Shown piece by piece: positions 1 through 64,000 of a stretch of DNA of 64,000 nt. The number at the start of each line of letters is the position of its first letter. Position 1 is the first letter of the stretch. The position numbers were made by a program, and so were the translations under genes. Below the pieces are notes generated by a model. It did no database searches. It worked only from the letters and a program-made list of their open reading frames with translations, and had not been told where the DNA came from. The stretch is from Coprothermobacter proteolyticus DSM 5265 (GTDB taxonomy: Bacteria > Coprothermobacterota > Coprothermobacteria > Coprothermobacterales > Coprothermobacteraceae), in the NCBI RefSeq assembly GCF_000020945.1, contig NC_011295.1, positions 496,001 through 560,000 of the forward strand. Direction: 5' to 3'.

Positions 1-424
<424 letters not shown>

Positions 425-430
425 GGTTTC

Positions 431-751
431 TTATCCCTCCGTTAACACAGACGTTTTAATGCCATTGATTCGCAAAATGGTGTAACGTATCCTGTGTGAT
501 TTTTTCCTGTGGTAATTTACTTTCGCTTTGAAACGTCTCACCTTGATTTTCTTTGTACGAATCTGCTTCACGGGTTCGAGCTCTATCTCAGCGCCTTCCA
601 CAAAAGGTGTTCCCACTACCGTATTCGCTTCGTCCTTTACCATGAGGACTTTTACTTCCTCCGGTTTGATTTCTTCCCAGCCAGGTACTAGTATGGTTGA
701 GTTTTCCTTTACTTTATACTGTTTTCCTCTAATTTCCAGTAAAGCGTACAT
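431..751 (-). CDS. rplU: 50S ribosomal protein L21
   Basis: A 106-residue L21: it starts MYALLEIRGKQYKV and carries the basic C-terminal segment KVNYHRKKSHRIRYT that binds 23S rRNA. The length is normal for the family. An AGGAGG Shine-Dalgarno lies about 9 bases before the ATG. It is the first protein gene of rplU-rpmA-obg, with tRNA-Ser immediately upstream on the same strand. Confidence 0.98.
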   Translation of the reverse strand: MYALLEIRGKQYKVKENSTILVPGWEEIKPEEVKVLMVKDEANTVVGTPFVEGAEIELEPVKQIRTKKIKVRRFKAKVNYHRKKSHRIRYTILRINGIKTSVLTEG

Positions 752-782
752 GCTTGTCAGGTCCTCCTTTTAATACATATTT

Positions 783-870
783 TGGCGGAGGGGGTGGGAC
801 TCGAACCCACAAGGCCCTTCCGGGCCGCCGGATTTCAAGTCCGGTGCCTTACCAATTAGACTACCCCTCC
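783..870 (-). tRNA. tRNA-Ser (anticodon UGA)
   Basis: Read on the minus strand the sequence folds as a class II tRNA of 88 nt. The acceptor stem is GGAGGGG/CCCCTCC, the discriminator is G and the 3' CCA is encoded. The anticodon loop is CTTGAAA, giving UGA, and the T loop contains GGTTCGAGTCC. The long variable arm (GGCCCGGAAGGGCC) is typical of serine tRNAs. It lies 31 bp upstream of rplU on the same strand and could share its transcript. A possible promoter further upstream (TTGCAG, 18 bp, TAATAT) is weak. Confidence 0.95.
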
Positions 871-946
871 ATCTTATTATGGTTATCAAGGTATCCAATT
901 ACAGCAACATATATATTAGCATAGATAAAGCCACATCTGCAACTTG

Positions 947-1570
947 CTAACTGTTACCTGCGGCAGCCTTCTTTTGTTCCCAAGGTAAAAAGGTTTTGTT
1001 TTCACTTCCAGCCATGAGTCGGCGGATATTGTCCTTATGGCGCCACGTAATGAAGAAAGCTAGAAAAAGAAGTGCCCACGGGAAGAATGGTAATATGGCA
1101 AATGCAAAGATAAAGACGGACCAAATTCCCAGTATGGATCCTAAGGAAACCCAGCGAGTGGGTAAGAAAGTCACCAGCCAAACCGCCACGAACATTAGCA
1201 CCAATCTTATATCAAAGCCTAGTAAAGCTCCTACGCTTGTAGCAACACCTTTACCACCCTTAAACCTCAGAAACACGGAAAAACAGTGTCCGATTATGGG
1301 CGCTAAAAACAGTAGCCATTGCTGGAGAGGCGTCAGCCCTGAGAAATAGTGAAATGCCAAGTATGACGGTATAAAGCCTTTTGACAGATCTAGAAGTAAA
1401 GTCATGGCACCAAAGACTACGCCGAGTGCTCTGTAAACATTTGTGGTACCGATGTTCCCAGACCCAATTTTCCTGATATCAACGCCTTTACTTAAGGCGA
1501 TCAAATAACCGAAGGGCATGGCACCATATAGATAAGCTCCTACTAGACCCAATAAGTAGTAGTAATTCAC
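947..1570 (-). CDS. plsY: Glycerol-3-phosphate acyltransferase PlsY
   Basis: PlsY transfers the acyl group of acyl-phosphate to glycerol-3-phosphate, the first step of phospholipid synthesis, in the inner membrane. Visible motifs are SGNIGTTN, GKGVAT and the late DNIRRL, together with several hydrophobic segments. The reading frame is open upstream to 1675, but the family normally begins directly with the first membrane helix. A GTG at 1570 is preceded by AGGAGG at ideal spacing, giving 207 residues, the usual length. I therefore reject the longer start. The gene stands alone between tRNA-Ser and the divergent peptidase gene. Confidence 0.93.
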   Translation of the reverse strand: MNYYYLLGLVGAYLYGAMPFGYLIALSKGVDIRKIGSGNIGTTNVYRALGVVFGAMTLLLDLSKGFIPSYLAFHYFSGLTPLQQWLLFLAPIIGHCFSVFLRFKGGKGVATSVGALLGFDIRLVLMFVAVWLVTFLPTRWVSLGSILGIWSVFIFAFAILPFFPWALLFLAFFITWRHKDNIRRLMAGSENKTFLPWEQKKAAAGNS

Positions 1571-1764
1571 TTTACACCTCCTCTTTGTTTCCATATGCCT
1601 GTAACTACGCTCCACGACACACGCAACTGTAGTCACATTAGCAAATAAGTTGTTTTTTACCGCATATCGCTTCATCCTATAATATTAGATGATTCCCCGT
1701 AGCATTATGTTACACTTTACCATAAAAGAAAACAGAAAAATACTAAGGCAATGAGGCGGTGACC

Positions 1765-3108
1765 ATGGTTAGAAAAAACGGCAATAAGCTTGCCTTCTTT
1801 TTACTGCTGGCAGTTTTACTTAGTGTGGCGCCAGCACTTAGTTACAGCAACCACACGTTAGAGCTTTTTCCAAATAGCTCCACAGCTATTTTCGATGGGA
1901 AGAGCTACAAATTGACAGCATCACCAGTTTTGGTGCAGGGGCGCTTGCTGGTTCCAGTAAGGGACATTTCCGAACTCATAGGGGTAGATGTAAGGTGGGA
2001 TAACCAAGCCAGAAAAGCGATTGTCACTTTTCCCTATGTTCCAGATTTGGTTTCGGAAAACCAAACACTAAGAGATAACCTGCAGGACAGTTTGTCGTAT
2101 CTACAGGTTTTAGACAATCCTGAGATGCAGGCTTTGGTAACTACCATAAAGACGATAAAAGAAGAGTATTTGTATCCTGAAAAGACATCCACGGTAGTTT
2201 ACGCTGCCGCCAAAGGTGCAGTCAATAGCCTCCAAGACCCTTACTCCAGCTTTTATGATCCCAGTGAGGCAAAACAAATTCTCGAGGCACTTCAGGGTGC
2301 ATTTGTAGGCATTGGGGTTTACCTACAGGAGTCAGCAAATGGTGTTGTTGTGGTTAAAGTGGTTCCGGGATCGCCTGCTCAGAAAGCAGGTATGCAAGCT
2401 GGGGATCTCATTATCAAGGTGGATGATGTAGATGTGTCATCAGCACCGATAGAGGTTATAAGCTCGCTTCTTAAAGGCGAAGAGGGAACTTATGTGAAAG
2501 TCACCGTAAAACGGGCTGATAAGACTTTAACGTTTACTATTCAAAGGCTTCGCATAGTGGTTCCCACTGTTTCATTAATCATGAATACTACTACCGTTGC
2601 TGTGCTCCAGATTGACCAATTCACTGAAACTACTCCTAGCGAATTTAGGCAAGTCATGGGTAGTGTTAAGGCTCCCAAACTTGTCATTGATTTAAGAGGG
2701 AACCCAGGTGGATTGGTGGAGTCGCTAGTAGATGTTGCTGGTATGCTCATGGGTACAAAACCAGTGTTTTTGTATCGTGATAACGAACAAACGACGGTAA
2801 TCGATGCGGAGACGCCCCAGATTTATACTGGTAGACTGTATGTTCTGGTAGACAAGTACTCTGCCAGCGCTGCAGAAATGCTTGCGGGAGCTCTGCAAGA
2901 CAATAAAAGAGCCACCATTGTGGGTGAGCGGACATTCGGTAAGGGCGTGGGACAAACACTTTTTGATCTTGAGGATGGGTCTTTACTGTATTTGACTACA
3001 TTCGAATTCCGGACTCCAAATGGCAAAGTTATTAATAACTACGGTATAGACCCTGACATCAAAGTGGATCCGGCAACTGCGTTAGAGTATGTACTTCGGC
3101 TTCCATAA
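1765..3108 (+). CDS. Exported S41 C-terminal processing peptidase with N-terminal copper-amine-oxidase-like domain
   Basis: A protein of 447 residues. A signal peptide or membrane anchor (about residues 8-27) is followed by a copper-amine-oxidase N-terminal-like stalk domain (ILVPVRDISELIG-type pattern, about 30-95), a PDZ domain (about 150-230, with SPAQKAGMQAGD) and the S41 protease core. The catalytic serine is in YSASAAEM (near 366) and the lysine in GERTFGKG (near 392). Family members cleave non-polar C-termini of exported proteins. ATG 1765 is preferred over an in-frame GTG at 1759 because the ribosome site GAGGCGG overlaps the GTG. A possible -10 (TATAAT) is at 1678-1683. The N-terminal stalk is common in Firmicutes cell-surface proteins. 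Confidence 0.9.
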   Translation: MVRKNGNKLAFFLLLAVLLSVAPALSYSNHTLELFPNSSTAIFDGKSYKLTASPVLVQGRLLVPVRDISELIGVDVRWDNQARKAIVTFPYVPDLVSENQTLRDNLQDSLSYLQVLDNPEMQALVTTIKTIKEEYLYPEKTSTVVYAAAKGAVNSLQDPYSSFYDPSEAKQILEALQGAFVGIGVYLQESANGVVVVKVVPGSPAQKAGMQAGDLIIKVDDVDVSSAPIEVISSLLKGEEGTYVKVTVKRADKTLTFTIQRLRIVVPTVSLIMNTTTVAVLQIDQFTETTPSEFRQVMGSVKAPKLVIDLRGNPGGLVESLVDVAGMLMGTKPVFLYRDNEQTTVIDAETPQIYTGRLYVLVDKYSASAAEMLAGALQDNKRATIVGERTFGKGVGQTLFDLEDGSLLYLTTFEFRTPNGKVINNYGIDPDIKVDPATALEYVLRLP

Positions 3109-3177
3109 GGTGGGCTATATAATTAGACCTAAGGGGTGCATATACAACACACGTGCCCTATGGATGGAGGTGCACTG

Positions 3178-3942
3178 ATGAAAAGGACGTTTGTCTTGTT
3201 ATTAGTGGTGGGGGCTATCTTGTTGGGGTGTAGCAGTCAACAGTCTGCCAACACTTTAGTAGTTGGCACAGCGGCTGACTTTCCTCCTTTGGAATTCATT
3301 GACGAAAATGGTAACTTTGCTGGCTTTGATATTGAGCTAATGAATGCTATTGCTGAGAAGATTGGGTATGAGGTGAAGTGGGAGAATGCTGATTTTGCCG
3401 GTTTAGTAGCTTCTTTGCAGACAGGTAAGTATGATGCTGTCATTTCTGCAATGACTATTACAGCTTCACGGCAGGAAGAAGTGGATTTCTCGAGACCCTA
3501 CTTTAGGTCTGATCAAGCTGTGGTAGTTCAGGAAAGCAACGTGGGCATTTTAAGTAGGGAAGATCTTGCTGACAAAACGATCGGGGTTCAGCTTGGTACC
3601 ACAGGAGAGCTGCTTGCTCGGGAGTTAGTTTCTGACAAGGGGGGAGTATATACCTACGAGAGTCCTGACCAAGCCTTCTTAGACTTGAATACGGGTCGTC
3701 TAGATGCAGTAGTTAATGATCTACCTGTTAGTAGTTATTTTTTGTTGAGGAACCCTAATCTTCCGCTTAAGGTTGCATTCACAATTGAAACAGAGGAGTA
3801 TTATGGCATTGCAGTCAAGAAGGGTAACACGGAACTCGTAGAAAAAATTAACAATGCCCTTATACAACTAAAGGAGGAGGGCAAGTATGCTGAGCTCTAC
3901 CAAAAATGGTTTGAAACGGAGCCGCCTGCTGACATCCCGTAA
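3178..3942 (+). CDS. Amino-acid ABC transporter substrate-binding lipoprotein
   Basis: A 254-residue family 3 solute-binding protein. The start ATG follows GGAGGTG; an upstream in-frame ATG at 3136 has no ribosome site. The signal peptide ends in the lipobox LLGC, so the mature protein should be lipid-anchored. The core shows GTAADFPPLEF, GFDIELMNAIAE and the SAMTITASRQEEVDFSRPY pattern of polar amino-acid binders, with DAVVNDLPVS in the second lobe. Permease and ATPase genes follow, making a complete importer. Substrate identity cannot be read from the sequence. Confidence 0.93.
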   Translation: MKRTFVLLLVVGAILLGCSSQQSANTLVVGTAADFPPLEFIDENGNFAGFDIELMNAIAEKIGYEVKWENADFAGLVASLQTGKYDAVISAMTITASRQEEVDFSRPYFRSDQAVVVQESNVGILSREDLADKTIGVQLGTTGELLARELVSDKGGVYTYESPDQAFLDLNTGRLDAVVNDLPVSSYFLLRNPNLPLKVAFTIETEEYYGIAVKKGNTELVEKINNALIQLKEEGKYAELYQKWFETEPPADIP

Positions 3943-4019
3943 ACAGATTGTTCTTTACCTGTACAACGCAGGAGCGTGAAGTCTTTAACTAAGAAAGCTA
4001 TCAAGGAAAGAGGGTGCTT

Positions 4020-4670
4020 ATGGACTTTCGGTGGGAGTTGTTAGTGACAATTTTTCCCATTTTGTGGTCGGGCTTTTTAACCACACTGGGACTTACATTG
4101 TCTTCGCTACTAGTGGGGTTGGTATTTGGCTTAATACTAGCGCTCATGAAGATTTCCACAAACTGGATACTTAAGGGAATTTCCATTGCTTACATTGAGC
4201 TGATAAGAGGAACTCCGGCACTGATGCAGATAATGTTGGTCTATTTTGGCTTGCCTGCCTTGGGCCTCAATATTGACCGTTTAACTGCGGCAGTGGTCGC
4301 TTTGGGGTTAAATAGTGCTGCTTACTCAGGTGAGATTTTTAGAGCAGGTATTGAATCCATTGACAGGGGACAAATGGAGGCTGCCAGGGCTATAGGTATG
4401 ACTGGAAGCATGGCTATGAGGCTCATCGTTTTGCCTCAGGCTTTTCGTGTGGTAATTCCTCCTTTGGTTAATGAGTTTGTGGCTCTACTCAAGGACACGT
4501 CCTTGGTTTCAGTCATAGGAGTGGCTGACCTCATGCTCAGAAGCAGAAATATGATTTCTTACACAGCTAACGTGTTTACGCCGTTGCTTGGTGCTTCTAT
4601 TCTGTACTTATTAGCTACCATACCAGGATCTCAGCTTTCTGCCTACTTGGAGAGGAGGTTCAAGTTCTAG
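4020..4670 (+). CDS. Amino-acid ABC transporter permease (HisM/GlnP type)
   Basis: An integral membrane protein of 216 residues with about five membrane helices. It has the EAA loop [23 protein letters not shown], which contacts the ATPase. The N-terminus ([18 protein letters not shown]) is typical of polar amino-acid permeases. The start is either ATG 4020 or GTG 4014; the sequence GGAAAGAGGG before them could serve both. It forms a single gene set with the binding protein and ATPase. A single permease suggests it works as a homodimer. Confidence 0.93.
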
Positions 4671-4672
4671 AA

Positions 4673-5413
4673 ATGATGCCTATTTTGGAAGCTAAAAACA
4701 TTGTGAAACGTTTTGGCAAGCATGAGGTTCTAAAAGGGGTAAGTTTGGCTATTCACCAAAAAGAGATTGTTGTCATCATGGGACCTTCAGGTGGCGGTAA
4801 GACTACGCTACTTAGGACGTTAAACCTGCTCGAGGAACCCTCAGATGGTGAGATTTATTTTAGGGGAAAGAAAATTGATCCAAGGAGCCGTGATGCCAAC
4901 GAACTAAGAAAAAAGGTGTCCATGGTTTTTCAGCTTTTCAACCTGTTTAATCATCTTAACGTGCTTCAAAATGTAACCATTGGACCCATAAAAGTTTTAG
5001 GCAAATCACCCCAAGAAGCAGAAGCCCAAGCCATGGAAATCTTGCATCGGGTTGGCTTGGCTGAAAAAGCAAAAGCTCTGCCTTCGTCCTTGTCGGGTGG
5101 CCAAAAACAAAGAGTTGCTATTGCCAGAGCACTTGCCATGGAACCGGATGTGATTTTGTTTGATGAGCCTACCTCCGCCCTGGACCCTGAATACACCAAA
5201 GAAGTTTTGGATGTAATGAAGGAATTAGCTGAAGAAGGCATGACCATGGTAGTGGCCACCCATGAAATGGGTTTTGCTAAGGAAGTGAGTACTCGAATAG
5301 TGTTCTTAGAGGACGGCCGTGTAATTGAGGATACCGATGCGCATAAATTCTTCGTTGAAGGCCCGCAAACGGAGAGAGCAAGGCAGTTCCTTTCAAAAAT
5401 CTTAAAAGCATAA
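4673..5413 (+). CDS. Amino-acid ABC transporter ATP-binding protein
   Basis: A 246-residue ABC ATPase with Walker [10 protein letters not shown]-loop VFQLFNLF, signature LSGGQKQR, Walker [14 protein letters not shown] and switch histidine [10 protein letters not shown]. The close match to GlnQ/HisP proteins marks it as the energising subunit of the polar amino-acid importer encoded just upstream. It begins 2 bp after the permease stop. A second ATG at 4676 is equally possible. The operon probably ends here, since a new promoter-like element precedes the next gene. Confidence 0.95.
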
Positions 5414-5430
5414 GATATTCTTTAAGCGCA

Positions 5431-5439
5431 TGTTATAAT
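5431..5439 (+). promoter_or_regulatory. Extended -10 promoter element of the aminotransferase gene
   Basis: TGTTATAAT is a perfect extended -10 (TGnTATAAT). It lies about 40 bp before the aminotransferase ATG, which has its own AGGAGGT ribosome site. No good -35 box is visible, which is usual for extended -10 promoters. Confidence 0.55.
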
Positions 5440-5477
5440 GATTTTGTCCTACGATTAAGCAAGGAGGTAGACTAGAC

Positions 5478-6698
5478 ATGGAACCTAAAGACTTTATCAG
5501 CAAAAGGGGAGCAAGTTTAAAACCGTCAGCTATTAGGGAAATATTCAAGTACTCAGGCGACCCGAGTTTCATTTCTTTCGCAGGTGGTTATCCAGACCCA
5601 GACGTTTTTCCTGTGGAAGAGTTAAAAGAAGTTTCAGTGGAAGCACTAGATAAGTACGCCAAGAAAGCTTTGCAGTACAGTGCTACTGAAGGTGTACCAG
5701 AGCTTCGCCAGTACTTGGTGAAGTTCATGGAGGAAGAGGAAAACGTAAAAGGGCTTGGTGAAGAGAACATCATCATTACCACTGCTAGCCAACAATCGCT
5801 GTTCTTAGTGGGTTTGGTTCTTATTGACCCCGGTGATGTGGTCATGGTAGAAGCTCCAACGTACCTTGGAGCACTATCTGCTTTCGATCCGTTCGAACCG
5901 GATTACGTGTCAGTGCCCACCGATGACGACGGCATCATTCCTGAAAAACTAGAAGAAATGGTAATTGACCTAAAGAAGAAGGGGAAGAAAGTCAAATTCC
6001 TCTATGTCATACCCACATTCCAAAACCCTGCTGGTTACACGCTTAGTTTGGAAAGAAGAAAGCGTATAGTAGAGATTGCCGAGGAGCAGGATTTCCTCAT
6101 TGTGGAAGACGACCCCTACAGCTACTTGGTGTATGAGGGCGAAAGGCCACCCTGCGTAAAGTCTTTTGATAATAGCGACCATGTGATTTACCTCAGCACA
6201 TTCTCGAAGACCTTTGTGCCCGGATTCCGTCTTGGCTGGATTGTAGCTCACAAAGACATCATTCGCAGAATTGCCATTTCAAAGCAGGCAGCGGACTTGT
6301 GCACCGGTGCTTACATGCAGTACATAACCTATCTTTACATGCAGAAAGGTCATTTCATGAAACATATTGAAGCCATGAGAGACATTTACAAGGTAAAACA
6401 TGCAGCCATGTTAGAAGCACTGGACAAGTACATGTCTGATATTCCCGGCGTTTACTGGAGTAAGCCGAAAGGTGGATTTTTCGTGTGGCTAGTCCTTCCA
6501 GAAACAGTGGACTGCGACCAATTGTTTGACAAAGCCATTGAGCACAAGGTTGTTTACGTGAGAGGTTCAGCTTTCTTCGCAGATGGGCAAGGGAAGAACA
6601 CCGCACGTTTGAACTTTAGCCAACCCAAAGTTGAAGACATCGACAAGGGAATCAAAATACTTGCAGATGTAATCAAGGAAACAATGGGCGTTAAGTAG
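5478..6698 (+). CDS. PLP-dependent aminotransferase (LysN/2-aminoadipate or aromatic type)
   Basis: A fold-type I aminotransferase of 406 residues, without the GntR domain of MocR proteins. The lysine that binds pyridoxal phosphate is in STFSKTFVPGFRLGW (near residue 247). Other family motifs are PTFQNPAGYTLS and EDDPYSYL. Relatives convert 2-aminoadipate, branched-chain or aromatic amino acids with 2-oxoglutarate, and the exact substrate cannot be set from sequence. It follows the amino-acid importer, consistent with amino-acid fermentation. The start follows AGGAGGT. A strong terminator ends the unit. Confidence 0.88.
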   Translation: MEPKDFISKRGASLKPSAIREIFKYSGDPSFISFAGGYPDPDVFPVEELKEVSVEALDKYAKKALQYSATEGVPELRQYLVKFMEEEENVKGLGEENIIITTASQQSLFLVGLVLIDPGDVVMVEAPTYLGALSAFDPFEPDYVSVPTDDDGIIPEKLEEMVIDLKKKGKKVKFLYVIPTFQNPAGYTLSLERRKRIVEIAEEQDFLIVEDDPYSYLVYEGERPPCVKSFDNSDHVIYLSTFSKTFVPGFRLGWIVAHKDIIRRIAISKQAADLCTGAYMQYITYLYMQKGHFMKHIEAMRDIYKVKHAAMLEALDKYMSDIPGVYWSKPKGGFFVWLVLPETVDCDQLFDKAIEHKVVYVRGSAFFADGQGKNTARLNFSQPKVEDIDKGIKILADVIKETMGVK

Positions 6699-6756
6699 TC
6701 TAGACAACAGGAAAATTACTTAAATATTTCTCTCTCTCTTTTCTCTCTTCTTTTTT

Positions 6757-6787
6757 GGGGCCTCGCTCAGGCGAGGCCCCTTCTTTT
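6757..6787 (+). terminator. Rho-independent terminator after the aminotransferase gene
   Basis: A perfect 10-bp GC-rich stem, GGGGCCTCGC/GCGAGGCCCC, has a TCAG loop and is followed by TTCTTTT. A run of T residues also precedes the stem. It separates the transporter/aminotransferase region from the SDR gene. Confidence 0.93.
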
Positions 6788-6827
6788 CGTAGGTTTGCTG
6801 CAGTCATTTCCATGTTATAGCTGTTCT

Positions 6828-6857
6828 TTGATGACGCATCTTAACTACTGTTATAAT
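6828..6857 (+). promoter_or_regulatory. Promoter of the SDR gene
   Basis: TTGATG at 6828-6833, an 18-bp spacer and TATAAT at 6852-6857 within TGTTATAAT (extended -10). The SDR ribosome site and ATG lie about 30-40 bp downstream. Confidence 0.7.
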
Positions 6858-6899
6858 GAAAGTAATTAATAACGACTATAAAAAAGGAGGTTGGATAAA

Positions 6900-7649
6900 A
6901 TGTTGTTGAAGGACAAGGTGGCCATTATTACTGGTGGGGGTTCCGGTTTTGGCAGAGCCACCTCTCTTCTTTTTGCGAAAGAAGGGGCAAAGGTGGCTGT
7001 GGTGGACTACGTGGAGGAAGCCGCGAAGATGGTTGCAAATGAAATAAAGTCCATGGGAGCCGAAGCCATCTACGTTAAAGCCGACGTTTCCAGCGAAGAG
7101 GACGTAATGCGTTTTGTGGATGTAACTGTTAAAGCGTTCGGAAAGCTGGATATCATTTTCAACAATGCGGGCATATATGTCCCGGGTAACGCTGAGCAGC
7201 AAAAGGTTGAAGACTGGGACAGAATTCTCAATGTGAATTTGAAAGGCGTATTTCTTGGATGTAAGTACGCCATTCCTCACATGAAGCAGAATGGTGGCGG
7301 TGCCATCATAAATACAGCTTCTGCGGCGGCTTTGATTGGGTTCCCTGAGGCCATTGCATACGCAGCGTCTAAAGGAGGCGTGGTTTCTCTTACCAGAGCA
7401 GTAGCTTTGGACTACGCTAAGTTTGGCATAAGAGCGAACTGCATATGCCCCGGCACTTCAGAGACAGCCATTACTAAGGATGTATTAGCTGACCCTCAGC
7501 TTCGAGCTATGTTCTTGGCTCCCATACCGTTGGGTCGGTTTGGACAACCTGAGGACGTTGCAAATGCTGCTTTGTTCCTGGCATCGGATTTGTCTGCCTA
7601 CATCACAGGAGCCGTTCTGCCTGTGGATGGCGGTTGGACTATGGCTTAG
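6900..7649 (+). CDS. Short-chain dehydrogenase/reductase (SDR)
   Basis: A 249-residue classical SDR. The dinucleotide-binding motif TGGGSGFG is at residues 9-16. NNAG, the catalytic serine in NTASAA and the YAASKGG active site follow, and the protein ends with the family pattern YITGAVLPVDGGWTMA. An aspartate after the second strand (VVDY) suggests NAD(H) preference. Homologues include 3-oxoacyl-ACP reductases and sugar or alcohol dehydrogenases, so the substrate is unknown. ATG 6900 sits at good distance from AAAGGAGG; the in-frame TTG at 6891 is too close. It is monocistronic between two terminators. Confidence 0.9.
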   Translation: MLLKDKVAIITGGGSGFGRATSLLFAKEGAKVAVVDYVEEAAKMVANEIKSMGAEAIYVKADVSSEEDVMRFVDVTVKAFGKLDIIFNNAGIYVPGNAEQQKVEDWDRILNVNLKGVFLGCKYAIPHMKQNGGGAIINTASAAALIGFPEAIAYAASKGGVVSLTRAVALDYAKFGIRANCICPGTSETAITKDVLADPQLRAMFLAPIPLGRFGQPEDVANAALFLASDLSAYITGAVLPVDGGWTMA

Positions 7650-7698
7650 TTGGCTGGCCTTCTTGTAAGATTGTAAGTTCAACCTTTAAGATTTAAGA

Positions 7699-7738
7699 AG
7701 CCCGTCGCGCACATGCATCAATGTGACGGGCTCTTTTA
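7699..7738. terminator. Terminator between convergent SDR and phoU genes
   Basis: The hairpin pairs GCCCGT with ACGGGC and, above an asymmetric CGCG bulge, CACAT with ATGTG around a GCATCA loop. It is followed by TCTTTTAG on the plus strand. The minus-strand tail is weaker, so it may act mainly for the SDR transcript. Confidence 0.75.
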
Positions 7739-7739
7739 G

Positions 7740-8369
7740 TTAATTTAGGTCTGCCTGTACGCCAGTGGTAAGCATTGTGGTGTATTCGCAAATGTTTGTT
7801 ACATAGTCTCCCATGCGCTCTAAATGCTTTGCTGCCAGCATCAGATCTATGGTTTCCTCAAGCTTTAGGTTTTCCTGACCACTTCTTAGCCTTTTCTTCA
7901 AATCAGCGTAAATGGTATCTAGTACGTCGTCTTTCTTGGCAACTTGTTTTGCTATCTCAGGATCACGGTTTATGAAAGCATCAATGGCTTCGTCGAGCAT
8001 TTCTATAACTATTTCACCCATGCGCTTAAAGGTAAGTGCGTAAAAATCATAGCTTTCACTGGGGACTGTGGGATCAATTGCAATGCGAGCCACATTCATG
8101 GAATGGTCAACTAGCCTTTCAATGTCCTGGGCTATCTTACCAATGATAATCACTGATGCGATGTCGTCTGGGCATTCCATTGCTACTTGTAGAACCGTTT
8201 CCTGAATGTCTTTGTTCAGTTCATCTACTTTTTGGTCAAGCGCCAGCACTGCATTGGCATTAGCGGGACTTTTCCTTTCAACCGCATCTAATACCGCCCT
8301 ACAGGTGTCACGAGCCAAGGAAGAAAGATAAATTAAACGTTCTTCAAGTAATTTGGTCGTTGACTTCAC
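7740..8369 (-). CDS. phoU: PhoU phosphate-signalling protein
   Basis: A 209-residue all-helical PhoU with the two repeated metal-binding helical bundles typical of the family (IAQDIERLVDHSMNVARI and LAAKHLERMGDYVTNICEY). PhoU links the phosphate transporter to the PhoR kinase and restrains it when phosphate is plentiful. The GTG start at 8369 has GGAGG about 14 bases upstream, which is rather far. It is the last gene of phoB-phoR-phoU. No pst transporter genes are in the window. Confidence 0.93.
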   Translation of the reverse strand: MKSTTKLLEERLIYLSSLARDTCRAVLDAVERKSPANANAVLALDQKVDELNKDIQETVLQVAMECPDDIASVIIIGKIAQDIERLVDHSMNVARIAIDPTVPSESYDFYALTFKRMGEIVIEMLDEAIDAFINRDPEIAKQVAKKDDVLDTIYADLKKRLRSGQENLKLEETIDLMLAAKHLERMGDYVTNICEYTTMLTTGVQADLN

Positions 8370-8405
8370 AAAGAAGATTATACCTCCACTTGCACTACCT
8401 ATTTG

Positions 8406-9479
8406 TTAAGCCTTTCTAAGGGCAACATTTACTTTCAAACCATGAGGTTCGTTGGGTTCCAACCACAACCTACCGTCATGGAATTTAACTACTTCCAAAG
8501 CAATGCCCAGACCAAGGCCCAATCCGTCTGCCTTGCTAGTTGCTCTGTAAAAATCTTGAAACACTTTTTCTCGCTGTTCTTCTGGAATTCCTTCTCCTTC
8601 GTCGGCAACTGTTATTAAGACGTTTTCTTCTTGTTCCTGCAGGGTAACAGTTATTTTTGTCCTTTCAGGGCTGTACTTTAAGGCATTATCTAACAAGTTT
8701 AAGAAGAGGGATTTTAACAGACTTTTACTTCCCTCAACGAATATGCTGTGACTTGGTATCTCTGCTTCAATGGAAACTCTCTTGTTGTCAGCAAGCACGC
8801 TCATCTGCCAAATGACTTCACTGAGCAAATTAACTATGTTTACCTTATCCATGCGTTCCACCAAGCCACGATCCATCTTGATTAAAAGTGCTAAATCGCT
8901 TGTCAGCTGATTCAGCCTGTCCATCTCGTCTATGATGCGTGTGGTAAGATCTTTTCGCTGCACAGGGTCTTCTTCCTCCTCCAAAAGCTCTAGCATGAGC
9001 CGAACCGAACTCAAAGGTGTTTTAAGTTCGTGGAGCATTTTTTGGTAAAGTTCAACGTCTTCTTTTGTGCTTCCGTGGCTGCATTCCTCAATGGTTCCGA
9101 TGATCTCACCGTTTGTTCTCTTAAGGATCATGTAATAGGATCTTTTTTCGGCTGATGGTGTTAGGTAAAAAGGCGTTGACGCAGTACCTTCTTTCTTGCA
9201 GGTTTGTAGTGCATCGATGACTTTGTGGTCCCTGAAGACCTCATAAAGAAATCTTTCCAGAGGGGCCTTACCTACTAAGGATTCGAAAAGCCCATTGTAT
9301 CTGATTATCCTAAAATCATCGTCCAGCACGAAGACAGGTACGGGTAAGTTTTCCAATAGGTCTTTAGCCATGTTCTCTTCGCTTCGTCTATCCTGTGTGG
9401 AGACCGTTTGGAACAACACCACTACAGAAGCAAGAGCACATAGGACAACTACTAGAAGAGCAAGATCGGCACCACCCAT
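8406..9479 (-). CDS. phoR: Sensor histidine kinase PhoR-like
   Basis: A 357-residue kinase. One membrane helix (about residues 5-25) is followed by a PAS-like region (about 45-145), the dimerisation domain with phospho-acceptor histidine in HELKTPLSSV (near 150), and a HATPase domain with N box NLLDNALKYS, DEGEGIP and GLGLGIALEVV. It has no extracytoplasmic sensor loop, so it likely receives its signal through PhoU and the transporter or inside the cell. The start follows GGAAGGA and lies 4 bp after the phoB stop. Confidence 0.9.
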   Translation of the reverse strand: MGGADLALLVVVLCALASVVVLFQTVSTQDRRSEENMAKDLLENLPVPVFVLDDDFRIIRYNGLFESLVGKAPLERFLYEVFRDHKVIDALQTCKKEGTASTPFYLTPSAEKRSYYMILKRTNGEIIGTIEECSHGSTKEDVELYQKMLHELKTPLSSVRLMLELLEEEEDPVQRKDLTTRIIDEMDRLNQLTSDLALLIKMDRGLVERMDKVNIVNLLSEVIWQMSVLADNKRVSIEAEIPSHSIFVEGSKSLLKSLFLNLLDNALKYSPERTKITVTLQEQEENVLITVADEGEGIPEEQREKVFQDFYRATSKADGLGLGLGIALEVVKFHDGRLWLEPNEPHGLKVNVALRKA

Positions 9480-9483
9480 GCGA

Positions 9484-10194
9484 CTATTCCTTCCTTACGT
9501 CGCCGTTAAACTTGTATCCCACACCTCTCACAGTCAGTATGTATTTAGGTTCGTTCGGGTTGGGTTCAATTTTGTCTCTGAGCCACTTAATATGAACGTC
9601 CAAAGTGCGCTTATCTCCATAGTAGTCAGCACCCCAGATTTCATTTAGCAAATACTCCCGGGTTAACACTTCACCGGCTCTTGACATGAGTATGCGCAAA
9701 AGCTCAAACTGTTTTTTGGGTAGCAAGTATGACCGGTTGTTCACTCTCAGCTCATGACCGCGTAAGTCCAGGGCAATATCGTCGCAAACCAGTCTTCTTT
9801 CTCCCACTGTTTTTTTCATGCCATAAGTACGTCTAAGCACTGCCCTGACTCTGGCCACTAACTCGGGCAAGCTGAAAGGTTTTGTGATGTAGTCGTCAGC
9901 GCCAAGTTCCAATCCCAGAATTCGGTCTACTTCCTCTTCACGTGCTGTAACTACAATTATGGGTGTGTCATACTGGCTTCTTATCTCCTTAAGTATTTCC
10001 TTGCCATCTACCAAGGGTAGCATTAGGTCAAGTAAGACTAAGTTTGGCTGGTGTGCATAGAACTTTTCTAAAGCTTCTTTGCCGTTCATTGCCTTAATGA
10101 CTTTAAAGCCTTCTTTGGTAAGCTTTCGTTCGATGGCGTCCAGAATGTTTCGGTCGTCCTCCACGACTAGAATAGTTTCTGATTGGTTCTCCAT
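9484..10194 (-). CDS. phoB: OmpR/PhoB-family response regulator
   Basis: A 236-residue response regulator. The receiver domain has the acidic pocket VEDDRN, phospho-acceptor aspartate in LVLLDLMLP (near 57), the conserved T in VVTARE and the lysine in ITKPFS. The C-terminal winged helix (about 135-230) shows LLRILMSRAGEVLTREYLLNEIWG and GVGYKF. It forms an operon with phoR and phoU, so control of phosphate-starvation genes is the best inference. A tandem 14-bp repeat upstream may be its own binding site. Confidence 0.92.
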   Translation of the reverse strand: MENQSETILVVEDDRNILDAIERKLTKEGFKVIKAMNGKEALEKFYAHQPNLVLLDLMLPLVDGKEILKEIRSQYDTPIIVVTAREEEVDRILGLELGADDYITKPFSLPELVARVRAVLRRTYGMKKTVGERRLVCDDIALDLRGHELRVNNRSYLLPKKQFELLRILMSRAGEVLTREYLLNEIWGADYYGDKRTLDVHIKWLRDKIEPNPNEPKYILTVRGVGYKFNGDVRKE

Positions 10195-10214
10195 CTTAGT
10201 ACCACCACCTTCTT

Positions 10215-10242
10215 CTTAATAATGTTAACTTAACAGTGTTAA
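10215..10242. repeat. Tandem 14-bp direct repeat upstream of phoB
   Basis: Two adjacent units, CTTAATAATGTTAA and CTTAACAGTGTTAA, match at 12 of 14 positions. On the minus strand they read TTAACA-N3-TTAAG twice. Direct TTAACA-like repeats are the form of Pho boxes in Bacillus, though with a different period. The repeat sits between phoB and the divergent sirtuin gene and could control either. Confidence 0.6.
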
Positions 10243-10302
10243 AAATGCAACAGAATACCGAACAACCTGTTATAAAATGAAACAAAGTGGGGTGGTTAAA
10301 AC

Positions 10303-11040
10303 ATGCTGTCGGATTATGAGGCAGTAGCGAAACTATTGAAAAACTCAGGACATGCCGTGGTTCTTACTGGCGCTGGCATAAGCACTGAGAGCGGTATACC
10401 CGATTACAGGGGTCCTCAAGGGCTCTGGAGAAAATATGATCCCATAAAGTATGTGAGCAGATCCACCTTTGAAACAGATCCCAAGACGTTTTGGGAGTTC
10501 AATTTACCCATGTGGATGCAGTACAAAGCAGCAAAGCCCAATAAAGCTCATTTCCTCGTTGCTGAGTTGGAAAGGCTTGGATTCATAAAGGCGGTAATCA
10601 CACAAAACATTGATGGACTTCACAAGAGGGCTGGCAGCAAGAATGTGTACGAAGTCCATGGCAACCTTGAGACAGTTACTTGTTTGCGATGCCATAAGGA
10701 ATACCCTTTGGAAGAAGCTTGGAAGCAATTCAACGACTGTAACATACCTCAATGCAGCTGCGGAGGACTATTGCGTCCCAATGTGGTTCTTTTCGAAGAT
10801 CCCATGCCCGATACGTTTTTCCAAGCAGTCAGGGAAGTAGAATCAAGCGATCTAATGATAGTTATGGGAAGTAGTCTTGAGGTGTATCCCGTAGCCCAGC
10901 TGCCAGCCATGGTTTCTAAATTGGTGGTCGTGAATCTGCTACCAACCCCTTATGACGACAGGGCAGACTACGTTTTCCACGAAAGTACTGGAGAATTCTC
11001 TGAAAAGTTGGCCTCTGTGTTGGGTATCAAGTTATCTTGA
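10303..11040 (+). CDS. NAD-dependent protein deacylase, Sir2 family
   Basis: A sirtuin of 245 residues. It shows GAGISTESGIPDYRG (near 22-36), TQNIDGLHKRAG, the catalytic histidine in EVHGNLE, a four-cysteine zinc site (CLRC ... CSCGG) and the late GSSLEV and VVNLLPT NAD contacts. The enzyme removes acyl groups from lysine using NAD+. The cofactor-binding residues look complete. A TGTTATAAA extended -10 is at 10268-10276, and the ribosome site GGGGTGG precedes the ATG. CobB/SrtN-type is likely. No acetyltransferase gene lies beside it. Confidence 0.95.
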   Translation: MLSDYEAVAKLLKNSGHAVVLTGAGISTESGIPDYRGPQGLWRKYDPIKYVSRSTFETDPKTFWEFNLPMWMQYKAAKPNKAHFLVAELERLGFIKAVITQNIDGLHKRAGSKNVYEVHGNLETVTCLRCHKEYPLEEAWKQFNDCNIPQCSCGGLLRPNVVLFEDPMPDTFFQAVREVESSDLMIVMGSSLEVYPVAQLPAMVSKLVVVNLLPTPYDDRADYVFHESTGEFSEKLASVLGIKLS

Positions 11041-11153
11041 AGAGAGATATTGTGTGCATTGCACATGTGGCATGTAAAGAGGGTAAAATTACCAAGTAAT
11101 GCCAATTCTGGGTTATCTTGTTTTTTTAATCAATGATTGATTAGGAGGTTAAT

Positions 11154-11924
11154 GTGCGGAAAATACTGGTTGCAAACGATGATGGCATTTTTGCAGAAGG
11201 TATAAATATTTTGGTGACACATCTTCTTAAATGGGGAAAGGCAGAAATAACTGTGGTAGCTCCTGATAGGACAAAGAACGCTACCAGTCACTCTCTCACC
11301 TTGGATTCCATCCTGCGACTCAGAAAAGTGTTTATGCCCAACGGTTACGAGGGTTATACTGTGGTAGATGGTTCGCCTGCTGACTGTGTGCTGGTGGCAC
11401 TGAACGATTTGGTTCCCGATACAGACTTAGTCATTGCTGGCATCAACCATGGTACGAACTGTGGTATTGATGTGCTTTACTCAGGAACAGTGGGCGCTGC
11501 TTCGGAAGGTGTGGTTAACGGTAAACCTTCTATTGCTATTTCCTCAGAAAGCCCAGAAAGGGAACACCTTGAAATCACCGCTCAAGTGCTGATCAGCTTA
11601 TTGGATCAAGGATTGTTAAATGCTACCAGCAGTGATTGGGTTTTGAACATTAACGTGCCTGCACTTAAGCTGGAGGAAATTAAAGGGGTTGCCTGGGCAA
11701 CCATGAGTCGTCATGGCTGGACTAATAGGGTTCAAAGACGTGAAGATCCCCGAGGCCAGATTTACTACTGGGTTACTGGGGAACGGTCAAAACCAGAGCA
11801 AAGCAACAATGGGGATTATCAGTTGCTAAGCCAGGGTTTCGTAACGTTAACGCCAGTTGGTCTCGATCTTACAGATCATGAATCGCTAAAGGAGCTGTCA
11901 AGCAGGTTCGTATTCCAGCTTTGA
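11154..11924 (+). CDS. surE: 5'-nucleotidase SurE
   Basis: A 256-residue SurE, a metal-dependent survival phosphatase acting on nucleoside 5'- and 3'-monophosphates. The N-terminal ANDDGIFAEG supplies the two metal-binding aspartates, followed by the conserved SHSLT and AGINHGTNCGIDVLYSGTVGAASEG. The GTG start follows AGGAGG. Its 3' end overlaps the convergent trmB gene by 27 bp. Confidence 0.94.
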   Translation: MRKILVANDDGIFAEGINILVTHLLKWGKAEITVVAPDRTKNATSHSLTLDSILRLRKVFMPNGYEGYTVVDGSPADCVLVALNDLVPDTDLVIAGINHGTNCGIDVLYSGTVGAASEGVVNGKPSIAISSESPEREHLEITAQVLISLLDQGLLNATSSDWVLNINVPALKLEEIKGVAWATMSRHGWTNRVQRREDPRGQIYYWVTGERSKPEQSNNGDYQLLSQGFVTLTPVGLDLTDHESLKELSSRFVFQL

Positions 11925-12857
11925 TGGAGGTTGCACGTTTATCCTTTTTATGTTTCCATTTGATATTTGATTTGCAATTAACCAAATAAGGGATTTTACG
12001 TTTTCTGTTTTGAAAACGTCAGCGTGGTTGTCTAACTTGACGATGAAACCTTCTCTGTGTGGACTAACGGAAATATAAACACGCTGCTGTAGTGAAACCC
12101 CAATGAAGTCATCATCACTGACAATGGCTGGGATTAGTAGCATTGCCTGATTATTACTAAAGGGTTCCCACAACTTAATAGTGCCGAACGTGGTTCTATA
12201 AGTTCCTGCTTTCAGTGTGCCATGTGAATCATGCACTATTGCGTGAGGCATAATTACCTCCTTGTCTAAGTAGTTAGGCACTGAAACATGCCGCTTTTTT
12301 CTAAGTACAACTTTGTAAATTTTCTTACCTTGACTTACCCACTTCTGTTCATATTTCGTTCCAACTTGAACCTCGTTCCTAACCGCGTAATCAGCTAACG
12401 AAAAGAGTCCGCTTTCTTCAGAGTTTCTAATAGCTTCTTCGGCGTATTCTTTCACGTCGGTCTGAAGCTGCAAGATCGCGTTGTCCACAAGGCGTGAGGC
12501 GTATATCTGTAGTTTTGGTAATGTAAAAAGTCTCCTTGATGCATGTTTCTTGTGAGGCCAAGGTAAGGGAAAGTTGATGTACAATGCGTCTACGCTTCTT
12601 TCCGAAAACAGCTCTCTGAGGCCCCAAATACCGTCCATAAGCAGCAGCGCAGTTTTCGTGTGATCAATCACTTTCATGGCTTTTTCCACGCTTAAGAGCG
12701 AGACCTCAAATCCTACTACGTTGGTACCGGTTGTCTCTAATGTTTTCAAGAACTTCCCGTTACCGAACCCAATTTCCACTGCGAGCGGATTCTTCTCTGG
12801 AAAGATGGCATCCCAATTTAAGGGAAAAGAGCTCGTACTTTGAGGTTTTATCAGCAT
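11898..12857 (-). CDS. trmB: tRNA (guanine-N7)-methyltransferase TrmB with C-terminal extension
   Basis: A 319-residue protein. Its first 200 residues are a TrmB methyltransferase: SAM-binding VEIGFGNGKF and the catalytic block INFPLPWPHKKHASRRL. It methylates G46 of tRNA. About 115 further residues (from VSVPNYLDKE onward) are not part of the core enzyme. Long C-terminal extensions are known in TrmB from some thermophiles. It lies 9 bp after the rhomboid gene and ends inside surE on the other strand. Confidence 0.88.
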   Translation of the reverse strand: MLIKPQSTSSFPLNWDAIFPEKNPLAVEIGFGNGKFLKTLETTGTNVVGFEVSLLSVEKAMKVIDHTKTALLLMDGIWGLRELFSERSVDALYINFPLPWPHKKHASRRLFTLPKLQIYASRLVDNAILQLQTDVKEYAEEAIRNSEESGLFSLADYAVRNEVQVGTKYEQKWVSQGKKIYKVVLRKKRHVSVPNYLDKEVIMPHAIVHDSHGTLKAGTYRTTFGTIKLWEPFSNNQAMLLIPAIVSDDDFIGVSLQQRVYISVSPHREGFIVKLDNHADVFKTENVKSLIWLIANQISNGNIKRINVQPPSKLEYEPA

Positions 12858-12866
12858 AAAACAAGC

Positions 12867-13547
12867 TCACCAATAGTAAGGCGTGGAATAAGGTTCACTT
12901 CTTCGGCGCCTTCGGACTATGGGTAGTACCATAAATGCCACAATGACTCCGAAAACAAACCCTCCGATGTGCGCCCAATATGCCACGTAGCTCATGCTGT
13001 TAAGCAGTGTGGGTAGTACGTTTCCTTGAAAGAACCAGATCAAAAGCCAGAACCAAGCCGGAATATTTACCACGGTAACGAAGAAGATCAGGAATATTAA
13101 AGTGGCTATGTAGGCGTGTGGATAGAACACCAAATAAGCGCCCATAACTGCGGATATGGCACCAGAAGCGCCAACGAAAAACTCGGCACTTTGAGGCATC
13201 ATGTAAATATGAGCAAGCCCTGCGACCATTCCACCAATTAGGTAAAACGGAATGTAGAATTTACCGAAATCTCCCTCAATGTTATCTCCAAATATGAACA
13301 AAAACCACATGTTTGATATTAGATGGTACAGGTTTCCATGTAACCACATGCTTAAAAACAACAAGCCCCAGGGTGTCAAGTTTAGTGGGTTCACAGAAAT
13401 CATACTCAAGAATTTTTGTGGACTAATGTAGAAGGAATCTGGTAGCAGCGGTTGTACGAACGCATACACGATGATGTTTATGACAATAATGAGAATCGTC
13501 CTAACCGGAAAAGTGCGACGTCTATTTATATCGAATAACGGAAACAT
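12867..13547 (-). CDS. Rhomboid-family intramembrane serine protease
   Basis: A 226-residue membrane protein with about six or seven helices. The active-site serine is in GASGAISAVMGAY (near residue 128) and the paired histidine in YWAHIGGFVFG (near 193). The HGNLYHLISNMWFL segment matches the conserved HxxxN region of helix 2. Rhomboids cut transmembrane helices of other proteins. A basic tail (RRRRR) ends the protein. Its start overlaps the upstream protease gene by 26 bp, so the two proteases are co-translated. Confidence 0.93.
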   Translation of the reverse strand: MFPLFDINRRRTFPVRTILIIVINIIVYAFVQPLLPDSFYISPQKFLSMISVNPLNLTPWGLLFLSMWLHGNLYHLISNMWFLFIFGDNIEGDFGKFYIPFYLIGGMVAGLAHIYMMPQSAEFFVGASGAISAVMGAYLVFYPHAYIATLIFLIFFVTVVNIPAWFWLLIWFFQGNVLPTLLNSMSYVAYWAHIGGFVFGVIVAFMVLPIVRRRRRSEPYSTPYYW

Positions 13548-14364
13548 CTGTGGGAGCCTCTACGTTTTTGGAGTAGGAGACTGCTCGCTGTGACCCTGCG
13601 GGCTGCGGGTAAAGCATGAGCAGGTCGTAAATCTCTTTTGGCATGGAGGTGTCAATGTTCAGATTCAACTGCTTGGCCTCTTCAGCGAAGATGGGGTTAT
13701 CATGTGTGTAATACCCTTCGCAAAGCAGGGTTGCTACTTCTTCGGCTTTCTCTTCGTCCATGTGCTTTCTTAGAAACCACTTTACAGTGTCTTTGACCTG
13801 GTCAATAGCTTTGCGACTTATGTCAGCCAATATGAGGGTTTGATCATCAACGTTTTGAACACCTTTGTCCTTGACAGCTTGCAATATGCTGGCTGCAGGC
13901 AAGCCATTAATTTGTGGGTCCAATGGTCCAATCACAGCGTGCTTGTCCATGATAATTTGATCCGCTGCCAACGCGATTAGTGTGCCACCGCTCATGGCAT
14001 AGTGAGGTATTATCACTGTAGTCTTTGCGGGGTGCATATAGAGTGCCCTTGCAATTTGTTCAGCTGCGAGTACCAAACCACCCGGTGTGTGCAGTACTAA
14101 GTCAATGGGAGTATCGGGAGGTGTACTTCTAATAGCAGTCAAAACGGCTTCAGAATCTTCCATGGTAATGTATCTGGCAATTGGTAGCCCCCACAGAGCC
14201 ACGCTTTCTTGCCTGTGAATCAAGGTAATTAAACGAGAATGCCTTTTCTTCTCCCATGCACGTATGAGTGTCTGCCTGGCTGCCTGCAAGTAATGTTGAT
14301 GCACAGCCGGGGACATGGCAGAAAAGATTATGATAAGCCAAAGTAAACTCCACAGTACATCCAA
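13522..14364 (-). CDS. Membrane-anchored ClpP-like serine protease (SppA/SDH proteinase family)
   Basis: A 280-residue protein with one N-terminal membrane helix (about residues 3-18) and a Clp-fold protease domain. LHTPGGLVLAAEQIARAL is the oxyanion region, the probable nucleophile serine is in YAMSGGTLIALAA (near 125), and VIGPLDPQI follows. This matches the serine dehydrogenase proteinase/SppA-like group. The TTG start has AGGAGG 8 bases upstream. It is first in a unit with rhomboid and trmB, suggesting membrane protein quality control. The real substrate is unknown. Confidence 0.82.
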   Translation of the reverse strand: MDVLWSLLWLIIIFSAMSPAVHQHYLQAARQTLIRAWEKKRHSRLITLIHRQESVALWGLPIARYITMEDSEAVLTAIRSTPPDTPIDLVLHTPGGLVLAAEQIARALYMHPAKTTVIIPHYAMSGGTLIALAADQIIMDKHAVIGPLDPQINGLPAASILQAVKDKGVQNVDDQTLILADISRKAIDQVKDTVKWFLRKHMDEEKAEEVATLLCEGYYTHDNPIFAEEAKQLNLNIDTSMPKEIYDLLMLYPQPAGSQRAVSYSKNVEAPTDVSVIRYK

Positions 14365-14467
14365 GGAAATAACCTCCTTTCAGTTATTTGAATTATATTA
14401 TATTCGGCAAAAATAAGAAATGTTAAGAAAACTCTCGGTTGATGTACTCAGCTGGCAAAAAATGTTC

Positions 14468-14473
14468 TATAAT
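14468..14473 (+). promoter_or_regulatory. Candidate -10 box directly before atpI
   Basis: TATAAT lies exactly 6 bp before the atpI ATG at 14480. No Shine-Dalgarno is visible before that ATG. If used, transcription would start at or next to the A of ATG, giving a leaderless message. No convincing -35 box is seen. Confidence 0.4.
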
Positions 14474-14479
14474 TTGGGC

Positions 14480-14749
14480 ATGCCAAGAAGGTTTAGAAAA
14501 ATACGGAAGCAAAGAAAACCTGTAGAAGCTGGATCGGGCAGGTTCTGGGCGGCGTTCAGTGACGCTTACACCTTTGGAGCAACCCTGCTTGTGTCCATGG
14601 GTATTTTTGGTGTGGCCGGCTACTACTTGGATCAGTGGTTGGGCACATTACCCACATTTACAGTGGCATTGCTGCTGATTGGCATCTATTTATCTTTTAG
14701 AGTTTTTATAAAAGACGTTCTGAAGCGAGGAAGGGTAAGAAATGGGTAA
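14480..14749 (+). CDS. atpI: AtpI/AtpZ-like ATP synthase accessory membrane protein
   Basis: An 89-residue protein with a very basic N-terminus (PRRFRKIRKQRK) and two membrane helices (about residues 28-50 and 57-77) of the F0F1 gate/AtpZ type (GYYLDQWLGT followed by a second helix). Family members assist c-ring assembly or Mg2+ handling. It overlaps atpB by 8 bp. The frame is open to an ATG at 14420, but that start would add 20 residues with no ribosome site. I favour 14480 by protein length. Confidence 0.75.
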   Translation: MPRRFRKIRKQRKPVEAGSGRFWAAFSDAYTFGATLLVSMGIFGVAGYYLDQWLGTLPTFTVALLLIGIYLSFRVFIKDVLKRGRVRNG

Positions 14750-15380
14750 TGAACTCACGCTTTCAGTGAACAGTTTTTATTGGAGTTTTGTAGTTACTGG
14801 GTTACTGTGGTTACTGTGCTGGTATATAAGCTTGAAGGCAAAGGAAGAGGGCACGTGGAAGTACGCAGTCATGGCTTTATGGAATTGGCTGGTTTCCTAT
14901 GGAAAAGAACTTCTCGGTGATTATGCTGAGGAAGTTATGCCTTTTCTAGCCACATTTTTTGTTTACATTCTAACGGCGAACTGGTTGGGGCTGCTACCTG
15001 GATTTGTAGCTCCCACACGTGACCTATCTGTAACAGTAGGTTTGGCTTTACTTTTGCTCATTTGGATACATGCTTATGCCATAAGAAAAATGGGATGGAA
15101 GAAGTATCTTGCTGTGTTTTTCTCTCCGGCGTGGTGGATGTTCCCTTTAAACTTGATGGAACACATAACCAGGTTACTGTCTCTGTCTGTACGTCTTTAT
15201 GGTAACGTATCAGGTGAACATTTGGCTGTTGCTGTCATATCTTTGCTAGTTCCTTTGATTGCGCCCATACCGTTATTGGGCTTAAGCATGTTTACAGGTT
15301 TCATTCAGGCATACATTTTTATGACTCTGGGTATGGCTTATACCGCTGAGTTTTTGGAAGAAGGAGGTCTTTTAACATGA
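14742..15380 (+). CDS. atpB: ATP synthase F0 subunit a
   Basis: A 212-residue polytopic protein. The essential arginine of the proton path is in SLSVRLYGNVSGEHLAVAVI (near residue 150). Later polar residues sit in the final helices (GFIQAYIFMTLGMAYTAEF). It ends in the usual acidic tail. At 212 residues it is shorter than the E. coli protein (about 270) but normal for compact bacterial versions. It overlaps atpI by 8 bp and atpE by 4 bp (ATGA). Confidence 0.95.
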   Translation: MGNELTLSVNSFYWSFVVTGLLWLLCWYISLKAKEEGTWKYAVMALWNWLVSYGKELLGDYAEEVMPFLATFFVYILTANWLGLLPGFVAPTRDLSVTVGLALLLLIWIHAYAIRKMGWKKYLAVFFSPAWWMFPLNLMEHITRLLSLSVRLYGNVSGEHLAVAVISLLVPLIAPIPLLGLSMFTGFIQAYIFMTLGMAYTAEFLEEGGLLT

Positions 15381-15616
15381 GTAATGTAGTTGCTGCCATT
15401 TTATCTGCTGGATGGCCGTTGGGCATTGCAGCTGGATTAGCTGCTTTGGGCATGGGAATAGCTGCGGGAAAGGCTTTTGAGGCCATTTCTCGTCAGCCTG
15501 ATGCATCTGGAGACATAAGAAGCTTGACGCTTATAGCTTTTGCTTTTATTGAGTCTTTGGTTATCTACGTTCTGGCTGTGGCTTTCTTGATGCTGTTTGT
15601 TAGACCAGGCGTTTAG
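15377..15616 (+). CDS. atpE: ATP synthase F0 subunit c
   Basis: A 79-residue hairpin protein. The conserved loop is RQPDASGDI and the ion-binding glutamate is E59 in AFIESLVIY. Compared with the Na+-binding c subunit of Ilyobacter tartaricus, the Gln32 position is Met26, Val63 is Phe57 and Thr67 is Leu61; only the Glu and Ser remain. The site therefore looks proton-specific. The ATG overlaps the atpB stop. Confidence 0.96.
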   Translation: MSNVVAAILSAGWPLGIAAGLAALGMGIAAGKAFEAISRQPDASGDIRSLTLIAFAFIESLVIYVLAVAFLMLFVRPGV

Positions 15617-15645
15617 TGAGCAAGTGAAGAGCTGTGTGATGGACT

Positions 15646-16380
15646 ATGACCTTTAACTGGTTTTCGCTAGCAGCAGCCGTTGTTAACTTACTGATTCTTT
15701 ATTGGATACTTCAGAGATACCTGTTTGGTCCACTGCTGAAGACCATAAAAGACCAGCAAGAGCAGTGGTTACAGAAGGAAAAAGAACTACAGCAGAAAGA
15801 ACTGGAGATTGCGTCCAGAGAAGAACAATTAGAACATGAGCGACAGGAGCTTGAGTACGAGGTTAGGACGTACTACGAACAGGCCATGAAAGAAATAGAG
15901 GCGTTTAAGGAAAATGAGCAGGCCGATGCTAGGAAGAAAGCAGAGACAGTTTATCAACAAATTGTAAATGCGGCTAGAACCGAAGCCGATCGCATTAAGA
16001 AAGAAGCCTTGCAGCAGATCGACGATACCATAAAGGACGTTGTGACAAATGTCTACAAAGCATTTTTCCAGGGGCTAAACCACAATGGTGACTTTGTTGC
16101 TCTGCTGCTAGAAGGCCGTATTGATGAGATAAAGCCCTTGCTTGGGCAAGGACGTTCATACATCTTTACCAGCTCTCATCCACTTGACGATAAGCAGAAA
16201 GCCAGGGTGGAACATGTGCTCCAAGAAAAAGCCGGAGTTGGTGTATCCTCCTTTGAGGTGGATGAAGAGCTTGTTTTGGGCTTTCAGCTTTCCTGGAAAG
16301 CTGAGATGATCGAATACTCCCTGGCACAGCAGATCAGAGAGTACGTAAAGATTGAGGAGGCAGAAGGCATTGGAAGTTAA
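15646..16380 (+). CDS. atpF: ATP synthase subunit b fused to the C-terminal part of subunit delta
   Basis: A 244-residue protein; ordinary b is about 160. Residues 5-27 form one membrane helix and 28-140 a long charged coiled coil as in b. Residues about 165-240 match the C-terminal domain of delta: a strand, SSHPLDDKQKARVEHVLQEK, VDEELVLGFQL and a final helix. There is no separate atpH, and the delta N-terminal helical bundle that binds the top of F1 is not recognisable. Long b subunits without delta also occur in the alternate (N-type) ATPases. No clear ribosome site precedes the ATG, so coupling to atpE is likely. Confidence 0.85.
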   Translation: MTFNWFSLAAAVVNLLILYWILQRYLFGPLLKTIKDQQEQWLQKEKELQQKELEIASREEQLEHERQELEYEVRTYYEQAMKEIEAFKENEQADARKKAETVYQQIVNAARTEADRIKKEALQQIDDTIKDVVTNVYKAFFQGLNHNGDFVALLLEGRIDEIKPLLGQGRSYIFTSSHPLDDKQKARVEHVLQEKAGVGVSSFEVDEELVLGFQLSWKAEMIEYSLAQQIREYVKIEEAEGIGS

Positions 16381-17828
16381 GCGCGAGCTGCCTTTTAGAA
16401 TTGTTGTTCAGCCCCAAAGGTTGGAGAAGAAATTCTACGGCAGAGTAGTGGCTTACCGTGATGGCATAGCTACGGTGGAGGGCCTGGGAAACATTGGCTA
16501 CTACGAGACCGTGCAGTTTGAAGAAGGTGCAAAGGGCATTGTCATGGACGTGGACCCCCAGCTTTCCTATGTAGTTACCACCAGTGGTGAAGTCCACATA
16601 GGTGAAATGTGTCTGGCCACTGGCGAGGTACCTGCTATACCGGTGGGTTATGATGTGTTGGGAAAGGTGCTGGATCCACTTGGAAACGTCCTGGAGGGCG
16701 ACACTTTCACTCCTGCTCAGGTTTACCCGGTTGAGCGACCTGCTAAGCCCTTGTATGAAAGGTCTAGGGTCAACGAACCTGTGGAAACAGGTATTGCTGC
16801 CATTGACATGCTCATTCCAGTTGGGCACGGGCAAAGAGAGCTAATTTTGGGAGACAGGCAAGTAGGTAAAACCACATTAGCCACTGATATTCTCATAAAT
16901 CAAAAAGGTAAGGACGTTATAGGCGTTTACGTCAGTATTGGCCAGAAGGTTTCAGATACCGCTGCCATCATTAATAGTTTCAAGGTGAATGATGTCATGG
17001 ACCAAGTTGTCATGGTTGTAGCCGCAGCTAGCGACCCAGCCATTGTTAGGTTTTTAGCACCTTATGCTGGAGCTTCCATTGCTGAATATTTCATGGAACA
17101 AGGCAGAAAAGTAATCATCGTTTTTGATGATCTCTCCAAGCATGCTGTCAGCTACAGGGAACTTACGTTGCTCCTAAGGCGTCCACCGGGCAGAGAAGCT
17201 TATCCTGGCGACATCTTTTATGCCCATTCACGACTCTTGGAAAGAGCTGCCAAATTAACCAATGGCGGCTCCATAACAGCTTTTCCTATTTGTGAGACTC
17301 AGCTGGGTGATTTTTCAGCATACATTCCCACGAACCTCATCTCCATAACAGATGGTCAGCTGTTCCTTGACAGTGGGCTTTTTAATGCGGGTCGGCGGCC
17401 TGCCATAAACATTGGTCTGTCGGTATCCCGTGTAGGTGGGGCGGCACAGTACCCGGCGATAAGAAAGCTTTCTTCGGGTTTGAGATCCACATTGGCGCGC
17501 TATGAAGAATTGTCTGAGTTCACAAGATTTGGCGGCAAGTTGGATGATGCTTCTCAAAAAATCTTAAGCCGAGGAGAAAGAACGATTAAGCTTCTTGTAC
17601 AAGCAGCCCATGAACTGTACAGTTCGTTGGAACAAGCTGCACTACTCGTGCTCCTGAACAATGGGTACTTTGATGCAGCAGATGTGGGCAACGTTAAGGA
17701 AGTCTGGAACAGCGTACGCGAGTACTTGAGGACAGAAGTGCCTCAGCTGAAGAGTGTAGACCTCCATGAGCCACTAGACGATGAAACTACCAGGCTCATA
17801 CTCATGGCTGGCGAGAGGGCGATGAAAA

Positions 17829-17851
<23 letters not shown>
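16370..17851 (+). CDS. atpA: ATP synthase F1 subunit alpha
   Basis: A 493-residue alpha subunit with Walker A GDRQVGKT, VIIVFDDLSKHAVSYRE, and the arginine finger in LSVSRVGGAAQ. The TTG at 16370 has AGGAGG 9 bases upstream and gives normal length. An in-frame TTG at 16352 lies before the ribosome site and is rejected. The N-terminal 20 residues do not resemble the amphipathic helix of other alphas that docks delta, in line with the missing delta N-domain. It overlaps the end of atpF by 11 bp. Confidence 0.95.
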
Positions 17852-20341
<2,490 letters not shown>

Positions 20342-20406
20342 CCGGCGACTCAAAAATGCTGTACATAATCATGAACAACAGCGTCCCATGATGAGTAAAA
20401 CTATGC

Positions 20407-20412
20407 GATAAT
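20407..20412 (+). promoter_or_regulatory. Candidate -10 box directly before moeA
   Basis: GATAAT lies exactly 6 bp before the moeA ATG at 20419, in the same arrangement as the TATAAT before atpI. No ribosome site is visible. It would give a leaderless transcript. The -35 region is poor. Confidence 0.35.
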
Positions 20413-20418
20413 ATTTTC

Positions 20419-21633
20419 ATGGCTTTTTTGAATCTTTTTGACCAACGCAAGCTTTGGGAACTCGCAGAAAAGATTCCATTAGAACCTTTATCCGAGCGAA
20501 AGTCAATTTATGATGCATTGGGCTTGGTTTGCGCTGAGGACGTATTGGCACCTGAGGACATACCTCCAAAGGCTCGTTCTGAAGTAGATGGATACGCAGT
20601 ACGGAGCCGTGATGTCAAAGGGGCTTCTGTGGAAAGGCCATCACTTCTTACGCGTGTGGGTAGCATTGTCGTAGACGAAGTTCCACAGTTTGAGCTTAAC
20701 CCAGGTGAGTGTGCTTATATTCCTACTGGTGCTATTTTGCCTAAAGGCGCAGATGCTGTTGTAATGATTGAATATGTTGAAGAAAGTGGCAATTATGTGG
20801 AGGTTTTTAAGCCTGCTGCACCCTTGGAAAACGTGGTTTCGCCTGGCGAAGACATGAAACAAGGTGATATTGTACTAAAACGTGGTCAGCGCATTACTCC
20901 ACAGGTAGTTGGATTGCTAAGTTATTTAGGAAAGTTGGAGGTTCAGGTGTACAGGCCTTTAAAGGTATTTGTGGCTGCTACTGGTAACGAAATTGTGGAA
21001 CCTACTCAAGTACCTAACTTGGGACAGTACCGTGATGCTAACAGCTTAACTGTGTGGTCCATGCTCAAGGAAAGAGGATTTTATGCGCATAGGGGCTCCA
21101 TTATTCGCGATGAACTCGAAAACATACATGAAGTCATAAATAAAGCTACTCAAAATTACGATGTCATTGTTTTGACTGGTGGTAGCAGTGCAGGCATTAG
21201 GGATTTGGTAGTACGTGCGGTGGAAGAAGCTGGTGGTACGGTACTTGCGCACGGGTTCACCATAAAACCTGGAAAACCTACGGTTATTGGCATTGTCAAG
21301 GAAAAACTGTTTGTTGGGCTACCAGGCCACCCCATGTCCTGCTTTGTTTCCGCATCACTAATCGTAATGCCTCTGCTCAGAAGGTTACAAGGTGAGAACG
21401 TAAAGCCAATGCCACTGCTTAAAGCTCGTTTGCGAACCGCTGTATTCTCCAGAATCGGTGTGGAAGAATGGATTCCGGTCAGGCTCAGCTATGAAGAAGA
21501 GCTGTGGGCAGAGCCTGTATTCTCCAAGTCTGGTATGGTAAGCAGCATGGTGCGAAATGAAGGCTTCTTGAGGATACCTCCCGAGTGTGAAGGAATGGAG
21601 CCCGGTGAGGTTGTGGAGGTGCTGTTGTTGTGA
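20419..21633 (+). CDS. moeA: Molybdopterin molybdenumtransferase MoeA
   Basis: A 404-residue MoeA, which inserts molybdate or tungstate into adenylated molybdopterin. Motifs include SEVDGYAVRSRD (usually SAMDGYA), PTGAILPKGADAVVMIEYVE, GEDMKQGD, VFVAATGNEI, LTGGSSAGIRD and KPGKPTVIG...GLPGHPMSC. All four MoeA domains are present. It is first in the molybdenum-cofactor operon and its stop overlaps the next moeA start (GTGA). Confidence 0.93.
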   Translation: MAFLNLFDQRKLWELAEKIPLEPLSERKSIYDALGLVCAEDVLAPEDIPPKARSEVDGYAVRSRDVKGASVERPSLLTRVGSIVVDEVPQFELNPGECAYIPTGAILPKGADAVVMIEYVEESGNYVEVFKPAAPLENVVSPGEDMKQGDIVLKRGQRITPQVVGLLSYLGKLEVQVYRPLKVFVAATGNEIVEPTQVPNLGQYRDANSLTVWSMLKERGFYAHRGSIIRDELENIHEVINKATQNYDVIVLTGGSSAGIRDLVVRAVEEAGGTVLAHGFTIKPGKPTVIGIVKEKLFVGLPGHPMSCFVSASLIVMPLLRRLQGENVKPMPLLKARLRTAVFSRIGVEEWIPVRLSYEEELWAEPVFSKSGMVSSMVRNEGFLRIPPECEGMEPGEVVEVLLL

Positions 21634-23474
21634 GAAAGATCTATTACGAAGTGCGAGAACTGGGGGAAGCAAAAGCGATTCTGCGTAACATGTGTCCTCC
21701 TTTAAAAGTTGAGACAATACCTGTTCGACAAGCATTAGGCAGAGTAACGGCTGAAGAAATACTGGCGAACCGAAGTGTTCCACATTACATAGCGGCTGCC
21801 TACGATGGTTACGCCGTTGATGCTTTAGTTACATATGGCGCTTCTGAAGGACATCCTTTGGAGCTCACTAATTACAGGGTTGTGAGCACGGGAGACGCTT
21901 TGGAATTTCGCGAAACCTGCGTAATTCCGCTGGAGGACGTTGTTGATTCTGGTGGTAAGAAGCTCATCTTCAAAGCATTTGCCGAAGGGACTAACGTGAG
22001 ACAAGTTGGTGAAGACATCATAAAAGGCGACTTAGTGGTTCCTGCGAGGCACTGGCTGGAACCCATGGATATTGCGCTTTTATTGGCTGCGGGTGTTTAT
22101 GAGGTCCCTGTTCTCAAGAAGCCCTTAGTTCTTCTCATACCCACCGGAGACGAAGTGCGATCCCCTGAGGAAGTCCTTAAGGAAGGAGAAATACCAGAAA
22201 CCAATTCAGTGTTCATAGTAAATGAGTTAAAGGATTATTTCGATTTCATTGTGCTGCCACCTGTACCCAACAATGTGGACGCACTAAGGTCTGTCATTGA
22301 CTCTTATTACAATGATGTGGACATCATTGCAACCATTGCAGGGTCATCTTACGGAGAAAGGGACGTGACAGCAAACCTACTGATGGGGCAAGGTTCGGAC
22401 CCCGATTTACAGCAGCAACTTTACGTACATGGTATAAACATAAAACCAGGCAAGCCCACAATTTTGGCCAGTTATCGTGAAAAACCATTTATTGGATTCC
22501 CAGGTTTCCCTGTTTCTACTTGGGTAGTGGCTAAATTTGTGCTCGATAGCTTAGTCGAAAGCTACTATGGCTTATTGCCTCAGTGTTGGCAGCAAGGCAA
22601 AGCGCTAAGCGGTAGAAAAATACCCTCTGAGGGAGGAAGTATTGAATTTGTTAGAGGTGTTGTGGGCGCTGCTTCATCGCAAAAGGGATTGGTCTTCATG
22701 CCACTTAACCGTGGAGCTGGCGCTATGTCCAGCGTTGTTAGGGCTAACGCCGTATTAACCATCCCAGCAAATTCTGAAGGTTTCACTGAAGGAAGTGAAC
22801 TTGAACTCCTCATGCGTTATGTGGGTTGGCCACTGCTGGTCGCCTCTGATGATATTGCCCTGAAGTTTCTGCTTAGTGATCTACGCAAGATGGGCGTTTT
22901 CCTAAACTATGTCTTTACTGGTTCTTCCACGGCCTTGGAGCTTCTTAGAAAAAATCTGGCAGCAGCAGCAGGAGCACATTTGCTTTGTCCTGATGGTTCG
23001 TACAACACCTGCATGGCTCCAGCTAATGCCATCAAAGTACCCTTCGTAAAACGTGAGCAAGGGTTCATGGTTCAGAGAGGTAATCCAAAGGGAATTAAGT
23101 CCGTGGAAGACTTAGAACGGTCGGATGTGGTTTTTGTGAACCGCGACAGGGGTTCGGGCACACGCATCTTACTGGATTACTTACTCCAACAAAAGGGCTT
23201 AGAACCGGATCACATTAAAGGCTATGATCATGAAGAGTTTTCGCATTTGCGGGTGGGTATGTGCGTGGCAAGTGGGTTAGCTGATGTGGGGCTCGGCATT
23301 AAGTTTGCTGCTGACGTTTTGGGACTGGATTTCGTCCCCGTGGCTGAAGAGGAGTATGACTTGTTCTTTCTTTCCGAGTACTCCAATCTAGCAGACACGA
23401 TTAGTGACTTCATCAAGAGTAAACAGTTCCGCGCTCGTCTTTCCAACATGGGCGGCTACCGTTTAGTTGAATGA
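21630..23474 (+). CDS. MoeA fused to a periplasmic-binding-protein-like domain
   Basis: A 614-residue protein. Residues 1 to about 395 form a second MoeA (AAYDGYAV, EGTNVRQVGEDIIKGD, LIPTGDEV, AGSSYGERDV, KPGKPTI, GFPGFPVS). Residues 405-614 form a PBP-like domain with LLCPDGSYNT, VFVNRDRGSGTRILLDYLL and DVGLGIKFAAD, as in the known MoeA/PBP or MoeA/LysR-substrate-domain fusions. The second domain may sense or bind molybdate, tungstate or a cofactor precursor. Two MoeA proteins in one organism can divide metal insertion between Mo and W, but nothing here says which does what. The GTG start overlaps the upstream stop. Confidence 0.9.
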   Translation: MRKIYYEVRELGEAKAILRNMCPPLKVETIPVRQALGRVTAEEILANRSVPHYIAAAYDGYAVDALVTYGASEGHPLELTNYRVVSTGDALEFRETCVIPLEDVVDSGGKKLIFKAFAEGTNVRQVGEDIIKGDLVVPARHWLEPMDIALLLAAGVYEVPVLKKPLVLLIPTGDEVRSPEEVLKEGEIPETNSVFIVNELKDYFDFIVLPPVPNNVDALRSVIDSYYNDVDIIATIAGSSYGERDVTANLLMGQGSDPDLQQQLYVHGINIKPGKPTILASYREKPFIGFPGFPVSTWVVAKFVLDSLVESYYGLLPQCWQQGKALSGRKIPSEGGSIEFVRGVVGAASSQKGLVFMPLNRGAGAMSSVVRANAVLTIPANSEGFTEGSELELLMRYVGWPLLVASDDIALKFLLSDLRKMGVFLNYVFTGSSTALELLRKNLAAAAGAHLLCPDGSYNTCMAPANAIKVPFVKREQGFMVQRGNPKGIKSVEDLERSDVVFVNRDRGSGTRILLDYLLQQKGLEPDHIKGYDHEEFSHLRVGMCVASGLADVGLGIKFAADVLGLDFVPVAEEEYDLFFLSEYSNLADTISDFIKSKQFRARLSNMGGYRLVE

Positions 23475-23570
23475 GAACACGAGTACCCAGGATAGAGGAG
23501 AATACTGCCGTTGAGAGTGAATCAAAATAAAACAAATAAATTAAATAACAGTAAGGAAGTGTAAAGTAAG

Positions 23571-24509
23571 GTGAAAGACAGCTTTGGCAGGGAAATAAAC
23601 TATCTTCGAATCTCTGTAACTGACCGCTGCAATTTCGACTGTTTGTATTGCAGCCATCCAGTAGAAATGCTGCCCAGAGAAAGAGTACTTCGTTTTGAAG
23701 ACATCGTCGTTTTGGTACAGGCAGCCAAGGAGCTTGGCATAAAGAAGGTCAGATTGACTGGCGGTGAGCCACTGCTGCGCAGAGACATTGATAAACTAGT
23801 TGCCATGCTTCACGAGTTGGATGTAACAGTGCACACAACAACCAACGGTTTCATGCTAGCGCGTTTAGCCGAGCCTCTAAAAGAAGCAGGTTTAGATGGG
23901 TTAAATGTGAGCTTGGATTTTGTTGATGCTGAGAAATTCCGTCAAATCACTGGTGGTGGTGATTTAGCAACAGTTGTGCAGGGAATTGATAAAGCACTCG
24001 AGGTTGGTCTGCCTGTAAAATTGAACGCTGTTTTTACTACCATGCACGAAACCAAGGATCTAAAAGAACTGTTGAATTTTGGTAAAGAACGCAATCTGCC
24101 TATACGTTTTATTGAGCTCATGCCGAAGAATCTCGGTTCATTTTCTTCTCTTTTTAGGCCAATTGGTGATGCTCAAAGTATGATTGAGAGTTTTACCCAG
24201 CTAAGGCCCGTAGGTACTAATGCGGTCAGTGGTGGTCCAGCTGAGTATTATCTGACCGATGACGGTGTAGAAGTTGGCTTTATTGGATTTTTCAGCCTGA
24301 ACCAATGTAAACAGTGCAACCGCATTCGCGTTACCAGTAGCGGCGCCATTTATCCTTGCCTATTACGGAATGTTAAAGTTGAAGCTTTCGAAAGCATTAA
24401 GCAGGGCAAAGAAGCCACCAAAGAGGCTTTACTTAAAGCTGTTTCTATTAAGCCTGTGGCAGGCAATCCTGAGGAAGTTGGGCCTGACATGTCTGAGATT
24501 GGTGGTTAA
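23571..24509 (+). CDS. moaA: GTP 3',8-cyclase MoaA
   Basis: A 312-residue radical SAM enzyme for the first step of molybdenum cofactor synthesis. The N-terminal cluster motif is CNFDCLYC and the second 4Fe-4S site uses CKQC...YPCL near residues 246-264. The C-terminal GG dipeptide needed for activity is present (SEIGG). RLTGGEPLLRRD is the SAM-binding region. The GTG start follows AAGG after a 96-bp AT-rich gap in which I see no riboswitch. Confidence 0.95.
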   Translation: MKDSFGREINYLRISVTDRCNFDCLYCSHPVEMLPRERVLRFEDIVVLVQAAKELGIKKVRLTGGEPLLRRDIDKLVAMLHELDVTVHTTTNGFMLARLAEPLKEAGLDGLNVSLDFVDAEKFRQITGGGDLATVVQGIDKALEVGLPVKLNAVFTTMHETKDLKELLNFGKERNLPIRFIELMPKNLGSFSSLFRPIGDAQSMIESFTQLRPVGTNAVSGGPAEYYLTDDGVEVGFIGFFSLNQCKQCNRIRVTSSGAIYPCLLRNVKVEAFESIKQGKEATKEALLKAVSIKPVAGNPEEVGPDMSEIGG

Positions 24510-24556
24510 AAAGGGAATGTTTGTAAAGATTAGTAGCAATATGATGAAATGAGGAC

Positions 24557-25822
24557 ATGGAAACGGATATGCTAGATGCCTATGAACGCATTAGCGAGGA
24601 ACTAAACCAAGCTCCATGGTTTGGCCGCACGCCAGACCTTACACGCATGGATGCTCTGCTGGATGAACTGGGTTTACCCCAAGCTAACACAAAGAACATC
24701 ATCGTAACAGGTACTGACGGCAAGGGTAGTGTGTGCAGCTACCTGCATTCCATTTTGGGCAGGCGCTACAAAGTGGGACGGTTCATATCGCCGCATTTGG
24801 AAGAGTGGACTGAACGTATAACCGTGGGAAAAGATGACATTTCCAAAGAGGATTTTGCACGGCTCTATGTTAAGGTCATGGAAGGAGCCAAAAAAGCTTG
24901 TCGTGTCAGTGGTGAGATGCCTACTGTTTTTGAGCGCTTGCTTGCCATGGCACTGCTTTACTTTGAAGAGCAGGGCACTGAGTGGAACGTCATAGAAGTA
25001 GGCATTGAAGGGCACTACGATTCCACAAACTTGCTACCTGCCAAAGCCGTGGTAGTCACTTCAGTAGGTATGGACCATATGAGATTACTCGGCAACACCA
25101 TTGAAGAGATTGCAGACGCTATTTCTGCCGCATTTCGTCCCCATGCAGTTGCTGTAATAGGTAAAACTGACCCTGCGGCCATGAACATACTGGAAGTGAA
25201 CGCAAGAAGGAAAAAAGCTACTGTTTACCGGTACGGTAGAGACTTTTGGTACGATGGGAAGTTTCTCAGTTATTCAGGTAGCTTGGACTTTCAACTTGCT
25301 CTTAGGGGCGTTCACCAGTGGTACAACGCTTCAGCTGCCATACAAACAGTGCTGGCGCTGTCAAGTACTGAGCTTAACAACATCGACGCTTCAGATATTC
25401 AAGAAGGGCTTCGAGAAGCCTTTTGGCCAGGCAGGATGGAGACTGTAAGGGAGAATCCTCTAATTATCTTGGATGGTGCACACAATCCTCATGCTGCACA
25501 GTCGCTGAGAACTTCTTTAGACTTGCTGTATCCCGGTAAGAAATGGAACATCTTTTTCGCTGCCATGAAAGATAAGGATTGGAGATCAGTACTAACACAG
25601 TTTCTGGATTTGGCTAACCATGTTTACGTAGTTAGAATGCCCTATGAGAGGGCGGAAAGTCCTGAAACCATCGTGGAGTTCTTGAAAGAAAAAGGTACAT
25701 CGTCTTCAGTGTGCGAAGAGCAGGATGTAATCAAATGCGATGAAGACGCTTTGGTCTTCGGTTCCCTGTATTTGGTGGGTGATGTGAGGAGGTTAACGAG
25801 AAATGCGGTTCACTCATTTTGA
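24557..25822 (+). CDS. folC: Folylpolyglutamate synthase/dihydrofolate synthase family ligase
   Basis: A Mur-ligase-type protein of 421 residues with P-loop TGTDGKGSV, the SPHLEEWTERI motif, EVGIEGHYDSTN, and the C-domain motif LDGAHNPHA. FolC adds glutamate to dihydropteroate or folates. The position inside a molybdenum-cofactor operon is unusual, and the 20-bp overlap with the next gene shows co-translation. Both pathways use pterins derived from GTP. The ATG at 24557 has GAGG only 3 bases upstream, so an ATG at 24569 is an alternative. Confidence 0.85.
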   Translation: METDMLDAYERISEELNQAPWFGRTPDLTRMDALLDELGLPQANTKNIIVTGTDGKGSVCSYLHSILGRRYKVGRFISPHLEEWTERITVGKDDISKEDFARLYVKVMEGAKKACRVSGEMPTVFERLLAMALLYFEEQGTEWNVIEVGIEGHYDSTNLLPAKAVVVTSVGMDHMRLLGNTIEEIADAISAAFRPHAVAVIGKTDPAAMNILEVNARRKKATVYRYGRDFWYDGKFLSYSGSLDFQLALRGVHQWYNASAAIQTVLALSSTELNNIDASDIQEGLREAFWPGRMETVRENPLIILDGAHNPHAAQSLRTSLDLLYPGKKWNIFFAAMKDKDWRSVLTQFLDLANHVYVVRMPYERAESPETIVEFLKEKGTSSSVCEEQDVIKCDEDALVFGSLYLVGDVRRLTRNAVHSF

Positions 25823-26321
25823 AAATGGTCAAGCCATCATGGTTAACATTGGTGAGAAGTCATTATCTCACCGTGTAACAAAGGCTGTCTTATTTGGTAC
25901 TCGTTTTAGTGTACCTTTGGCAAGGAAAGCCATGACTCTTACGCATGAATTCATACCCATGGCACATCCGTTACCTATTGCACCACTTAATTCCTCGTTT
26001 AAACGCAAAGCACAGGTAATTGAAGTGCAGGTTAGCTGCGATTACAAAACAGGATTGGAACTTGAAGCCATCATGGCAGCTGCAGGTTTTATGAAGGAAA
26101 TACCCTATCTTGGTTTTGCTGCTATTACGCACAAAGAAGGCGGGAAGTCCGGTACCTTAGAAAGGCGAGCACAGATTTATAGAGAAGGCTTTTCTTTCCA
26201 GAAGGGAATATGGTACCGCGTGGTGGGCAAGGGGTGGCTAAAAGCCACAGAACATGGTCTCGAGAAAGTGCCAGACTTTCAGCTGGAGGCAGGGGATGTG
26301 ATACTATGCAGCTTACAGTAA
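25803..26321 (+). CDS. MoaC-like protein A: keeps His/Glu half of the active site
   Basis: A 172-residue protein aligned with E. coli MoaC from its first strand (FTHFENGQAIMVNIGEK). H55 in MAHPLP equals His77, K82 equals Lys108, E86 and E88 in TGLELEA equal Glu112 and Glu114, R24 equals Arg26, and GGKSG (113-117) is kept. The loop with catalytic Lys51 is deleted, and YDMCK (Asp128, Lys131) is replaced by PYLGF. About 55 extra residues follow GGKSG. Alone it should not make cyclic pyranopterin phosphate. It overlaps folC by 20 bp and the next gene by 16 bp. Confidence 0.82.
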   Translation: MRFTHFENGQAIMVNIGEKSLSHRVTKAVLFGTRFSVPLARKAMTLTHEFIPMAHPLPIAPLNSSFKRKAQVIEVQVSCDYKTGLELEAIMAAAGFMKEIPYLGFAAITHKEGGKSGTLERRAQIYREGFSFQKGIWYRVVGKGWLKATEHGLEKVPDFQLEAGDVILCSLQ

Positions 26322-26875
26322 CTGCTCAAGGGACTGTAGCCTTTCGTCCTGATAAATTTGACTTAGTGAGCAGCGAGAAGCTCCCTAAGGGGCCTTTCTT
26401 GGAGACGGCGCGTTTGGCTGCGTTCCTAGCTGCAAAACGTGATAGTTTTTTTGGTAGCCGAGTATTCATAACTCACATGGAAATTAAGCATCACTGGGGG
26501 CCTTCTGAACTTAGTTTTACTGTGAGGCTAGTTGCCGATGGGGATGATGAAAAGGAGATTATGCGTAGGGCTTGGTTCTCCGCATTCGTTTGTTGTTTGA
26601 CTACTTACGACATGGTAAAGGCCGTAGACCCTGATGCTGTCATTGAAGATGTCGGTATTGTGTCAATAAATGATGAGGATCTTCCTGAAGTGGATTTGAG
26701 TCACGCAGACCTCAGTGATTTCCAAGACGGCTACTACTGTGGTTTTTCTCCTACTTTGATTGTGGAAAGAGGACAGATCCGATCTGCCTTTAATGCGCCG
26801 TGGAGTAATAGCAATGTACGACTCCGGTGGCTTACGGCAGGTAAGAAATTCAAAGGAGGTTTCTCGGGTGAGTAA
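26306..26875 (+). CDS. MoaC-like protein B: keeps Lys/Asp half of the active site
   Basis: A 189-residue protein starting at ATG 26306 after GGAGGCAGGGG; the longer open frame is only an overlap with gene A. It lacks the first MoaC strand but keeps K28-G29 (Lys51-Gly52), ARLAAFLAAKR (ARIAGIQAAKR) and YDMVKAVD, where D102 and K105 equal Asp128 and Lys131. The CHPL and TGVEMEA motifs are lost (the latter is KEIMRRA). A 70-residue tail of unknown role follows. With protein A it supplies the full MoaC residue set, so a heteromer is likely. Confidence 0.8.
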   Translation: MQLTVTAQGTVAFRPDKFDLVSSEKLPKGPFLETARLAAFLAAKRDSFFGSRVFITHMEIKHHWGPSELSFTVRLVADGDDEKEIMRRAWFSAFVCCLTTYDMVKAVDPDAVIEDVGIVSINDEDLPEVDLSHADLSDFQDGYYCGFSPTLIVERGQIRSAFNAPWSNSNVRLRWLTAGKKFKGGFSGE

Positions 26876-27362
26876 ATTGACTCCCGTAATTACGTGCTCC
26901 ATTCTTATCTGTTCAGACAGGTGCTTTCGCGGTGAAAGGGAAGATAAAACAGGTCCCGTATTAAAAGAAACACTGGAACGCTTAGGATATCATGTGCATG
27001 ATGTGAAGGTTGTCCCAGATGAACTGGACGTCATCGTTGATCAGTTGAAGGAATGGGTACGTCTGGGCATGGATCTCATAATAACTTCTGGTGGCACAGG
27101 TGTTGGGCCAAGGGACGTTACCCCTGAAGCCACCATAAAGGTCATTGAGCGAGAAATACCAGGTATGTCATTTGCAGCTTTGATGTTGTCACTTCAGAAA
27201 ACACCACATGCTGTGTTATCCAGAGCCAAAGCAGGTGTGGCAGGTACCACCTTAATAATAAACCTACCTGGTTCCACAAAAGGTGCTCAAGAGATTATCG
27301 AATACTTGGATCCCGCTCTAAAACATGCCGTCCCAATCATACATGGGGAAGTCATCGAGTAA
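26868..27362 (+). CDS. mog: MoaB/Mog-family molybdopterin adenylyltransferase
   Basis: A 164-residue MoCF-domain protein. Motifs are CSDRCFRGEREDKTGP near the N-terminus, the substrate loop TSGGTGVGPRDVTPEAT and NLPGSTKGAQE. The family adenylates molybdopterin before metal insertion by MoeA. The GTG at 26868 follows AGGAGG; the in-frame start at 26760 lies inside the upstream gene. It closes the operon and overlaps the convergent kinase gene by 11 bp. MoaD and MoaE are not encoded in the window. Confidence 0.92.
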   Translation: MSKLTPVITCSILICSDRCFRGEREDKTGPVLKETLERLGYHVHDVKVVPDELDVIVDQLKEWVRLGMDLIITSGGTGVGPRDVTPEATIKVIEREIPGMSFAALMLSLQKTPHAVLSRAKAGVAGTTLIINLPGSTKGAQEIIEYLDPALKHAVPIIHGEVIE

Positions 27363-28221
27363 GAGCTTGTTCCACTAATGCAGATGCGCCTAGCAATGCC
27401 GCCTCTTTCAGCGTACTAACCACGGTTGGCGTGTCTTTTACGGGTGGCACTGCGCGTCTGCGGATCTCTGCCTCATATATGTCTTGCCATAAGGGGAAGG
27501 TTGCGCTGATGCTACCCCCTAGAACGATAATATCGGGGTTCAAAATGTTTGCCAATGATGCACAAGCGATGCCCAGGTAATAACCCAGTCTTTGATAAAG
27601 AAAGATTGCCTCTTTGTCTCCACTGCGTGCTCTTTCATGGATTTGTGCACCTGTAAGCTTTTCTCCTGTGCGTTCGCTGTACCATTTTTCTAAAGCCCAA
27701 CCGCCTGCCAATGACTCCAAGCAGCCATGGGAACCACACGTGCACGCTGGACCTTCTGCTTCTATGACCATGTGTCCGATTTCTAAAGTGGCGCCTCTTT
27801 TTGAGCGGAGCAAATCGCCTTCGTAAACAAAACCTCCACCAATGCCAGTACCCAATGTAACACCAAGAACGGATTCAGGTTTGCTACCTAGTTCGTACTT
27901 CCAGACCCCCAAAGCAAAAATGTTGGCATCGTTTTCCACGAACACGGGCACATTCAATTCCTCCTGCAAGAGCCTTCCCAATGGAAAGTTCTCCCAGCCA
28001 ATATTCCCGCCAAATATGACGGTCCCAGTTTCGTAATCCACCTGTCCTGCTACGCCAATGCCCACTCCGTCAATATCTTTATCTTTGATATAGGATGAAA
28101 TCAAATTGACAATGTTTTCACTGGGGCTGTTAAGAAAACGATCCCTGGCAATGAGTTTTCCGTCTTTGACAATACCCATGTCCACTTTTGTCCCACCCAC
28201 ATCTATTGCCAAAATCTCCAT
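27352..28221 (-). CDS. ROK-family sugar kinase (glucokinase type)
   Basis: A 289-residue kinase with the phosphate-binding motif DVGGTKVDMG at the N-terminus, ENDANIFALG (catalytic aspartate), GTGIGGGF, and the ROK zinc motif around CTCGSHGCLESLAGG. The absence of an N-terminal helix-turn-helix indicates an enzyme rather than a repressor. Glucose or N-acetylated hexosamine is the likely substrate. ATG 28221 follows AGGAGG; the open frame to 28245 has no such site. It follows malic enzyme by about 40 bp. Confidence 0.9.
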   Translation of the reverse strand: MEILAIDVGGTKVDMGIVKDGKLIARDRFLNSPSENIVNLISSYIKDKDIDGVGIGVAGQVDYETGTVIFGGNIGWENFPLGRLLQEELNVPVFVENDANIFALGVWKYELGSKPESVLGVTLGTGIGGGFVYEGDLLRSKRGATLEIGHMVIEAEGPACTCGSHGCLESLAGGWALEKWYSERTGEKLTGAQIHERARSGDKEAIFLYQRLGYYLGIACASLANILNPDIIVLGGSISATFPLWQDIYEAEIRRRAVPPVKDTPTVVSTLKEAALLGASALVEQALTR

Positions 28222-28262
28222 GGAAATCCTCCTCTCTTCATCCAACTTGCTCCTTGATGGTT

Positions 28263-29462
28263 TTACTTTCGGTTCATTCTCCAGTTAAGTTCTTCAGCCC
28301 ACATAGAGGCATTTTCTTTACTAGCGCATTTCTTTGAAAAGTGTTCTACCACGGTTCTTGCCACAAACTGATGCACCTCAGAATCCATCTGTGGAACAAT
28401 ACGCTGCTTCTTCATGGCAAGCTCAGAAAGGGCTTTTGCCACCTCTATACCAACTGCTGTGTTGTACTGCTGCTGAGTAACCAATAGCCCCAGCATAAGC
28501 CCAGGAAAGATGAGTGAATTATTCACTTGGTTGGGATCATCGGAGCGTCCTGAACCGTATATGGTTACTCCCATGGCACATGCTTCTTCCCGGGATACTT
28601 CCGGTACGGGATTAGCCAGTGAAAGCACAGTGTTAGGTTTTTTCATATTCCTCAAATACTCCAGTGGGAAAACGCCAGGACCAGGGCGGGAAGCTGCAAT
28701 TAAGAATGATGCTCCTTTTAATGCTTCTTCTAAATTACTGCTGCCAAGTTTGTTAGTTTTAGATAAAATGTTTCCCATCCAATGCTGCTGGCTATTTTCA
28801 CTGTTATAAACCAGGTCTCGATCAACTACTATTACATTTCCTATGTTGCCTAGCAACAGCTCATCAAGCAGCTGTAGGAAGCCCATGTTTGCCGAGCCAG
28901 CTCCCAAAAGCACTATTTTTTCGCTTTCTAGCTTTAGTCCTGCCATGGAGGATGAAGCGAGTACAGCTGCTAGCATGATTATTCCTGTACCCTCCATGTC
29001 ATCGTGTATGATAGGTATGCGCAAAAACTTGCGTGCTTCAGTGAGTACATTGAAAGCATCAGGCTGTTTTATGTCTTCCAAGTTTATGCCACCCAATGAA
29101 GGTTCAATGGCACTGAGGAAGGCAAGTATGGCTTCCTCGGTTTCGGCCCTTATGCAAAGCGGAATTGCGTCTATGCCAGCGTAGTATTTGTACAAAACTG
29201 CTTTTCCTTCCATGACTGGCAAGCCTGCTTCGGGACCAATATTACCCAGCCCCAAGATGCGCGTTCCGTTGCTTATTACGCCAATGGTGTTCCACCTATT
29301 TGTCATATCCCAGACCAAGGCGCTATCAGCAGCTATGCTCTGGCAAGGCTCTGCCACGCCTGGTGTGTAAAACACGTGCAGATTGCGAGCTAAGGGTACT
29401 CTAACTCGGAGTTCCCATTTTCCACGGTAAAGCTTATGTAAGAAGGAAGGCGTTATTTCCAC
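28263..29462 (-). CDS. Malic enzyme (NAD(P)-dependent, decarboxylating)
   Basis: A 399-residue short bacterial malic enzyme: KYRGK-type N-terminus (LYRGKWELR), catalytic tyrosine in FYTPGVAEPC, lysine in MEGKAVLYKYYAG, metal ligands in NLEDI and HDDMEGTG, and NAD fold GAGSANMG. The segment HDDMEGTG differs from the common HDDQxGTA. The reaction gives pyruvate and CO2 from malate. The start overlaps the decarboxylase beta subunit gene by 10 bp. An operon of malic enzyme with a sodium-pump subunit suggests C4-acid metabolism linked to ion pumping. Confidence 0.9.
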   Translation of the reverse strand: MEITPSFLHKLYRGKWELRVRVPLARNLHVFYTPGVAEPCQSIAADSALVWDMTNRWNTIGVISNGTRILGLGNIGPEAGLPVMEGKAVLYKYYAGIDAIPLCIRAETEEAILAFLSAIEPSLGGINLEDIKQPDAFNVLTEARKFLRIPIIHDDMEGTGIIMLAAVLASSSMAGLKLESEKIVLLGAGSANMGFLQLLDELLLGNIGNVIVVDRDLVYNSENSQQHWMGNILSKTNKLGSSNLEEALKGASFLIAASRPGPGVFPLEYLRNMKKPNTVLSLANPVPEVSREEACAMGVTIYGSGRSDDPNQVNNSLIFPGLMLGLLVTQQQYNTAVGIEVAKALSELAMKKQRIVPQMDSEVHQFVARTVVEHFSKKCASKENASMWAEELNWRMNRK

Positions 29463-30631
29463 TTTCTCACCCCGGTAAATATGATCACCAATACGAGCAT
29501 GGCAAGCAAGCTTCTGCCGAAAGCTACGCCTGCTATCTGTAAAGGATTGTCAAGTCCAGATAGCACTGTTTGTAGCAAGAACGTACCTGCAAATACGGAG
29601 CCTAGTTGTCCAGCCACGTTTGCACTGACTGCGGGGAGCAGTAAAAATGTTGACGGTTCCATCTTCTGCACGTAACGGTGTACTACACGTGCCGCCATGG
29701 GGAATGCACTATTTCCTGCTGCACCTAGGGCGGGATTAAAGCTGCGATTCACAATATGCATCACCTTAGCGACCAAAATGCCTGCTGCAATATTCATGAT
29801 GAAGGCAAACAATCCAATGCCCATAATAGCAAGGGTCTGGAGCTGGAAAAAGGATTCTGCTCTTATCGAGCTTCCTATGAGCATGCCCACGAAGATCGTT
29901 GCCACGGGCGCAAGAATTTCCTCAGCTGCTTCCTTTAGCGAAGGGGTTTTTTCATTCTCCTTTAGGAAATAACCAAACACCAAAAATCCCAATAGTGGTA
30001 AGGACATAGGAGCGATAAAACCTGCAGTCAGTGTGACGATGAAAGGGAACAAGAGCCTGGCATTTTTGCTAATGTCACCTCTGGCGGTAGTTTGTGCCTT
30101 TATCTCATTTCTTGTAACTAGCCCTTTTAACAAAGGTGGGATGAGCAACGGGACAATGGACACATAGCTGTAAGCAGCCATGGAAATGGTACCCACAAGA
30201 TCAGGTTTTAGTTTCGAAGCCACATAAATAGACGTGGGACCATCAGCAGTTCCAATGCTGGCTATGGATGCTGCACTGGGTATGTCGAATCCAAAAAGAA
30301 TGGCAACAAAAAATGCGATGAATATGCCCAGTTGTGAAAACAGTCCCAAAATCATGTAGCTTGGATTGGCTATAAGAGGACCAAAGTCCATCATGGCACC
30401 CACGCCTATGAAAATAATCAGGGGAAGGAGCTCTGTTTTTATTAGCGCATTGAACATTTGGTCCATGAGGCCGCCTTGCTCTGCCAAAGGACTATTCGGT
30501 ATGTTCACCATGAACATGAAAAAGCCAATGGGTATGAGTAAAAGCGGTTCCAAATCAAAACGATAAGAAAGGTAGATCAGCAGCAATCCTAAAGCCATCA
30601 ATCCAATTTGCGACCACAGTAAACTGTCCAA
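29453..30631 (-). CDS. Sodium-pump decarboxylase beta subunit (OadB/GcdB/MmdB type)
   Basis: A 392-residue membrane protein with about nine helices. GTADGPTSIYVASKL contains the conserved aspartate of the ion path, and NPALGAAGNSAFPMAARV and SANVAGQLGSVFAGT are family hallmarks. The beta subunit decarboxylates carboxybiotin and exports Na+. The open frame starts at 30853, but TTG 30631 is 7 bases after AGGAGG and matches the family length. No alpha (carboxyltransferase), biotin carrier or gamma subunit is in the window, so they must be elsewhere. Confidence 0.9.
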   Translation of the reverse strand: MDSLLWSQIGLMALGLLLIYLSYRFDLEPLLLIPIGFFMFMVNIPNSPLAEQGGLMDQMFNALIKTELLPLIIFIGVGAMMDFGPLIANPSYMILGLFSQLGIFIAFFVAILFGFDIPSAASIASIGTADGPTSIYVASKLKPDLVGTISMAAYSYVSIVPLLIPPLLKGLVTRNEIKAQTTARGDISKNARLLFPFIVTLTAGFIAPMSLPLLGFLVFGYFLKENEKTPSLKEAAEEILAPVATIFVGMLIGSSIRAESFFQLQTLAIMGIGLFAFIMNIAAGILVAKVMHIVNRSFNPALGAAGNSAFPMAARVVHRYVQKMEPSTFLLLPAVSANVAGQLGSVFAGTFLLQTVLSGLDNPLQIAGVAFGRSLLAMLVLVIIFTGVRKWK

Positions 30632-30661
30632 GAATAAACACCTCCTGCGTTCTACAGCATG

Positions 30662-30673
30662 TATGTTAACATA
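30662..30673. repeat. Perfect 12-bp palindrome between divergent genes
   Basis: TATGTTAACATA lies midway in the 61-bp space between the decarboxylase subunit gene (minus) and the nucleotidyltransferase gene (plus). It could be an operator or a pair of overlapping -10 elements. Its short length allows chance occurrence. Confidence 0.35.
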
Positions 30674-30692
30674 GCATTGGAGAGGTGAAAAC

Positions 30693-31424
30693 TTGAAATT
30701 CGTCATATTAGCTGCTGGAGAAGGAAAACGTTTAAAACCGCTAACCAGCGATAGGCCTAAAGCCATGGTTGAAGTTTTGGGCAAACCGTTGGTGCAGTGG
30801 CAATTGGAAGCACTTAGTAATTTGGGAGTGCCGCGCGATGAGGTGGTAGTCATCGGCGGGTTTGGCTATGACAAATTAAAGGAATTTCTCACAGGCAAGG
30901 TTCAGGTGCTTTATAACCCTTACTGGAGCGCGGCAAATAACGTGCTCACTGTTTACTACGCACTGGAGCAACTGAATGACGATATTGCCATCATAAACTC
31001 CGACGTCATAGCTGAGGAGGCTGTCTATGCTTTGTTCCATCCTGACAATGAACCTTACGCAGTGGTGGATGGGGGAGTAGATGCTGCTGAAGAAGAGATG
31101 AAGGTTAAGCTGGAAAATGGTAAGATAGTACTTTTTTCCAAGCGAATAGACCCTTCTGAGTCTGTTGGTGAATACATTGGTCTTTCTTATATCCCTAGGC
31201 GGCTTAGGGGCAAAATGCTATCCATCATTGAAGGTATGTGGAACCGTGGAGAGTTGGATAGATGGTACGAAGACGCTTTTAACATTCTCTGCGAGACTGT
31301 GCCGATGACTCCCGTATTCTGTACGGGTATGCTATGGACGGAGATCGACACCCACGAAGATCTGGAAAGAGCGAAGCAAATAGCAGCTCAGTTACAGAAG
31401 GAGAAGGTGGAGGGGGATGTTTAG
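30693..31424 (+). CDS. Sugar/polyol-phosphate nucleotidyltransferase
   Basis: A 243-residue protein of the NTP_transferase fold. The nucleotide-binding signature AAGEGKRLKPLTSDRPKAM is at the N-terminus, and YNPYWSAANNVLTVYYAL and NSDVIAEE (metal-binding aspartate) follow. The pattern resembles LicC-type and inositol-phosphate cytidylyltransferases more than glucose-1-phosphate enzymes. The TTG start follows GGAGAGGTGA. It overlaps the glycerol-1-phosphate dehydrogenase gene by 8 bp, so glycerol-1-phosphate or a related polyol phosphate is a reasonable, unproven substrate. Confidence 0.82.
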   Translation: MKFVILAAGEGKRLKPLTSDRPKAMVEVLGKPLVQWQLEALSNLGVPRDEVVVIGGFGYDKLKEFLTGKVQVLYNPYWSAANNVLTVYYALEQLNDDIAIINSDVIAEEAVYALFHPDNEPYAVVDGGVDAAEEEMKVKLENGKIVLFSKRIDPSESVGEYIGLSYIPRRLRGKMLSIIEGMWNRGELDRWYEDAFNILCETVPMTPVFCTGMLWTEIDTHEDLERAKQIAAQLQKEKVEGDV

Positions 31425-32463
31425 TAAGGCTGTCAGCTTGCCCATTTTTTGGATGATTGGTGAAAACATCATGGGAGACATTAAAGATGTTCTTTCTCAG
31501 TACAACATGGTGTTTCACCGCCCCTTGGTAGTTACAGGCAGCGGAGTCACCTCTGAGTTGGGGGAGAACTACTTTTCCTCCTATAAACGTGTTTCCATAA
31601 ACAGTAACCACATTTCCGATGTGGAGAAGGTTAAAGCACAGGCACGTTCAGTGGGGTCTGATTTACTGATCGGTTTTGGTGGCGGGAAAGTTATCGATGT
31701 GGCAAAAATGGCAGCTACGGAGCTTAATTTGCCATTTCTGTCAGTGCCCACGGCTACCAGCAACGACGCTGTGGCTTCACCTGTCGCTGTTATAAACTTT
31801 GGTGACTACGTAAAATCCATGGGAGCCATGGCGCCAATAGGAGTAGTGGCTGACCTGAACATACTGCGGAATCAACCACGAAAGCAGTTTTTAGCAGGTG
31901 TGGGAGACTTGTTTTCCAACATATCTGCATTGGCTGACTGGCAGCTAGCAGCTGATCGTGGGTTTGAAAGAGTGGACCCCGTGGCTGCATACTTGAGCCG
32001 CAACGCTGTGGAGAATCTTTTCCGAGCCATAGAGAATGGTTCTGATCTGTATGCGACGTTGGTAGAAGGATTGGTCGTGTCCGGTGTGGCTATGGTTTTA
32101 GCGGGCAACAGTCGTCCCAGTAGTGGTGCTGAACATCTCATATCTCATGCCTTAGATCGTTTCCCCATACACGATTTGCATGGCCTTCAGGTAGGGGTGG
32201 CAGCGTTTTTCACTTTGCGTCTTCATGGCATGGATCATCTCCGTTACAAGAAACTGCTAAGTCAAATTGGGTTCCCTTGCAGTTGGCAGGAGCTCAATGT
32301 GGATAGGGAAACTTTTATGAAAGCTGTGCAACTTGCGCCTCAAACACGCAGCGGAAGGTATACCATACTTAGTGAAGTTACCCCTGAACTACTGCAGGAA
32401 GCGTACGACGAAGTTTATGGAGTAAGTGTTAGCGGGGACGGGGAATTCTCTATTCAGGATTAA
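31417..32463 (+). CDS. sn-Glycerol-1-phosphate dehydrogenase family enzyme (EgsA/AraM)
   Basis: A 348-residue metal-dependent dehydrogenase. It shows the NAD site GFGGGKVIDVAKMAA, PTATSNDAVASP, a metal aspartate in GVGDLFSNISALADW and histidines in GAEHLISHALD and HDLHGLQVG. The family reduces dihydroxyacetone phosphate to sn-glycerol-1-phosphate, the archaeal lipid backbone; in bacteria AraM does this for minor prenyl lipids. The ATG follows GGAGGGGG and overlaps the upstream nucleotidyltransferase. The last 75 bp overlap the convergent lytic transglycosylase gene. Confidence 0.88.
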   Translation: MFSKAVSLPIFWMIGENIMGDIKDVLSQYNMVFHRPLVVTGSGVTSELGENYFSSYKRVSINSNHISDVEKVKAQARSVGSDLLIGFGGGKVIDVAKMAATELNLPFLSVPTATSNDAVASPVAVINFGDYVKSMGAMAPIGVVADLNILRNQPRKQFLAGVGDLFSNISALADWQLAADRGFERVDPVAAYLSRNAVENLFRAIENGSDLYATLVEGLVVSGVAMVLAGNSRPSSGAEHLISHALDRFPIHDLHGLQVGVAAFFTLRLHGMDHLRYKKLLSQIGFPCSWQELNVDRETFMKAVQLAPQTRSGRYTILSEVTPELLQEAYDEVYGVSVSGDGEFSIQD

Positions 32464-33174
32464 GTAGTTCTCGTAAAGTTTTCCTAGAATAGCCACGGCA
32501 TATTGTTGGGTAGAAGTGCCAGTTTTGTCGTAAAGCTCCTTTCCTTGTTCCTTTATTTTTGCCACTCCGCCATCACCCGCGAAGTAGGCTACTAACCCCC
32601 AGTAAACATTATCGTTCCATCGTTGTATGCGCTTTGAGAGGTAGAACGTACCGGCTTTGATGTTGTCGCAAATACTTGTGGGATCGTCGGACAAACCCAG
32701 TTGTGGCTTGAGTTCGTTATAAAGAGCTGGCATGATTTGCATAAGTCCCACTGCACCTTGTATACTCTGGACCTTGGGGTTGAAGCCGCTTTCTTGTTCA
32801 ATAACCGCGGTTATTAAAAGTGGATCTACGTGGTACAGGTAAGAGTACTGAATAATACAAGCACTTATTGTTTCTCTGTCCTTATCACTTAGGTTCTTGT
32901 TCATGGCAACCTTAAAGGTGGATTTATCAATGCGGGTCTTGATAAGTTTATCTATTTCTTCCACTCTTAGTACAGGGAATGCATAGTTCGGGAAATTGTC
33001 CAGGTTCGTGGGCTTCAGAGTTCTCGATATCACCGGTGACAAGAAACTTACCATTATTGAATGGTCCATGACGTTCCAGTTTCTTTGAATCGTGTATTCC
33101 ACATAAAAGCTTCCTATCAAAATGAGCGCCATTATTACACTTAGCACAATGTGAAAGAATTTGCCACGAACCAC
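32389..33174 (-). CDS. Membrane-anchored lytic murein transglycosylase (SLT domain)
   Basis: A 261-residue protein with an N-terminal membrane anchor (about residues 8-27) and an SLT domain. AVIEQESGFNPKVQS holds the catalytic glutamate, and GAVGLMQIMP and the late AYFAGDGGV (usually AYNAG) are family motifs. It cleaves peptidoglycan glycan strands at the cell surface. The GTG start follows GGAG and overlaps the end of the nucleotidase gene by 34 bp. Its 3' end overlaps the convergent dehydrogenase gene by 75 bp. Confidence 0.9.
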   Translation of the reverse strand: MVRGKFFHIVLSVIMALILIGSFYVEYTIQRNWNVMDHSIMVSFLSPVISRTLKPTNLDNFPNYAFPVLRVEEIDKLIKTRIDKSTFKVAMNKNLSDKDRETISACIIQYSYLYHVDPLLITAVIEQESGFNPKVQSIQGAVGLMQIMPALYNELKPQLGLSDDPTSICDNIKAGTFYLSKRIQRWNDNVYWGLVAYFAGDGGVAKIKEQGKELYDKTGTSTQQYAVAILGKLYENYLILNREFPVPANTYSINFVVRFLQ

Positions 33175-34685
33175 CAGTTTCTCTCCTTTCTCGGAGTTAT
33201 TGTCCCTTTTTCACTTAAGTACTTCTCGAAATAATCACGAAGTAATTGTGGTGAGTAAAACTCAATGGGCTGGTTCTTTAGCATGGTAAATCCACCGGCT
33301 CCAGACGCTCTGTAGCTAGTCAGACTTACCCAGTAGTTTTGTCTAGAGTGCAGTTCGCTACCCATGTATTTTGCCTTTTTCACCTTATTTCCCCAGGGTT
33401 CCGTCAGATCGTAAATGACTTCTAAGCCACCTATGGTTTCAAAATTATAAGTTTTGACGAAAGGATGCCGTATTGGCCTTATTGATCCCGAAGGAGTCGC
33501 GGAAACCAAATAATAGTAGCGAGCATTCCATTCCAATGCTTTTTTAAGTGTGTGTCCTGTAATCTTTAATACCACAGGTTCATTGTCAAAAGGATACAGG
33601 CTGAACGCATCCCGTCGTGTTAGCCATCCTTTCTTAATGGTTATTGGTTCAAAGGGGCTAGGTGGGTGCATGGCAATTTCGTTTTCTGTGGCATAACGCA
33701 ATACATCCAAGTACAGGTTTGAAACGGGCTCAGCAGCCAGTTTCCATGTGTCACTGACGAAATCTTCTGCAGCAATACCAATGACTTCGTTAATCCAATC
33801 GTTGGTTTTTCTGTGATCAGACCAGAACATATCAAGAATTTCTGGATCGTCTTCTATGCCGTAAAGATCAACATTTTGAACTCGTGTCACTTTTCCGTCA
33901 GCAATCTCGATGAGTGCCACTCCTTTACCGTAGGAAGGTGGCTGCACCAACACGGTGTTGTTCAGCTTGTAAGGTCCAAACGCTCTGTGAGTATGCCCGA
34001 ACACGATAACATCAATATTTGGTACCTTTGTGGCCAGTGAGTAAACAAAGTTTTCTTTTGAGGATTCCGACACCCGGCGTCTTTTTAGGGGATCGTATTC
34101 AATGCCAGAATGAGCCAACACAACAATAACATCAACTTTTTGATCCTTTAGTTGTGAAACCAGGTTTTTAGCTACTTTTATGGGGTTTTCAAACTTTAGT
34201 CCTTTCCATTTCCAGGGTAGGTCGAAGTCCTCAATAGCAGGCGTTGTGAGTGCAATGACACCTACGCTCCAGTCACCGAAGCGGTACACCTTAAATGGTA
34301 ACCATTTGGTTTGGCCAGTGAGCTGCTCTTGTATGTTTGCACTGAGCAATGGGAATTTTGCTTGTTTTTCTATTTCCGTTAAGTATCGAAGTCCGTAGTT
34401 GAACTCATGGTTCCCAATGCACATCCCGTTAAGTCCCATCTCGTTGTAGGCTTCAACTACTGGGTTTACCTTATTACCAAAAAAACGATGTGCATAGAAG
34501 GTTAGTGGAGACCCCTGAAAAGCGTCGCCATTATCAAAAAACAACGTGGGTGCTTCCTGGCGTTGTTTCTTTAAAAACGTACTAACTTTACTTAACCCGC
34601 CTGGGAATGGCTTAGCATGAACGTAGTCAAAGGGCAAGATTTGGCCGTGGAGGTCGGTAGCCACGACCATTCTCACGCTAGGCAA
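33141..34685 (-). CDS. 5'-nucleotidase/2',3'-cyclic phosphodiesterase family metallophosphatase
   Basis: A 514-residue protein of the UshA/CpdB family. The calcineurin-like domain has ATDLHGQI, DNGDAFQGSP, IGNHEFNYG and FGHTHRAFG, which bind two metals. The C-terminal nucleotide-binding domain (from about residue 300) includes YPFDNEPVVLKITG and the aromatic stack region. There is no signal peptide, unlike E. coli UshA, so it appears cytoplasmic or exported by another route. The start may be TTG 34685, 3 bp after the DegV stop, or the nearby GTG or ATG. Confidence 0.87.
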   Translation of the reverse strand: MPSVRMVVATDLHGQILPFDYVHAKPFPGGLSKVSTFLKKQRQEAPTLFFDNGDAFQGSPLTFYAHRFFGNKVNPVVEAYNEMGLNGMCIGNHEFNYGLRYLTEIEKQAKFPLLSANIQEQLTGQTKWLPFKVYRFGDWSVGVIALTTPAIEDFDLPWKWKGLKFENPIKVAKNLVSQLKDQKVDVIVVLAHSGIEYDPLKRRRVSESSKENFVYSLATKVPNIDVIVFGHTHRAFGPYKLNNTVLVQPPSYGKGVALIEIADGKVTRVQNVDLYGIEDDPEILDMFWSDHRKTNDWINEVIGIAAEDFVSDTWKLAAEPVSNLYLDVLRYATENEIAMHPPSPFEPITIKKGWLTRRDAFSLYPFDNEPVVLKITGHTLKKALEWNARYYYLVSATPSGSIRPIRHPFVKTYNFETIGGLEVIYDLTEPWGNKVKKAKYMGSELHSRQNYWVSLTSYRASGAGGFTMLKNQPIEFYSPQLLRDYFEKYLSEKGTITPRKERNWWFVANSFTLC

Positions 34686-34687
34686 AG

Positions 34688-35494
34688 TCAGAGATTACCT
34701 CCTTCAACAAATGCAAAGCCGTAAGCATTGTTTCCGGCAAATGCACCCACAATGGGACTTACTTGCACCAGGTAGGCGCCTTTTTCTTGCGCGTACTGGA
34801 CAATGTCACCAGACAAGTCCGTGTAAGCCATGGCGATAGGGTATCTCGGTTCCACCAGATTCATTATCTTATCAACATTTTTCTTAAATATGGTGAAAGG
34901 TGAGCCACGCTCGTTCTTTAGTGGTTTTATTTCCCCACCTTTTATTCGTATGAAGGGCACAGTTTTTAAGAGGCCACCAACCCAACCAGCAAAAGCAGGT
35001 AATCTACCTAATCTTACTAGGTTTTTAAGCGTGGCAATGACCGCGACCAAGGAAATCTTTTCTCTTATCTGCATCAGTTCTTCATACGTTTCTTCAATGG
35101 TTTTTCCTTGCTCCCTTAGCTGTACGGCAATGTGAGCAAGCAGTCCGCTTGCTATGGAGGCATTCAAAGTGTCCAGCACTTTCACATTCTTAGTGGTTTC
35201 TCTTGCTGCGGCCAGAGCTGACTGCATAGTTCCGCTCAGACTGGATGCAACTGTAAGCACCAATATGTCTTGCTCTGGAATACTTTGGAATACCTTCTTG
35301 AAGTCTTCAGGACTGGGCTGACTCGTAGTAAACGTATCAATGACTGAAGACATGATTGAGTAGAACTTGTCGCGGGTAATCTCAACGCGATCTTTTAAGA
35401 ACTTCTCTCCGACGCGCAAATACAAAGGAATAACCGTAAAGCTTGGGTAATCCTGTAAATGGTCAATAGCCGAATCAATCACAATGTGGAACAT
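34688..35494 (-). CDS. DegV family fatty-acid-binding protein (first copy)
   Basis: A DegV/FakB protein of 268 residues. It begins FHIVIDSAID and shows TSQPSPEDF, VASSLSGTMQSA (the fatty-acid carboxylate-binding region) and the late SPIVGAFAG. FakB proteins present fatty acids to the FakA kinase for phosphorylation. No fakA-like gene is in the window. It is a tandem paralogue of the upstream gene and lies about 50 bp after it. Confidence 0.88.
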   Translation of the reverse strand: MFHIVIDSAIDHLQDYPSFTVIPLYLRVGEKFLKDRVEITRDKFYSIMSSVIDTFTTSQPSPEDFKKVFQSIPEQDILVLTVASSLSGTMQSALAAARETTKNVKVLDTLNASIASGLLAHIAVQLREQGKTIEETYEELMQIREKISLVAVIATLKNLVRLGRLPAFAGWVGGLLKTVPFIRIKGGEIKPLKNERGSPFTIFKKNVDKIMNLVEPRYPIAMAYTDLSGDIVQYAQEKGAYLVQVSPIVGAFAGNNAYGFAFVEGGNL

Positions 35495-35547
35495 TTCTCA
35501 CTCGCACCTGCCTTTCGCCGATTAAGTCTTTTTGGGCCTGTTTTGCT

Positions 35548-36372
35548 TTACTCTTTCTGCTCTCTTTCTTTTTCCACATATGCGACTGCAAAGGTGTTGT
35601 TGCCAGTATACGCACCTACTATGGGATTTCCCCTTGCCAGCAATGCGTTGTGCTCCTTCACAAGCTGTTCAATTTCTGGTACGTAATCTGTGTACCCAAC
35701 AATAAACGGATAGGAGCGATCGGCATTTCCTTCAGCCTCTTCTACCAACTTCTGCAAAATGTTAAAAGGCTTACCTCGTTCGTTCCTCATGGGTACAATG
35801 TATCCCTCTTTAAGCTCCACAACGGGTTTTACTCGTAGTATTTCCCCTACAAGTCCTGTAAAGCGCGATATTCTGCCTGTTCTCATAAGATTCTTTAAAG
35901 TGGCAATTACTGCCCAGAAGCGTGTTCGCTCCCGCAGCTCATATAGTTTGTTTACAACATCTTCAAGGGGTAGACCTTGATTTCTCATATTCAAGGCCAT
36001 CAGAGCCAAGACGCCTGCCCCCATGGATAGATTCCATGTATCAAATACTACGACATTCTTCTTGTCGCTTTCTTGAGCAGCTGACAGGGCTGAGTTGTAC
36101 GTTCCGCTTATTTTGGAACTTATGGTCATTACTAGAACATCTTCGTGCTTGGAGCTATTAATGGCTGCTAGAAAATCTTCCATGTTAGGCTGGCTTGTTG
36201 ATATGCGATCGTACTCGTTGGGCAGGATTCTGAAGAACTCATCTCTGCTAATGTCTACAACGTCTTTATAATACTGAGTGTCAATCTTTACGTAAAGTGG
36301 TACCAAGGAGAAGTCATCAAATGTCGACCCCTCGGGCAAATCGATTGCTGAATCGATTATGACATGAAACAT
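35548..36372 (-). CDS. DegV family fatty-acid-binding protein (second copy)
   Basis: A 274-residue DegV/FakB protein with FHVIIDSAIDLPEG, TSQPNMEDF, TISSKISGTYNSAL and NPIVGAYTG. It is clearly related to the neighbouring copy but diverged, so the pair may bind different acyl chains, as FakB1 and FakB2 do. It lies about 35 bp after asnS on the same strand. Confidence 0.9.
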   Translation of the reverse strand: MFHVIIDSAIDLPEGSTFDDFSLVPLYVKIDTQYYKDVVDISRDEFFRILPNEYDRISTSQPNMEDFLAAINSSKHEDVLVMTISSKISGTYNSALSAAQESDKKNVVVFDTWNLSMGAGVLALMALNMRNQGLPLEDVVNKLYELRERTRFWAVIATLKNLMRTGRISRFTGLVGEILRVKPVVELKEGYIVPMRNERGKPFNILQKLVEEAEGNADRSYPFIVGYTDYVPEIEQLVKEHNALLARGNPIVGAYTGNNTFAVAYVEKEREQKE

Positions 36373-36406
36373 GATTTCTCGTTCTTCCTCCTTTTTATTG
36401 TTGATG

Positions 36407-37711
36407 TCATGGTGTTAGCTTGTGTAACATTCTAGGGAATGGTATGGTTTCTCTGATGTGTTCCAGCTTGCAGATCCATGCTACAGTCCTTTCCAAACCA
36501 ATACCAAAACCCGAGTGAGGTACGGAACCGTATCTTCTCAGATCCAAGTACCACTGATAGTATTCTTCGTTCAGACCGAACTCTCTTATTTTCTGCAGTA
36601 GCAAATCGTAATCATGAATACGCTGGCTCCCTCCAATGATTTCTCCGTAACCTTCGGGTGCCAATAGGTCGGCAGCCAATACAACCTCAGGGTTTTCCGG
36701 GTCGGGCTGCATGTAGAAAGCTTTTATTTTTGCAGGGAAGTGCGTTAGGAAAACGGGTTTTTCATATTGGTTGGACAGGAACGTTTCTTCGGGTGCTCCT
36801 AAGTCATCTCCCCATGTAATATCGAATCCGTTTTTATTTAGTAGGTCCACAGCTTCAGTGTACGTTATTCTCGGGAATGGCGGTTCAACCTTCATCAGTG
36901 GTTCCAACGGACGTTCCAGGATGGCCAAATCGTCTTCGTTTTCCTCCAGCACTCTTTTTACAATGTAGCTGACGAACTGTTCTTGGAGCTGAAGGTTATC
37001 TTCATATTCAAACCACGCTGCCTCAGGTTCTATCATCCAAAACTCCAGCAAGTGCCGGCGTGTTTTACTCTTCTCAGCTCTGAAGGTGGGCCCAAAGGTG
37101 TAAACCTTTCCTAATGCCAAGGCGCCTGCTTCGGCATAAAGCTGTCCACTTTGACTCAAATATGCTTTATCCCCGTGGTAGTCTACTTCAAATAGTGTAG
37201 TGGTTCCTTCAGCTGCGGCTGTGGTAATGATGGGGGTGTCGAATCTGTAGAAACCATTTTCATTTAAGAAATCAATCATGGCGTTTTCAATGGTGTGCCT
37301 GATGCGTAAAATGGCACTCTGTTTTCTGCTTCTTATCCACAAATGCCTGTTTTCTTCCAAGAACTCAATACCATGCTCTTTTCGTCCCAAAGGCCAGTCT
37401 TTGGTTATGTGAAACGCTTCAAAGTGATCTGCATGGATTTCATATCCACCAGGTGCACGAGGCTCACTTTTTGCTACACCTTTTACCACAATGGAGCTCT
37501 CCAGAGAAGCCTCTTTAGCTTGCTCCCACTGATCGGGTTTAAGTCGCTCTTGCTCTAACACTACCTGCATAAAACCTGAGCCATCTCTCATGACGATAAA
37601 AATGATCTTTCCCTTTTCACGCTTCGTGTGGATCCAACCTCTTAGCTCTACTTGTTCTCCCTCGTGCTTCCCAATGTCACGTATGCTAACCATCTTTTCC
37701 ACGTCTGTCAC
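36407..37711 (-). CDS. asnS: Asparagine--tRNA ligase
   Basis: A 434-residue class II aminoacyl-tRNA synthetase. The N-terminal OB-fold anticodon domain begins near VELRGWIHTKREKGKIIFI. Class II motif 2 is TFRAEKSKTRRHLLEFWMIEPE and motif 3 is GFGIGLERTVAWI. The absence of AspRS-specific insertions and the FxAEKSxTRRHLxEFWxIE pattern identify AsnRS over AspRS. The start is GTG just after AGGGAGC. There is no T-box or other leader in the 46 bp upstream. Confidence 0.93.
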   Translation of the reverse strand: MTDVEKMVSIRDIGKHEGEQVELRGWIHTKREKGKIIFIVMRDGSGFMQVVLEQERLKPDQWEQAKEASLESSIVVKGVAKSEPRAPGGYEIHADHFEAFHITKDWPLGRKEHGIEFLEENRHLWIRSRKQSAILRIRHTIENAMIDFLNENGFYRFDTPIITTAAAEGTTTLFEVDYHGDKAYLSQSGQLYAEAGALALGKVYTFGPTFRAEKSKTRRHLLEFWMIEPEAAWFEYEDNLQLQEQFVSYIVKRVLEENEDDLAILERPLEPLMKVEPPFPRITYTEAVDLLNKNGFDITWGDDLGAPEETFLSNQYEKPVFLTHFPAKIKAFYMQPDPENPEVVLAADLLAPEGYGEIIGGSQRIHDYDLLLQKIREFGLNEEYYQWYLDLRRYGSVPHSGFGIGLERTVAWICKLEHIRETIPFPRMLHKLTP

Positions 37712-37757
37712 ACGCTCCCTTTCGCTTATATTATGTGCGCTATGTGCTATGCCTTAG

Positions 37758-38186
37758 CTACATTATTTGGTTTTTGGGATTCTTTGGTATCTCGAATCCA
37801 ATTGGCTTTGCCTTTATGGCTCGTATTTGTGGTATGAAATCAAAAGCGGCGCTGACCACAATCTGCATAGAAACCTGAAATTCTTCGAAGCTCATGTTCA
37901 CAGTGGGGAAGTCGCACACAAGACGAACCATGCCATCGTCAGCCATGGCGAATTTTGCCATGGCAATACGGTAATTCATCTCAAATAACTGATTTAACAG
38001 TTCCGAAGACACTTTTTCTTCTGCCATGAGTGGAACTTCGAAGCGTAAAAAATCTCGACTTAGTGTCAGCACCAAATTAATCTCCACATTATCTTGATGG
38101 AAGGGAATGTCCCATTGGAAGCCGTTGAATTGAAATTGAAGATTTAGAATACGAAGGTACTCGTTTATTATGCCTGGCGTTACCAA
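37758..38186 (-). CDS. YbjN domain-containing protein
   Basis: A 142-residue protein without signal or membrane segment. Its pattern, two strands, LSRDFLRFEVPL, LLNQLFEMNYRIAMAKFAMADDGMVRLVCDFP and a final helix with an alternating pattern, matches the YbjN/type III secretion chaperone-like fold. Function is unknown; YbjN proteins have been linked to stress or motility regulation. The TTG start has AGGAGGT at ideal spacing. It lies upstream of asnS with a 46-bp gap. Confidence 0.7.
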   Translation of the reverse strand: MVTPGIINEYLRILNLQFQFNGFQWDIPFHQDNVEINLVLTLSRDFLRFEVPLMAEEKVSSELLNQLFEMNYRIAMAKFAMADDGMVRLVCDFPTVNMSFEEFQVSMQIVVSAAFDFIPQIRAIKAKPIGFEIPKNPKNQIM

Positions 38187-38243
38187 ACCGGCAGACCTCC
38201 TTTTTGAGCATTATTGTTGGCCTGTTACTGCTGTACCATTATT

Positions 38244-38272
38244 TTGTGATAATCTGAAAACTTTTCTATATT
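38244..38272 (+). promoter_or_regulatory. Promoter of the phosphodiesterase gene
   Basis: TTGTGA at 38244-38249, 17-bp spacer, TATATT at 38267-38272. The AGGAGG ribosome site and ATG 38299 follow directly. Confidence 0.65.
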
Positions 38273-38298
38273 ATAAGTCAGGAGGTGTCTAAAACCAT

Positions 38299-38850
38299 AT
38301 GAAAATACTAATTGCATCTGACCTGCATGGTAGCGTAGCAGCATTCCAAAAGGTTTTGGAAAATGAACCAGATTCTGAAATGGTGCTTCTCTTGGGGGAT
38401 TACCTGTATCATGGACCCCGCAACCCGTTACCTGAAGGTTACAATCCAAGAGCCATGGCGGATCTAATAAATTCTTTGAGCAATGCTGTATTGGTTAAAG
38501 GCAACGTGGATGCACCCATCGACGAGGAACTTATTAAATGGCCCATGTCACCTTTGGTTCATTTAGTCTTTCACGATGGCGGCAATAATAGGAATGACAT
38601 TCACATCTTAGCTCATCACGGTCACAACGCTGATCCAACAAAGCTTTACAAAACGCAAATGGTGGTTTCTGGACACACCCACATAAAAGTGCTGGAATAT
38701 GACGCGAAAGAAGGCGTTTTCAGGCTTAACCCTGGTAGTCCATCACTGTCCAAAGACGGAACTCCATCCTATGCCGTCATCCTCAGCGATTTTAGAGCAC
38801 AGCTCAAATCATTGGACGGTCAAGTCATAAAGGAGATTCAGATTAGCTAA
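38299..38850 (+). CDS. YfcE/MJ0936-type metallophosphoesterase
   Basis: A 183-residue single-domain calcineurin-like phosphodiesterase with the complete two-metal set: ASDLHGS, LGDYLYHGPRN, KGNVDAP, AHHGHN and SGHTHIKV, ending in LNPGSPSLSKDGTPSYAV. The YHGPRNPLPEGYNP segment is characteristic of YfcE. These enzymes hydrolyse phosphodiesters in vitro; the natural substrate is unknown. The 3' end overlaps the convergent asparaginase gene by 8 bp. Confidence 0.9.
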   Translation: MKILIASDLHGSVAAFQKVLENEPDSEMVLLLGDYLYHGPRNPLPEGYNPRAMADLINSLSNAVLVKGNVDAPIDEELIKWPMSPLVHLVFHDGGNNRNDIHILAHHGHNADPTKLYKTQMVVSGHTHIKVLEYDAKEGVFRLNPGSPSLSKDGTPSYAVILSDFRAQLKSLDGQVIKEIQIS

Positions 38851-39895
38851 GCACTTTCCAGCCTGGATCAACTTTCAGCTTTATGACTGGTTTTATAATG
38901 CCAACGACTTCTTGCCTATGGTTTTTCACAGGAGGCTGGTATTGATTTTTTAAAGCTTCGCCGTGAATATCTTCATCAGTTACCAAACCCAGTTGCCTAA
39001 GGACCTCCAATGTGATGGCTCCCAGTGCTCTACTACTACCATCTACCACTTTTACTGCAATACCCAGGCCACGATTTAGCACGGACACCAGTTGAACAGC
39101 TTCAGCACCGCCCTTACTTAGGAATGCGCCTTGGAAGAAGAGCATAAATTCAGTGTCAAAGCGACCTTTCCCTGCGACCAAATGAGGGTACCTTGTCATG
39201 GCCATTGCTACTTTTGATGCTGGTTCCTTATATTCCTCGGGCAGAATTTCAGGAGTTCCCAGTTTTGCGAAAGCCAATGCAGCGTTGTAAAGAGGCACTC
39301 CAAAAACAGGTACGCCGCAGCCGTCAATACCTATCTCCACTTTCTCTGGAGGCATCTCAAAGAACTCTGACACTATTTTAAGTATCCTTTGCTGCACTGG
39401 GTGATCCAGGAGAAAGTAAGTCTGCAGTGGCCACTTGTGGTACACGCACTGTGCAAGCATGCCTGTATGTTTCCCTGAACAATTATGAAAAGCTGGGGTC
39501 AGCTCGATGTTGTTCAGCTTTATGAATTCGGCGGTACTCTTGTCAAAAGGTTCGTGAACGCCACACTGCAAATATGACTCGTCCAAGCCAATTTTCTTTA
39601 GCGCTGATCTTACAAGTTCCACATGTTCCAGCGTACCAGAATGTGAAGCGCACATCACAGCTATTTCTTCCATGGTGAAACCGTACTGGATGTCCAATTT
39701 ATCCATGAGCATAGGGATGGCTTGTAGCGGTTTTGAAGCTGATCTAAGGAAAGTTACGCGCTGAGGTGAGCCAGCTGAGGCAATCAATCTTCCTTTGTAG
39801 TCCACTACCACTGCATCTGCGTAATGCACACTTTCTGTTAGCTCGTTTCTTAAAACTAGCGCACCCAATGTGGGCGGATTTGCATAGTCTTCCAC
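38843..39895 (-). CDS. Class 3 (Rhizobium etli AspII-type) L-asparaginase
   Basis: A 350-residue protein of the asparaginase II family, unrelated to E. coli AnsA/AnsB. Two serine-lysine-type motifs are present: RSASKPLQAIP and HNCSGKHTGM, with CASHSGTLEH and the cysteine of DGCGVPVFGVPL. These match the catalytic Ser-Lys pairs and zinc-binding cysteines described for the R. etli enzyme. It hydrolyses asparagine to aspartate and ammonia, consistent with amino-acid fermentation. It ends inside the convergent phosphodiesterase gene. Confidence 0.88.
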   Translation of the reverse strand: MEDYANPPTLGALVLRNELTESVHYADAVVVDYKGRLIASAGSPQRVTFLRSASKPLQAIPMLMDKLDIQYGFTMEEIAVMCASHSGTLEHVELVRSALKKIGLDESYLQCGVHEPFDKSTAEFIKLNNIELTPAFHNCSGKHTGMLAQCVYHKWPLQTYFLLDHPVQQRILKIVSEFFEMPPEKVEIGIDGCGVPVFGVPLYNAALAFAKLGTPEILPEEYKEPASKVAMAMTRYPHLVAGKGRFDTEFMLFFQGAFLSKGGAEAVQLVSVLNRGLGIAVKVVDGSSRALGAITLEVLRQLGLVTDEDIHGEALKNQYQPPVKNHRQEVVGIIKPVIKLKVDPGWKVLS

Positions 39896-40051
39896 GGTTT
39901 GCCTCCTTGGTATGTTACGTTAAGTGTCGTTTAAATTTTAGCACTTTGAGTCAAGTTAGTAGATTACAGGTCAATGATGAGATATCAGCCGCAAAGCACA
40001 GTAATTGTTAGATAATAACAGCTTACAAGACATTGTTGACGAAAATGGCAT

Positions 40052-40079
40052 TTGATACAGAATTAGAGCGTTCTATACT
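40052..40079 (+). promoter_or_regulatory. Promoter of the radical SAM gene
   Basis: TTGATA, a 16-bp spacer and TATACT form a near-consensus promoter. Expected transcription start is about 40086, which bears on the choice of start codon for the next gene. Confidence 0.65.
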
Positions 40080-40129
40080 AATTTATTGTGAATAATACGC
40101 AGAATGTTCAGAGGAGGACAAAAAAGACA

Positions 40130-40864
40130 TTGGAAAACCGTCTGAGTTTGGGGGAACAGAAACAATCTCTGATTTACGGTCCTGTGAGTAGTAGGCGTTT
40201 TGGTACCACAATTGGAATTAGTCTCATACCGTTGAAGGTTTGTTCTTTTGATTGCGTTTTTTGTGAACTTTCCGTTCACACCAACGTGTTAACGCTGGAA
40301 CGCCACACGTACGTCAGTGTAAACGAAGTACTCAAGGAACTGAGAAATTTCCCAACTCAGGGAGTGGATTACATTGCGCTCTCAGGAGCTGGCGAACCCA
40401 CATTAGCAGCGAACATGGGCGAAGTCATTGATGCTCTTCACCAAAAGTACTCAGTGCCAGTCTTGGTTCTGAGTAACGGAAGCACGGTATTCATGAAGGA
40501 TGTTCAAGAAGAATTAAGAAAAGCTGATGCTGTTAAGCTCACGTTCTCCTCACTAAAGGAAGAATCCTTCAAGCGTTTGAATCAGCCTGCAGAAGGGGTA
40601 ACGGCCTCAAAAGTAGCGCGAGGTATTGAAGAATTTGCCTCTTCTTACGCAGGCACGTTGTATTTCGAGGTGGTTGTGGTTAAAGGTATAAACGATGATC
40701 TGTCTGAGGTAAGAAAAACAGTTGAGTTCTTAGCTCAGTTTAAGCCTTACCACATCGATATAAACAGACCTGCAAGGCCGGGAACGGCGCGTTATCTTGA
40801 GCTACCTGATAAAGAGCTTTATATGCCTTTGGAGCGCGAATTCCCAGCCGTCAGGGTGTTCTAA
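40130..40864 (+). CDS. Radical SAM protein related to TYW1 (COG0731 type)
   Basis: A 244-residue radical SAM enzyme with the cluster motif CSFDCVFC preceded by YGPVSSRRFGTTIGISLIP, the pattern of bacterial relatives of the wyosine enzyme TYW1. LSGAGEPTLAANM is the SAM-binding region. Bacteria lack wyosine, so the substrate is unknown. Two starts are possible: TTG 40130 with AGGAGG 12 bases upstream, or GTG 40088, which would be almost leaderless from the promoter seen. I prefer the TTG. The stop is 23 bp from the convergent pilin gene. Confidence 0.82.
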   Translation: MENRLSLGEQKQSLIYGPVSSRRFGTTIGISLIPLKVCSFDCVFCELSVHTNVLTLERHTYVSVNEVLKELRNFPTQGVDYIALSGAGEPTLAANMGEVIDALHQKYSVPVLVLSNGSTVFMKDVQEELRKADAVKLTFSSLKEESFKRLNQPAEGVTASKVARGIEEFASSYAGTLYFEVVVVKGINDDLSEVRKTVEFLAQFKPYHIDINRPARPGTARYLELPDKELYMPLEREFPAVRVF

Positions 40865-40887
40865 AGTTAAAACGTGTCGTTGACTGT

Positions 40888-41403
40888 TTAGCGGAGCTTA
40901 ACTAAAACAGGGTCAACGGTGCTGGTGGCGCAGACTGCATAGTCATAACCTAACAGTGTTAGGCTGTCAACAGGGAGCGCTTCTATGCTCGCAGTCGTTG
41001 CCATGGCCTCTGCCGCCTTATTTGCTGATTTATCCACTGGCCAGCAAATGTAAAAAATACTTCCTGCCGGAGTTTCTTCGCTACTGTAGGCAAAGAAATT
41101 CTCCAGCTTCTTTTCTTTGTCCCACGGCCAAGGAGTGGATCTTTCGTAGTAAGCTTTTAACATGTCGGTACCTGTCTGAGATTCATCTAATACCACATTC
41201 CCCGTTGGGTACAACTGATGATCTATGCGGTACAGTTCTAAATACTGAAGCACTTTGGGTGATGAGGAGAGTAGCGTACTCACATTCGCTCGCTGGCGCG
41301 CCAGTGCGTAGGACGGATACAGTGTTGCTGTAAGCAACGCAATTACTGCTAGTACTACCATGATTTCCATGAGTGTGAAGCCTTTTCTTGCCCTTAACTT
41401 CAA
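40888..41403 (-). CDS. Type IV pilin-like protein (prepilin N-terminus)
   Basis: A 171-residue protein starting MKLRARKGFTLMEIMVV, a classic class III signal: prepilin peptidase would cut after the glycine of RKG and methylate the new Phe, with Glu5 kept. A 20-residue hydrophobic helix follows, then a soluble domain with two cysteines near the middle and end. The start is TTG 41403 after GGGAGG; an ORF to 41469 has no ribosome site. It stands alone, so whether it is a pilus, competence or secretion subunit is open. Confidence 0.85.
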   Translation of the reverse strand: MKLRARKGFTLMEIMVVLAVIALLTATLYPSYALARQRANVSTLLSSSPKVLQYLELYRIDHQLYPTGNVVLDESQTGTDMLKAYYERSTPWPWDKEKKLENFFAYSSEETPAGSIFYICWPVDKSANKAAEAMATTASIEALPVDSLTLLGYDYAVCATSTVDPVLVKLR

Positions 41404-41590
41404 ACTAACAGCCTCCCTTTTTTTGAGAAAAACGTGTTTTTGTCTCTGAAAGGTTCGGTCCGCATTCAAAACTCAGCCTTGCCATGCAGACCAATAAAGA
41501 CAAAACTCTTTCATTGTACAGCATTCGGGTTACACAACTTTATGGTTGGTTGTGAACTCGCGCAAGCATGTACTTAAGTAAGACTCACAT

Positions 41591-41771
41591 GGTATAATTG
41601 ATTGCAGTAGAACGTGTGTTCTATGGAAAAGTGGAAGTAGGCGCCACGCCTCACCTGTCGGCAAATTGATGCGCTTGGCAGGTTATCAGTGTGAGCAGAG
41701 TGGCTCGCACGACATGTGGCAGTGGGTGCGCATACTTTCACCCACTTTTTTAATTGAGGAGGTAGAAGAAC
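41591..41771 (+). promoter_or_regulatory. Structured infC leader with promoter element
   Basis: Extended -10 TGGTATAAT is at about 41590-41598. The leader downstream has a series of hairpins: TAGAAC-GTGT-GTTCTA (41608-41623), AGGCG-CCA-CGCCT (41639-41651), a longer ACCTG/CAGGT stem (about 41653-41683), and GTGTGAGC/GCTCGCAC (41689-41710). A terminator-like hairpin and the infC ribosome site follow. The arrangement resembles the autoregulated L20 or IF3 leaders of Firmicutes, in which excess L20 causes premature termination. Confidence 0.7.
41721..41751 (+). terminator. Attenuator hairpin before infC
   Basis: AGTGGGTG pairs perfectly with CACCCACT around a 10-nt loop and runs into six T residues. 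It lies 5 bp before the infC Shine-Dalgarno and therefore must be regulated rather than always active. Confidence 0.85.
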
Positions 41772-42353
41772 ATAAGCACTTCGAAGGATTTAGGGTACAG
41801 GGTGAATGAACAGATTCGAGCACCAAAGGTCAGAGTGGTTGACGAAAATGGAAAGCAATTGGGTGTTTTCATCACCGCAGAAGCCATAAGAATGGCACGT
41901 AGCAGAGGTTATGATTTGGTGGAAGTAGCTCCTACTGCAGATCCGCCCGTTTGTCGATTTATCGACTACGATAAGTTCCGCTATGAAATGGCGAAGAAGG
42001 CCAAGGAGGCAAAGAGAAACCAGACCATCATCGAAGTGAAAGAGATTCGTCTCAGATTGGGTACCGATGTTCACGATATGGAAACGAAGATGAAAAAGAT
42101 CAGGGAATTCTTGGAAGAAGGTAACAAAGTTAAGGTAACCCTGCGTCCTAGAGGCCGTGAGAGGGCTCTTGAAGAACAAATTCGTCAGAAACTATTGTCC
42201 ATTGCAGAAAAGCTGTCAGATGTGGGACAAGTAGAGCAAGACGTGCGAGCAGAGGGCAGAAATTTCTATTTCATGATAGCGCCTAAGAAGAAGAAGGAGG
42301 CAACCAAAGATGGGAAAACCGAAGAACAGCAGGACAGCAGCCAAGAGGTTTAA
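41772..42353 (+). CDS. infC: Translation initiation factor IF-3, apparent AUA start
   Basis: IF-3 of 193 residues: RVNEQIRAPKVRVVDENGKQLGV, the two-domain body, and KVTLRPRGRE in the C-domain. A GTG at 41802 could start the frame, but the conserved residues before it (ISTSKDLGYR) are encoded upstream. In that frame there is no ATG, GTG or TTG before the stop at 41763. The only plausible start is ATA 41772, placed 9 bases after AGGAGG. E. coli infC starts at AUU, so its own product can repress it. The gene overlaps rpmI by 44 bp. Confidence 0.88.
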   Translation: MSTSKDLGYRVNEQIRAPKVRVVDENGKQLGVFITAEAIRMARSRGYDLVEVAPTADPPVCRFIDYDKFRYEMAKKAKEAKRNQTIIEVKEIRLRLGTDVHDMETKMKKIREFLEEGNKVKVTLRPRGRERALEEQIRQKLLSIAEKLSDVGQVEQDVRAEGRNFYFMIAPKKKKEATKDGKTEEQQDSSQEV

Positions 42354-42504
42354 AGTTACTGGTTCTGGCAAGTTCATGTACCGTTCTGCCATGAACCACT
42401 TGAGAAGGCATAAAAGTGCTTCAAGGTTGAGAAGGCTAAAAGCACCAAAAGTCATTGATGAAACCTATTTGGGCCACGTTCAAGATTTGTTGCCCAGGCC
42501 ATAG
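42310..42504 (+). CDS. rpmI: 50S ribosomal protein L35
   Basis: A 64-residue basic protein starting [21 protein letters not shown] and containing [14 protein letters not shown], a clear L35 of normal length. The ATG follows GGAGG and lies inside the infC 3' end, so the two are coupled. Confidence 0.97.
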
Positions 42505-42518
42505 GAGGTGTTCTGAGA

Positions 42519-42872
42519 ATGCGTGTTAAGACTAGTGTTGCTAAAAGGGCAAGGCATAAAAAGGTATTAAAAGAAGCGAAAGGTTATTTTGGCGCTTCTC
42601 ATCGTGTTTATAGGAAAGCGCATGAAGCAGTTCTGAAGGCTGGTGAAGATGCTTTTGCCGGGCGTAAGCAGCGGAAAAGAGATATGCGTAGTCTATGGAT
42701 TACCAGGATTAACGCTGCAGCCAGGAACCACGGCATGAACTATTCTAACTTCATGCACGGCTTAAAAGTTGCCGGCATACAAATTGATAGAAAGATGCTG
42801 GCGGAATTGGCTGTCACCGACCCAGAGGGCTTTAGTGCTCTGGTAGAGAAGGCCAAGGAGGCCGTCGGATAA
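42519..42872 (+). CDS. rplT: 50S ribosomal protein L20
   Basis: A 117-residue L20: [24 protein letters not shown], then [29 protein letters not shown]20 is the repressor of this operon in bacteria where it has been studied, by binding the leader RNA. The ATG follows AGGAGG. Its stop overlaps the pheS ATG (TAATG). Confidence 0.97.
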
Positions 42873-43891
42873 TGATGAAGGAGGTTGAAGAGGTCGAGCA
42901 AGTAGCACGTGATTTCGAATCCGACCTTCAAGAGCTTCCTCCTGATCAGCTGAAGATCAAGTATTTGTCTCGTAAAGGTTTAGTTTCAAAGCTTTTGGAG
43001 AAAATCCCGACGCTACCACCTGAGCAGCGTCGGGATTTTGGTAAGTACGTCAATGATTTAAAAAGACACATAGAAGAGCAAATTAAGCAGAAGGAAGAGC
43101 AGCTGCTTTCCATTGGAAGTAAGCATCTTGCTCAAGAGCCTTTGTTCCTTAACGATCTGACTTTGGAAGGCAAGCGTCCTCCTTTGGGAAACGTGCACGT
43201 ACTTTTTAAAGCCCGTGATGAGCTACTAAGCATTTTCAAATTCATGGGATTTAGTTTTTTTGACGGGCCTGAGCTGGAAACAGATTTTTATAACTTCGAA
43301 GCATTAAACTTTCCTCCTTACCACCCCGCCAGGGATATGCAGGACACTTTGGTAGTGGGGGACAGGGTACTCAGAACGCACTCTTCAGCCATGCAGGTCA
43401 GAGCCATGGAAGCCTGGGGTGTCCCCATAAAGGTCATTCTTCCCGGTAGGGTTTACCGCCGTGAGGAAGTATCAGCCAGAAAATATCCTGTGTTTTACCA
43501 GTTTGACTGCTTGGCTGTGGGTGAAAACATTGGGGTGGGCCACCTCAAATGGACTTTGGAAACTTTCCTCAGTGCTTACTTTGAGAAGAATGTCACAGTT
43601 AGATTTAGACCCAGTTATTTCCCCTTCGTGGAACCCGGCAATGAAGTTGACGTGAAGTGTGTTTTTTGCGATGGTCAAGGTTGCAGTGTGTGTGGGGGAA
43701 CAGGCTGGTTAGAAATACTTGGGGCCGGTTTGGTGCACCCAAGGGTTTTGGAATATGCAGGGGTGGATCCCAATCGTTACAGTGGTTTTGCCTTCGGTGT
43801 GGGTGTTGACCGCATGGCCATGCTCAAATACGGTATCAACGACATACGTCTTCTTTATGAGGGCGACGTTAGTTTCCTCAGGTCGCTTTAA
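42872..43891 (+). CDS. pheS: Phenylalanine--tRNA ligase alpha subunit
   Basis: A catalytic subunit of 339 residues. An N-terminal coiled coil (1-90) binds tRNA. The class II core shows motif 2 with GRVYRREEVSARKYPVFYQFD, PSYFPFVEPGNEVDV, and motif 3 GFAFGVGVDRMAML. A four-cysteine knuckle, CVFC...CSVCGGTGW, is of the usual type. The start may be either of two adjacent ATG codons after AAGGAGG. Confidence 0.96.
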   Translation: MMKEVEEVEQVARDFESDLQELPPDQLKIKYLSRKGLVSKLLEKIPTLPPEQRRDFGKYVNDLKRHIEEQIKQKEEQLLSIGSKHLAQEPLFLNDLTLEGKRPPLGNVHVLFKARDELLSIFKFMGFSFFDGPELETDFYNFEALNFPPYHPARDMQDTLVVGDRVLRTHSSAMQVRAMEAWGVPIKVILPGRVYRREEVSARKYPVFYQFDCLAVGENIGVGHLKWTLETFLSAYFEKNVTVRFRPSYFPFVEPGNEVDVKCVFCDGQGCSVCGGTGWLEILGAGLVHPRVLEYAGVDPNRYSGFAFGVGVDRMAMLKYGINDIRLLYEGDVSFLRSL

Positions 43892-43912
43892 GGTGCTAAG
43901 GTGTGATGTGCG

Positions 43913-46306
43913 ATGAAATTCAGTTTTAACCAACTTAAAAAGTTTTGGCAGGAAAAGGACCAAGTTACCTGGCAGCAGGTAAAAAGTTATCTGGAAAAAC
44001 ACTTGGAAGTTGAAGTTGAGGAAGAAGTACCCATTGACATACCCGATTCATGGTGGCTAAAAGAGGTAGCTCCAGCTAATGAAAAAAACTCCAGAGCGGA
44101 GGTGCATCTGGAAAACGGCTCTGTGATTCCGGTGTACTTACCCGAGGAAGTTTCTCATAGTAACAGTAGCGGTACCAGCATTTGTGTGCTTGTGGATACC
44201 AAGAGTGGCACGCTGCTTTCCAGGGGCGATTTGGGGCCGTTGCAAGAGCTGCTTGGTTTTGCAACGGTAAGTAGTAATGGCAGCGAAGCAGGTTCTCCTA
44301 AGGAAGCAGGGACCTCTGCCGGCCGCGATGATTTGTCAGATTTGGTTCTTCTAAGAAATGCCCCTGAAGGGCCTCTTAAAGAGGTGCTTGAGCTTCCGGA
44401 TATGCTTATAAAGCTTAGTGTGCTACCAAACCGCGGTGACCTGAGTCACTTATTTGGTTTGGCTCGAGAGATTGCCTGCGGTATGGGGCTTACACTGGTG
44501 GTGCCTACCTTCCAGCATAAGCTGGAAAAACGAAACGGGTTGGTGTCCATTCAAACTGATGGCTGCTTAGTTTATGTGGGCATGCTACTGGAGAACTTGA
44601 GAGTTGAGGAAAGTCCGTGGTGGCTTAAGCTGGAGTTGATGCGTTTTGGGCAGCGCTGCATAAACAACGTAGTAGATCTAACGAATTACTTCCTTTTCAA
44701 CTACGGTCAACCCATGCACGCTTTCGATTTTGATACCCTTACTGACCATCGCATTGTTGTGCGTCAGGCAAAACCGGGGGAGAAACTGGTGCTGCTAAAC
44801 AATGAAGAGGTCACATTGGATGAAGACTGCATGGTAATAGCGGACGCAGTGAAACCAGTGGGTGTTGCTGGCGTCATGGGCGGCCGAGATGCTTCTGTAA
44901 GCTCTCAAACAAAGCGCGTACTTTTGGAGGTAGCAGCATTCGCTCCTTCTTCCGTTGCTATGAGCTCTCGAAAGCTTGGCGTAAGAACTGATGCCAGCAT
45001 GCTTTACGAGCGTGGCGTGGCACCTTTTGGCCAGGTGGATATGGCGCTTTTGTTCGCCGATTTTGTAGAGCAAATGGGTTGCGCTCAGGCGACTGCTTTG
45101 TGGTTTGCTGGGGAAGAAAGACGTTACAGATTGGTTGACTACAACCCACAGCGAATCGTAAAACTTTCTTCTGTGAAAGATCAGGACCTGGTTGATATGA
45201 TTTCCACCAAACAGTGGGAAGTTATCACAGAAGAAGGGAATAATGATGGTAAGAAGAAAATTAGAATTCCTGCTTATCGGTGGGACATAACCAGAACTGA
45301 GGACTTGGTGGATGAACTAGTAAAATTCGTGGGTTATGACCGTATCCCCTCATTGCCCTTGATGGATTATATTCCCTTTAGGGAAAAGGAATCCATTACA
45401 AAGGAAAACAAACTTCGAGAAGCAAGCTCGCTTTACTTTCAAGAGGTATTCATGGTTTCACTCATATCGGACAAGGATGTGCAGAACATTTCTGCACACA
45501 TGGGCATAGATGCCAAGAATGTGCTGGCTGTGGACAACCCAGTAAGCCGTGAACTGGCTTATTTAAGACCTAACTTACTTATAAGCTTGATAAAGGCAGC
45601 TCTACTTAACCAAAATCGCTTCCACGACGATGTGCACTTGTTTGAAATTGGCTCAGTGTTCACAAGAGTATCCAAAGACGCCAATAGCACTGAGGTTGAG
45701 GAAAGACGTCACATAGCTTACTTGTCAAAAGGGCTTTACTGGGAGAATGCTTTGGATAAAGACCTGTGGAGCTACCGTGAGTTTAAAGGCGCTTTGGAGA
45801 ACATCTTTGAACGCTGTAGTCTTACACTGGGGTGGGAGAATGCTTTTGTTTCGTGGGCTGAAAGCCAGTTCTCTGGTATCATAAAGTATGAAGGACGCGA
45901 AGTGGGGCAGGTGGGCATGCTCAAGCCGAGTTTATTGAAAGCATATGATTTGAAGGGTCCCGTATTTGCAGCTGAACTGGATCTAGATGTTTTGCCACTA
46001 GTCACGGGAAGAGAACCCGTATTTCCACTTAAGTTCCCCCAAAGCTGGAGAGATCTGTCGGTGGTCATGCCCGTGGAAGTGCCCGTTTCAGAACTTGCCA
46101 AACTCTTTGAAGGTGAACCACTAGTAAAAGATTGGAAAGTTGTGGATTTGTACCGCGGTGAAAAGTTATCGCCTAGTGAAAAGAGTGTTACCGTGCGTGT
46201 GTGGTTAGGCGCTGAAGACCACACGGTCAGTAGCGAGGAAGTAGATCAAGTCGTGGAGCGCGTTTTAGGGCGCTTAACGGAGGCGGGATGGCATTTAAGG
46301 ACATGA
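43913..46306 (+). CDS. pheT: Phenylalanine--tRNA ligase beta subunit
   Basis: A 797-residue PheT with the B3/B4 domain (VVDLTNYFLFNYGQPMHAFD), the editing region, the B5 domain (IRIPAYRWDITRTEDLVDELVKFVGYDRIP) and a C-terminal ferredoxin-like anticodon-binding fold (PAQWRDLSVVMP-like FPQSWRDLSVVMP). Family length is normal. The N-terminal tRNA-binding EMAP-like domain (residues 40-150) appears diverged. It lies 21 bp after pheS and overlaps mutS2 by 19 bp. Confidence 0.95.
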   Translation: MKFSFNQLKKFWQEKDQVTWQQVKSYLEKHLEVEVEEEVPIDIPDSWWLKEVAPANEKNSRAEVHLENGSVIPVYLPEEVSHSNSSGTSICVLVDTKSGTLLSRGDLGPLQELLGFATVSSNGSEAGSPKEAGTSAGRDDLSDLVLLRNAPEGPLKEVLELPDMLIKLSVLPNRGDLSHLFGLAREIACGMGLTLVVPTFQHKLEKRNGLVSIQTDGCLVYVGMLLENLRVEESPWWLKLELMRFGQRCINNVVDLTNYFLFNYGQPMHAFDFDTLTDHRIVVRQAKPGEKLVLLNNEEVTLDEDCMVIADAVKPVGVAGVMGGRDASVSSQTKRVLLEVAAFAPSSVAMSSRKLGVRTDASMLYERGVAPFGQVDMALLFADFVEQMGCAQATALWFAGEERRYRLVDYNPQRIVKLSSVKDQDLVDMISTKQWEVITEEGNNDGKKKIRIPAYRWDITRTEDLVDELVKFVGYDRIPSLPLMDYIPFREKESITKENKLREASSLYFQEVFMVSLISDKDVQNISAHMGIDAKNVLAVDNPVSRELAYLRPNLLISLIKAALLNQNRFHDDVHLFEIGSVFTRVSKDANSTEVEERRHIAYLSKGLYWENALDKDLWSYREFKGALENIFERCSLTLGWENAFVSWAESQFSGIIKYEGREVGQVGMLKPSLLKAYDLKGPVFAAELDLDVLPLVTGREPVFPLKFPQSWRDLSVVMPVEVPVSELAKLFEGEPLVKDWKVVDLYRGEKLSPSEKSVTVRVWLGAEDHTVSSEEVDQVVERVLGRLTEAGWHLRT

Positions 46307-48651
46307 AAGACGATTTGGAGAGCCTGGAATACGGCAAAATACTGGCTCAAATAAAATCTCATGCCTCTTCTGAGTATGGCCAGCGTTATCTAGAAACGCA
46401 CTTGCCTTCGTCAGATATCCAGCAGGTGGAGAAGTGGCTGAAGGAAACAGAAGAGGCTTGGGAACTTGTTAGAAAGAACGTCGATCCGTTCACTTTCTTT
46501 GTTTCCGATGTGGATGCCGTGGTGGATCTACTGAACAAACAGGGTTACGTACCCGTTGAGGATTTTTTGAATTTCGTAAAAGCAGCTGACGTTTTGGTGC
46601 AGCTTAGAAGAAAGCTCTCTGCAGAAACAGGCGTGTTGGGCAGTTTAGCTAAACGCATTGTTCCATTAGATGCTTGGCTAAACGACGTGCGCAGCAAGGT
46701 TGACGAAAGCGGGTATGTAAAAGATGATGCCAGCCGTAAGCTTTCCGATATCAGACGTGACCAGAAAAGGCTTTCCAATGAAATTCAAGATAAGTTGCAA
46801 AGGGAAATGGACCGCTACCAGCGGTTCATCTCCGACAGGTTGGTGGTAAAAAGAGGAAATCGCTACGCCATTCCTGTAAAGAGTTCCAATGTACCGCAAG
46901 TGAAAGGCATCGTTTTGGACTGGTCTGGCTCGGGTCAGACCGCCTATGTGGAGCCTTTCTCAGTGGTGGACATGAACAACCGCTTGGAAGAGCTGCGATT
47001 CATGGAGGAACAGGAGATCTACCGCATCTTTCAGGAACTTTGCAGCCAGCTTTATCCCATTGCAGAGGAAATACGTATTTCACTCAGAATTCTAGGGGAA
47101 ATTGATGCAGCTTACGCCAAGGCAAAATGGGGATCTTCCATGCGCGGTACGTTGCCCAAGATATCACAAAATGGGCTTATCAATATAAAAGGTGCCAGGC
47201 ATCCTCTCATCCCACAGGATCGTGTAGTGCCTGTGGACATTGTGGTCCCCGAAGGTCGAATCGGTGTCATACTCAGTGGACCTAACACGGGTGGGAAAAC
47301 GGTAACCTTAAAAACCATTGGGCTCTTTGCCGCTCTGCTAAAGATTGGTGCGCCAGTGCCAGCTGTGGATGCACAACTGCCTCTTTACAACCGCATATTA
47401 ATGGACATTGGCGATCAGCAGAGTATTGAAAGCAGCTTGTCCACCTTTGCTTCTCACATTGCCAGACTAAAAGTCATCGTGGAGGAAGCTGATTCAGGTG
47501 ATTTGGTGCTCATCGATGAGCTGGGTTCTGGTACAGACCCCGATGAAGGTGCAGCCATTGCTGAAGCTGTTGTGGATTTTCTGGTGCGTCGCAATGTCCA
47601 GTTTTTCATAGCTACTCATTTGTGGCGTCTAAAGACCTTAGCAGCTGACCGGAAAGAAATCATCAACGCTTCAGTGGACTTCGACACCGAGAAGCTAAAA
47701 CCTCTTTACAAGCTAAACATGGGTGTGCCGGGAAGGTCTTATGCCTTGGAGATTGCGCAGAAGTGGGGCATGCCTGAACTTTTCATAAGTACGGCGCGTT
47801 CAAAGCTTTCTGAAGATCATGAGCGGGTTGAGAAGCTCATCGAGCAACTTCAAGAACGTGTGAAAAGCTACGAAGACCTTCAGCGCGAAGCTGCCAGACT
47901 TCGTGACGAGCTGCGCGAGAAGAATAACCAACTTGACAAGGCTTTAAGCCAACTAGATGCCAAGAGGACAAAAATACTGGATGAAACCAGAGCAAAAGCA
48001 AAGAGAATATTGGAAGAGGCTGATGAAGAAAGCAAGCGTTTGCTAAAGGAACTTAGCCAGCAGAGTAAAGCCAATCAAAGGGCTTATCAAATACGCGAGC
48101 AAATAAAGAACATGCTTGAAGAAGTCGTAAAAGAGGACGACGAAATGATGGAAAAACAACGCGGTGGACCTGAGCCTATTCCGGTTCAGATCAGAGAAGG
48201 GGATACCGTTTATGTGACTAAGTTCAAACAACTTGGTCTGGTTTTAAAGCTTTCAGAAGACACAGCTGAAGTACAAATAGGACCATTAAGAGCTACGGTG
48301 GCAAAAACTGAGCTGAGCAAGGTTGATGCTTCAGCCATGGAGCATCGTCGTGGCGTGAGCAGTGTCATAAAAGGTGGCAGCGGAGTGGAGATCAACGTTA
48401 CTCAGGATGTCCCCATGAAACTGGAGGTACACGGATTAAGTGTGGACGATGCTTTGGAAAAGGTGGACAAGTACTTGGACCAAGCTTACGCAGCTGGTCT
48501 GCCTTATGTATATATCATCCATGGTCGTGGTACGGGTGCTTTGCTCAGAGCCATTCATGAGTACTTAAGTACTCATCCCCATGTAAGCCGATTCCGCTTC
48601 GCCGAACCCAGCGAAGGCGGAACCAGCGTTACCATGGTTTACTTTAGTTAA
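46288..48651 (+). CDS. mutS2: MutS2 endonuclease (Smr domain)
   Basis: A 787-residue protein: MutS core and clamp, ATPase with Walker A GPNTGGKT and Walker B VLIDELGSGTDP, long coiled coil (about 510-620), and a C-terminal Smr nuclease domain with LEVHGLSVDDALEKV and HGRGTGALLRAIHEYL. MutS2 acts on recombination intermediates and on collided ribosomes rather than mismatch repair. The overlap with pheT indicates co-translation. ATG 46288 follows GGAGG closely; ATG 46303 is an alternative. Confidence 0.94.
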   Translation: MAFKDMKDDLESLEYGKILAQIKSHASSEYGQRYLETHLPSSDIQQVEKWLKETEEAWELVRKNVDPFTFFVSDVDAVVDLLNKQGYVPVEDFLNFVKAADVLVQLRRKLSAETGVLGSLAKRIVPLDAWLNDVRSKVDESGYVKDDASRKLSDIRRDQKRLSNEIQDKLQREMDRYQRFISDRLVVKRGNRYAIPVKSSNVPQVKGIVLDWSGSGQTAYVEPFSVVDMNNRLEELRFMEEQEIYRIFQELCSQLYPIAEEIRISLRILGEIDAAYAKAKWGSSMRGTLPKISQNGLINIKGARHPLIPQDRVVPVDIVVPEGRIGVILSGPNTGGKTVTLKTIGLFAALLKIGAPVPAVDAQLPLYNRILMDIGDQQSIESSLSTFASHIARLKVIVEEADSGDLVLIDELGSGTDPDEGAAIAEAVVDFLVRRNVQFFIATHLWRLKTLAADRKEIINASVDFDTEKLKPLYKLNMGVPGRSYALEIAQKWGMPELFISTARSKLSEDHERVEKLIEQLQERVKSYEDLQREAARLRDELREKNNQLDKALSQLDAKRTKILDETRAKAKRILEEADEESKRLLKELSQQSKANQRAYQIREQIKNMLEEVVKEDDEMMEKQRGGPEPIPVQIREGDTVYVTKFKQLGLVLKLSEDTAEVQIGPLRATVAKTELSKVDASAMEHRRGVSSVIKGGSGVEINVTQDVPMKLEVHGLSVDDALEKVDKYLDQAYAAGLPYVYIIHGRGTGALLRAIHEYLSTHPHVSRFRFAEPSEGGTSVTMVYFS

Positions 48652-48681
48652 GACTGCATCTGCTATTTATGTTTATTATTA

Positions 48682-49044
48682 TTACGCCTTCAGTTTCTTA
48701 ACTTCTTTTATGTTGTTCTCTTCATCCATGATGAGCACCGTAGTATCGACTTCTTCATCGGGTTCTTTCATGGCAAATGCCATCACAATAACGCGATCGC
48801 CTACCACAGCAGATCTTGCTGCTGCACCGTTAAGACCTACTTCGCGTGAATTAGCGGGAGCCGGTATGATGTAAGTTTCAAAGCGCTCACCATTTGTTAC
48901 GTTAGCCACTAATACTTTTTCATATGGCCTCAAGTTGGCTTGTTTTATGAGTTCTTCATCCAAACTCAAGCTGCCTTCGTAATCCACGTTGCACACAGTA
49001 ACGCGGGCATTGTGAATCTTGCTTTTTAATACCGTTATAAGCAT
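48682..49044 (-). CDS. panD: Aspartate 1-decarboxylase
   Basis: A 120-residue PanD, made as a proenzyme. The self-cleavage site is YEGS near residue 25, giving a pyruvoyl group on the serine, and GLNGAAAR and GDRVIVMAF are family motifs. It produces beta-alanine for pantothenate. It is last in the panC-panD pair, 7 bp after panC. Confidence 0.96.
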   Translation of the reverse strand: MLITVLKSKIHNARVTVCNVDYEGSLSLDEELIKQANLRPYEKVLVANVTNGERFETYIIPAPANSREVGLNGAAARSAVVGDRVIVMAFAMKEPDEEVDTTVLIMDEENNIKEVKKLKA

Positions 49045-49051
49045 GCTCTTA

Positions 49052-49915
49052 TCACCGAACCTCTATTACTAAATTATCAATAAGTCTAACCTTGCCCAAA
49101 AACACTGCCGTGGCAATGATGATCTTCTGCGGAGGTTCTATTTTGGGCAACAGCTCCAACGTGTCATAATCCACTAGCTGGAAGTACTGTACCTTAAATC
49201 CTTGCTGAGAAAGAAACCTTGTACAAGTGCCTATTACTTCAGCAGTGCTTATGACCCCTTTTTCCAAAATGAGATCTTTTGCCATTAGTAGCGATTTGTA
49301 AATGGAAGCTGCTTTTTCTCTTTCTTCAGCGCTAAGGTAAGTGTTTCTTGAGGACAAGGCAAGCCCTGAGGGTTCCCGCACTGTGGGTACAGGAACTATT
49401 TCAATGTTCATGTTTAGATCATTCACCATTTCCTCAATAATACGTAACTGCTGTATGTCCTTCATTCCAAAATAAGCCCTGTTCGGACTAACAATGTTGA
49501 AAAGCTTTGTGACCACGGTTACCACACCACGGAAATGACCTGGACGGAAGCGGCCGCACAGGTTCTCATCCAAGTGCTTAACGTCCACAAAAACATCCAC
49601 CTGATTGCCTTTTTTGGGATACATCTCTTCCACCGTGGGCACAAACAGAAAATCCACTCCGTGTTCACTACAAAGCTGTGCGTCCCGATCCATGTCCCTG
49701 GGGTAAACTAGGTAATCTTCGTTGGGCCCAAACTGAAGGGGATTAACAAAATCGCTGACTACCACCACATCGTTTTCTTTTCGAGCGGTGTCGATAAGTG
49801 CTAAATGGCCCTCGTGCAAGTACCCCATGGTCGGTACAAGCCCCACTGACTTACCTTGTCTTTTCATTTCTGCAACTTTCTCTCTCATGGTCTTAATGTC
49901 ACGTACGATCTCCAT
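49052..49915 (-). CDS. panC: Pantoate--beta-alanine ligase
   Basis: A 287-residue PanC with VPTMGYLHEGHLALI (ATP-binding), VSDFVNPLQFGPNEDY, FGMKDIQQLRIIEEM and SGLALSSRNTYLS. It joins pantoate and beta-alanine using ATP. The ATG follows AGGAGG. It is separated from panB by a 255-bp gap, which may hold its own promoter. Confidence 0.96.
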   Translation of the reverse strand: MEIVRDIKTMREKVAEMKRQGKSVGLVPTMGYLHEGHLALIDTARKENDVVVVSDFVNPLQFGPNEDYLVYPRDMDRDAQLCSEHGVDFLFVPTVEEMYPKKGNQVDVFVDVKHLDENLCGRFRPGHFRGVVTVVTKLFNIVSPNRAYFGMKDIQQLRIIEEMVNDLNMNIEIVPVPTVREPSGLALSSRNTYLSAEEREKAASIYKSLLMAKDLILEKGVISTAEVIGTCTRFLSQQGFKVQYFQLVDYDTLELLPKIEPPQKIIIATAVFLGKVRLIDNLVIEVR

Positions 49916-50170
49916 GGCTTGCTAATGCCTCCTATGTAAAACTGACTAAAGCATTTTTTGTTGCTGCCACAATAAGTATGCACCCACAGATGGTGTTTTC
50001 TTTGCGAGCTTCACATTCTTCCCTGCATGGAGTTGTGGCAACCCAGCACCGTGCAGGTAGCATATTCTCATTGTATACACAATATACACAACTATGTGGT
50101 TTATTAATTTAACTGCAAAAGTTTGTAATCCAAATCTTTTAACAGCAAGCAGCTTGTTACTTTCTTGAAG
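49916..50170. other. Intergenic region between panB and panC
   Basis: No gene is seen. It contains a perfect tandem 9-bp repeat, TATACACAA twice (50074-50091), and AT-rich DNA that could hold a panCD promoter on the minus strand. No clear terminator follows panB. Confidence 0.5.
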
Positions 50171-50929
50171 CTACAGCTTGCCTTGTTCCACGTCGTTCTT
50201 GTAACTGCTTACTGCCTTTTTCAGCTCTGCTCGCAAGTCAAAGTAAGGCTTGGCAAAAGGTGGCCTGTCCTTGGTCAGCCCCATGAAGTCGTGGAGCACC
50301 AGTACCTGACCGTCACATTCAGGCCCAGCTCCAATGCCGATGGTAGGTATTTGCACCAGCTCAGTTATTTCCTTAGCCAAAGTGGCGGCCATGTTTTCCA
50401 AAACCAAAGAAAAAGCACCTGCTTCATAAAGGGCCTTTGCACTGCGCTTAAGGTATTCCGCATCTGATATGTCTTTACCACGCTTGCCATAACCCATAAG
50501 TTTGGCGCTTTGAGGTGTAACGCCTATGTGTCCCATGACTGGTATGCCAATTTCTGTAAGCCTGCGTACCAGGTGAGCGACTTCCTCTCCACCTTCAAGT
50601 TTCACAGCGTCGCAGTTGGTTTCCTTCATAACCAGTCCACAGTTTCGCAGGGCTTCTTCAACGCTTATCTGGTAGGACAAGAAAGGCATATCAGCCACCA
50701 CAAAGGTGTTGGGAGCACCGCGTTTTACCATTTCGGTGTGGTAAATGATTTGATCCAAAGTCACCGGTAAAGTGGTCTCCTTGCCTTGAACCACATTACC
50801 CAAGGAGTCGCCCACAAGCAGAGCATCCACGCCAGCCTCTTCTAAGGCGCTGGCAAAGGAAAAATCGTAGCAGGTAAGCATGATTATTTTCTTACTGCCT
50901 TTGAGTTTCTTAAACTGAGTGGCGTTCAT
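50171..50929 (-). CDS. panB: 3-Methyl-2-oxobutanoate hydroxymethyltransferase
   Basis: A 252-residue PanB with MLTCYDFSFASALEEAGVDALLVGDSLG, DMPFLSYQ, VKLEGGEE and GHIGVTPQSAKLMGYGKRGK. It makes ketopantoate from 2-oxoisovalerate and methylene-tetrahydrofolate. It lies 4 bp after the DUF2520 gene, so the two are one transcriptional unit. Confidence 0.96.
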   Translation of the reverse strand: MNATQFKKLKGSKKIIMLTCYDFSFASALEEAGVDALLVGDSLGNVVQGKETTLPVTLDQIIYHTEMVKRGAPNTFVVADMPFLSYQISVEEALRNCGLVMKETNCDAVKLEGGEEVAHLVRRLTEIGIPVMGHIGVTPQSAKLMGYGKRGKDISDAEYLKRSAKALYEAGAFSLVLENMAATLAKEITELVQIPTIGIGAGPECDGQVLVLHDFMGLTKDRPPFAKPYFDLRAELKKAVSSYKNDVEQGKL

Positions 50930-50933
50930 TTTA

Positions 50934-51737
50934 TTAAATGCCTCCCTCCATTATGATTTCCGCCAGCAATCGGTAAACCAAAGACCATTTTTCGCTAAGT
51001 GTGGAAGCCTCTGCATCTATAACTTCCATGTCTTTCCTCACTGCAGGCCCTGTCAAACTGTCTTTACCTAATTTCAAGTAGTTTCTCAGTGTTGTTTCAA
51101 CAATTTCCTTCACAAACAGTTTTTCAGCATCCAGTTCGCCGCTGGAGTGTTCATTACTAGGCGCATCATCATCATCATAAGCAGGTGTGACGCCAGCTTC
51201 TCTTAGCAGCTCTCCGCCTTTAATCATGAGCACATCCACGTAGTTGGAAAGCAGAACAGCTGCCGTGTGGTAAGTGGTCTTTTTTTGAGAATCGATTCTA
51301 TGCAACCTTAGTGGAACAATGCTGGCAAGTTCTGCTGCAATCTGCTCAGCCTCCCTGTTTCCCTCAAAGGTTGCCAGTGCATTAACCAGCAGGTTGTGAT
51401 CTTGCTCAGGTATGGGCAGCCATGGGTGAAGCGATCCGACGTAATTCGCCATAGGCTCAATTACACTGGAAGGGTGGAACCCACTGGTATGAAGAGCAAC
51501 TGTGAAGCTTTGTGAAAACTGCTCAGCCACGTTTTTCAAGGCTTTATCAGATACTGCCACAAAAGCAAAATCGCCTTTCACTTGCGTCGGGTCACTAATG
51601 GCGACTGCACCCACTTTCTTTGCCAAAATGCTGGCATTTTCAAAGGTTCGATTCCAAACGCGCAGACTTCCCATCTTCATTAAGAAAGGAGCAAAGGCTC
51701 CCGCCACGCGACCCGCACCAATAAGCACTATGTCCAT
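50934..51737 (-). CDS. Rossmann-fold and DUF2520 dehydrogenase, candidate ketopantoate reductase
   Basis: A 267-residue protein. The N-terminal Rossmann domain has IGAGRVAGAFA, VAVSDKAL and HTSGFHPSSVIEPM...GSLHPWLPIP, the hallmark of the Rossmann-like/DUF2520 family. The C-terminal domain is helical, with a conserved lysine and asparagine pattern (KKTTYHTAAVLLSNYVDVL). Its place directly before panB, with no panE in the window, suggests ketopantoate reduction. A family of this type, PanG, was reported to do this in Francisella; I recall this and cannot check identity. A TACAAT box lies 11 bp before the ATG, and no ribosome site is seen. Confidence 0.78.
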   Translation of the reverse strand: MDIVLIGAGRVAGAFAPFLMKMGSLRVWNRTFENASILAKKVGAVAISDPTQVKGDFAFVAVSDKALKNVAEQFSQSFTVALHTSGFHPSSVIEPMANYVGSLHPWLPIPEQDHNLLVNALATFEGNREAEQIAAELASIVPLRLHRIDSQKKTTYHTAAVLLSNYVDVLMIKGGELLREAGVTPAYDDDDAPSNEHSSGELDAEKLFVKEIVETTLRNYLKLGKDSLTGPAVRKDMEVIDAEASTLSEKWSLVYRLLAEIIMEGGI

Positions 51738-52250
51738 TTTATGCCTTTATTGTACAACCATTTGCAGTTTTAAGTTCTCTTTCACATACGCCATTGTCTT
51801 TTTTGGTCGCTTTACTTGTAGAAGTTTCAGTTTGAATAGTTTCGGTCACAAGTTACTGAGTAATTTAGCGTAACTAGTGAAAAATGCACCCATGTGGCTT
51901 AAAATTGTATGAAATGGGGCGTACTTAACTAAGGCGAGGGATTTTGTCGAAGTTTCGGTTACAGCTCATTCTTGTTTGATGGTCATTGGTGGTGTGGCAG
52001 AGTTCACGCGAGCAAGTGTTTAACAATGCTGGGTGAGTGTGTGTGTGTATATGTGTGTAACGCTGCCCACGTGAATGTTCTGTGCATGTTCTGAGCATGT
52101 TATGCGCAAGCCGATGTGCAAACGGCTCTCGTGACCAGACACTGCTTACACACAGAAGAATGGAATCGCACAGGTGTCACGGTTACTGCAATTCCACCTT
52201 GCCCTGCTGCGGTTTGTTGGGAGGAGAAGAGATGCGAAGTACCGAAAAGG
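51738..52250. other. Long intergenic region upstream of nurA
   Basis: No convincing gene. Contents: a TACAAT-like -10 for the minus-strand gene (51749-51754), a related pair GAAGTTTCAGTT and GAAGTTTCGGTT (about 51822 and 51960), a GT-rich tract (52037-52058), three direct 11-bp repeats (52075-52107), and a GGGAGGAG purine block (52219-52226). An open frame begins at 52116 in phase with nurA, but its translation has many cysteines and does not look like NurA. Confidence 0.5.
52075..52107. repeat. Three tandem 11-bp repeats
   Basis: ATGTTCTGTGC, ATGTTCTGAGC and ATGTTATGCGC follow each other without gaps. The 11-bp period places each copy on the same helix face, which suits a repressor or activator binding cooperatively upstream of nurA. 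Confidence 0.6.
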
Positions 52251-53435
52251 GTGGTGTTGGCTTTGGTTGACGAGCCCTTTGATTTCCAAACGGGTTTTAC
52301 TGAGTTACCCATGGGACTGGTGGAGGATTTGCTGTCACAAAGTTCCAAATTGGCCGAACACGTCAGAAAACAGATCCAGGAAATGCAGCAAGTTAAGAAA
52401 GAAGTTCGTGAGCAGTTGAAGCGTGAGGGTGTGTTGAGGCGTGACGGGGATTTTGGGTACTATGACGTACCTACCAGCTGCGGAGTGGACGGAGCTTACG
52501 CCACTGAGCGTTTGCTCGCTTTGGACTTCGGCGTTGCTGCCGCTGTTGCCGTGGAAGGTATCATACCGCCCTCCGCAAGAAGTTATTGGTCAGACCCTCA
52601 ACACAAGGCTCATGCTGATGCTTATGCACACAGTGACGACACCCCAGTAATCTTACGGGCGCTCATGATGGAATTTGAACTGGAACTGGCTGAGCAGGCT
52701 CCTCATGATGTGGTGTTCCTGGACGGTTCCATGGCCACCCCCATCATACTCATGGATCAAGCCATAAACCGTCTCATCGAGCAGACTAAACAGGGAACTT
52801 ACCACGCCTTGGCGGTGAAGGTGTTGGAGGGGTTTCCCACCTACTTAAGAGATTACCTAAGCATAAGCTCAGGAAAAAGGTCTGATAAGATCTGGGTTGC
52901 TTCACCTAAATACAGCTCAAATCGTGAGTTTGGGAAAGTTCTCCAATGGCGTATTCCACTGGACGATCGGGCCGTGTTTACCTATGTGCTGGAAGCGGGA
53001 GAGTTTGCCGGCCCTGTTCAGGTGCAGCGGCCAGCTAGGATGTGGCACCTCTCACCACCGGATGAAAACGACGAAGTAACAAAACAACAAATTGAAAAAC
53101 TCATCAATCAGCTAACTTCACTGCAAGTGCTCTACTACAGACCAACAGCCATGGTACCTGCCATGCGTCTGGAAGTGCCTGCACCCGTGGCTACAAACGA
53201 CACCAGGTTGGCCATGCTTTTACAGGCGGTTAAACACCAGTGTATGACTCCCGGGGTTATGGAACCTTTTCCACTTTACATGGCTGATCGCATGGTGAAG
53301 CACATTGGTGCTGCTATGCCGGCTCTGAGGCAAAATGCGACTACTGCATTGACCGAAGATGGCATTGAGGCATTTGACATGGACAACGTTTTCTTCAGTT
53401 TGCACGGCTACAGGAGCGAATCTGGTGGTTACTAA
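52251..53435 (+). CDS. nurA: NurA-family DNA nuclease
   Basis: About 394 residues from GTG 52251; the exact start is uncertain (GTG 52254 and TTG 52257 follow, and an in-frame ATG lies at 52116). The RNase H-like NurA core shows SCGVDGAYATERLLALD, VFLDGSMATP and a late FPLYMADRMVKHIG, which carry the metal-binding aspartates. NurA is a 5'-3' exonuclease that works with HerA in DNA end resection in archaea; bacterial pairs also exist. herA follows on the same strand after a 400-bp gap. Confidence 0.82.
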   Translation: MVLALVDEPFDFQTGFTELPMGLVEDLLSQSSKLAEHVRKQIQEMQQVKKEVREQLKREGVLRRDGDFGYYDVPTSCGVDGAYATERLLALDFGVAAAVAVEGIIPPSARSYWSDPQHKAHADAYAHSDDTPVILRALMMEFELELAEQAPHDVVFLDGSMATPIILMDQAINRLIEQTKQGTYHALAVKVLEGFPTYLRDYLSISSGKRSDKIWVASPKYSSNREFGKVLQWRIPLDDRAVFTYVLEAGEFAGPVQVQRPARMWHLSPPDENDEVTKQQIEKLINQLTSLQVLYYRPTAMVPAMRLEVPAPVATNDTRLAMLLQAVKHQCMTPGVMEPFPLYMADRMVKHIGAAMPALRQNATTALTEDGIEAFDMDNVFFSLHGYRSESGGY

Positions 53436-53495
53436 AATGTGGTGCGGGTATTCGGGCAGGGAAGAACGTGTAGAAGAATATGCGAAATATGTAAA

Positions 53496-53512
53496 GCACG
53501 TAAATTACGTGC
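53496..53512. repeat. 17-bp perfect palindrome
   Basis: GCACGTAA-A-TTACGTGC is an 8-bp perfect inverted repeat around a single base. It is too short-looped for a stable RNA hairpin and fits a dimeric regulator site in the herA upstream region. Confidence 0.6.
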
Positions 53513-53640
53513 ACACGACCCGGAACAGAAGAACTTTTACAGCATGTGGAACTGAAACACGGGAGCATGTTAACACAGTGTCGTTATTTCCTGTGTCGAC
53601 CGCGATGAGGCAAAGTGCTGACCACTTTTGCAGCGGTTCA

Positions 53641-53682
53641 GGTATGACCGGAATGACAGGTGTGGCAGGTATGACAGGCATG
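53641..53682. repeat. Short imperfect direct-repeat array (ATGACAGG-like)
   Basis: ATGACCGG, ATGACAGG, GTGGCAGG, ATGACAGG and a partial ATGAATAA occur in close succession with 1-2 bp between them. Role unknown. Confidence 0.5.
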
Positions 53683-53837
53683 AATAACCAGATCGCGGAG
53701 CCGGATTTTGCATGGTGCCATGATGAGTGAACGCTGCCAATTATGCTCACATTTGAATCCACGTGTCTCTAATCCCAGTGTATTTAAGCGGGGTTTTCAT
53801 AAGGTGAAAACATGGATTGAAAGGAGGCATAAAGGAT

Positions 53838-55616
53838 TTGGGCAAGTATGAAGGGGAACAAATAAAAAAGCTCATGCAAAGGGCCGAACGCGTGGGGACT
53901 CTGGGTTCTCCATCTAGTACCGGTACGCTCAGTGTGGAAATACTAGAAACCGCAGTTTCCAAGAAACTTGTTGGCGAGATGATTTTGTTCAATTTTATTC
54001 AAGATAGCAAGGAGCATTTCGGTCTCGGACAAATAAACGAGGTCATACTTAAGAACAAATGGCTTGAGGATCCCACAATGAGGGCGTTAGCTCGGAGGCG
54101 TGGAAACGTGAACCAAGTTAGCGGCATGCAGGATACTCACCGGGCTGATGTCATGGTAAGTGCGGTTTTTGGGTTGGGTGAAAAGGGTTTCGAGCCAAGC
54201 GTATTGGGTACTGTACCACCTACTGGTACCATGCTTCACTTGGTTAACGACGAGATCTTGGATTTACTTCTAAACCGCTACAAAAACGAAATCTTCTACC
54301 TGGGTCGCATCTATGGTTCTGAGACGAAACTGCCCATGTGGTTCAAGCATTTTGGCACAGGTCCGGCAGGTGCTGGTGAAGCTTATCACATTGGTGTGTT
54401 TGGCAGAACAGGCTCTGGCAAATCTGTTTTGGCAAAAATGATTACACTGGCTTATGCGAGGCACGCCGACATGGGTATTTTCATTCTTGATCCGCAAGGG
54501 GAATTTGCTTTGGGCCTTGGTGATGGTGCTCCCGGTATCAAATCCATGGGAAACGTTCTTTGTAAGCCGGTCTTGCGTAAACTAGGACGTGAAGCTGTGG
54601 TTTACGACATTGAGAACATCTTGCTCCAGGATTGGTACTTGTTTACTCATTTCTTGAAGGAGTTTGGGTTTTTTAGTGACCTTGGCATAAAGTATGAGGA
54701 TTACCAGGAAATCGCTGCGGATTACTTGGAGGATTTTTTACGTGACAGCGGCACCGTAAGCTTTCAAAACCTGAGTGAAGAAACGTTGTTACCTGTTCTG
54801 GATTACTTGTACAGAGTGGCTGAGAAAATTTACGCGGGAAAAGCTGGTTACGACCGAGTGCGTTCAAACGTGGATGAGCTAAAGCAGAAAATGGAGGAAG
54901 GCACCTTTTCACGCACTCAAAGAACATGGAACACTGTTATCCGGTTTTTTAAATGGAGTAGCGGAAAAAAAACTCCTGCTCAGATCATCAACGACCATGT
55001 TTTAACCCCGGAGAAAAAACCTGTTGTTGTCATCGATCTTTCGAAGAAAGCTGAAGGGGTTAGCGAAATAAGTTGGAACGAGTCCATAAAACCGCTCATC
55101 ATTGGTACTTTTCTTGGTGCCCTGGTTCGCGAGGCAGAAAATCATTACAAGGAAGGAAAGAGCCTGAACACGTTGGTGGTCATTGATGAAGCGCATCGCT
55201 TTGTACCCAGTGGCCGACTGGAAAACAGGAACAGTGAATCAGTAAGGCGCACTTTGATTGATGCAGTGAGAACCACAAGAAAGTACGGTCTGGGGTGGAT
55301 GTTCATAAGTCAAACTTTGTCAAGCTTGGACCGGGAAATAGTGGAGCAACTCCGCATAAGCTTCTTTGGTTTTGGGCTTTCCATGGGAAGCGAACTTCGT
55401 TCGCTGACTGAAATCATTGGTGGTTCGCAAAGTGCCATGAACCTGTATCAGTCGTTCCGCGATCCCCACAGCTCATTCGATTTGGAGTCCAGGCAGTACT
55501 CGTTCATGACAGTGGGTCCAGTTTCGCCATTGTCCTTTGCTGGTACGCCATTGTTTTTTAATGCTTTTAACGATGTGGGTGAGTTTCTGCGTGCTAACAA
55601 CTTGGAGATTTACTGA
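53838..55616 (+). CDS. herA: HerA-family DNA translocase ATPase
   Basis: A 592-residue FtsK/HerA ATPase. An N-terminal HAS-barrel-like region precedes Walker A GRTGSGKS (near residue 190); Walker B is LVVIDEAHRFV (near 448), and the arginine and sensor region includes RTTRKYGLGWMFISQTLSSLD. HerA forms a hexamer that pumps DNA and drives NurA. The TTG at 53838 is 10 bases after AAAGGAGG; the in-frame TTG at 53817 precedes that site and is rejected. It is followed by a long non-coding stretch and then the mod/res genes. Confidence 0.88.
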   Translation: MGKYEGEQIKKLMQRAERVGTLGSPSSTGTLSVEILETAVSKKLVGEMILFNFIQDSKEHFGLGQINEVILKNKWLEDPTMRALARRRGNVNQVSGMQDTHRADVMVSAVFGLGEKGFEPSVLGTVPPTGTMLHLVNDEILDLLLNRYKNEIFYLGRIYGSETKLPMWFKHFGTGPAGAGEAYHIGVFGRTGSGKSVLAKMITLAYARHADMGIFILDPQGEFALGLGDGAPGIKSMGNVLCKPVLRKLGREAVVYDIENILLQDWYLFTHFLKEFGFFSDLGIKYEDYQEIAADYLEDFLRDSGTVSFQNLSEETLLPVLDYLYRVAEKIYAGKAGYDRVRSNVDELKQKMEEGTFSRTQRTWNTVIRFFKWSSGKKTPAQIINDHVLTPEKKPVVVIDLSKKAEGVSEISWNESIKPLIIGTFLGALVREAENHYKEGKSLNTLVVIDEAHRFVPSGRLENRNSESVRRTLIDAVRTTRKYGLGWMFISQTLSSLDREIVEQLRISFFGFGLSMGSELRSLTEIIGGSQSAMNLYQSFRDPHSSFDLESRQYSFMTVGPVSPLSFAGTPLFFNAFNDVGEFLRANNLEIY

Positions 55617-56028
55617 TCGCTGCTGGTATGTGCTTTTTTGTGTGTGGACCCCAAAGGATTTCTATTTCGGTGACGGTGGCTGGAATGGCTTTTTTTCGCG
55701 TTTAACGTTCAAGTTTAATAGTGGTGATTGAACGCGCTTATGCGGGCTAAAATCACTCATGTGGAGTGTGAAGTGCCGACTATGAAGTGGGAACTGACAT
55801 GGTTCATGTAATAGCTGTTTCCAGGGTTTCTAAGACCAAGAGTTTTAACGATTATCAAAACTGTGTGGTGTTGTTTCCACTGGAAGGTGACGCTCGCCCC
55901 TTTGGGATCATTTGGGAACTTGTAAATCGTACTTACCTGCTTAGCGCATTGATGCTTTGCATCCCACAATGCACAACAAAAAACTAGGAATACAAAGGAG
56001 TAACGTGGAAAGGGGGACTTAAATTTCC
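55617..56028. other. Long intergenic region between herA and mod
   Basis: It contains an inverted repeat CGTTCAA...TTGAACG (55706-55734), a CACTC-ATGTG-GAGTG hairpin (about 55753-55767) and the purine-rich mod ribosome region. A 66-codon open frame (55787-55987) has no recognisable product and no ribosome site. Confidence 0.45.
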
Positions 56029-59000
56029 ATGAAGAATGAAAAAGTGCGTAGTAATGGCGCAAACAATGAAGTGCTGGGAAAGCTGCAGAATTTGTTGAAA
56101 CAGCTTTTTGAAATTGATGCATCATCGGATTTGGATTTCGGGATTTACCGCATTTTGAATTTCCGCAGACGTGAAATCAACAAGTTCATTGAAGAGCGAC
56201 TGCCACAGCGTGTGAATGAGGCCTTTGCGCACTTTGCTGCTCATACTGAGGAGGAAATAAACAGGCGTATGGCCGAATTGCGGAGGAAAATCCGGGAAAA
56301 CTTTGGTGAACAGGCTGTCGACGCCAATGGCACCTTGAAGCAGGAATTCAGGAACACGCCACTGGGCCAGGAATACGAACAACTTAGCAAGCAGCAAGCT
56401 GATGCAGTGGCCGTGGAAGATATGAAAACAAGGGTTTACAATGATCTTTACACGTTTTTCAGTCGGTATTACGAAGATGGGGATTTTGTGCCTCGTTACC
56501 GCTACAGCATACGCGGGCACAAGTACGCCATTCCCTACAACGGCGAGGAGATCAAGCTGTACTGGGTGAACAGTGGGCAGTACTACACAAAGACGGGCAC
56601 ATTGTTCCGCGATTACACCTTTGTTGCTGGTAACACAAGAATCGTATTCAGATTAAGTGAAGCAACTGAAGAACTCGGTTCAAACAAAGCCACAAATGAC
56701 CGGTTTTTCGTGCTTGACTCAGAAGAGCCGATCGTCTTTGAAACTGGACCCAAAGGGGAAGACGGCAAATCCAGAACTGTGGTAGTGCGTTTCAACTACA
56801 GAGAACTTTACGAGGGCGATGCATGGTTTCAGCACATACAGGGTTTGTCGGCAAAACCGTCAAATGCCAGTTCTAATAATGAAAGTAGTGGCAAGGTTGA
56901 GGAAGTAGAATCCTGGGAAGAGGAAAATTATGATGAGGACGAAGGTACTCAACTTGGTAGTGGTACTGCTCGAACCACTGTAAGAATCAAGCAGGACAAC
57001 TTAACCCCCCTTTTGGAGGAAGCCATCATTGACGCTGTGGCAAAAGAGGACAAAATGCTTGCTGATTGGTTAGCTGAGCCAGTTCAAAGAAATGCTGGGC
57101 CGGACCGTCGGCAGGAAGGTGATCAGCAACAAAATAGGAGCCTGCTTGGTTATCACTTGCGCCGTTTCACTTCAAAGAACAATCGTGATTACTTCATTCA
57201 CAAGAATCTGCGTGCATTTCTGAATGACCAACTGGATTACTTCATAAAAGCTGAGGTACTTGATACGAGCACTTTGTTGGAGCCGAATGAGGTCAATAAG
57301 CACTTGAGCCGGGCTGGCGCGGTAAAGGAACTTGGCACTGCCATCATCGATTTTTTGGCTCAGGTTGAAGATTTCCAAAAACGGCTTTGGGAAAAGAAGA
57401 AATTTGTTATTAAAACCGATTACGTGATCACACTGAACAGGCTTGCTCAGTGGACAAACCCTGAGTTCATGAAATACGTGGAAGAAGCCGTACTTGGGAA
57501 CCAGGAGCAGCTAAGTGAATGGAACACCATGTTGGCATTGAATCCTGAGACCACTCGTTGGACTCGCAAAAGTCTGCTCAGGGGTGGAAGTGCAAATGAC
57601 AGCGAGCTGTGGAGTGCAGGGGTTGGTAGCGATGCACTTAGGCCGGAAATGTACAAGCCACTACCTTTGGATACTGCTTATTTTGATTCAGAGTTCAAGT
57701 GGCGTGTGTTGGCCGAAATAAGCAAAAGCGTGGGACTGGATGATGCACTTGATGGTTTGCTTGTGAAGAGTGAGAACTTCCAGGCTCTGAACACGCTACT
57801 GGGTAAGTACAAAGCCAAAGTCCAGACCATTTACATTGATCCGCCATTCAACAAGGAGCAGGATGCTGACTTTCTCTACAATGTGAAGTACAAAGATTCC
57901 ACATGGGCAAGCATGTTGGAAAACCGCCTGCGGCTTGGACGAGAAATGCTTAGTGAGCGCGGCAGCATCTTCGTGCGTTGCGACTACAACGGCAACTGGA
58001 TTGTAAGGCCTTTAATGAACGAGATTTTTGGAGCAGAGAATTTCAGGAACGAAATAGTAATAAGTAGAATAAGCAAACAAGACCCGAAAGTTAAGCGATT
58101 TAATACTGCAACAGATTCTTTGTTTTTTTACTCCAAGACAATAGGTTCTCCTTTTAATCTTTTATTCAAAAAACTGGCAAAAAACAAAGAAGAAAGATGG
58201 CATGCCATGGATTCACAAGGAAAGGGGCAACCACTTTATATTTTTGGCTATTTGCTTAGTCCACCAAATAATCGGCACTGGACATATGGGCAAGAAAAAA
58301 TAAAACAAATGGAAAGGGAAAAAACAATAAGATTGAAATGCAAGAAATGTGGATACATTCATACCTCAGGTATTTGGAAAGGATGTCCAGAATGTAAGAA
58401 TCGAGAAGATGTTAAGGTTGAATACTTGTTAGCGCCGACAGAAGTGAAACAAATTGATTCAAATTGGACTGATGTTCCTGGTTATTCATTTGTTACAGAT
58501 TTCGCTACTGAAAACTCCGAGATTCTTCTCAAGCGAGTCATCGAATCAACTTCAAACCGCGGTGACTTGGTTATGGACTTCTTCCTCGGTTCTGGCACCA
58601 CCACTGCTGTTGCTCACAAGCTGGGCAGGAAGTGGATCGGTGTGGAAATGGGCGAGCATTTCTGGACAGTGGTGCTACCACGCATGAAAAAGGTGTTGGC
58701 TTACGACAAAAGCGGCATTTCCAAGGAGCAAGATGTTAAAGAAACATACAATGAGAAAACTGCTGGAGGTTTTTTCAAATACCAAATCCTGGAGCAGTAC
58801 GAGGATGTGCTGGATAACCTGGAGCTTAGTCCCAACGACAACTACCTTAGTTTGTTTCAGGACGAGTACTTGCTGAAGTACTTCTTAACCGAAGAATCGA
58901 AAAACTCTCCTTATTTGCTGCAGATTGAACAGCTCAGTAAGCCCTTTAGTTACAAACTTAAGGTGAATCTTAAGGAAGTTGGTGATCCGCAGGAGTTAGT

Positions 59001-59418
59001 GATTGACCTGCCTGAAACGTTTAACTACTTACTTGGGCTTAATGTGAAGTGCATGGTCATGAAAACAATGGGTGGCGATGGAGAAGCTGTCAGTGAAATT
59101 GGCGACGCAGTAGCAACACCGCTCATTGGCAATAAGTACTTATTTGTACTGGGTTTGGAACAAGAAAGTCAGCAGAAGGTAGCAGTGATTTGGCGTGATT
59201 GGCACAGTAAGAGTTGGAAAAAGACGGATTACGATGCCGACAAAACGTTCATTGTGGAAAGTCTTAAGGAAATTACTGGCGAAAACCTCACGTTGAAAAC
59301 TGTTTACGTGAATGGGCAGTCCACCTTGACTCACAGTGATGTGAGCGGAGCTGTCGTCATGGCCATTGAGCCCGAGTTCAAGCGACTGATGGAATCAACT
59401 GGGGTGAGTTTACCGTGA
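56029..59418 (+). CDS. Type III-like DNA methyltransferase (Mod) with long N-terminal region
   Basis: A protein of 1129 residues, almost twice EcoP15I Mod. Motif IV, IYIDPPFNKEQD, is near residue 602, and the SAM motif I, MDFFLGSGTTTAVA, near 850. This IV-before-I order is the beta class used by type III enzymes. The 600 N-terminal residues carry LDFGIYRILNFRRREINKF and a large domain of unknown role. Residues about 670-835 are the target-recognition region, encoded by AT-rich DNA and containing a zinc ribbon (CKKC...CPEC). The stop overlaps the res GTG start. Confidence 0.85.
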   Translation: MKNEKVRSNGANNEVLGKLQNLLKQLFEIDASSDLDFGIYRILNFRRREINKFIEERLPQRVNEAFAHFAAHTEEEINRRMAELRRKIRENFGEQAVDANGTLKQEFRNTPLGQEYEQLSKQQADAVAVEDMKTRVYNDLYTFFSRYYEDGDFVPRYRYSIRGHKYAIPYNGEEIKLYWVNSGQYYTKTGTLFRDYTFVAGNTRIVFRLSEATEELGSNKATNDRFFVLDSEEPIVFETGPKGEDGKSRTVVVRFNYRELYEGDAWFQHIQGLSAKPSNASSNNESSGKVEEVESWEEENYDEDEGTQLGSGTARTTVRIKQDNLTPLLEEAIIDAVAKEDKMLADWLAEPVQRNAGPDRRQEGDQQQNRSLLGYHLRRFTSKNNRDYFIHKNLRAFLNDQLDYFIKAEVLDTSTLLEPNEVNKHLSRAGAVKELGTAIIDFLAQVEDFQKRLWEKKKFVIKTDYVITLNRLAQWTNPEFMKYVEEAVLGNQEQLSEWNTMLALNPETTRWTRKSLLRGGSANDSELWSAGVGSDALRPEMYKPLPLDTAYFDSEFKWRVLAEISKSVGLDDALDGLLVKSENFQALNTLLGKYKAKVQTIYIDPPFNKEQDADFLYNVKYKDSTWASMLENRLRLGREMLSERGSIFVRCDYNGNWIVRPLMNEIFGAENFRNEIVISRISKQDPKVKRFNTATDSLFFYSKTIGSPFNLLFKKLAKNKEERWHAMDSQGKGQPLYIFGYLLSPPNNRHWTYGQEKIKQMEREKTIRLKCKKCGYIHTSGIWKGCPECKNREDVKVEYLLAPTEVKQIDSNWTDVPGYSFVTDFATENSEILLKRVIESTSNRGDLVMDFFLGSGTTTAVAHKLGRKWIGVEMGEHFWTVVLPRMKKVLAYDKSGISKEQDVKETYNEKTAGGFFKYQILEQYEDVLDNLELSPNDNYLSLFQDEYLLKYFLTEESKNSPYLLQIEQLSKPFSYKLKVNLKEVGDPQELVIDLPETFNYLLGLNVKCMVMKTMGGDGEAVSEIGDAVATPLIGNKYLFVLGLEQESQQKVAVIWRDWHSKSWKKTDYDADKTFIVESLKEITGENLTLKTVYVNGQSTLTHSDVSGAVVMAIEPEFKRLMESTGVSLP

Positions 59419-62400
59419 GCAATGTGGAAAAGTACTTGGTGTTGAGCAAATACTTCATGCGTGAGGTTCTCGGTGTCCCCAGTTTGAAAAATGTCCGAGA
59501 AGTGCTCCTCAGGGCGAAACCCGGTGTGGACTCCGATGGTGTTACTTACTTTTGTAGGAAGCTCATCGATGAGCTGGACACCACATTAAAAATTCAACCA
59601 GATATGCTCATGGCCTATGACAAAAACATTCAGGAATATGTGGATTACATAAACAAACGCAGAAATAATGTGTCGTTGAAGTACTTCCAGTACTTGGCGC
59701 TACTGGTTACTGAGATTTATCTGGACCGTCTTACCAATGACACGAACCGGTTTGTAAGCGACTTGAACGAGTTTTTGCACACTTACAGCAACGAAGTCAA
59801 GTTCAAAAAGGAACTAAGCAACTTCACCAGTGAAGATCTTAAGAAGCTGGCTTTCTGGATGGCAACCGGAAGTGGGAAAACACTCATCATGCACATGAAT
59901 TACCTCCAGTTCATGCGTTACAAGCCATTTGAACCAAGCAACATAATTCTGCTAACTCCTAATGAGGGGCTTTCCACGCAACACCATGAAGAACTGCGCA
60001 TTAGTGGCATACCGGCCACTTTGTATCACGAAAACTTGCTTGCAGCAACTGGATCCACGGTAATCCCTGGGCAAGTACTGGTCATTGAAATTACGAAGTT
60101 GAAGGAAGAGAAAAGGGGCAGCGGAGTAACGTTGCCTGTGGATGCTTTTGAAGGGCGCAATTTGGTCTTTGTGGACGAAGGGCACAAGGGAAAGGGAAGC
60201 GAAGAGCGAGTTTGGGCACGTTTGCGAGACGCTTTGGGTTCCAATGGTTTTACGTTCGAGTACAGTGCAACTTTCGGTCAAATACTGAGTGAAAAAGATT
60301 GGACTACCATGGAGGAATACGCAAAGTCCATTGTTTTTGACTACTCCTACAAGTTTTTTTACAATGACCATTACGGAAAAGATTTTCGGGTCATGAACGT
60401 GAAAAAGGCTCCTTCATTGGCGCAGACGGACTATTCCCGCGTCATGTTCACTGCGAACCTACTCAGTTTTTACCAACAGCTTCTCAGTTACCAGAAGAAC
60501 CGGGATTTGGCTATTCTGCACAACCTGGAAAAACCACTGTGGATCTTTGTGGGAGCCACAGTTCAGGGCGAAAGTTCTGATGTGGCATTGGTTACGCGGT
60601 TCTTCCGTGAAGCGGTGGATGGAAGCTTGAAGGACGTAGCTCGGCGCATTCTGAGTGGTGATTACTTGGATGATGAGGGAAACGATTTGTTCGGCGACCG
60701 GTTCGATGAACTTCGGAAGAATTTCATCGAACCACGGCAAATGGAAAGCGAACATGGCTCCGGTAATTGGTTGGATGCACTGTGGGATGATCTCATGCAG
60801 CGTGTTTTTCACGGTCGGGGTTCACTGCGAGTAGTTCAGCTAAGCAACGCTCCAGGCGAATTCGGGCTACGCGTGGGGGAAAACCCATATTTCGGCCTCA
60901 TAAATGTGGGACAGGACAGCGGCCTTGTAAGGGCATTGAAAAACAACGGTTTTGAATTGGAAAAAGATGTTATCACGTCGTCCCTGTTTGAACAAATAAA
61001 GGAAACTGATTCCCGAATTAACGTGCTTCTGGGGTCGCGAAAGTTCATTGAGGGATGGGACACGTGGCGTGTTTCCTCTATGGGGCTTCTGAATATGGGG
61101 CGTGGCCAAGGTCCGCAAATCATTCAGCTTTTTGGTCGTGGCGTGCGCATCAAGGGAAAGAACATGACACTGCAAAGAAGCGGCCACCCTGACTTGAGCA
61201 ATCTGGAAACGCTTTTCATTTACGGCATAAAAGCGAATTACTTGGAACAATTTCTTGAAGCCATAAGAAAAGAAGGTGTAGATTACGAAGAAATACTAGT
61301 TCCCATTCAAGCGCGGCATCAGGAAAGATGGAAAGAACTGGTTGTGCCTGTTCGCAGTACATCCAAACCGTTTGAAGAATGTGTGGTTTTGGTGTTGGGC
61401 GCTGAAGAAAACATCATGGATGACTATTATGGCGAAACAGTAGCAGGAGGAAAAGAAGAGGAACAGGAAGATGAAGAACACGGTGGGGTGGCCGGTGATA
61501 GCGGTACTACAACGGTCACACTGGATTTATCGCCGCAAATAAGTACTTATGATGGTTACCGGCCACGTGATTTGTCATCAACGACGGAAGCCATAGCAGG
61601 TGGTCAAGTTAAATTGGGAAAGGGAAGTACGTCACCATTGTTGTGGGATGAATATGCCGATTACGTGGATTGGGAAGCGGTTTTCTTGGAAATGTTGCGC
61701 TTTAAGGCATCACGCGGTTACTGGAACCTGGTCTTTGACGTGGATTCCTTGAAGCGTATCTGGAAAGACAACCGCCTCACCATTTACTACCCGGGCTTCG
61801 AAGTAAGGTCCATGAAAGACGTTGCCGATTTACGGGGCGTTGTTACTCAGGGTTTGAAAAAATACGTCGATGTGTTCTACAGCAAGCAAGAACGCCATTG
61901 GAAAACGAAAAACATGAAACCAGCTACTTTGGAGGAGGCAACTGGCACAAGTAGGCAACTGAGTTTGTTCACCGTGAATGAGGAACAGCCCAGCTACTAC
62001 GTGGTCAAAGTTCCCAGTGACAACAAAACTGCCATTCAAAGGCTGAACAGCCTGGTTATGAACATGACGACAATGGTGACGACGAACACGCAGCTGAACG
62101 GTGCTGCAACCACACCTACTGGTGTTGGTGGCAATGCCACAAACAATGGCAAGAGCGATGATAACAGCAATCCCTTGTTGGTTTTAAATGAGTTGGTCAT
62201 CGTGCCACTGCTCTCTCAGCGAGCACTGAATAATTTGGTCAAGAAAGCACAGCAGGATGAGGACTGGGAGGCACATCCGGCACCGCTGAATGAAGGGGAG
62301 GAAAAATTTCTAAGGGACTTGCACCATTTCGTGAGCGAAAACGACGTACCGGGTGGCTTCACCCCATATGTGATGAGGAACCAGTCCAGAACGGGAATTG

Positions 62401-62834
62401 GTTTTCAGCTGGAATGGGCGGGGTTTTACCCCGACTTCATTATTTGGTTGGTCAAGCCAGGTGAGCAGATCATAGTGTTTGTGGACCCACATGGCCTGGT
62501 TCACGCTCATGGTCTGGATGACGAGAAAATCAAGTTTTGCTGCAGTGGAATAAAAACCATTGAGAAGCAGCTACGGAAAAGAATGAGGAGTAGCAAAGCT
62601 GCAACGCTGGCTCCGCCACCAGGTACTGCGCCAGTTCCGGCCAAGGTAACTCTTGACGCTTTCATCATTTCGACGACGCCCTATGATGTCCTGATCAAAC
62701 AGAGGCCCGACATGGATAAACCCAAGGCCTTGTATGAACAGAAGCATGTGTTGTTCCTTGAGGATAAGAGCTGGCCAGGGAAGATGCTTATAAAAGTAGT
62801 ATTTGGTGACGACAGCAGCAAAAACGTGTTGTGA
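59415..62834 (+). CDS. Type III-like restriction helicase/nuclease (Res)
   Basis: A 1139-residue superfamily 2 translocase: Walker A ATGSGKT near 153, motif II DEGH near 253 (variant of DEAH), SATFG as motif III, and GRGQGPQIIQLFGRGVRIKG as motif VI. A C-terminal candidate nuclease has FYPDFIIWLV and, about 10 residues later, VFVDPHG, which fits PD-(D/E)xK but with His where Lys is expected. Res partners make type III enzymes with the upstream Mod. The GTG start overlaps mod by 4 bp. Confidence 0.85.
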   Translation: MSNVEKYLVLSKYFMREVLGVPSLKNVREVLLRAKPGVDSDGVTYFCRKLIDELDTTLKIQPDMLMAYDKNIQEYVDYINKRRNNVSLKYFQYLALLVTEIYLDRLTNDTNRFVSDLNEFLHTYSNEVKFKKELSNFTSEDLKKLAFWMATGSGKTLIMHMNYLQFMRYKPFEPSNIILLTPNEGLSTQHHEELRISGIPATLYHENLLAATGSTVIPGQVLVIEITKLKEEKRGSGVTLPVDAFEGRNLVFVDEGHKGKGSEERVWARLRDALGSNGFTFEYSATFGQILSEKDWTTMEEYAKSIVFDYSYKFFYNDHYGKDFRVMNVKKAPSLAQTDYSRVMFTANLLSFYQQLLSYQKNRDLAILHNLEKPLWIFVGATVQGESSDVALVTRFFREAVDGSLKDVARRILSGDYLDDEGNDLFGDRFDELRKNFIEPRQMESEHGSGNWLDALWDDLMQRVFHGRGSLRVVQLSNAPGEFGLRVGENPYFGLINVGQDSGLVRALKNNGFELEKDVITSSLFEQIKETDSRINVLLGSRKFIEGWDTWRVSSMGLLNMGRGQGPQIIQLFGRGVRIKGKNMTLQRSGHPDLSNLETLFIYGIKANYLEQFLEAIRKEGVDYEEILVPIQARHQERWKELVVPVRSTSKPFEECVVLVLGAEENIMDDYYGETVAGGKEEEQEDEEHGGVAGDSGTTTVTLDLSPQISTYDGYRPRDLSSTTEAIAGGQVKLGKGSTSPLLWDEYADYVDWEAVFLEMLRFKASRGYWNLVFDVDSLKRIWKDNRLTIYYPGFEVRSMKDVADLRGVVTQGLKKYVDVFYSKQERHWKTKNMKPATLEEATGTSRQLSLFTVNEEQPSYYVVKVPSDNKTAIQRLNSLVMNMTTMVTTNTQLNGAATTPTGVGGNATNNGKSDDNSNPLLVLNELVIVPLLSQRALNNLVKKAQQDEDWEAHPAPLNEGEEKFLRDLHHFVSENDVPGGFTPYVMRNQSRTGIGFQLEWAGFYPDFIIWLVKPGEQIIVFVDPHGLVHAHGLDDEKIKFCCSGIKTIEKQLRKRMRSSKAATLAPPPGTAPVPAKVTLDAFIISTTPYDVLIKQRPDMDKPKALYEQKHVLFLEDKSWPGKMLIKVVFGDDSSKNVL

Positions 62835-62882
62835 ACAACAAGTTCAAAACATTTGGTAAGAAAAAGAGGAGATGAGACACAA

Positions 62883-64000
62883 ATGGCAGACAAAGACTTT
62901 AAGCCCGTGGTGTTTGTGGACAAATTCACCGAAGGGGTGTTGGATCCCAATGAGGAAATGGAGTATTTTGTTCAAGATGGTGGTTACATTGTGGCAAACA
63001 CGGCTCCTGGTTGTTGGGGTCCCATGTTAACACCCAAGCTAAAAGGCGGACACGAGGTTACCAAGCCCGTCTATGTGGAAGGGGCTGAAGTGGGAGACAG
63101 CGTAGCAATTTACATAAAAGACCTTCAAGTAACTTCCATTGCCACCTCGTCAGGCAAGGATGTGGTCATTGAGGGCAGATATGAAGGGGATCCTTTTGTG
63201 GCTAAACGATGCCCCAGTTGCGGCACGGAAAGACCCGAGACCAGAATAGAAGGTACAGGCCCAGATGCCATACGGTGTGCTGTATGCGGTGCTGATGTGG
63301 CAGCGTTCAAGTTCGAGAACGGTTACACCATTGTGTTTGATCACGAGAAAGGTATTGGAATAACCGTATCCGAGGAAATTGCACGTGCCATTGGAGAGAA
63401 TCCCCGCTACTACATGCAAACGCCTGCAAATTCTGTGCAGAATCCTGTTGTTGTGCTGGCACCGCATGATTTGGTGGGTACTGTGGCAAGAATGCGCCCA
63501 TTCCTGGGACAACTGGGTTCCACACCTTCCATTCCTTTCCCTGATTCTCACAACGCAGGTGATTTTGGCCAACTGCTTATTGGAGCAACCCATGAGTATG
63601 GCATGACCAAAGAACAGTTGGATGAGCACAGAACCGATGGGCACATGGATGTTAACATGACCCGCAAAGGCGCTGTGGTCATTGTACCAGTAAAAGTAAA
63701 GGGCGCAGGCATTTATTTAGGCGATATGCATGCCATGCAGGGTAACGGTGAAATAGCCGGCCATACTACTGACGTTGCAGGCATTGCCACTGTGCAGGTA
63801 AAGGTTCTTAAGGGCGTCACAGTGGAAGGCCCTATCATAGTTCCCAACGAGGATGATCTGCCACCCATGGCAAAACCTTTCACCGATGAAGAAATGGATG
63901 CTGCATATGTTTTAGCTGAGCAGTGGGGACAAAACCAGATTGAAGAAAGTTATCCGTTGTGCTTTGTGGGAACGGGAGCTACCCTAAACGAAGCCACCGA
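62883..64000 (+). CDS. Acetamidase/formamidase family protein (cut by window edge)
   Basis: The first 372 codons run without a stop to the right edge. The family motif GDMHAMQGNGEIAGHTTDVAG is present, along with NPVVVLAPHDLVGTVARMRPF and SHNAGDFGQLLIGATHEYG. FmdA/AmdA enzymes release ammonia from formamide or acetamide. An insert near residues 107-137 has two CxxC pairs (CPSC and CAVC), which could bind zinc. The ATG follows GAGGAGAT. It may not belong to the R-M unit, since 48 bp separate it from res. Confidence 0.9.
   Translation, partial: MADKDFKPVVFVDKFTEGVLDPNEEMEYFVQDGGYIVANTAPGCWGPMLTPKLKGGHEVTKPVYVEGAEVGDSVAIYIKDLQVTSIATSSGKDVVIEGRYEGDPFVAKRCPSCGTERPETRIEGTGPDAIRCAVCGADVAAFKFENGYTIVFDHEKGIGITVSEEIARAIGENPRYYMQTPANSVQNPVVVLAPHDLVGTVARMRPFLGQLGSTPSIPFPDSHNAGDFGQLLIGATHEYGMTKEQLDEHRTDGHMDVNMTRKGAVVIVPVKVKGAGIYLGDMHAMQGNGEIAGHTTDVAGIATVQVKVLKGVTVEGPIIVPNEDDLPPMAKPFTDEEMDAAYVLAEQWGQNQIEESYPLCFVGTGATLNEAT

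Follow-up and report, generated by a model that had tools for sequence, protein, structure and literature searches.

Two adjacent genes of Coprothermobacter proteolyticus DSM 5265, here called A and B, likely arose by duplication of a MoaC gene and complementary degeneration of the two copies, their products functioning as an obligate heteromer. This reading rests on the homology of both proteins to MoaC, the modelled fold of B, a partition of active-site residues seen in six genomes, the co-occurrence and overlap of the two genes, purifying selection on both, the lack of any ordinary moaC and the occurrence of downstream enzymes that require cPMP, while the association of A and B, their stoichiometry and their activity are inferred. 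MoaC is a widely conserved enzyme of molybdenum/tungsten cofactor (Moco) synthesis, and the ordinary enzyme, cyclic pyranopterin monophosphate (cPMP) synthase (PF01967; TIGR00581), is a homohexamer arranged as a trimer of dimers. To our knowledge, MoaC has never been described as anything but a homo-oligomer, and enzymes that became heteromeric after duplication of a homomer are known in principle.

The genome consists of a single contig of 1,424,912 bases, of which the window (i.e., the whole stretch of 64,000 nucleotides that was analysed) forms a part. All genes concerned lie on the + strand, in the order moeA (20419–21633; Pfam MoeA_N, MoCF_biosynth and MoeA_C), a second moeA carrying a fused PBP-like domain (21630–23474; Pfam MoeA_N and PBP_like), moaA (23571–24509), folC (24557–25822; TIGR01499, 322.9 bits), A (25803–26321, encoding 172 aa), B (26306–26875, encoding 189 aa from an ATG at 26306) and a mog/moaB-type gene (26868–27362; Pfam MoCF_biosynth, 115.7 bits). 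The moaA product, GTP 3′,8-cyclase, supplies the substrate of MoaC. Here it scored 283.7 bits against TIGR02666 (cut-off 284.05), matched Pfam Radical_SAM and Mob_synth_C, and ended C-terminally in GG. Since folC overlaps A by 20 bases, A overlaps B by 16 (26306–26321) and B overlaps the mog/moaB-type gene by 8, coupled translation of A and B is very likely. As a side observation, the PBP-like (periplasmic-binding-protein-like) domain is carried by the moeA that adjoins the plain moeA, and this two-moeA arrangement is also present in relatives.

Both A (34.4 bits) and B (55 bits) passed the curated cut-off of 27 bits of the Pfam MoaC family (PF01967). Across the homologous pairs, these scores ranged from 26.6 to 60.4 bits, with the strongly diverged B proteins of the sister family at the cut-off (26.6–27 bits) and one B just below it. 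Aligned with hhalign against 93 ordinary MoaCs, the A rows of the window's family matched with E=4e-25 over 126 columns and the B rows with E=8e-18. When the models for ordinary-MoaC equivalogs (TIGR00581 / PRK09364) were considered, both proteins remained below the 141.5-bit cut-off of the NCBIfam model TIGR00581 (35.7 bits for A and 50.4 bits for B). The AlphaFold model of B had a pTM of 0.74, with the blocks of its MoaC part mostly at pLDDT 72–92, and a Foldseek search with this model returned solely MoaC structures at E≤0.001 (e.g., 4fdf, E=2.7e-11), with target-normalised TM-scores of up to 0.81. The model thus predicts a MoaC ferredoxin-like fold for B. The single-chain model of A, with an alignment of six rows only, was poor (pLDDT 46). 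In a tree, A formed a single well-supported group spanning both families, consistent with its having arisen once, in the ancestor of the order; B sat on very long branches of uninformative placement, and its history is unresolved. Past the MoaC part, both proteins carry C-terminal tails (residues about 125–172 of A and about 125–189 of B) for which no Pfam match was found. The A tail (WYRVVGKGW...GDVILCSL) is well conserved within the window's family, and the tails of the sister family are longer and different.

A and B from six genomes were aligned with ordinary MoaCs, and positions (E. coli numbering) were called conserved when shared by ≥95% of 93 ordinary sequences. Thirty-six positions met this threshold. 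Twelve of them (i.e., H6, M15, V16, K21, R26, H77, T109, G110, E112, E114, K147 and G150) were found in 6/6 A and 0/6 B, and five (i.e., K51, G52, D128, M129 and K131) in 0/6 A and 6/6 B. None of the 36 was fully retained in both proteins, K67 coming closest (5/6 A, 6/6 B). I63, C76 and M113 were gone from A and B alike, with C76 and M113 replaced in A by A/T and L/V, respectively. Each of R26, K51, H77, E112, E114, D128, K131 and K147 occurred exactly once per A-B pair; R26, K51, H77, E112, E114, D128 and K131 were never all present in one chain, and all six genomes divide them between the two proteins.

For the window itself, A retains R24, H55 (codon 25965–25967), E86 and E88 (codons of Glu86-Leu87-Glu88, 26058–26066), K111 and GGKSG (113–117), equivalent to R26, H77, E112 and E114 (of E112-M113-E114), K147 and GGKSG of E. 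coli MoaC, and has no equivalents of K51, D128 and K131. Conversely, B retains K28 (codon 26387–26389), D102 and K105 (codons of Asp102 to Lys105, 26609–26620), equivalent to K51, D128 and K131, without equivalents of R26, H77, E112, E114 and K147. This confirms, for the window and for the five homologous pairs, what an initial annotation made from sequence alone had claimed: that A keeps His77, Glu112, Glu114, Arg26 and GGKSG and lacks Lys51, Asp128 and Lys131, and that B keeps those three and lacks the glutamates of the TGVEMEA motif. Its coordinates, reading frames and 16-bp overlap also held. Its use of a retained Lys108 in A as active-site evidence was dropped, as K108 varies among ordinary MoaCs and is not diagnostic, and the ARIA motif it attributed to B is in fact ARLA. 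As for the N-terminal strand it considered missing from B, approximately residues 1–25 of the E. coli protein have no counterpart, but the strand that follows is still present (residues 2–12 of the B model).

The partition was identical in the two families, with the sister-family proteins only 23–30% identical to those of the window. Moreover, it was reached differently. The A proteins of the window's family have lost the K51 loop and the latter half of the last helix by deletion, whereas in A of the sister family this helix has no deletion and D128 and K131 are substituted by A and D; likewise, the H77 loop of B is deleted in one family and substituted in the other. Because the same split thus recurs at 23–30% identity via different mutations, a chance origin is disfavoured.

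Published structural work indicates where these residues meet. When Mycobacterium MoaC2 was superposed on a GTP-bound Thermus structure, Lys62, Asp137 and Lys140 of one chain contacted GTP, the contact from the other chain at the same site was His88, and helix alpha3 was located at the dimer interface (PMC3602415). By alignment, we take these residues to be K51, D128, K131 and H77 of the E. coli enzyme. Since this chain assignment matches the split between the two proteins, B has the set of the first chain and A that of the second. Furthermore, E112/E114 and D128/K131 are at opposite ends of one helix (residues 82–107 in the B model), 14–19 residues or about 21–28 Å apart, so that they can line one pocket only if they come from the two chains of a dimer. 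That R26, E112, E114 and K147 belong with the H77 half of the site is inferred, without coordinates. PDB titles list E. coli MoaC mutants at K51 (4pya, K51A) and D128 (1eks, D128A).

Adjacent A-B pairs were found in five further genomes, i.e., two of the same genus (G001 and G002), one of the same family (G004) and two of a sister family (G005 and G006), bringing the total to six genomes in two families of one order. Wherever either gene was found, so was the other (6/6 genomes). A and B are the only MoaC homologues of the window's genome, no ordinary moaC being present elsewhere in it, and an ordinary moaC was absent from all six pair-bearing genomes, with the caveat of an extra MoaC-like fragment in G006. 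The 16-bp overlap was exact in 4/4 genomes of the window's family (the others being G001, G002 and G004). In both families the pair lies in a Moco gene cluster of shared gene order, beside moaA (or moaA-folC), and a mog-type gene comes next. In G006, moaA and the pair are on separate contigs. Neither gene was found in G003, an incomplete genome (68%). The initial annotation had named co-occurrence in relatives and absence of a normal moaC as checks on an A-B heteromer rebuilding one site per pair. Both were passed in the pair-bearing genomes (the contig-end fragment of G006 aside), and the published geometry (PMC3602415) supports the rebuilt site, with association and catalysis still inferred. 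What it had listed as refuting (a normal moaC elsewhere with A and B absent from Moco-making relatives, or retained residues that do not meet) was not encountered.

Two minor observations concern these neighbourhoods. In the window's family folC separates moaA from A, but it is missing from that position in the sister family (L018). The G006 fragment is a third, partial MoaC-like stretch at one end of contig C244 (bases 22–303; L020), beside moaA; it could be the other end of an A gene that the assembly broke in two, or a duplicate of such an end.

Outside the order, three overlapping surveys (60, 389 and 388 genomes, the latter two sharing most of their genomes), which together comprise about 480 distinct further bacterial genomes, revealed no pairs of weak MoaC matches; a few of the surveyed genomes had two matches, but the best of these was strong. 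When the alignment of A was run against GTDB contigs, at least 80 loci were obtained, apparently ordinary MoaCs; as such MoaCs saturated the scan, it does not exclude rare pairs elsewhere. Weaker-than-usual matches were noted in two genomes of a different bacterial group (G436, with two matches, the best at 1.5e-37; and G444, with one at 1.4e-24), which may reflect broken or fragmentary genes. Separately, the one sub-cut-off match that was inspected, in G266, lies beside carboxylase and biotin-carrier genes and was rejected as looking like chance.

Both A and B are under purifying selection (dN/dS 0.02–0.14). Between G000 and G002, dN/dS was 0.02 for A and 0.14 for B (vs. 0.26 for the neighbouring mog and 0.14 for folC), and between G005 and G006 it was 0.12 for A and 0.09 for B. 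MoaE, a subunit of MPT synthase, is encoded in 7/7 genomes of the order, and genes of the aldehyde:ferredoxin-oxidoreductase (AOR) type number three or four in 6/7 genomes and one in the incomplete G003. AOR-type enzymes are tungstopterin enzymes. Given the presence of MoaE and AOR genes, these organisms very likely need cPMP, and A and B together are its only visible source, their activity being inferred.

The ordinary MoaC homodimer has two symmetric sites. To each of them, one chain contributes K51, D128 and K131 and the other contributes H77, with R26, E112, E114 and K147 inferred to come from the H77-side chain as well. An A-B dimer would then possess one complete site, with the K51/D128/K131 set from B (K28 and K105 standing in for K51 and K131) and the H77/E112/E114/R26/K147 set from A, and a second, dead site with neither set. 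Judging from the hexamer of ordinary MoaC, the assembly would probably be (AB)3, and it would convert the MoaA product 3′,8-cH2GTP to cPMP for tungsto/molybdopterin enzymes. Nevertheless, the rebuilt site is not an exact copy: C76 and M113, each present in ≥95% of ordinary MoaCs, are absent from both proteins, and because of this loss and the C-terminal tails, neither site nor complex is a simple copy of the ordinary enzyme. A bolder reading, which we regard as doubtful, is that the tails and the asymmetry of an obligate A-B MoaC serve a role that a symmetric MoaC could not fill, e.g., docking of MoaA on one face for direct handover of its product.

Three alternative explanations were weighed. 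The first assigns catalysis to just one of the two proteins and makes the other a pseudoenzyme with a regulatory or scaffolding role. Pairs of an enzyme and a dead activator paralogue are known in trypanosomatids (PMC3663545), and B has both the better Pfam score and the residues usually regarded as catalytic (K51, K131 and D128). However, the site is incomplete in both chains, and all six A homologues keep H77, E112, E114, R26 and K147, residues that a mere scaffold could do without, making this explanation very improbable. The second, for which we see equally little room, is that A and B have been repurposed, with cPMP coming from an unrelated enzyme or from uptake. In its favour, both proteins fall below the NCBIfam MoaC equivalog cut-off and both miss two otherwise conserved residues; against it, both families retain the pair in the Moco cluster, next to a mog-type gene and moaA (or moaA-folC), and the residues conserved are precisely the catalytic ones. 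The third, decay of an unneeded moaC into relics, could account for the strong divergence and the deletions relative to ordinary MoaC but is virtually ruled out by the open frames, the exact 16-bp overlap in four genomes, the dN/dS values (0.02–0.14), the same residue split in two families and the several cofactor-requiring AOR genes.

The heteromeric MoaC favoured here would be a lineage-specific and apparently undescribed variant of a known enzyme family, not a new type of system. With ordinary MoaC it shares the sequence family, the fold (of B), the location in a Moco cluster and, when the two chains are pooled, the full main active-site set; it differs in having two paralogous genes instead of one, half a site per chain, no C76 and M113, extra C-terminal tails and scores below the equivalog cut-offs. 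Within the literature searched, which leaves out many subscription papers, no description of a heteromeric MoaC was found, consistent with the initial annotation, nor any paper treating both Coprothermobacter and MoaC. The nearest functional parallel found was the deoxyhypusine synthase heterotetramer of trypanosomatids (DHSc + DHSp; PMC3663545). Like it, A and B are two co-occurring paralogues, each with an incomplete site (in six genomes), their association being inferred. The family is unrelated, however, and of the deoxyhypusine synthase partners one is described as catalytically dead and the other as impaired (PMC3663545), whereas the losses of A and B are evenly complementary. In a bacterial heteromeric metformin hydrolase, too, two paralogues encoded in one operon form a heteromeric version of a family enzyme, but it is of an unrelated family and with different chemistry (PMC11399263).

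Confined, as found, to one order of heat-loving bacteria, a two-gene MoaC would be a natural half-site experiment on which chain gives which residue. It would likewise test whether one site per dimer suffices, and show how complementary loss turns a homomer into an obligate heteromer. Pipelines that demand an equivalog-level moaC would wrongly score the synthesis of the molybdenum or tungsten cofactor as incomplete in this order.

Finally, G008, the phylum outgroup, encodes two ordinary MoaCs, of which one is fused to a MOSC domain (L021, 5249–6169; L022, 2668–4109). On the other contig of this genome, a MOSC-MoaB fusion adjoins the second MoaC.
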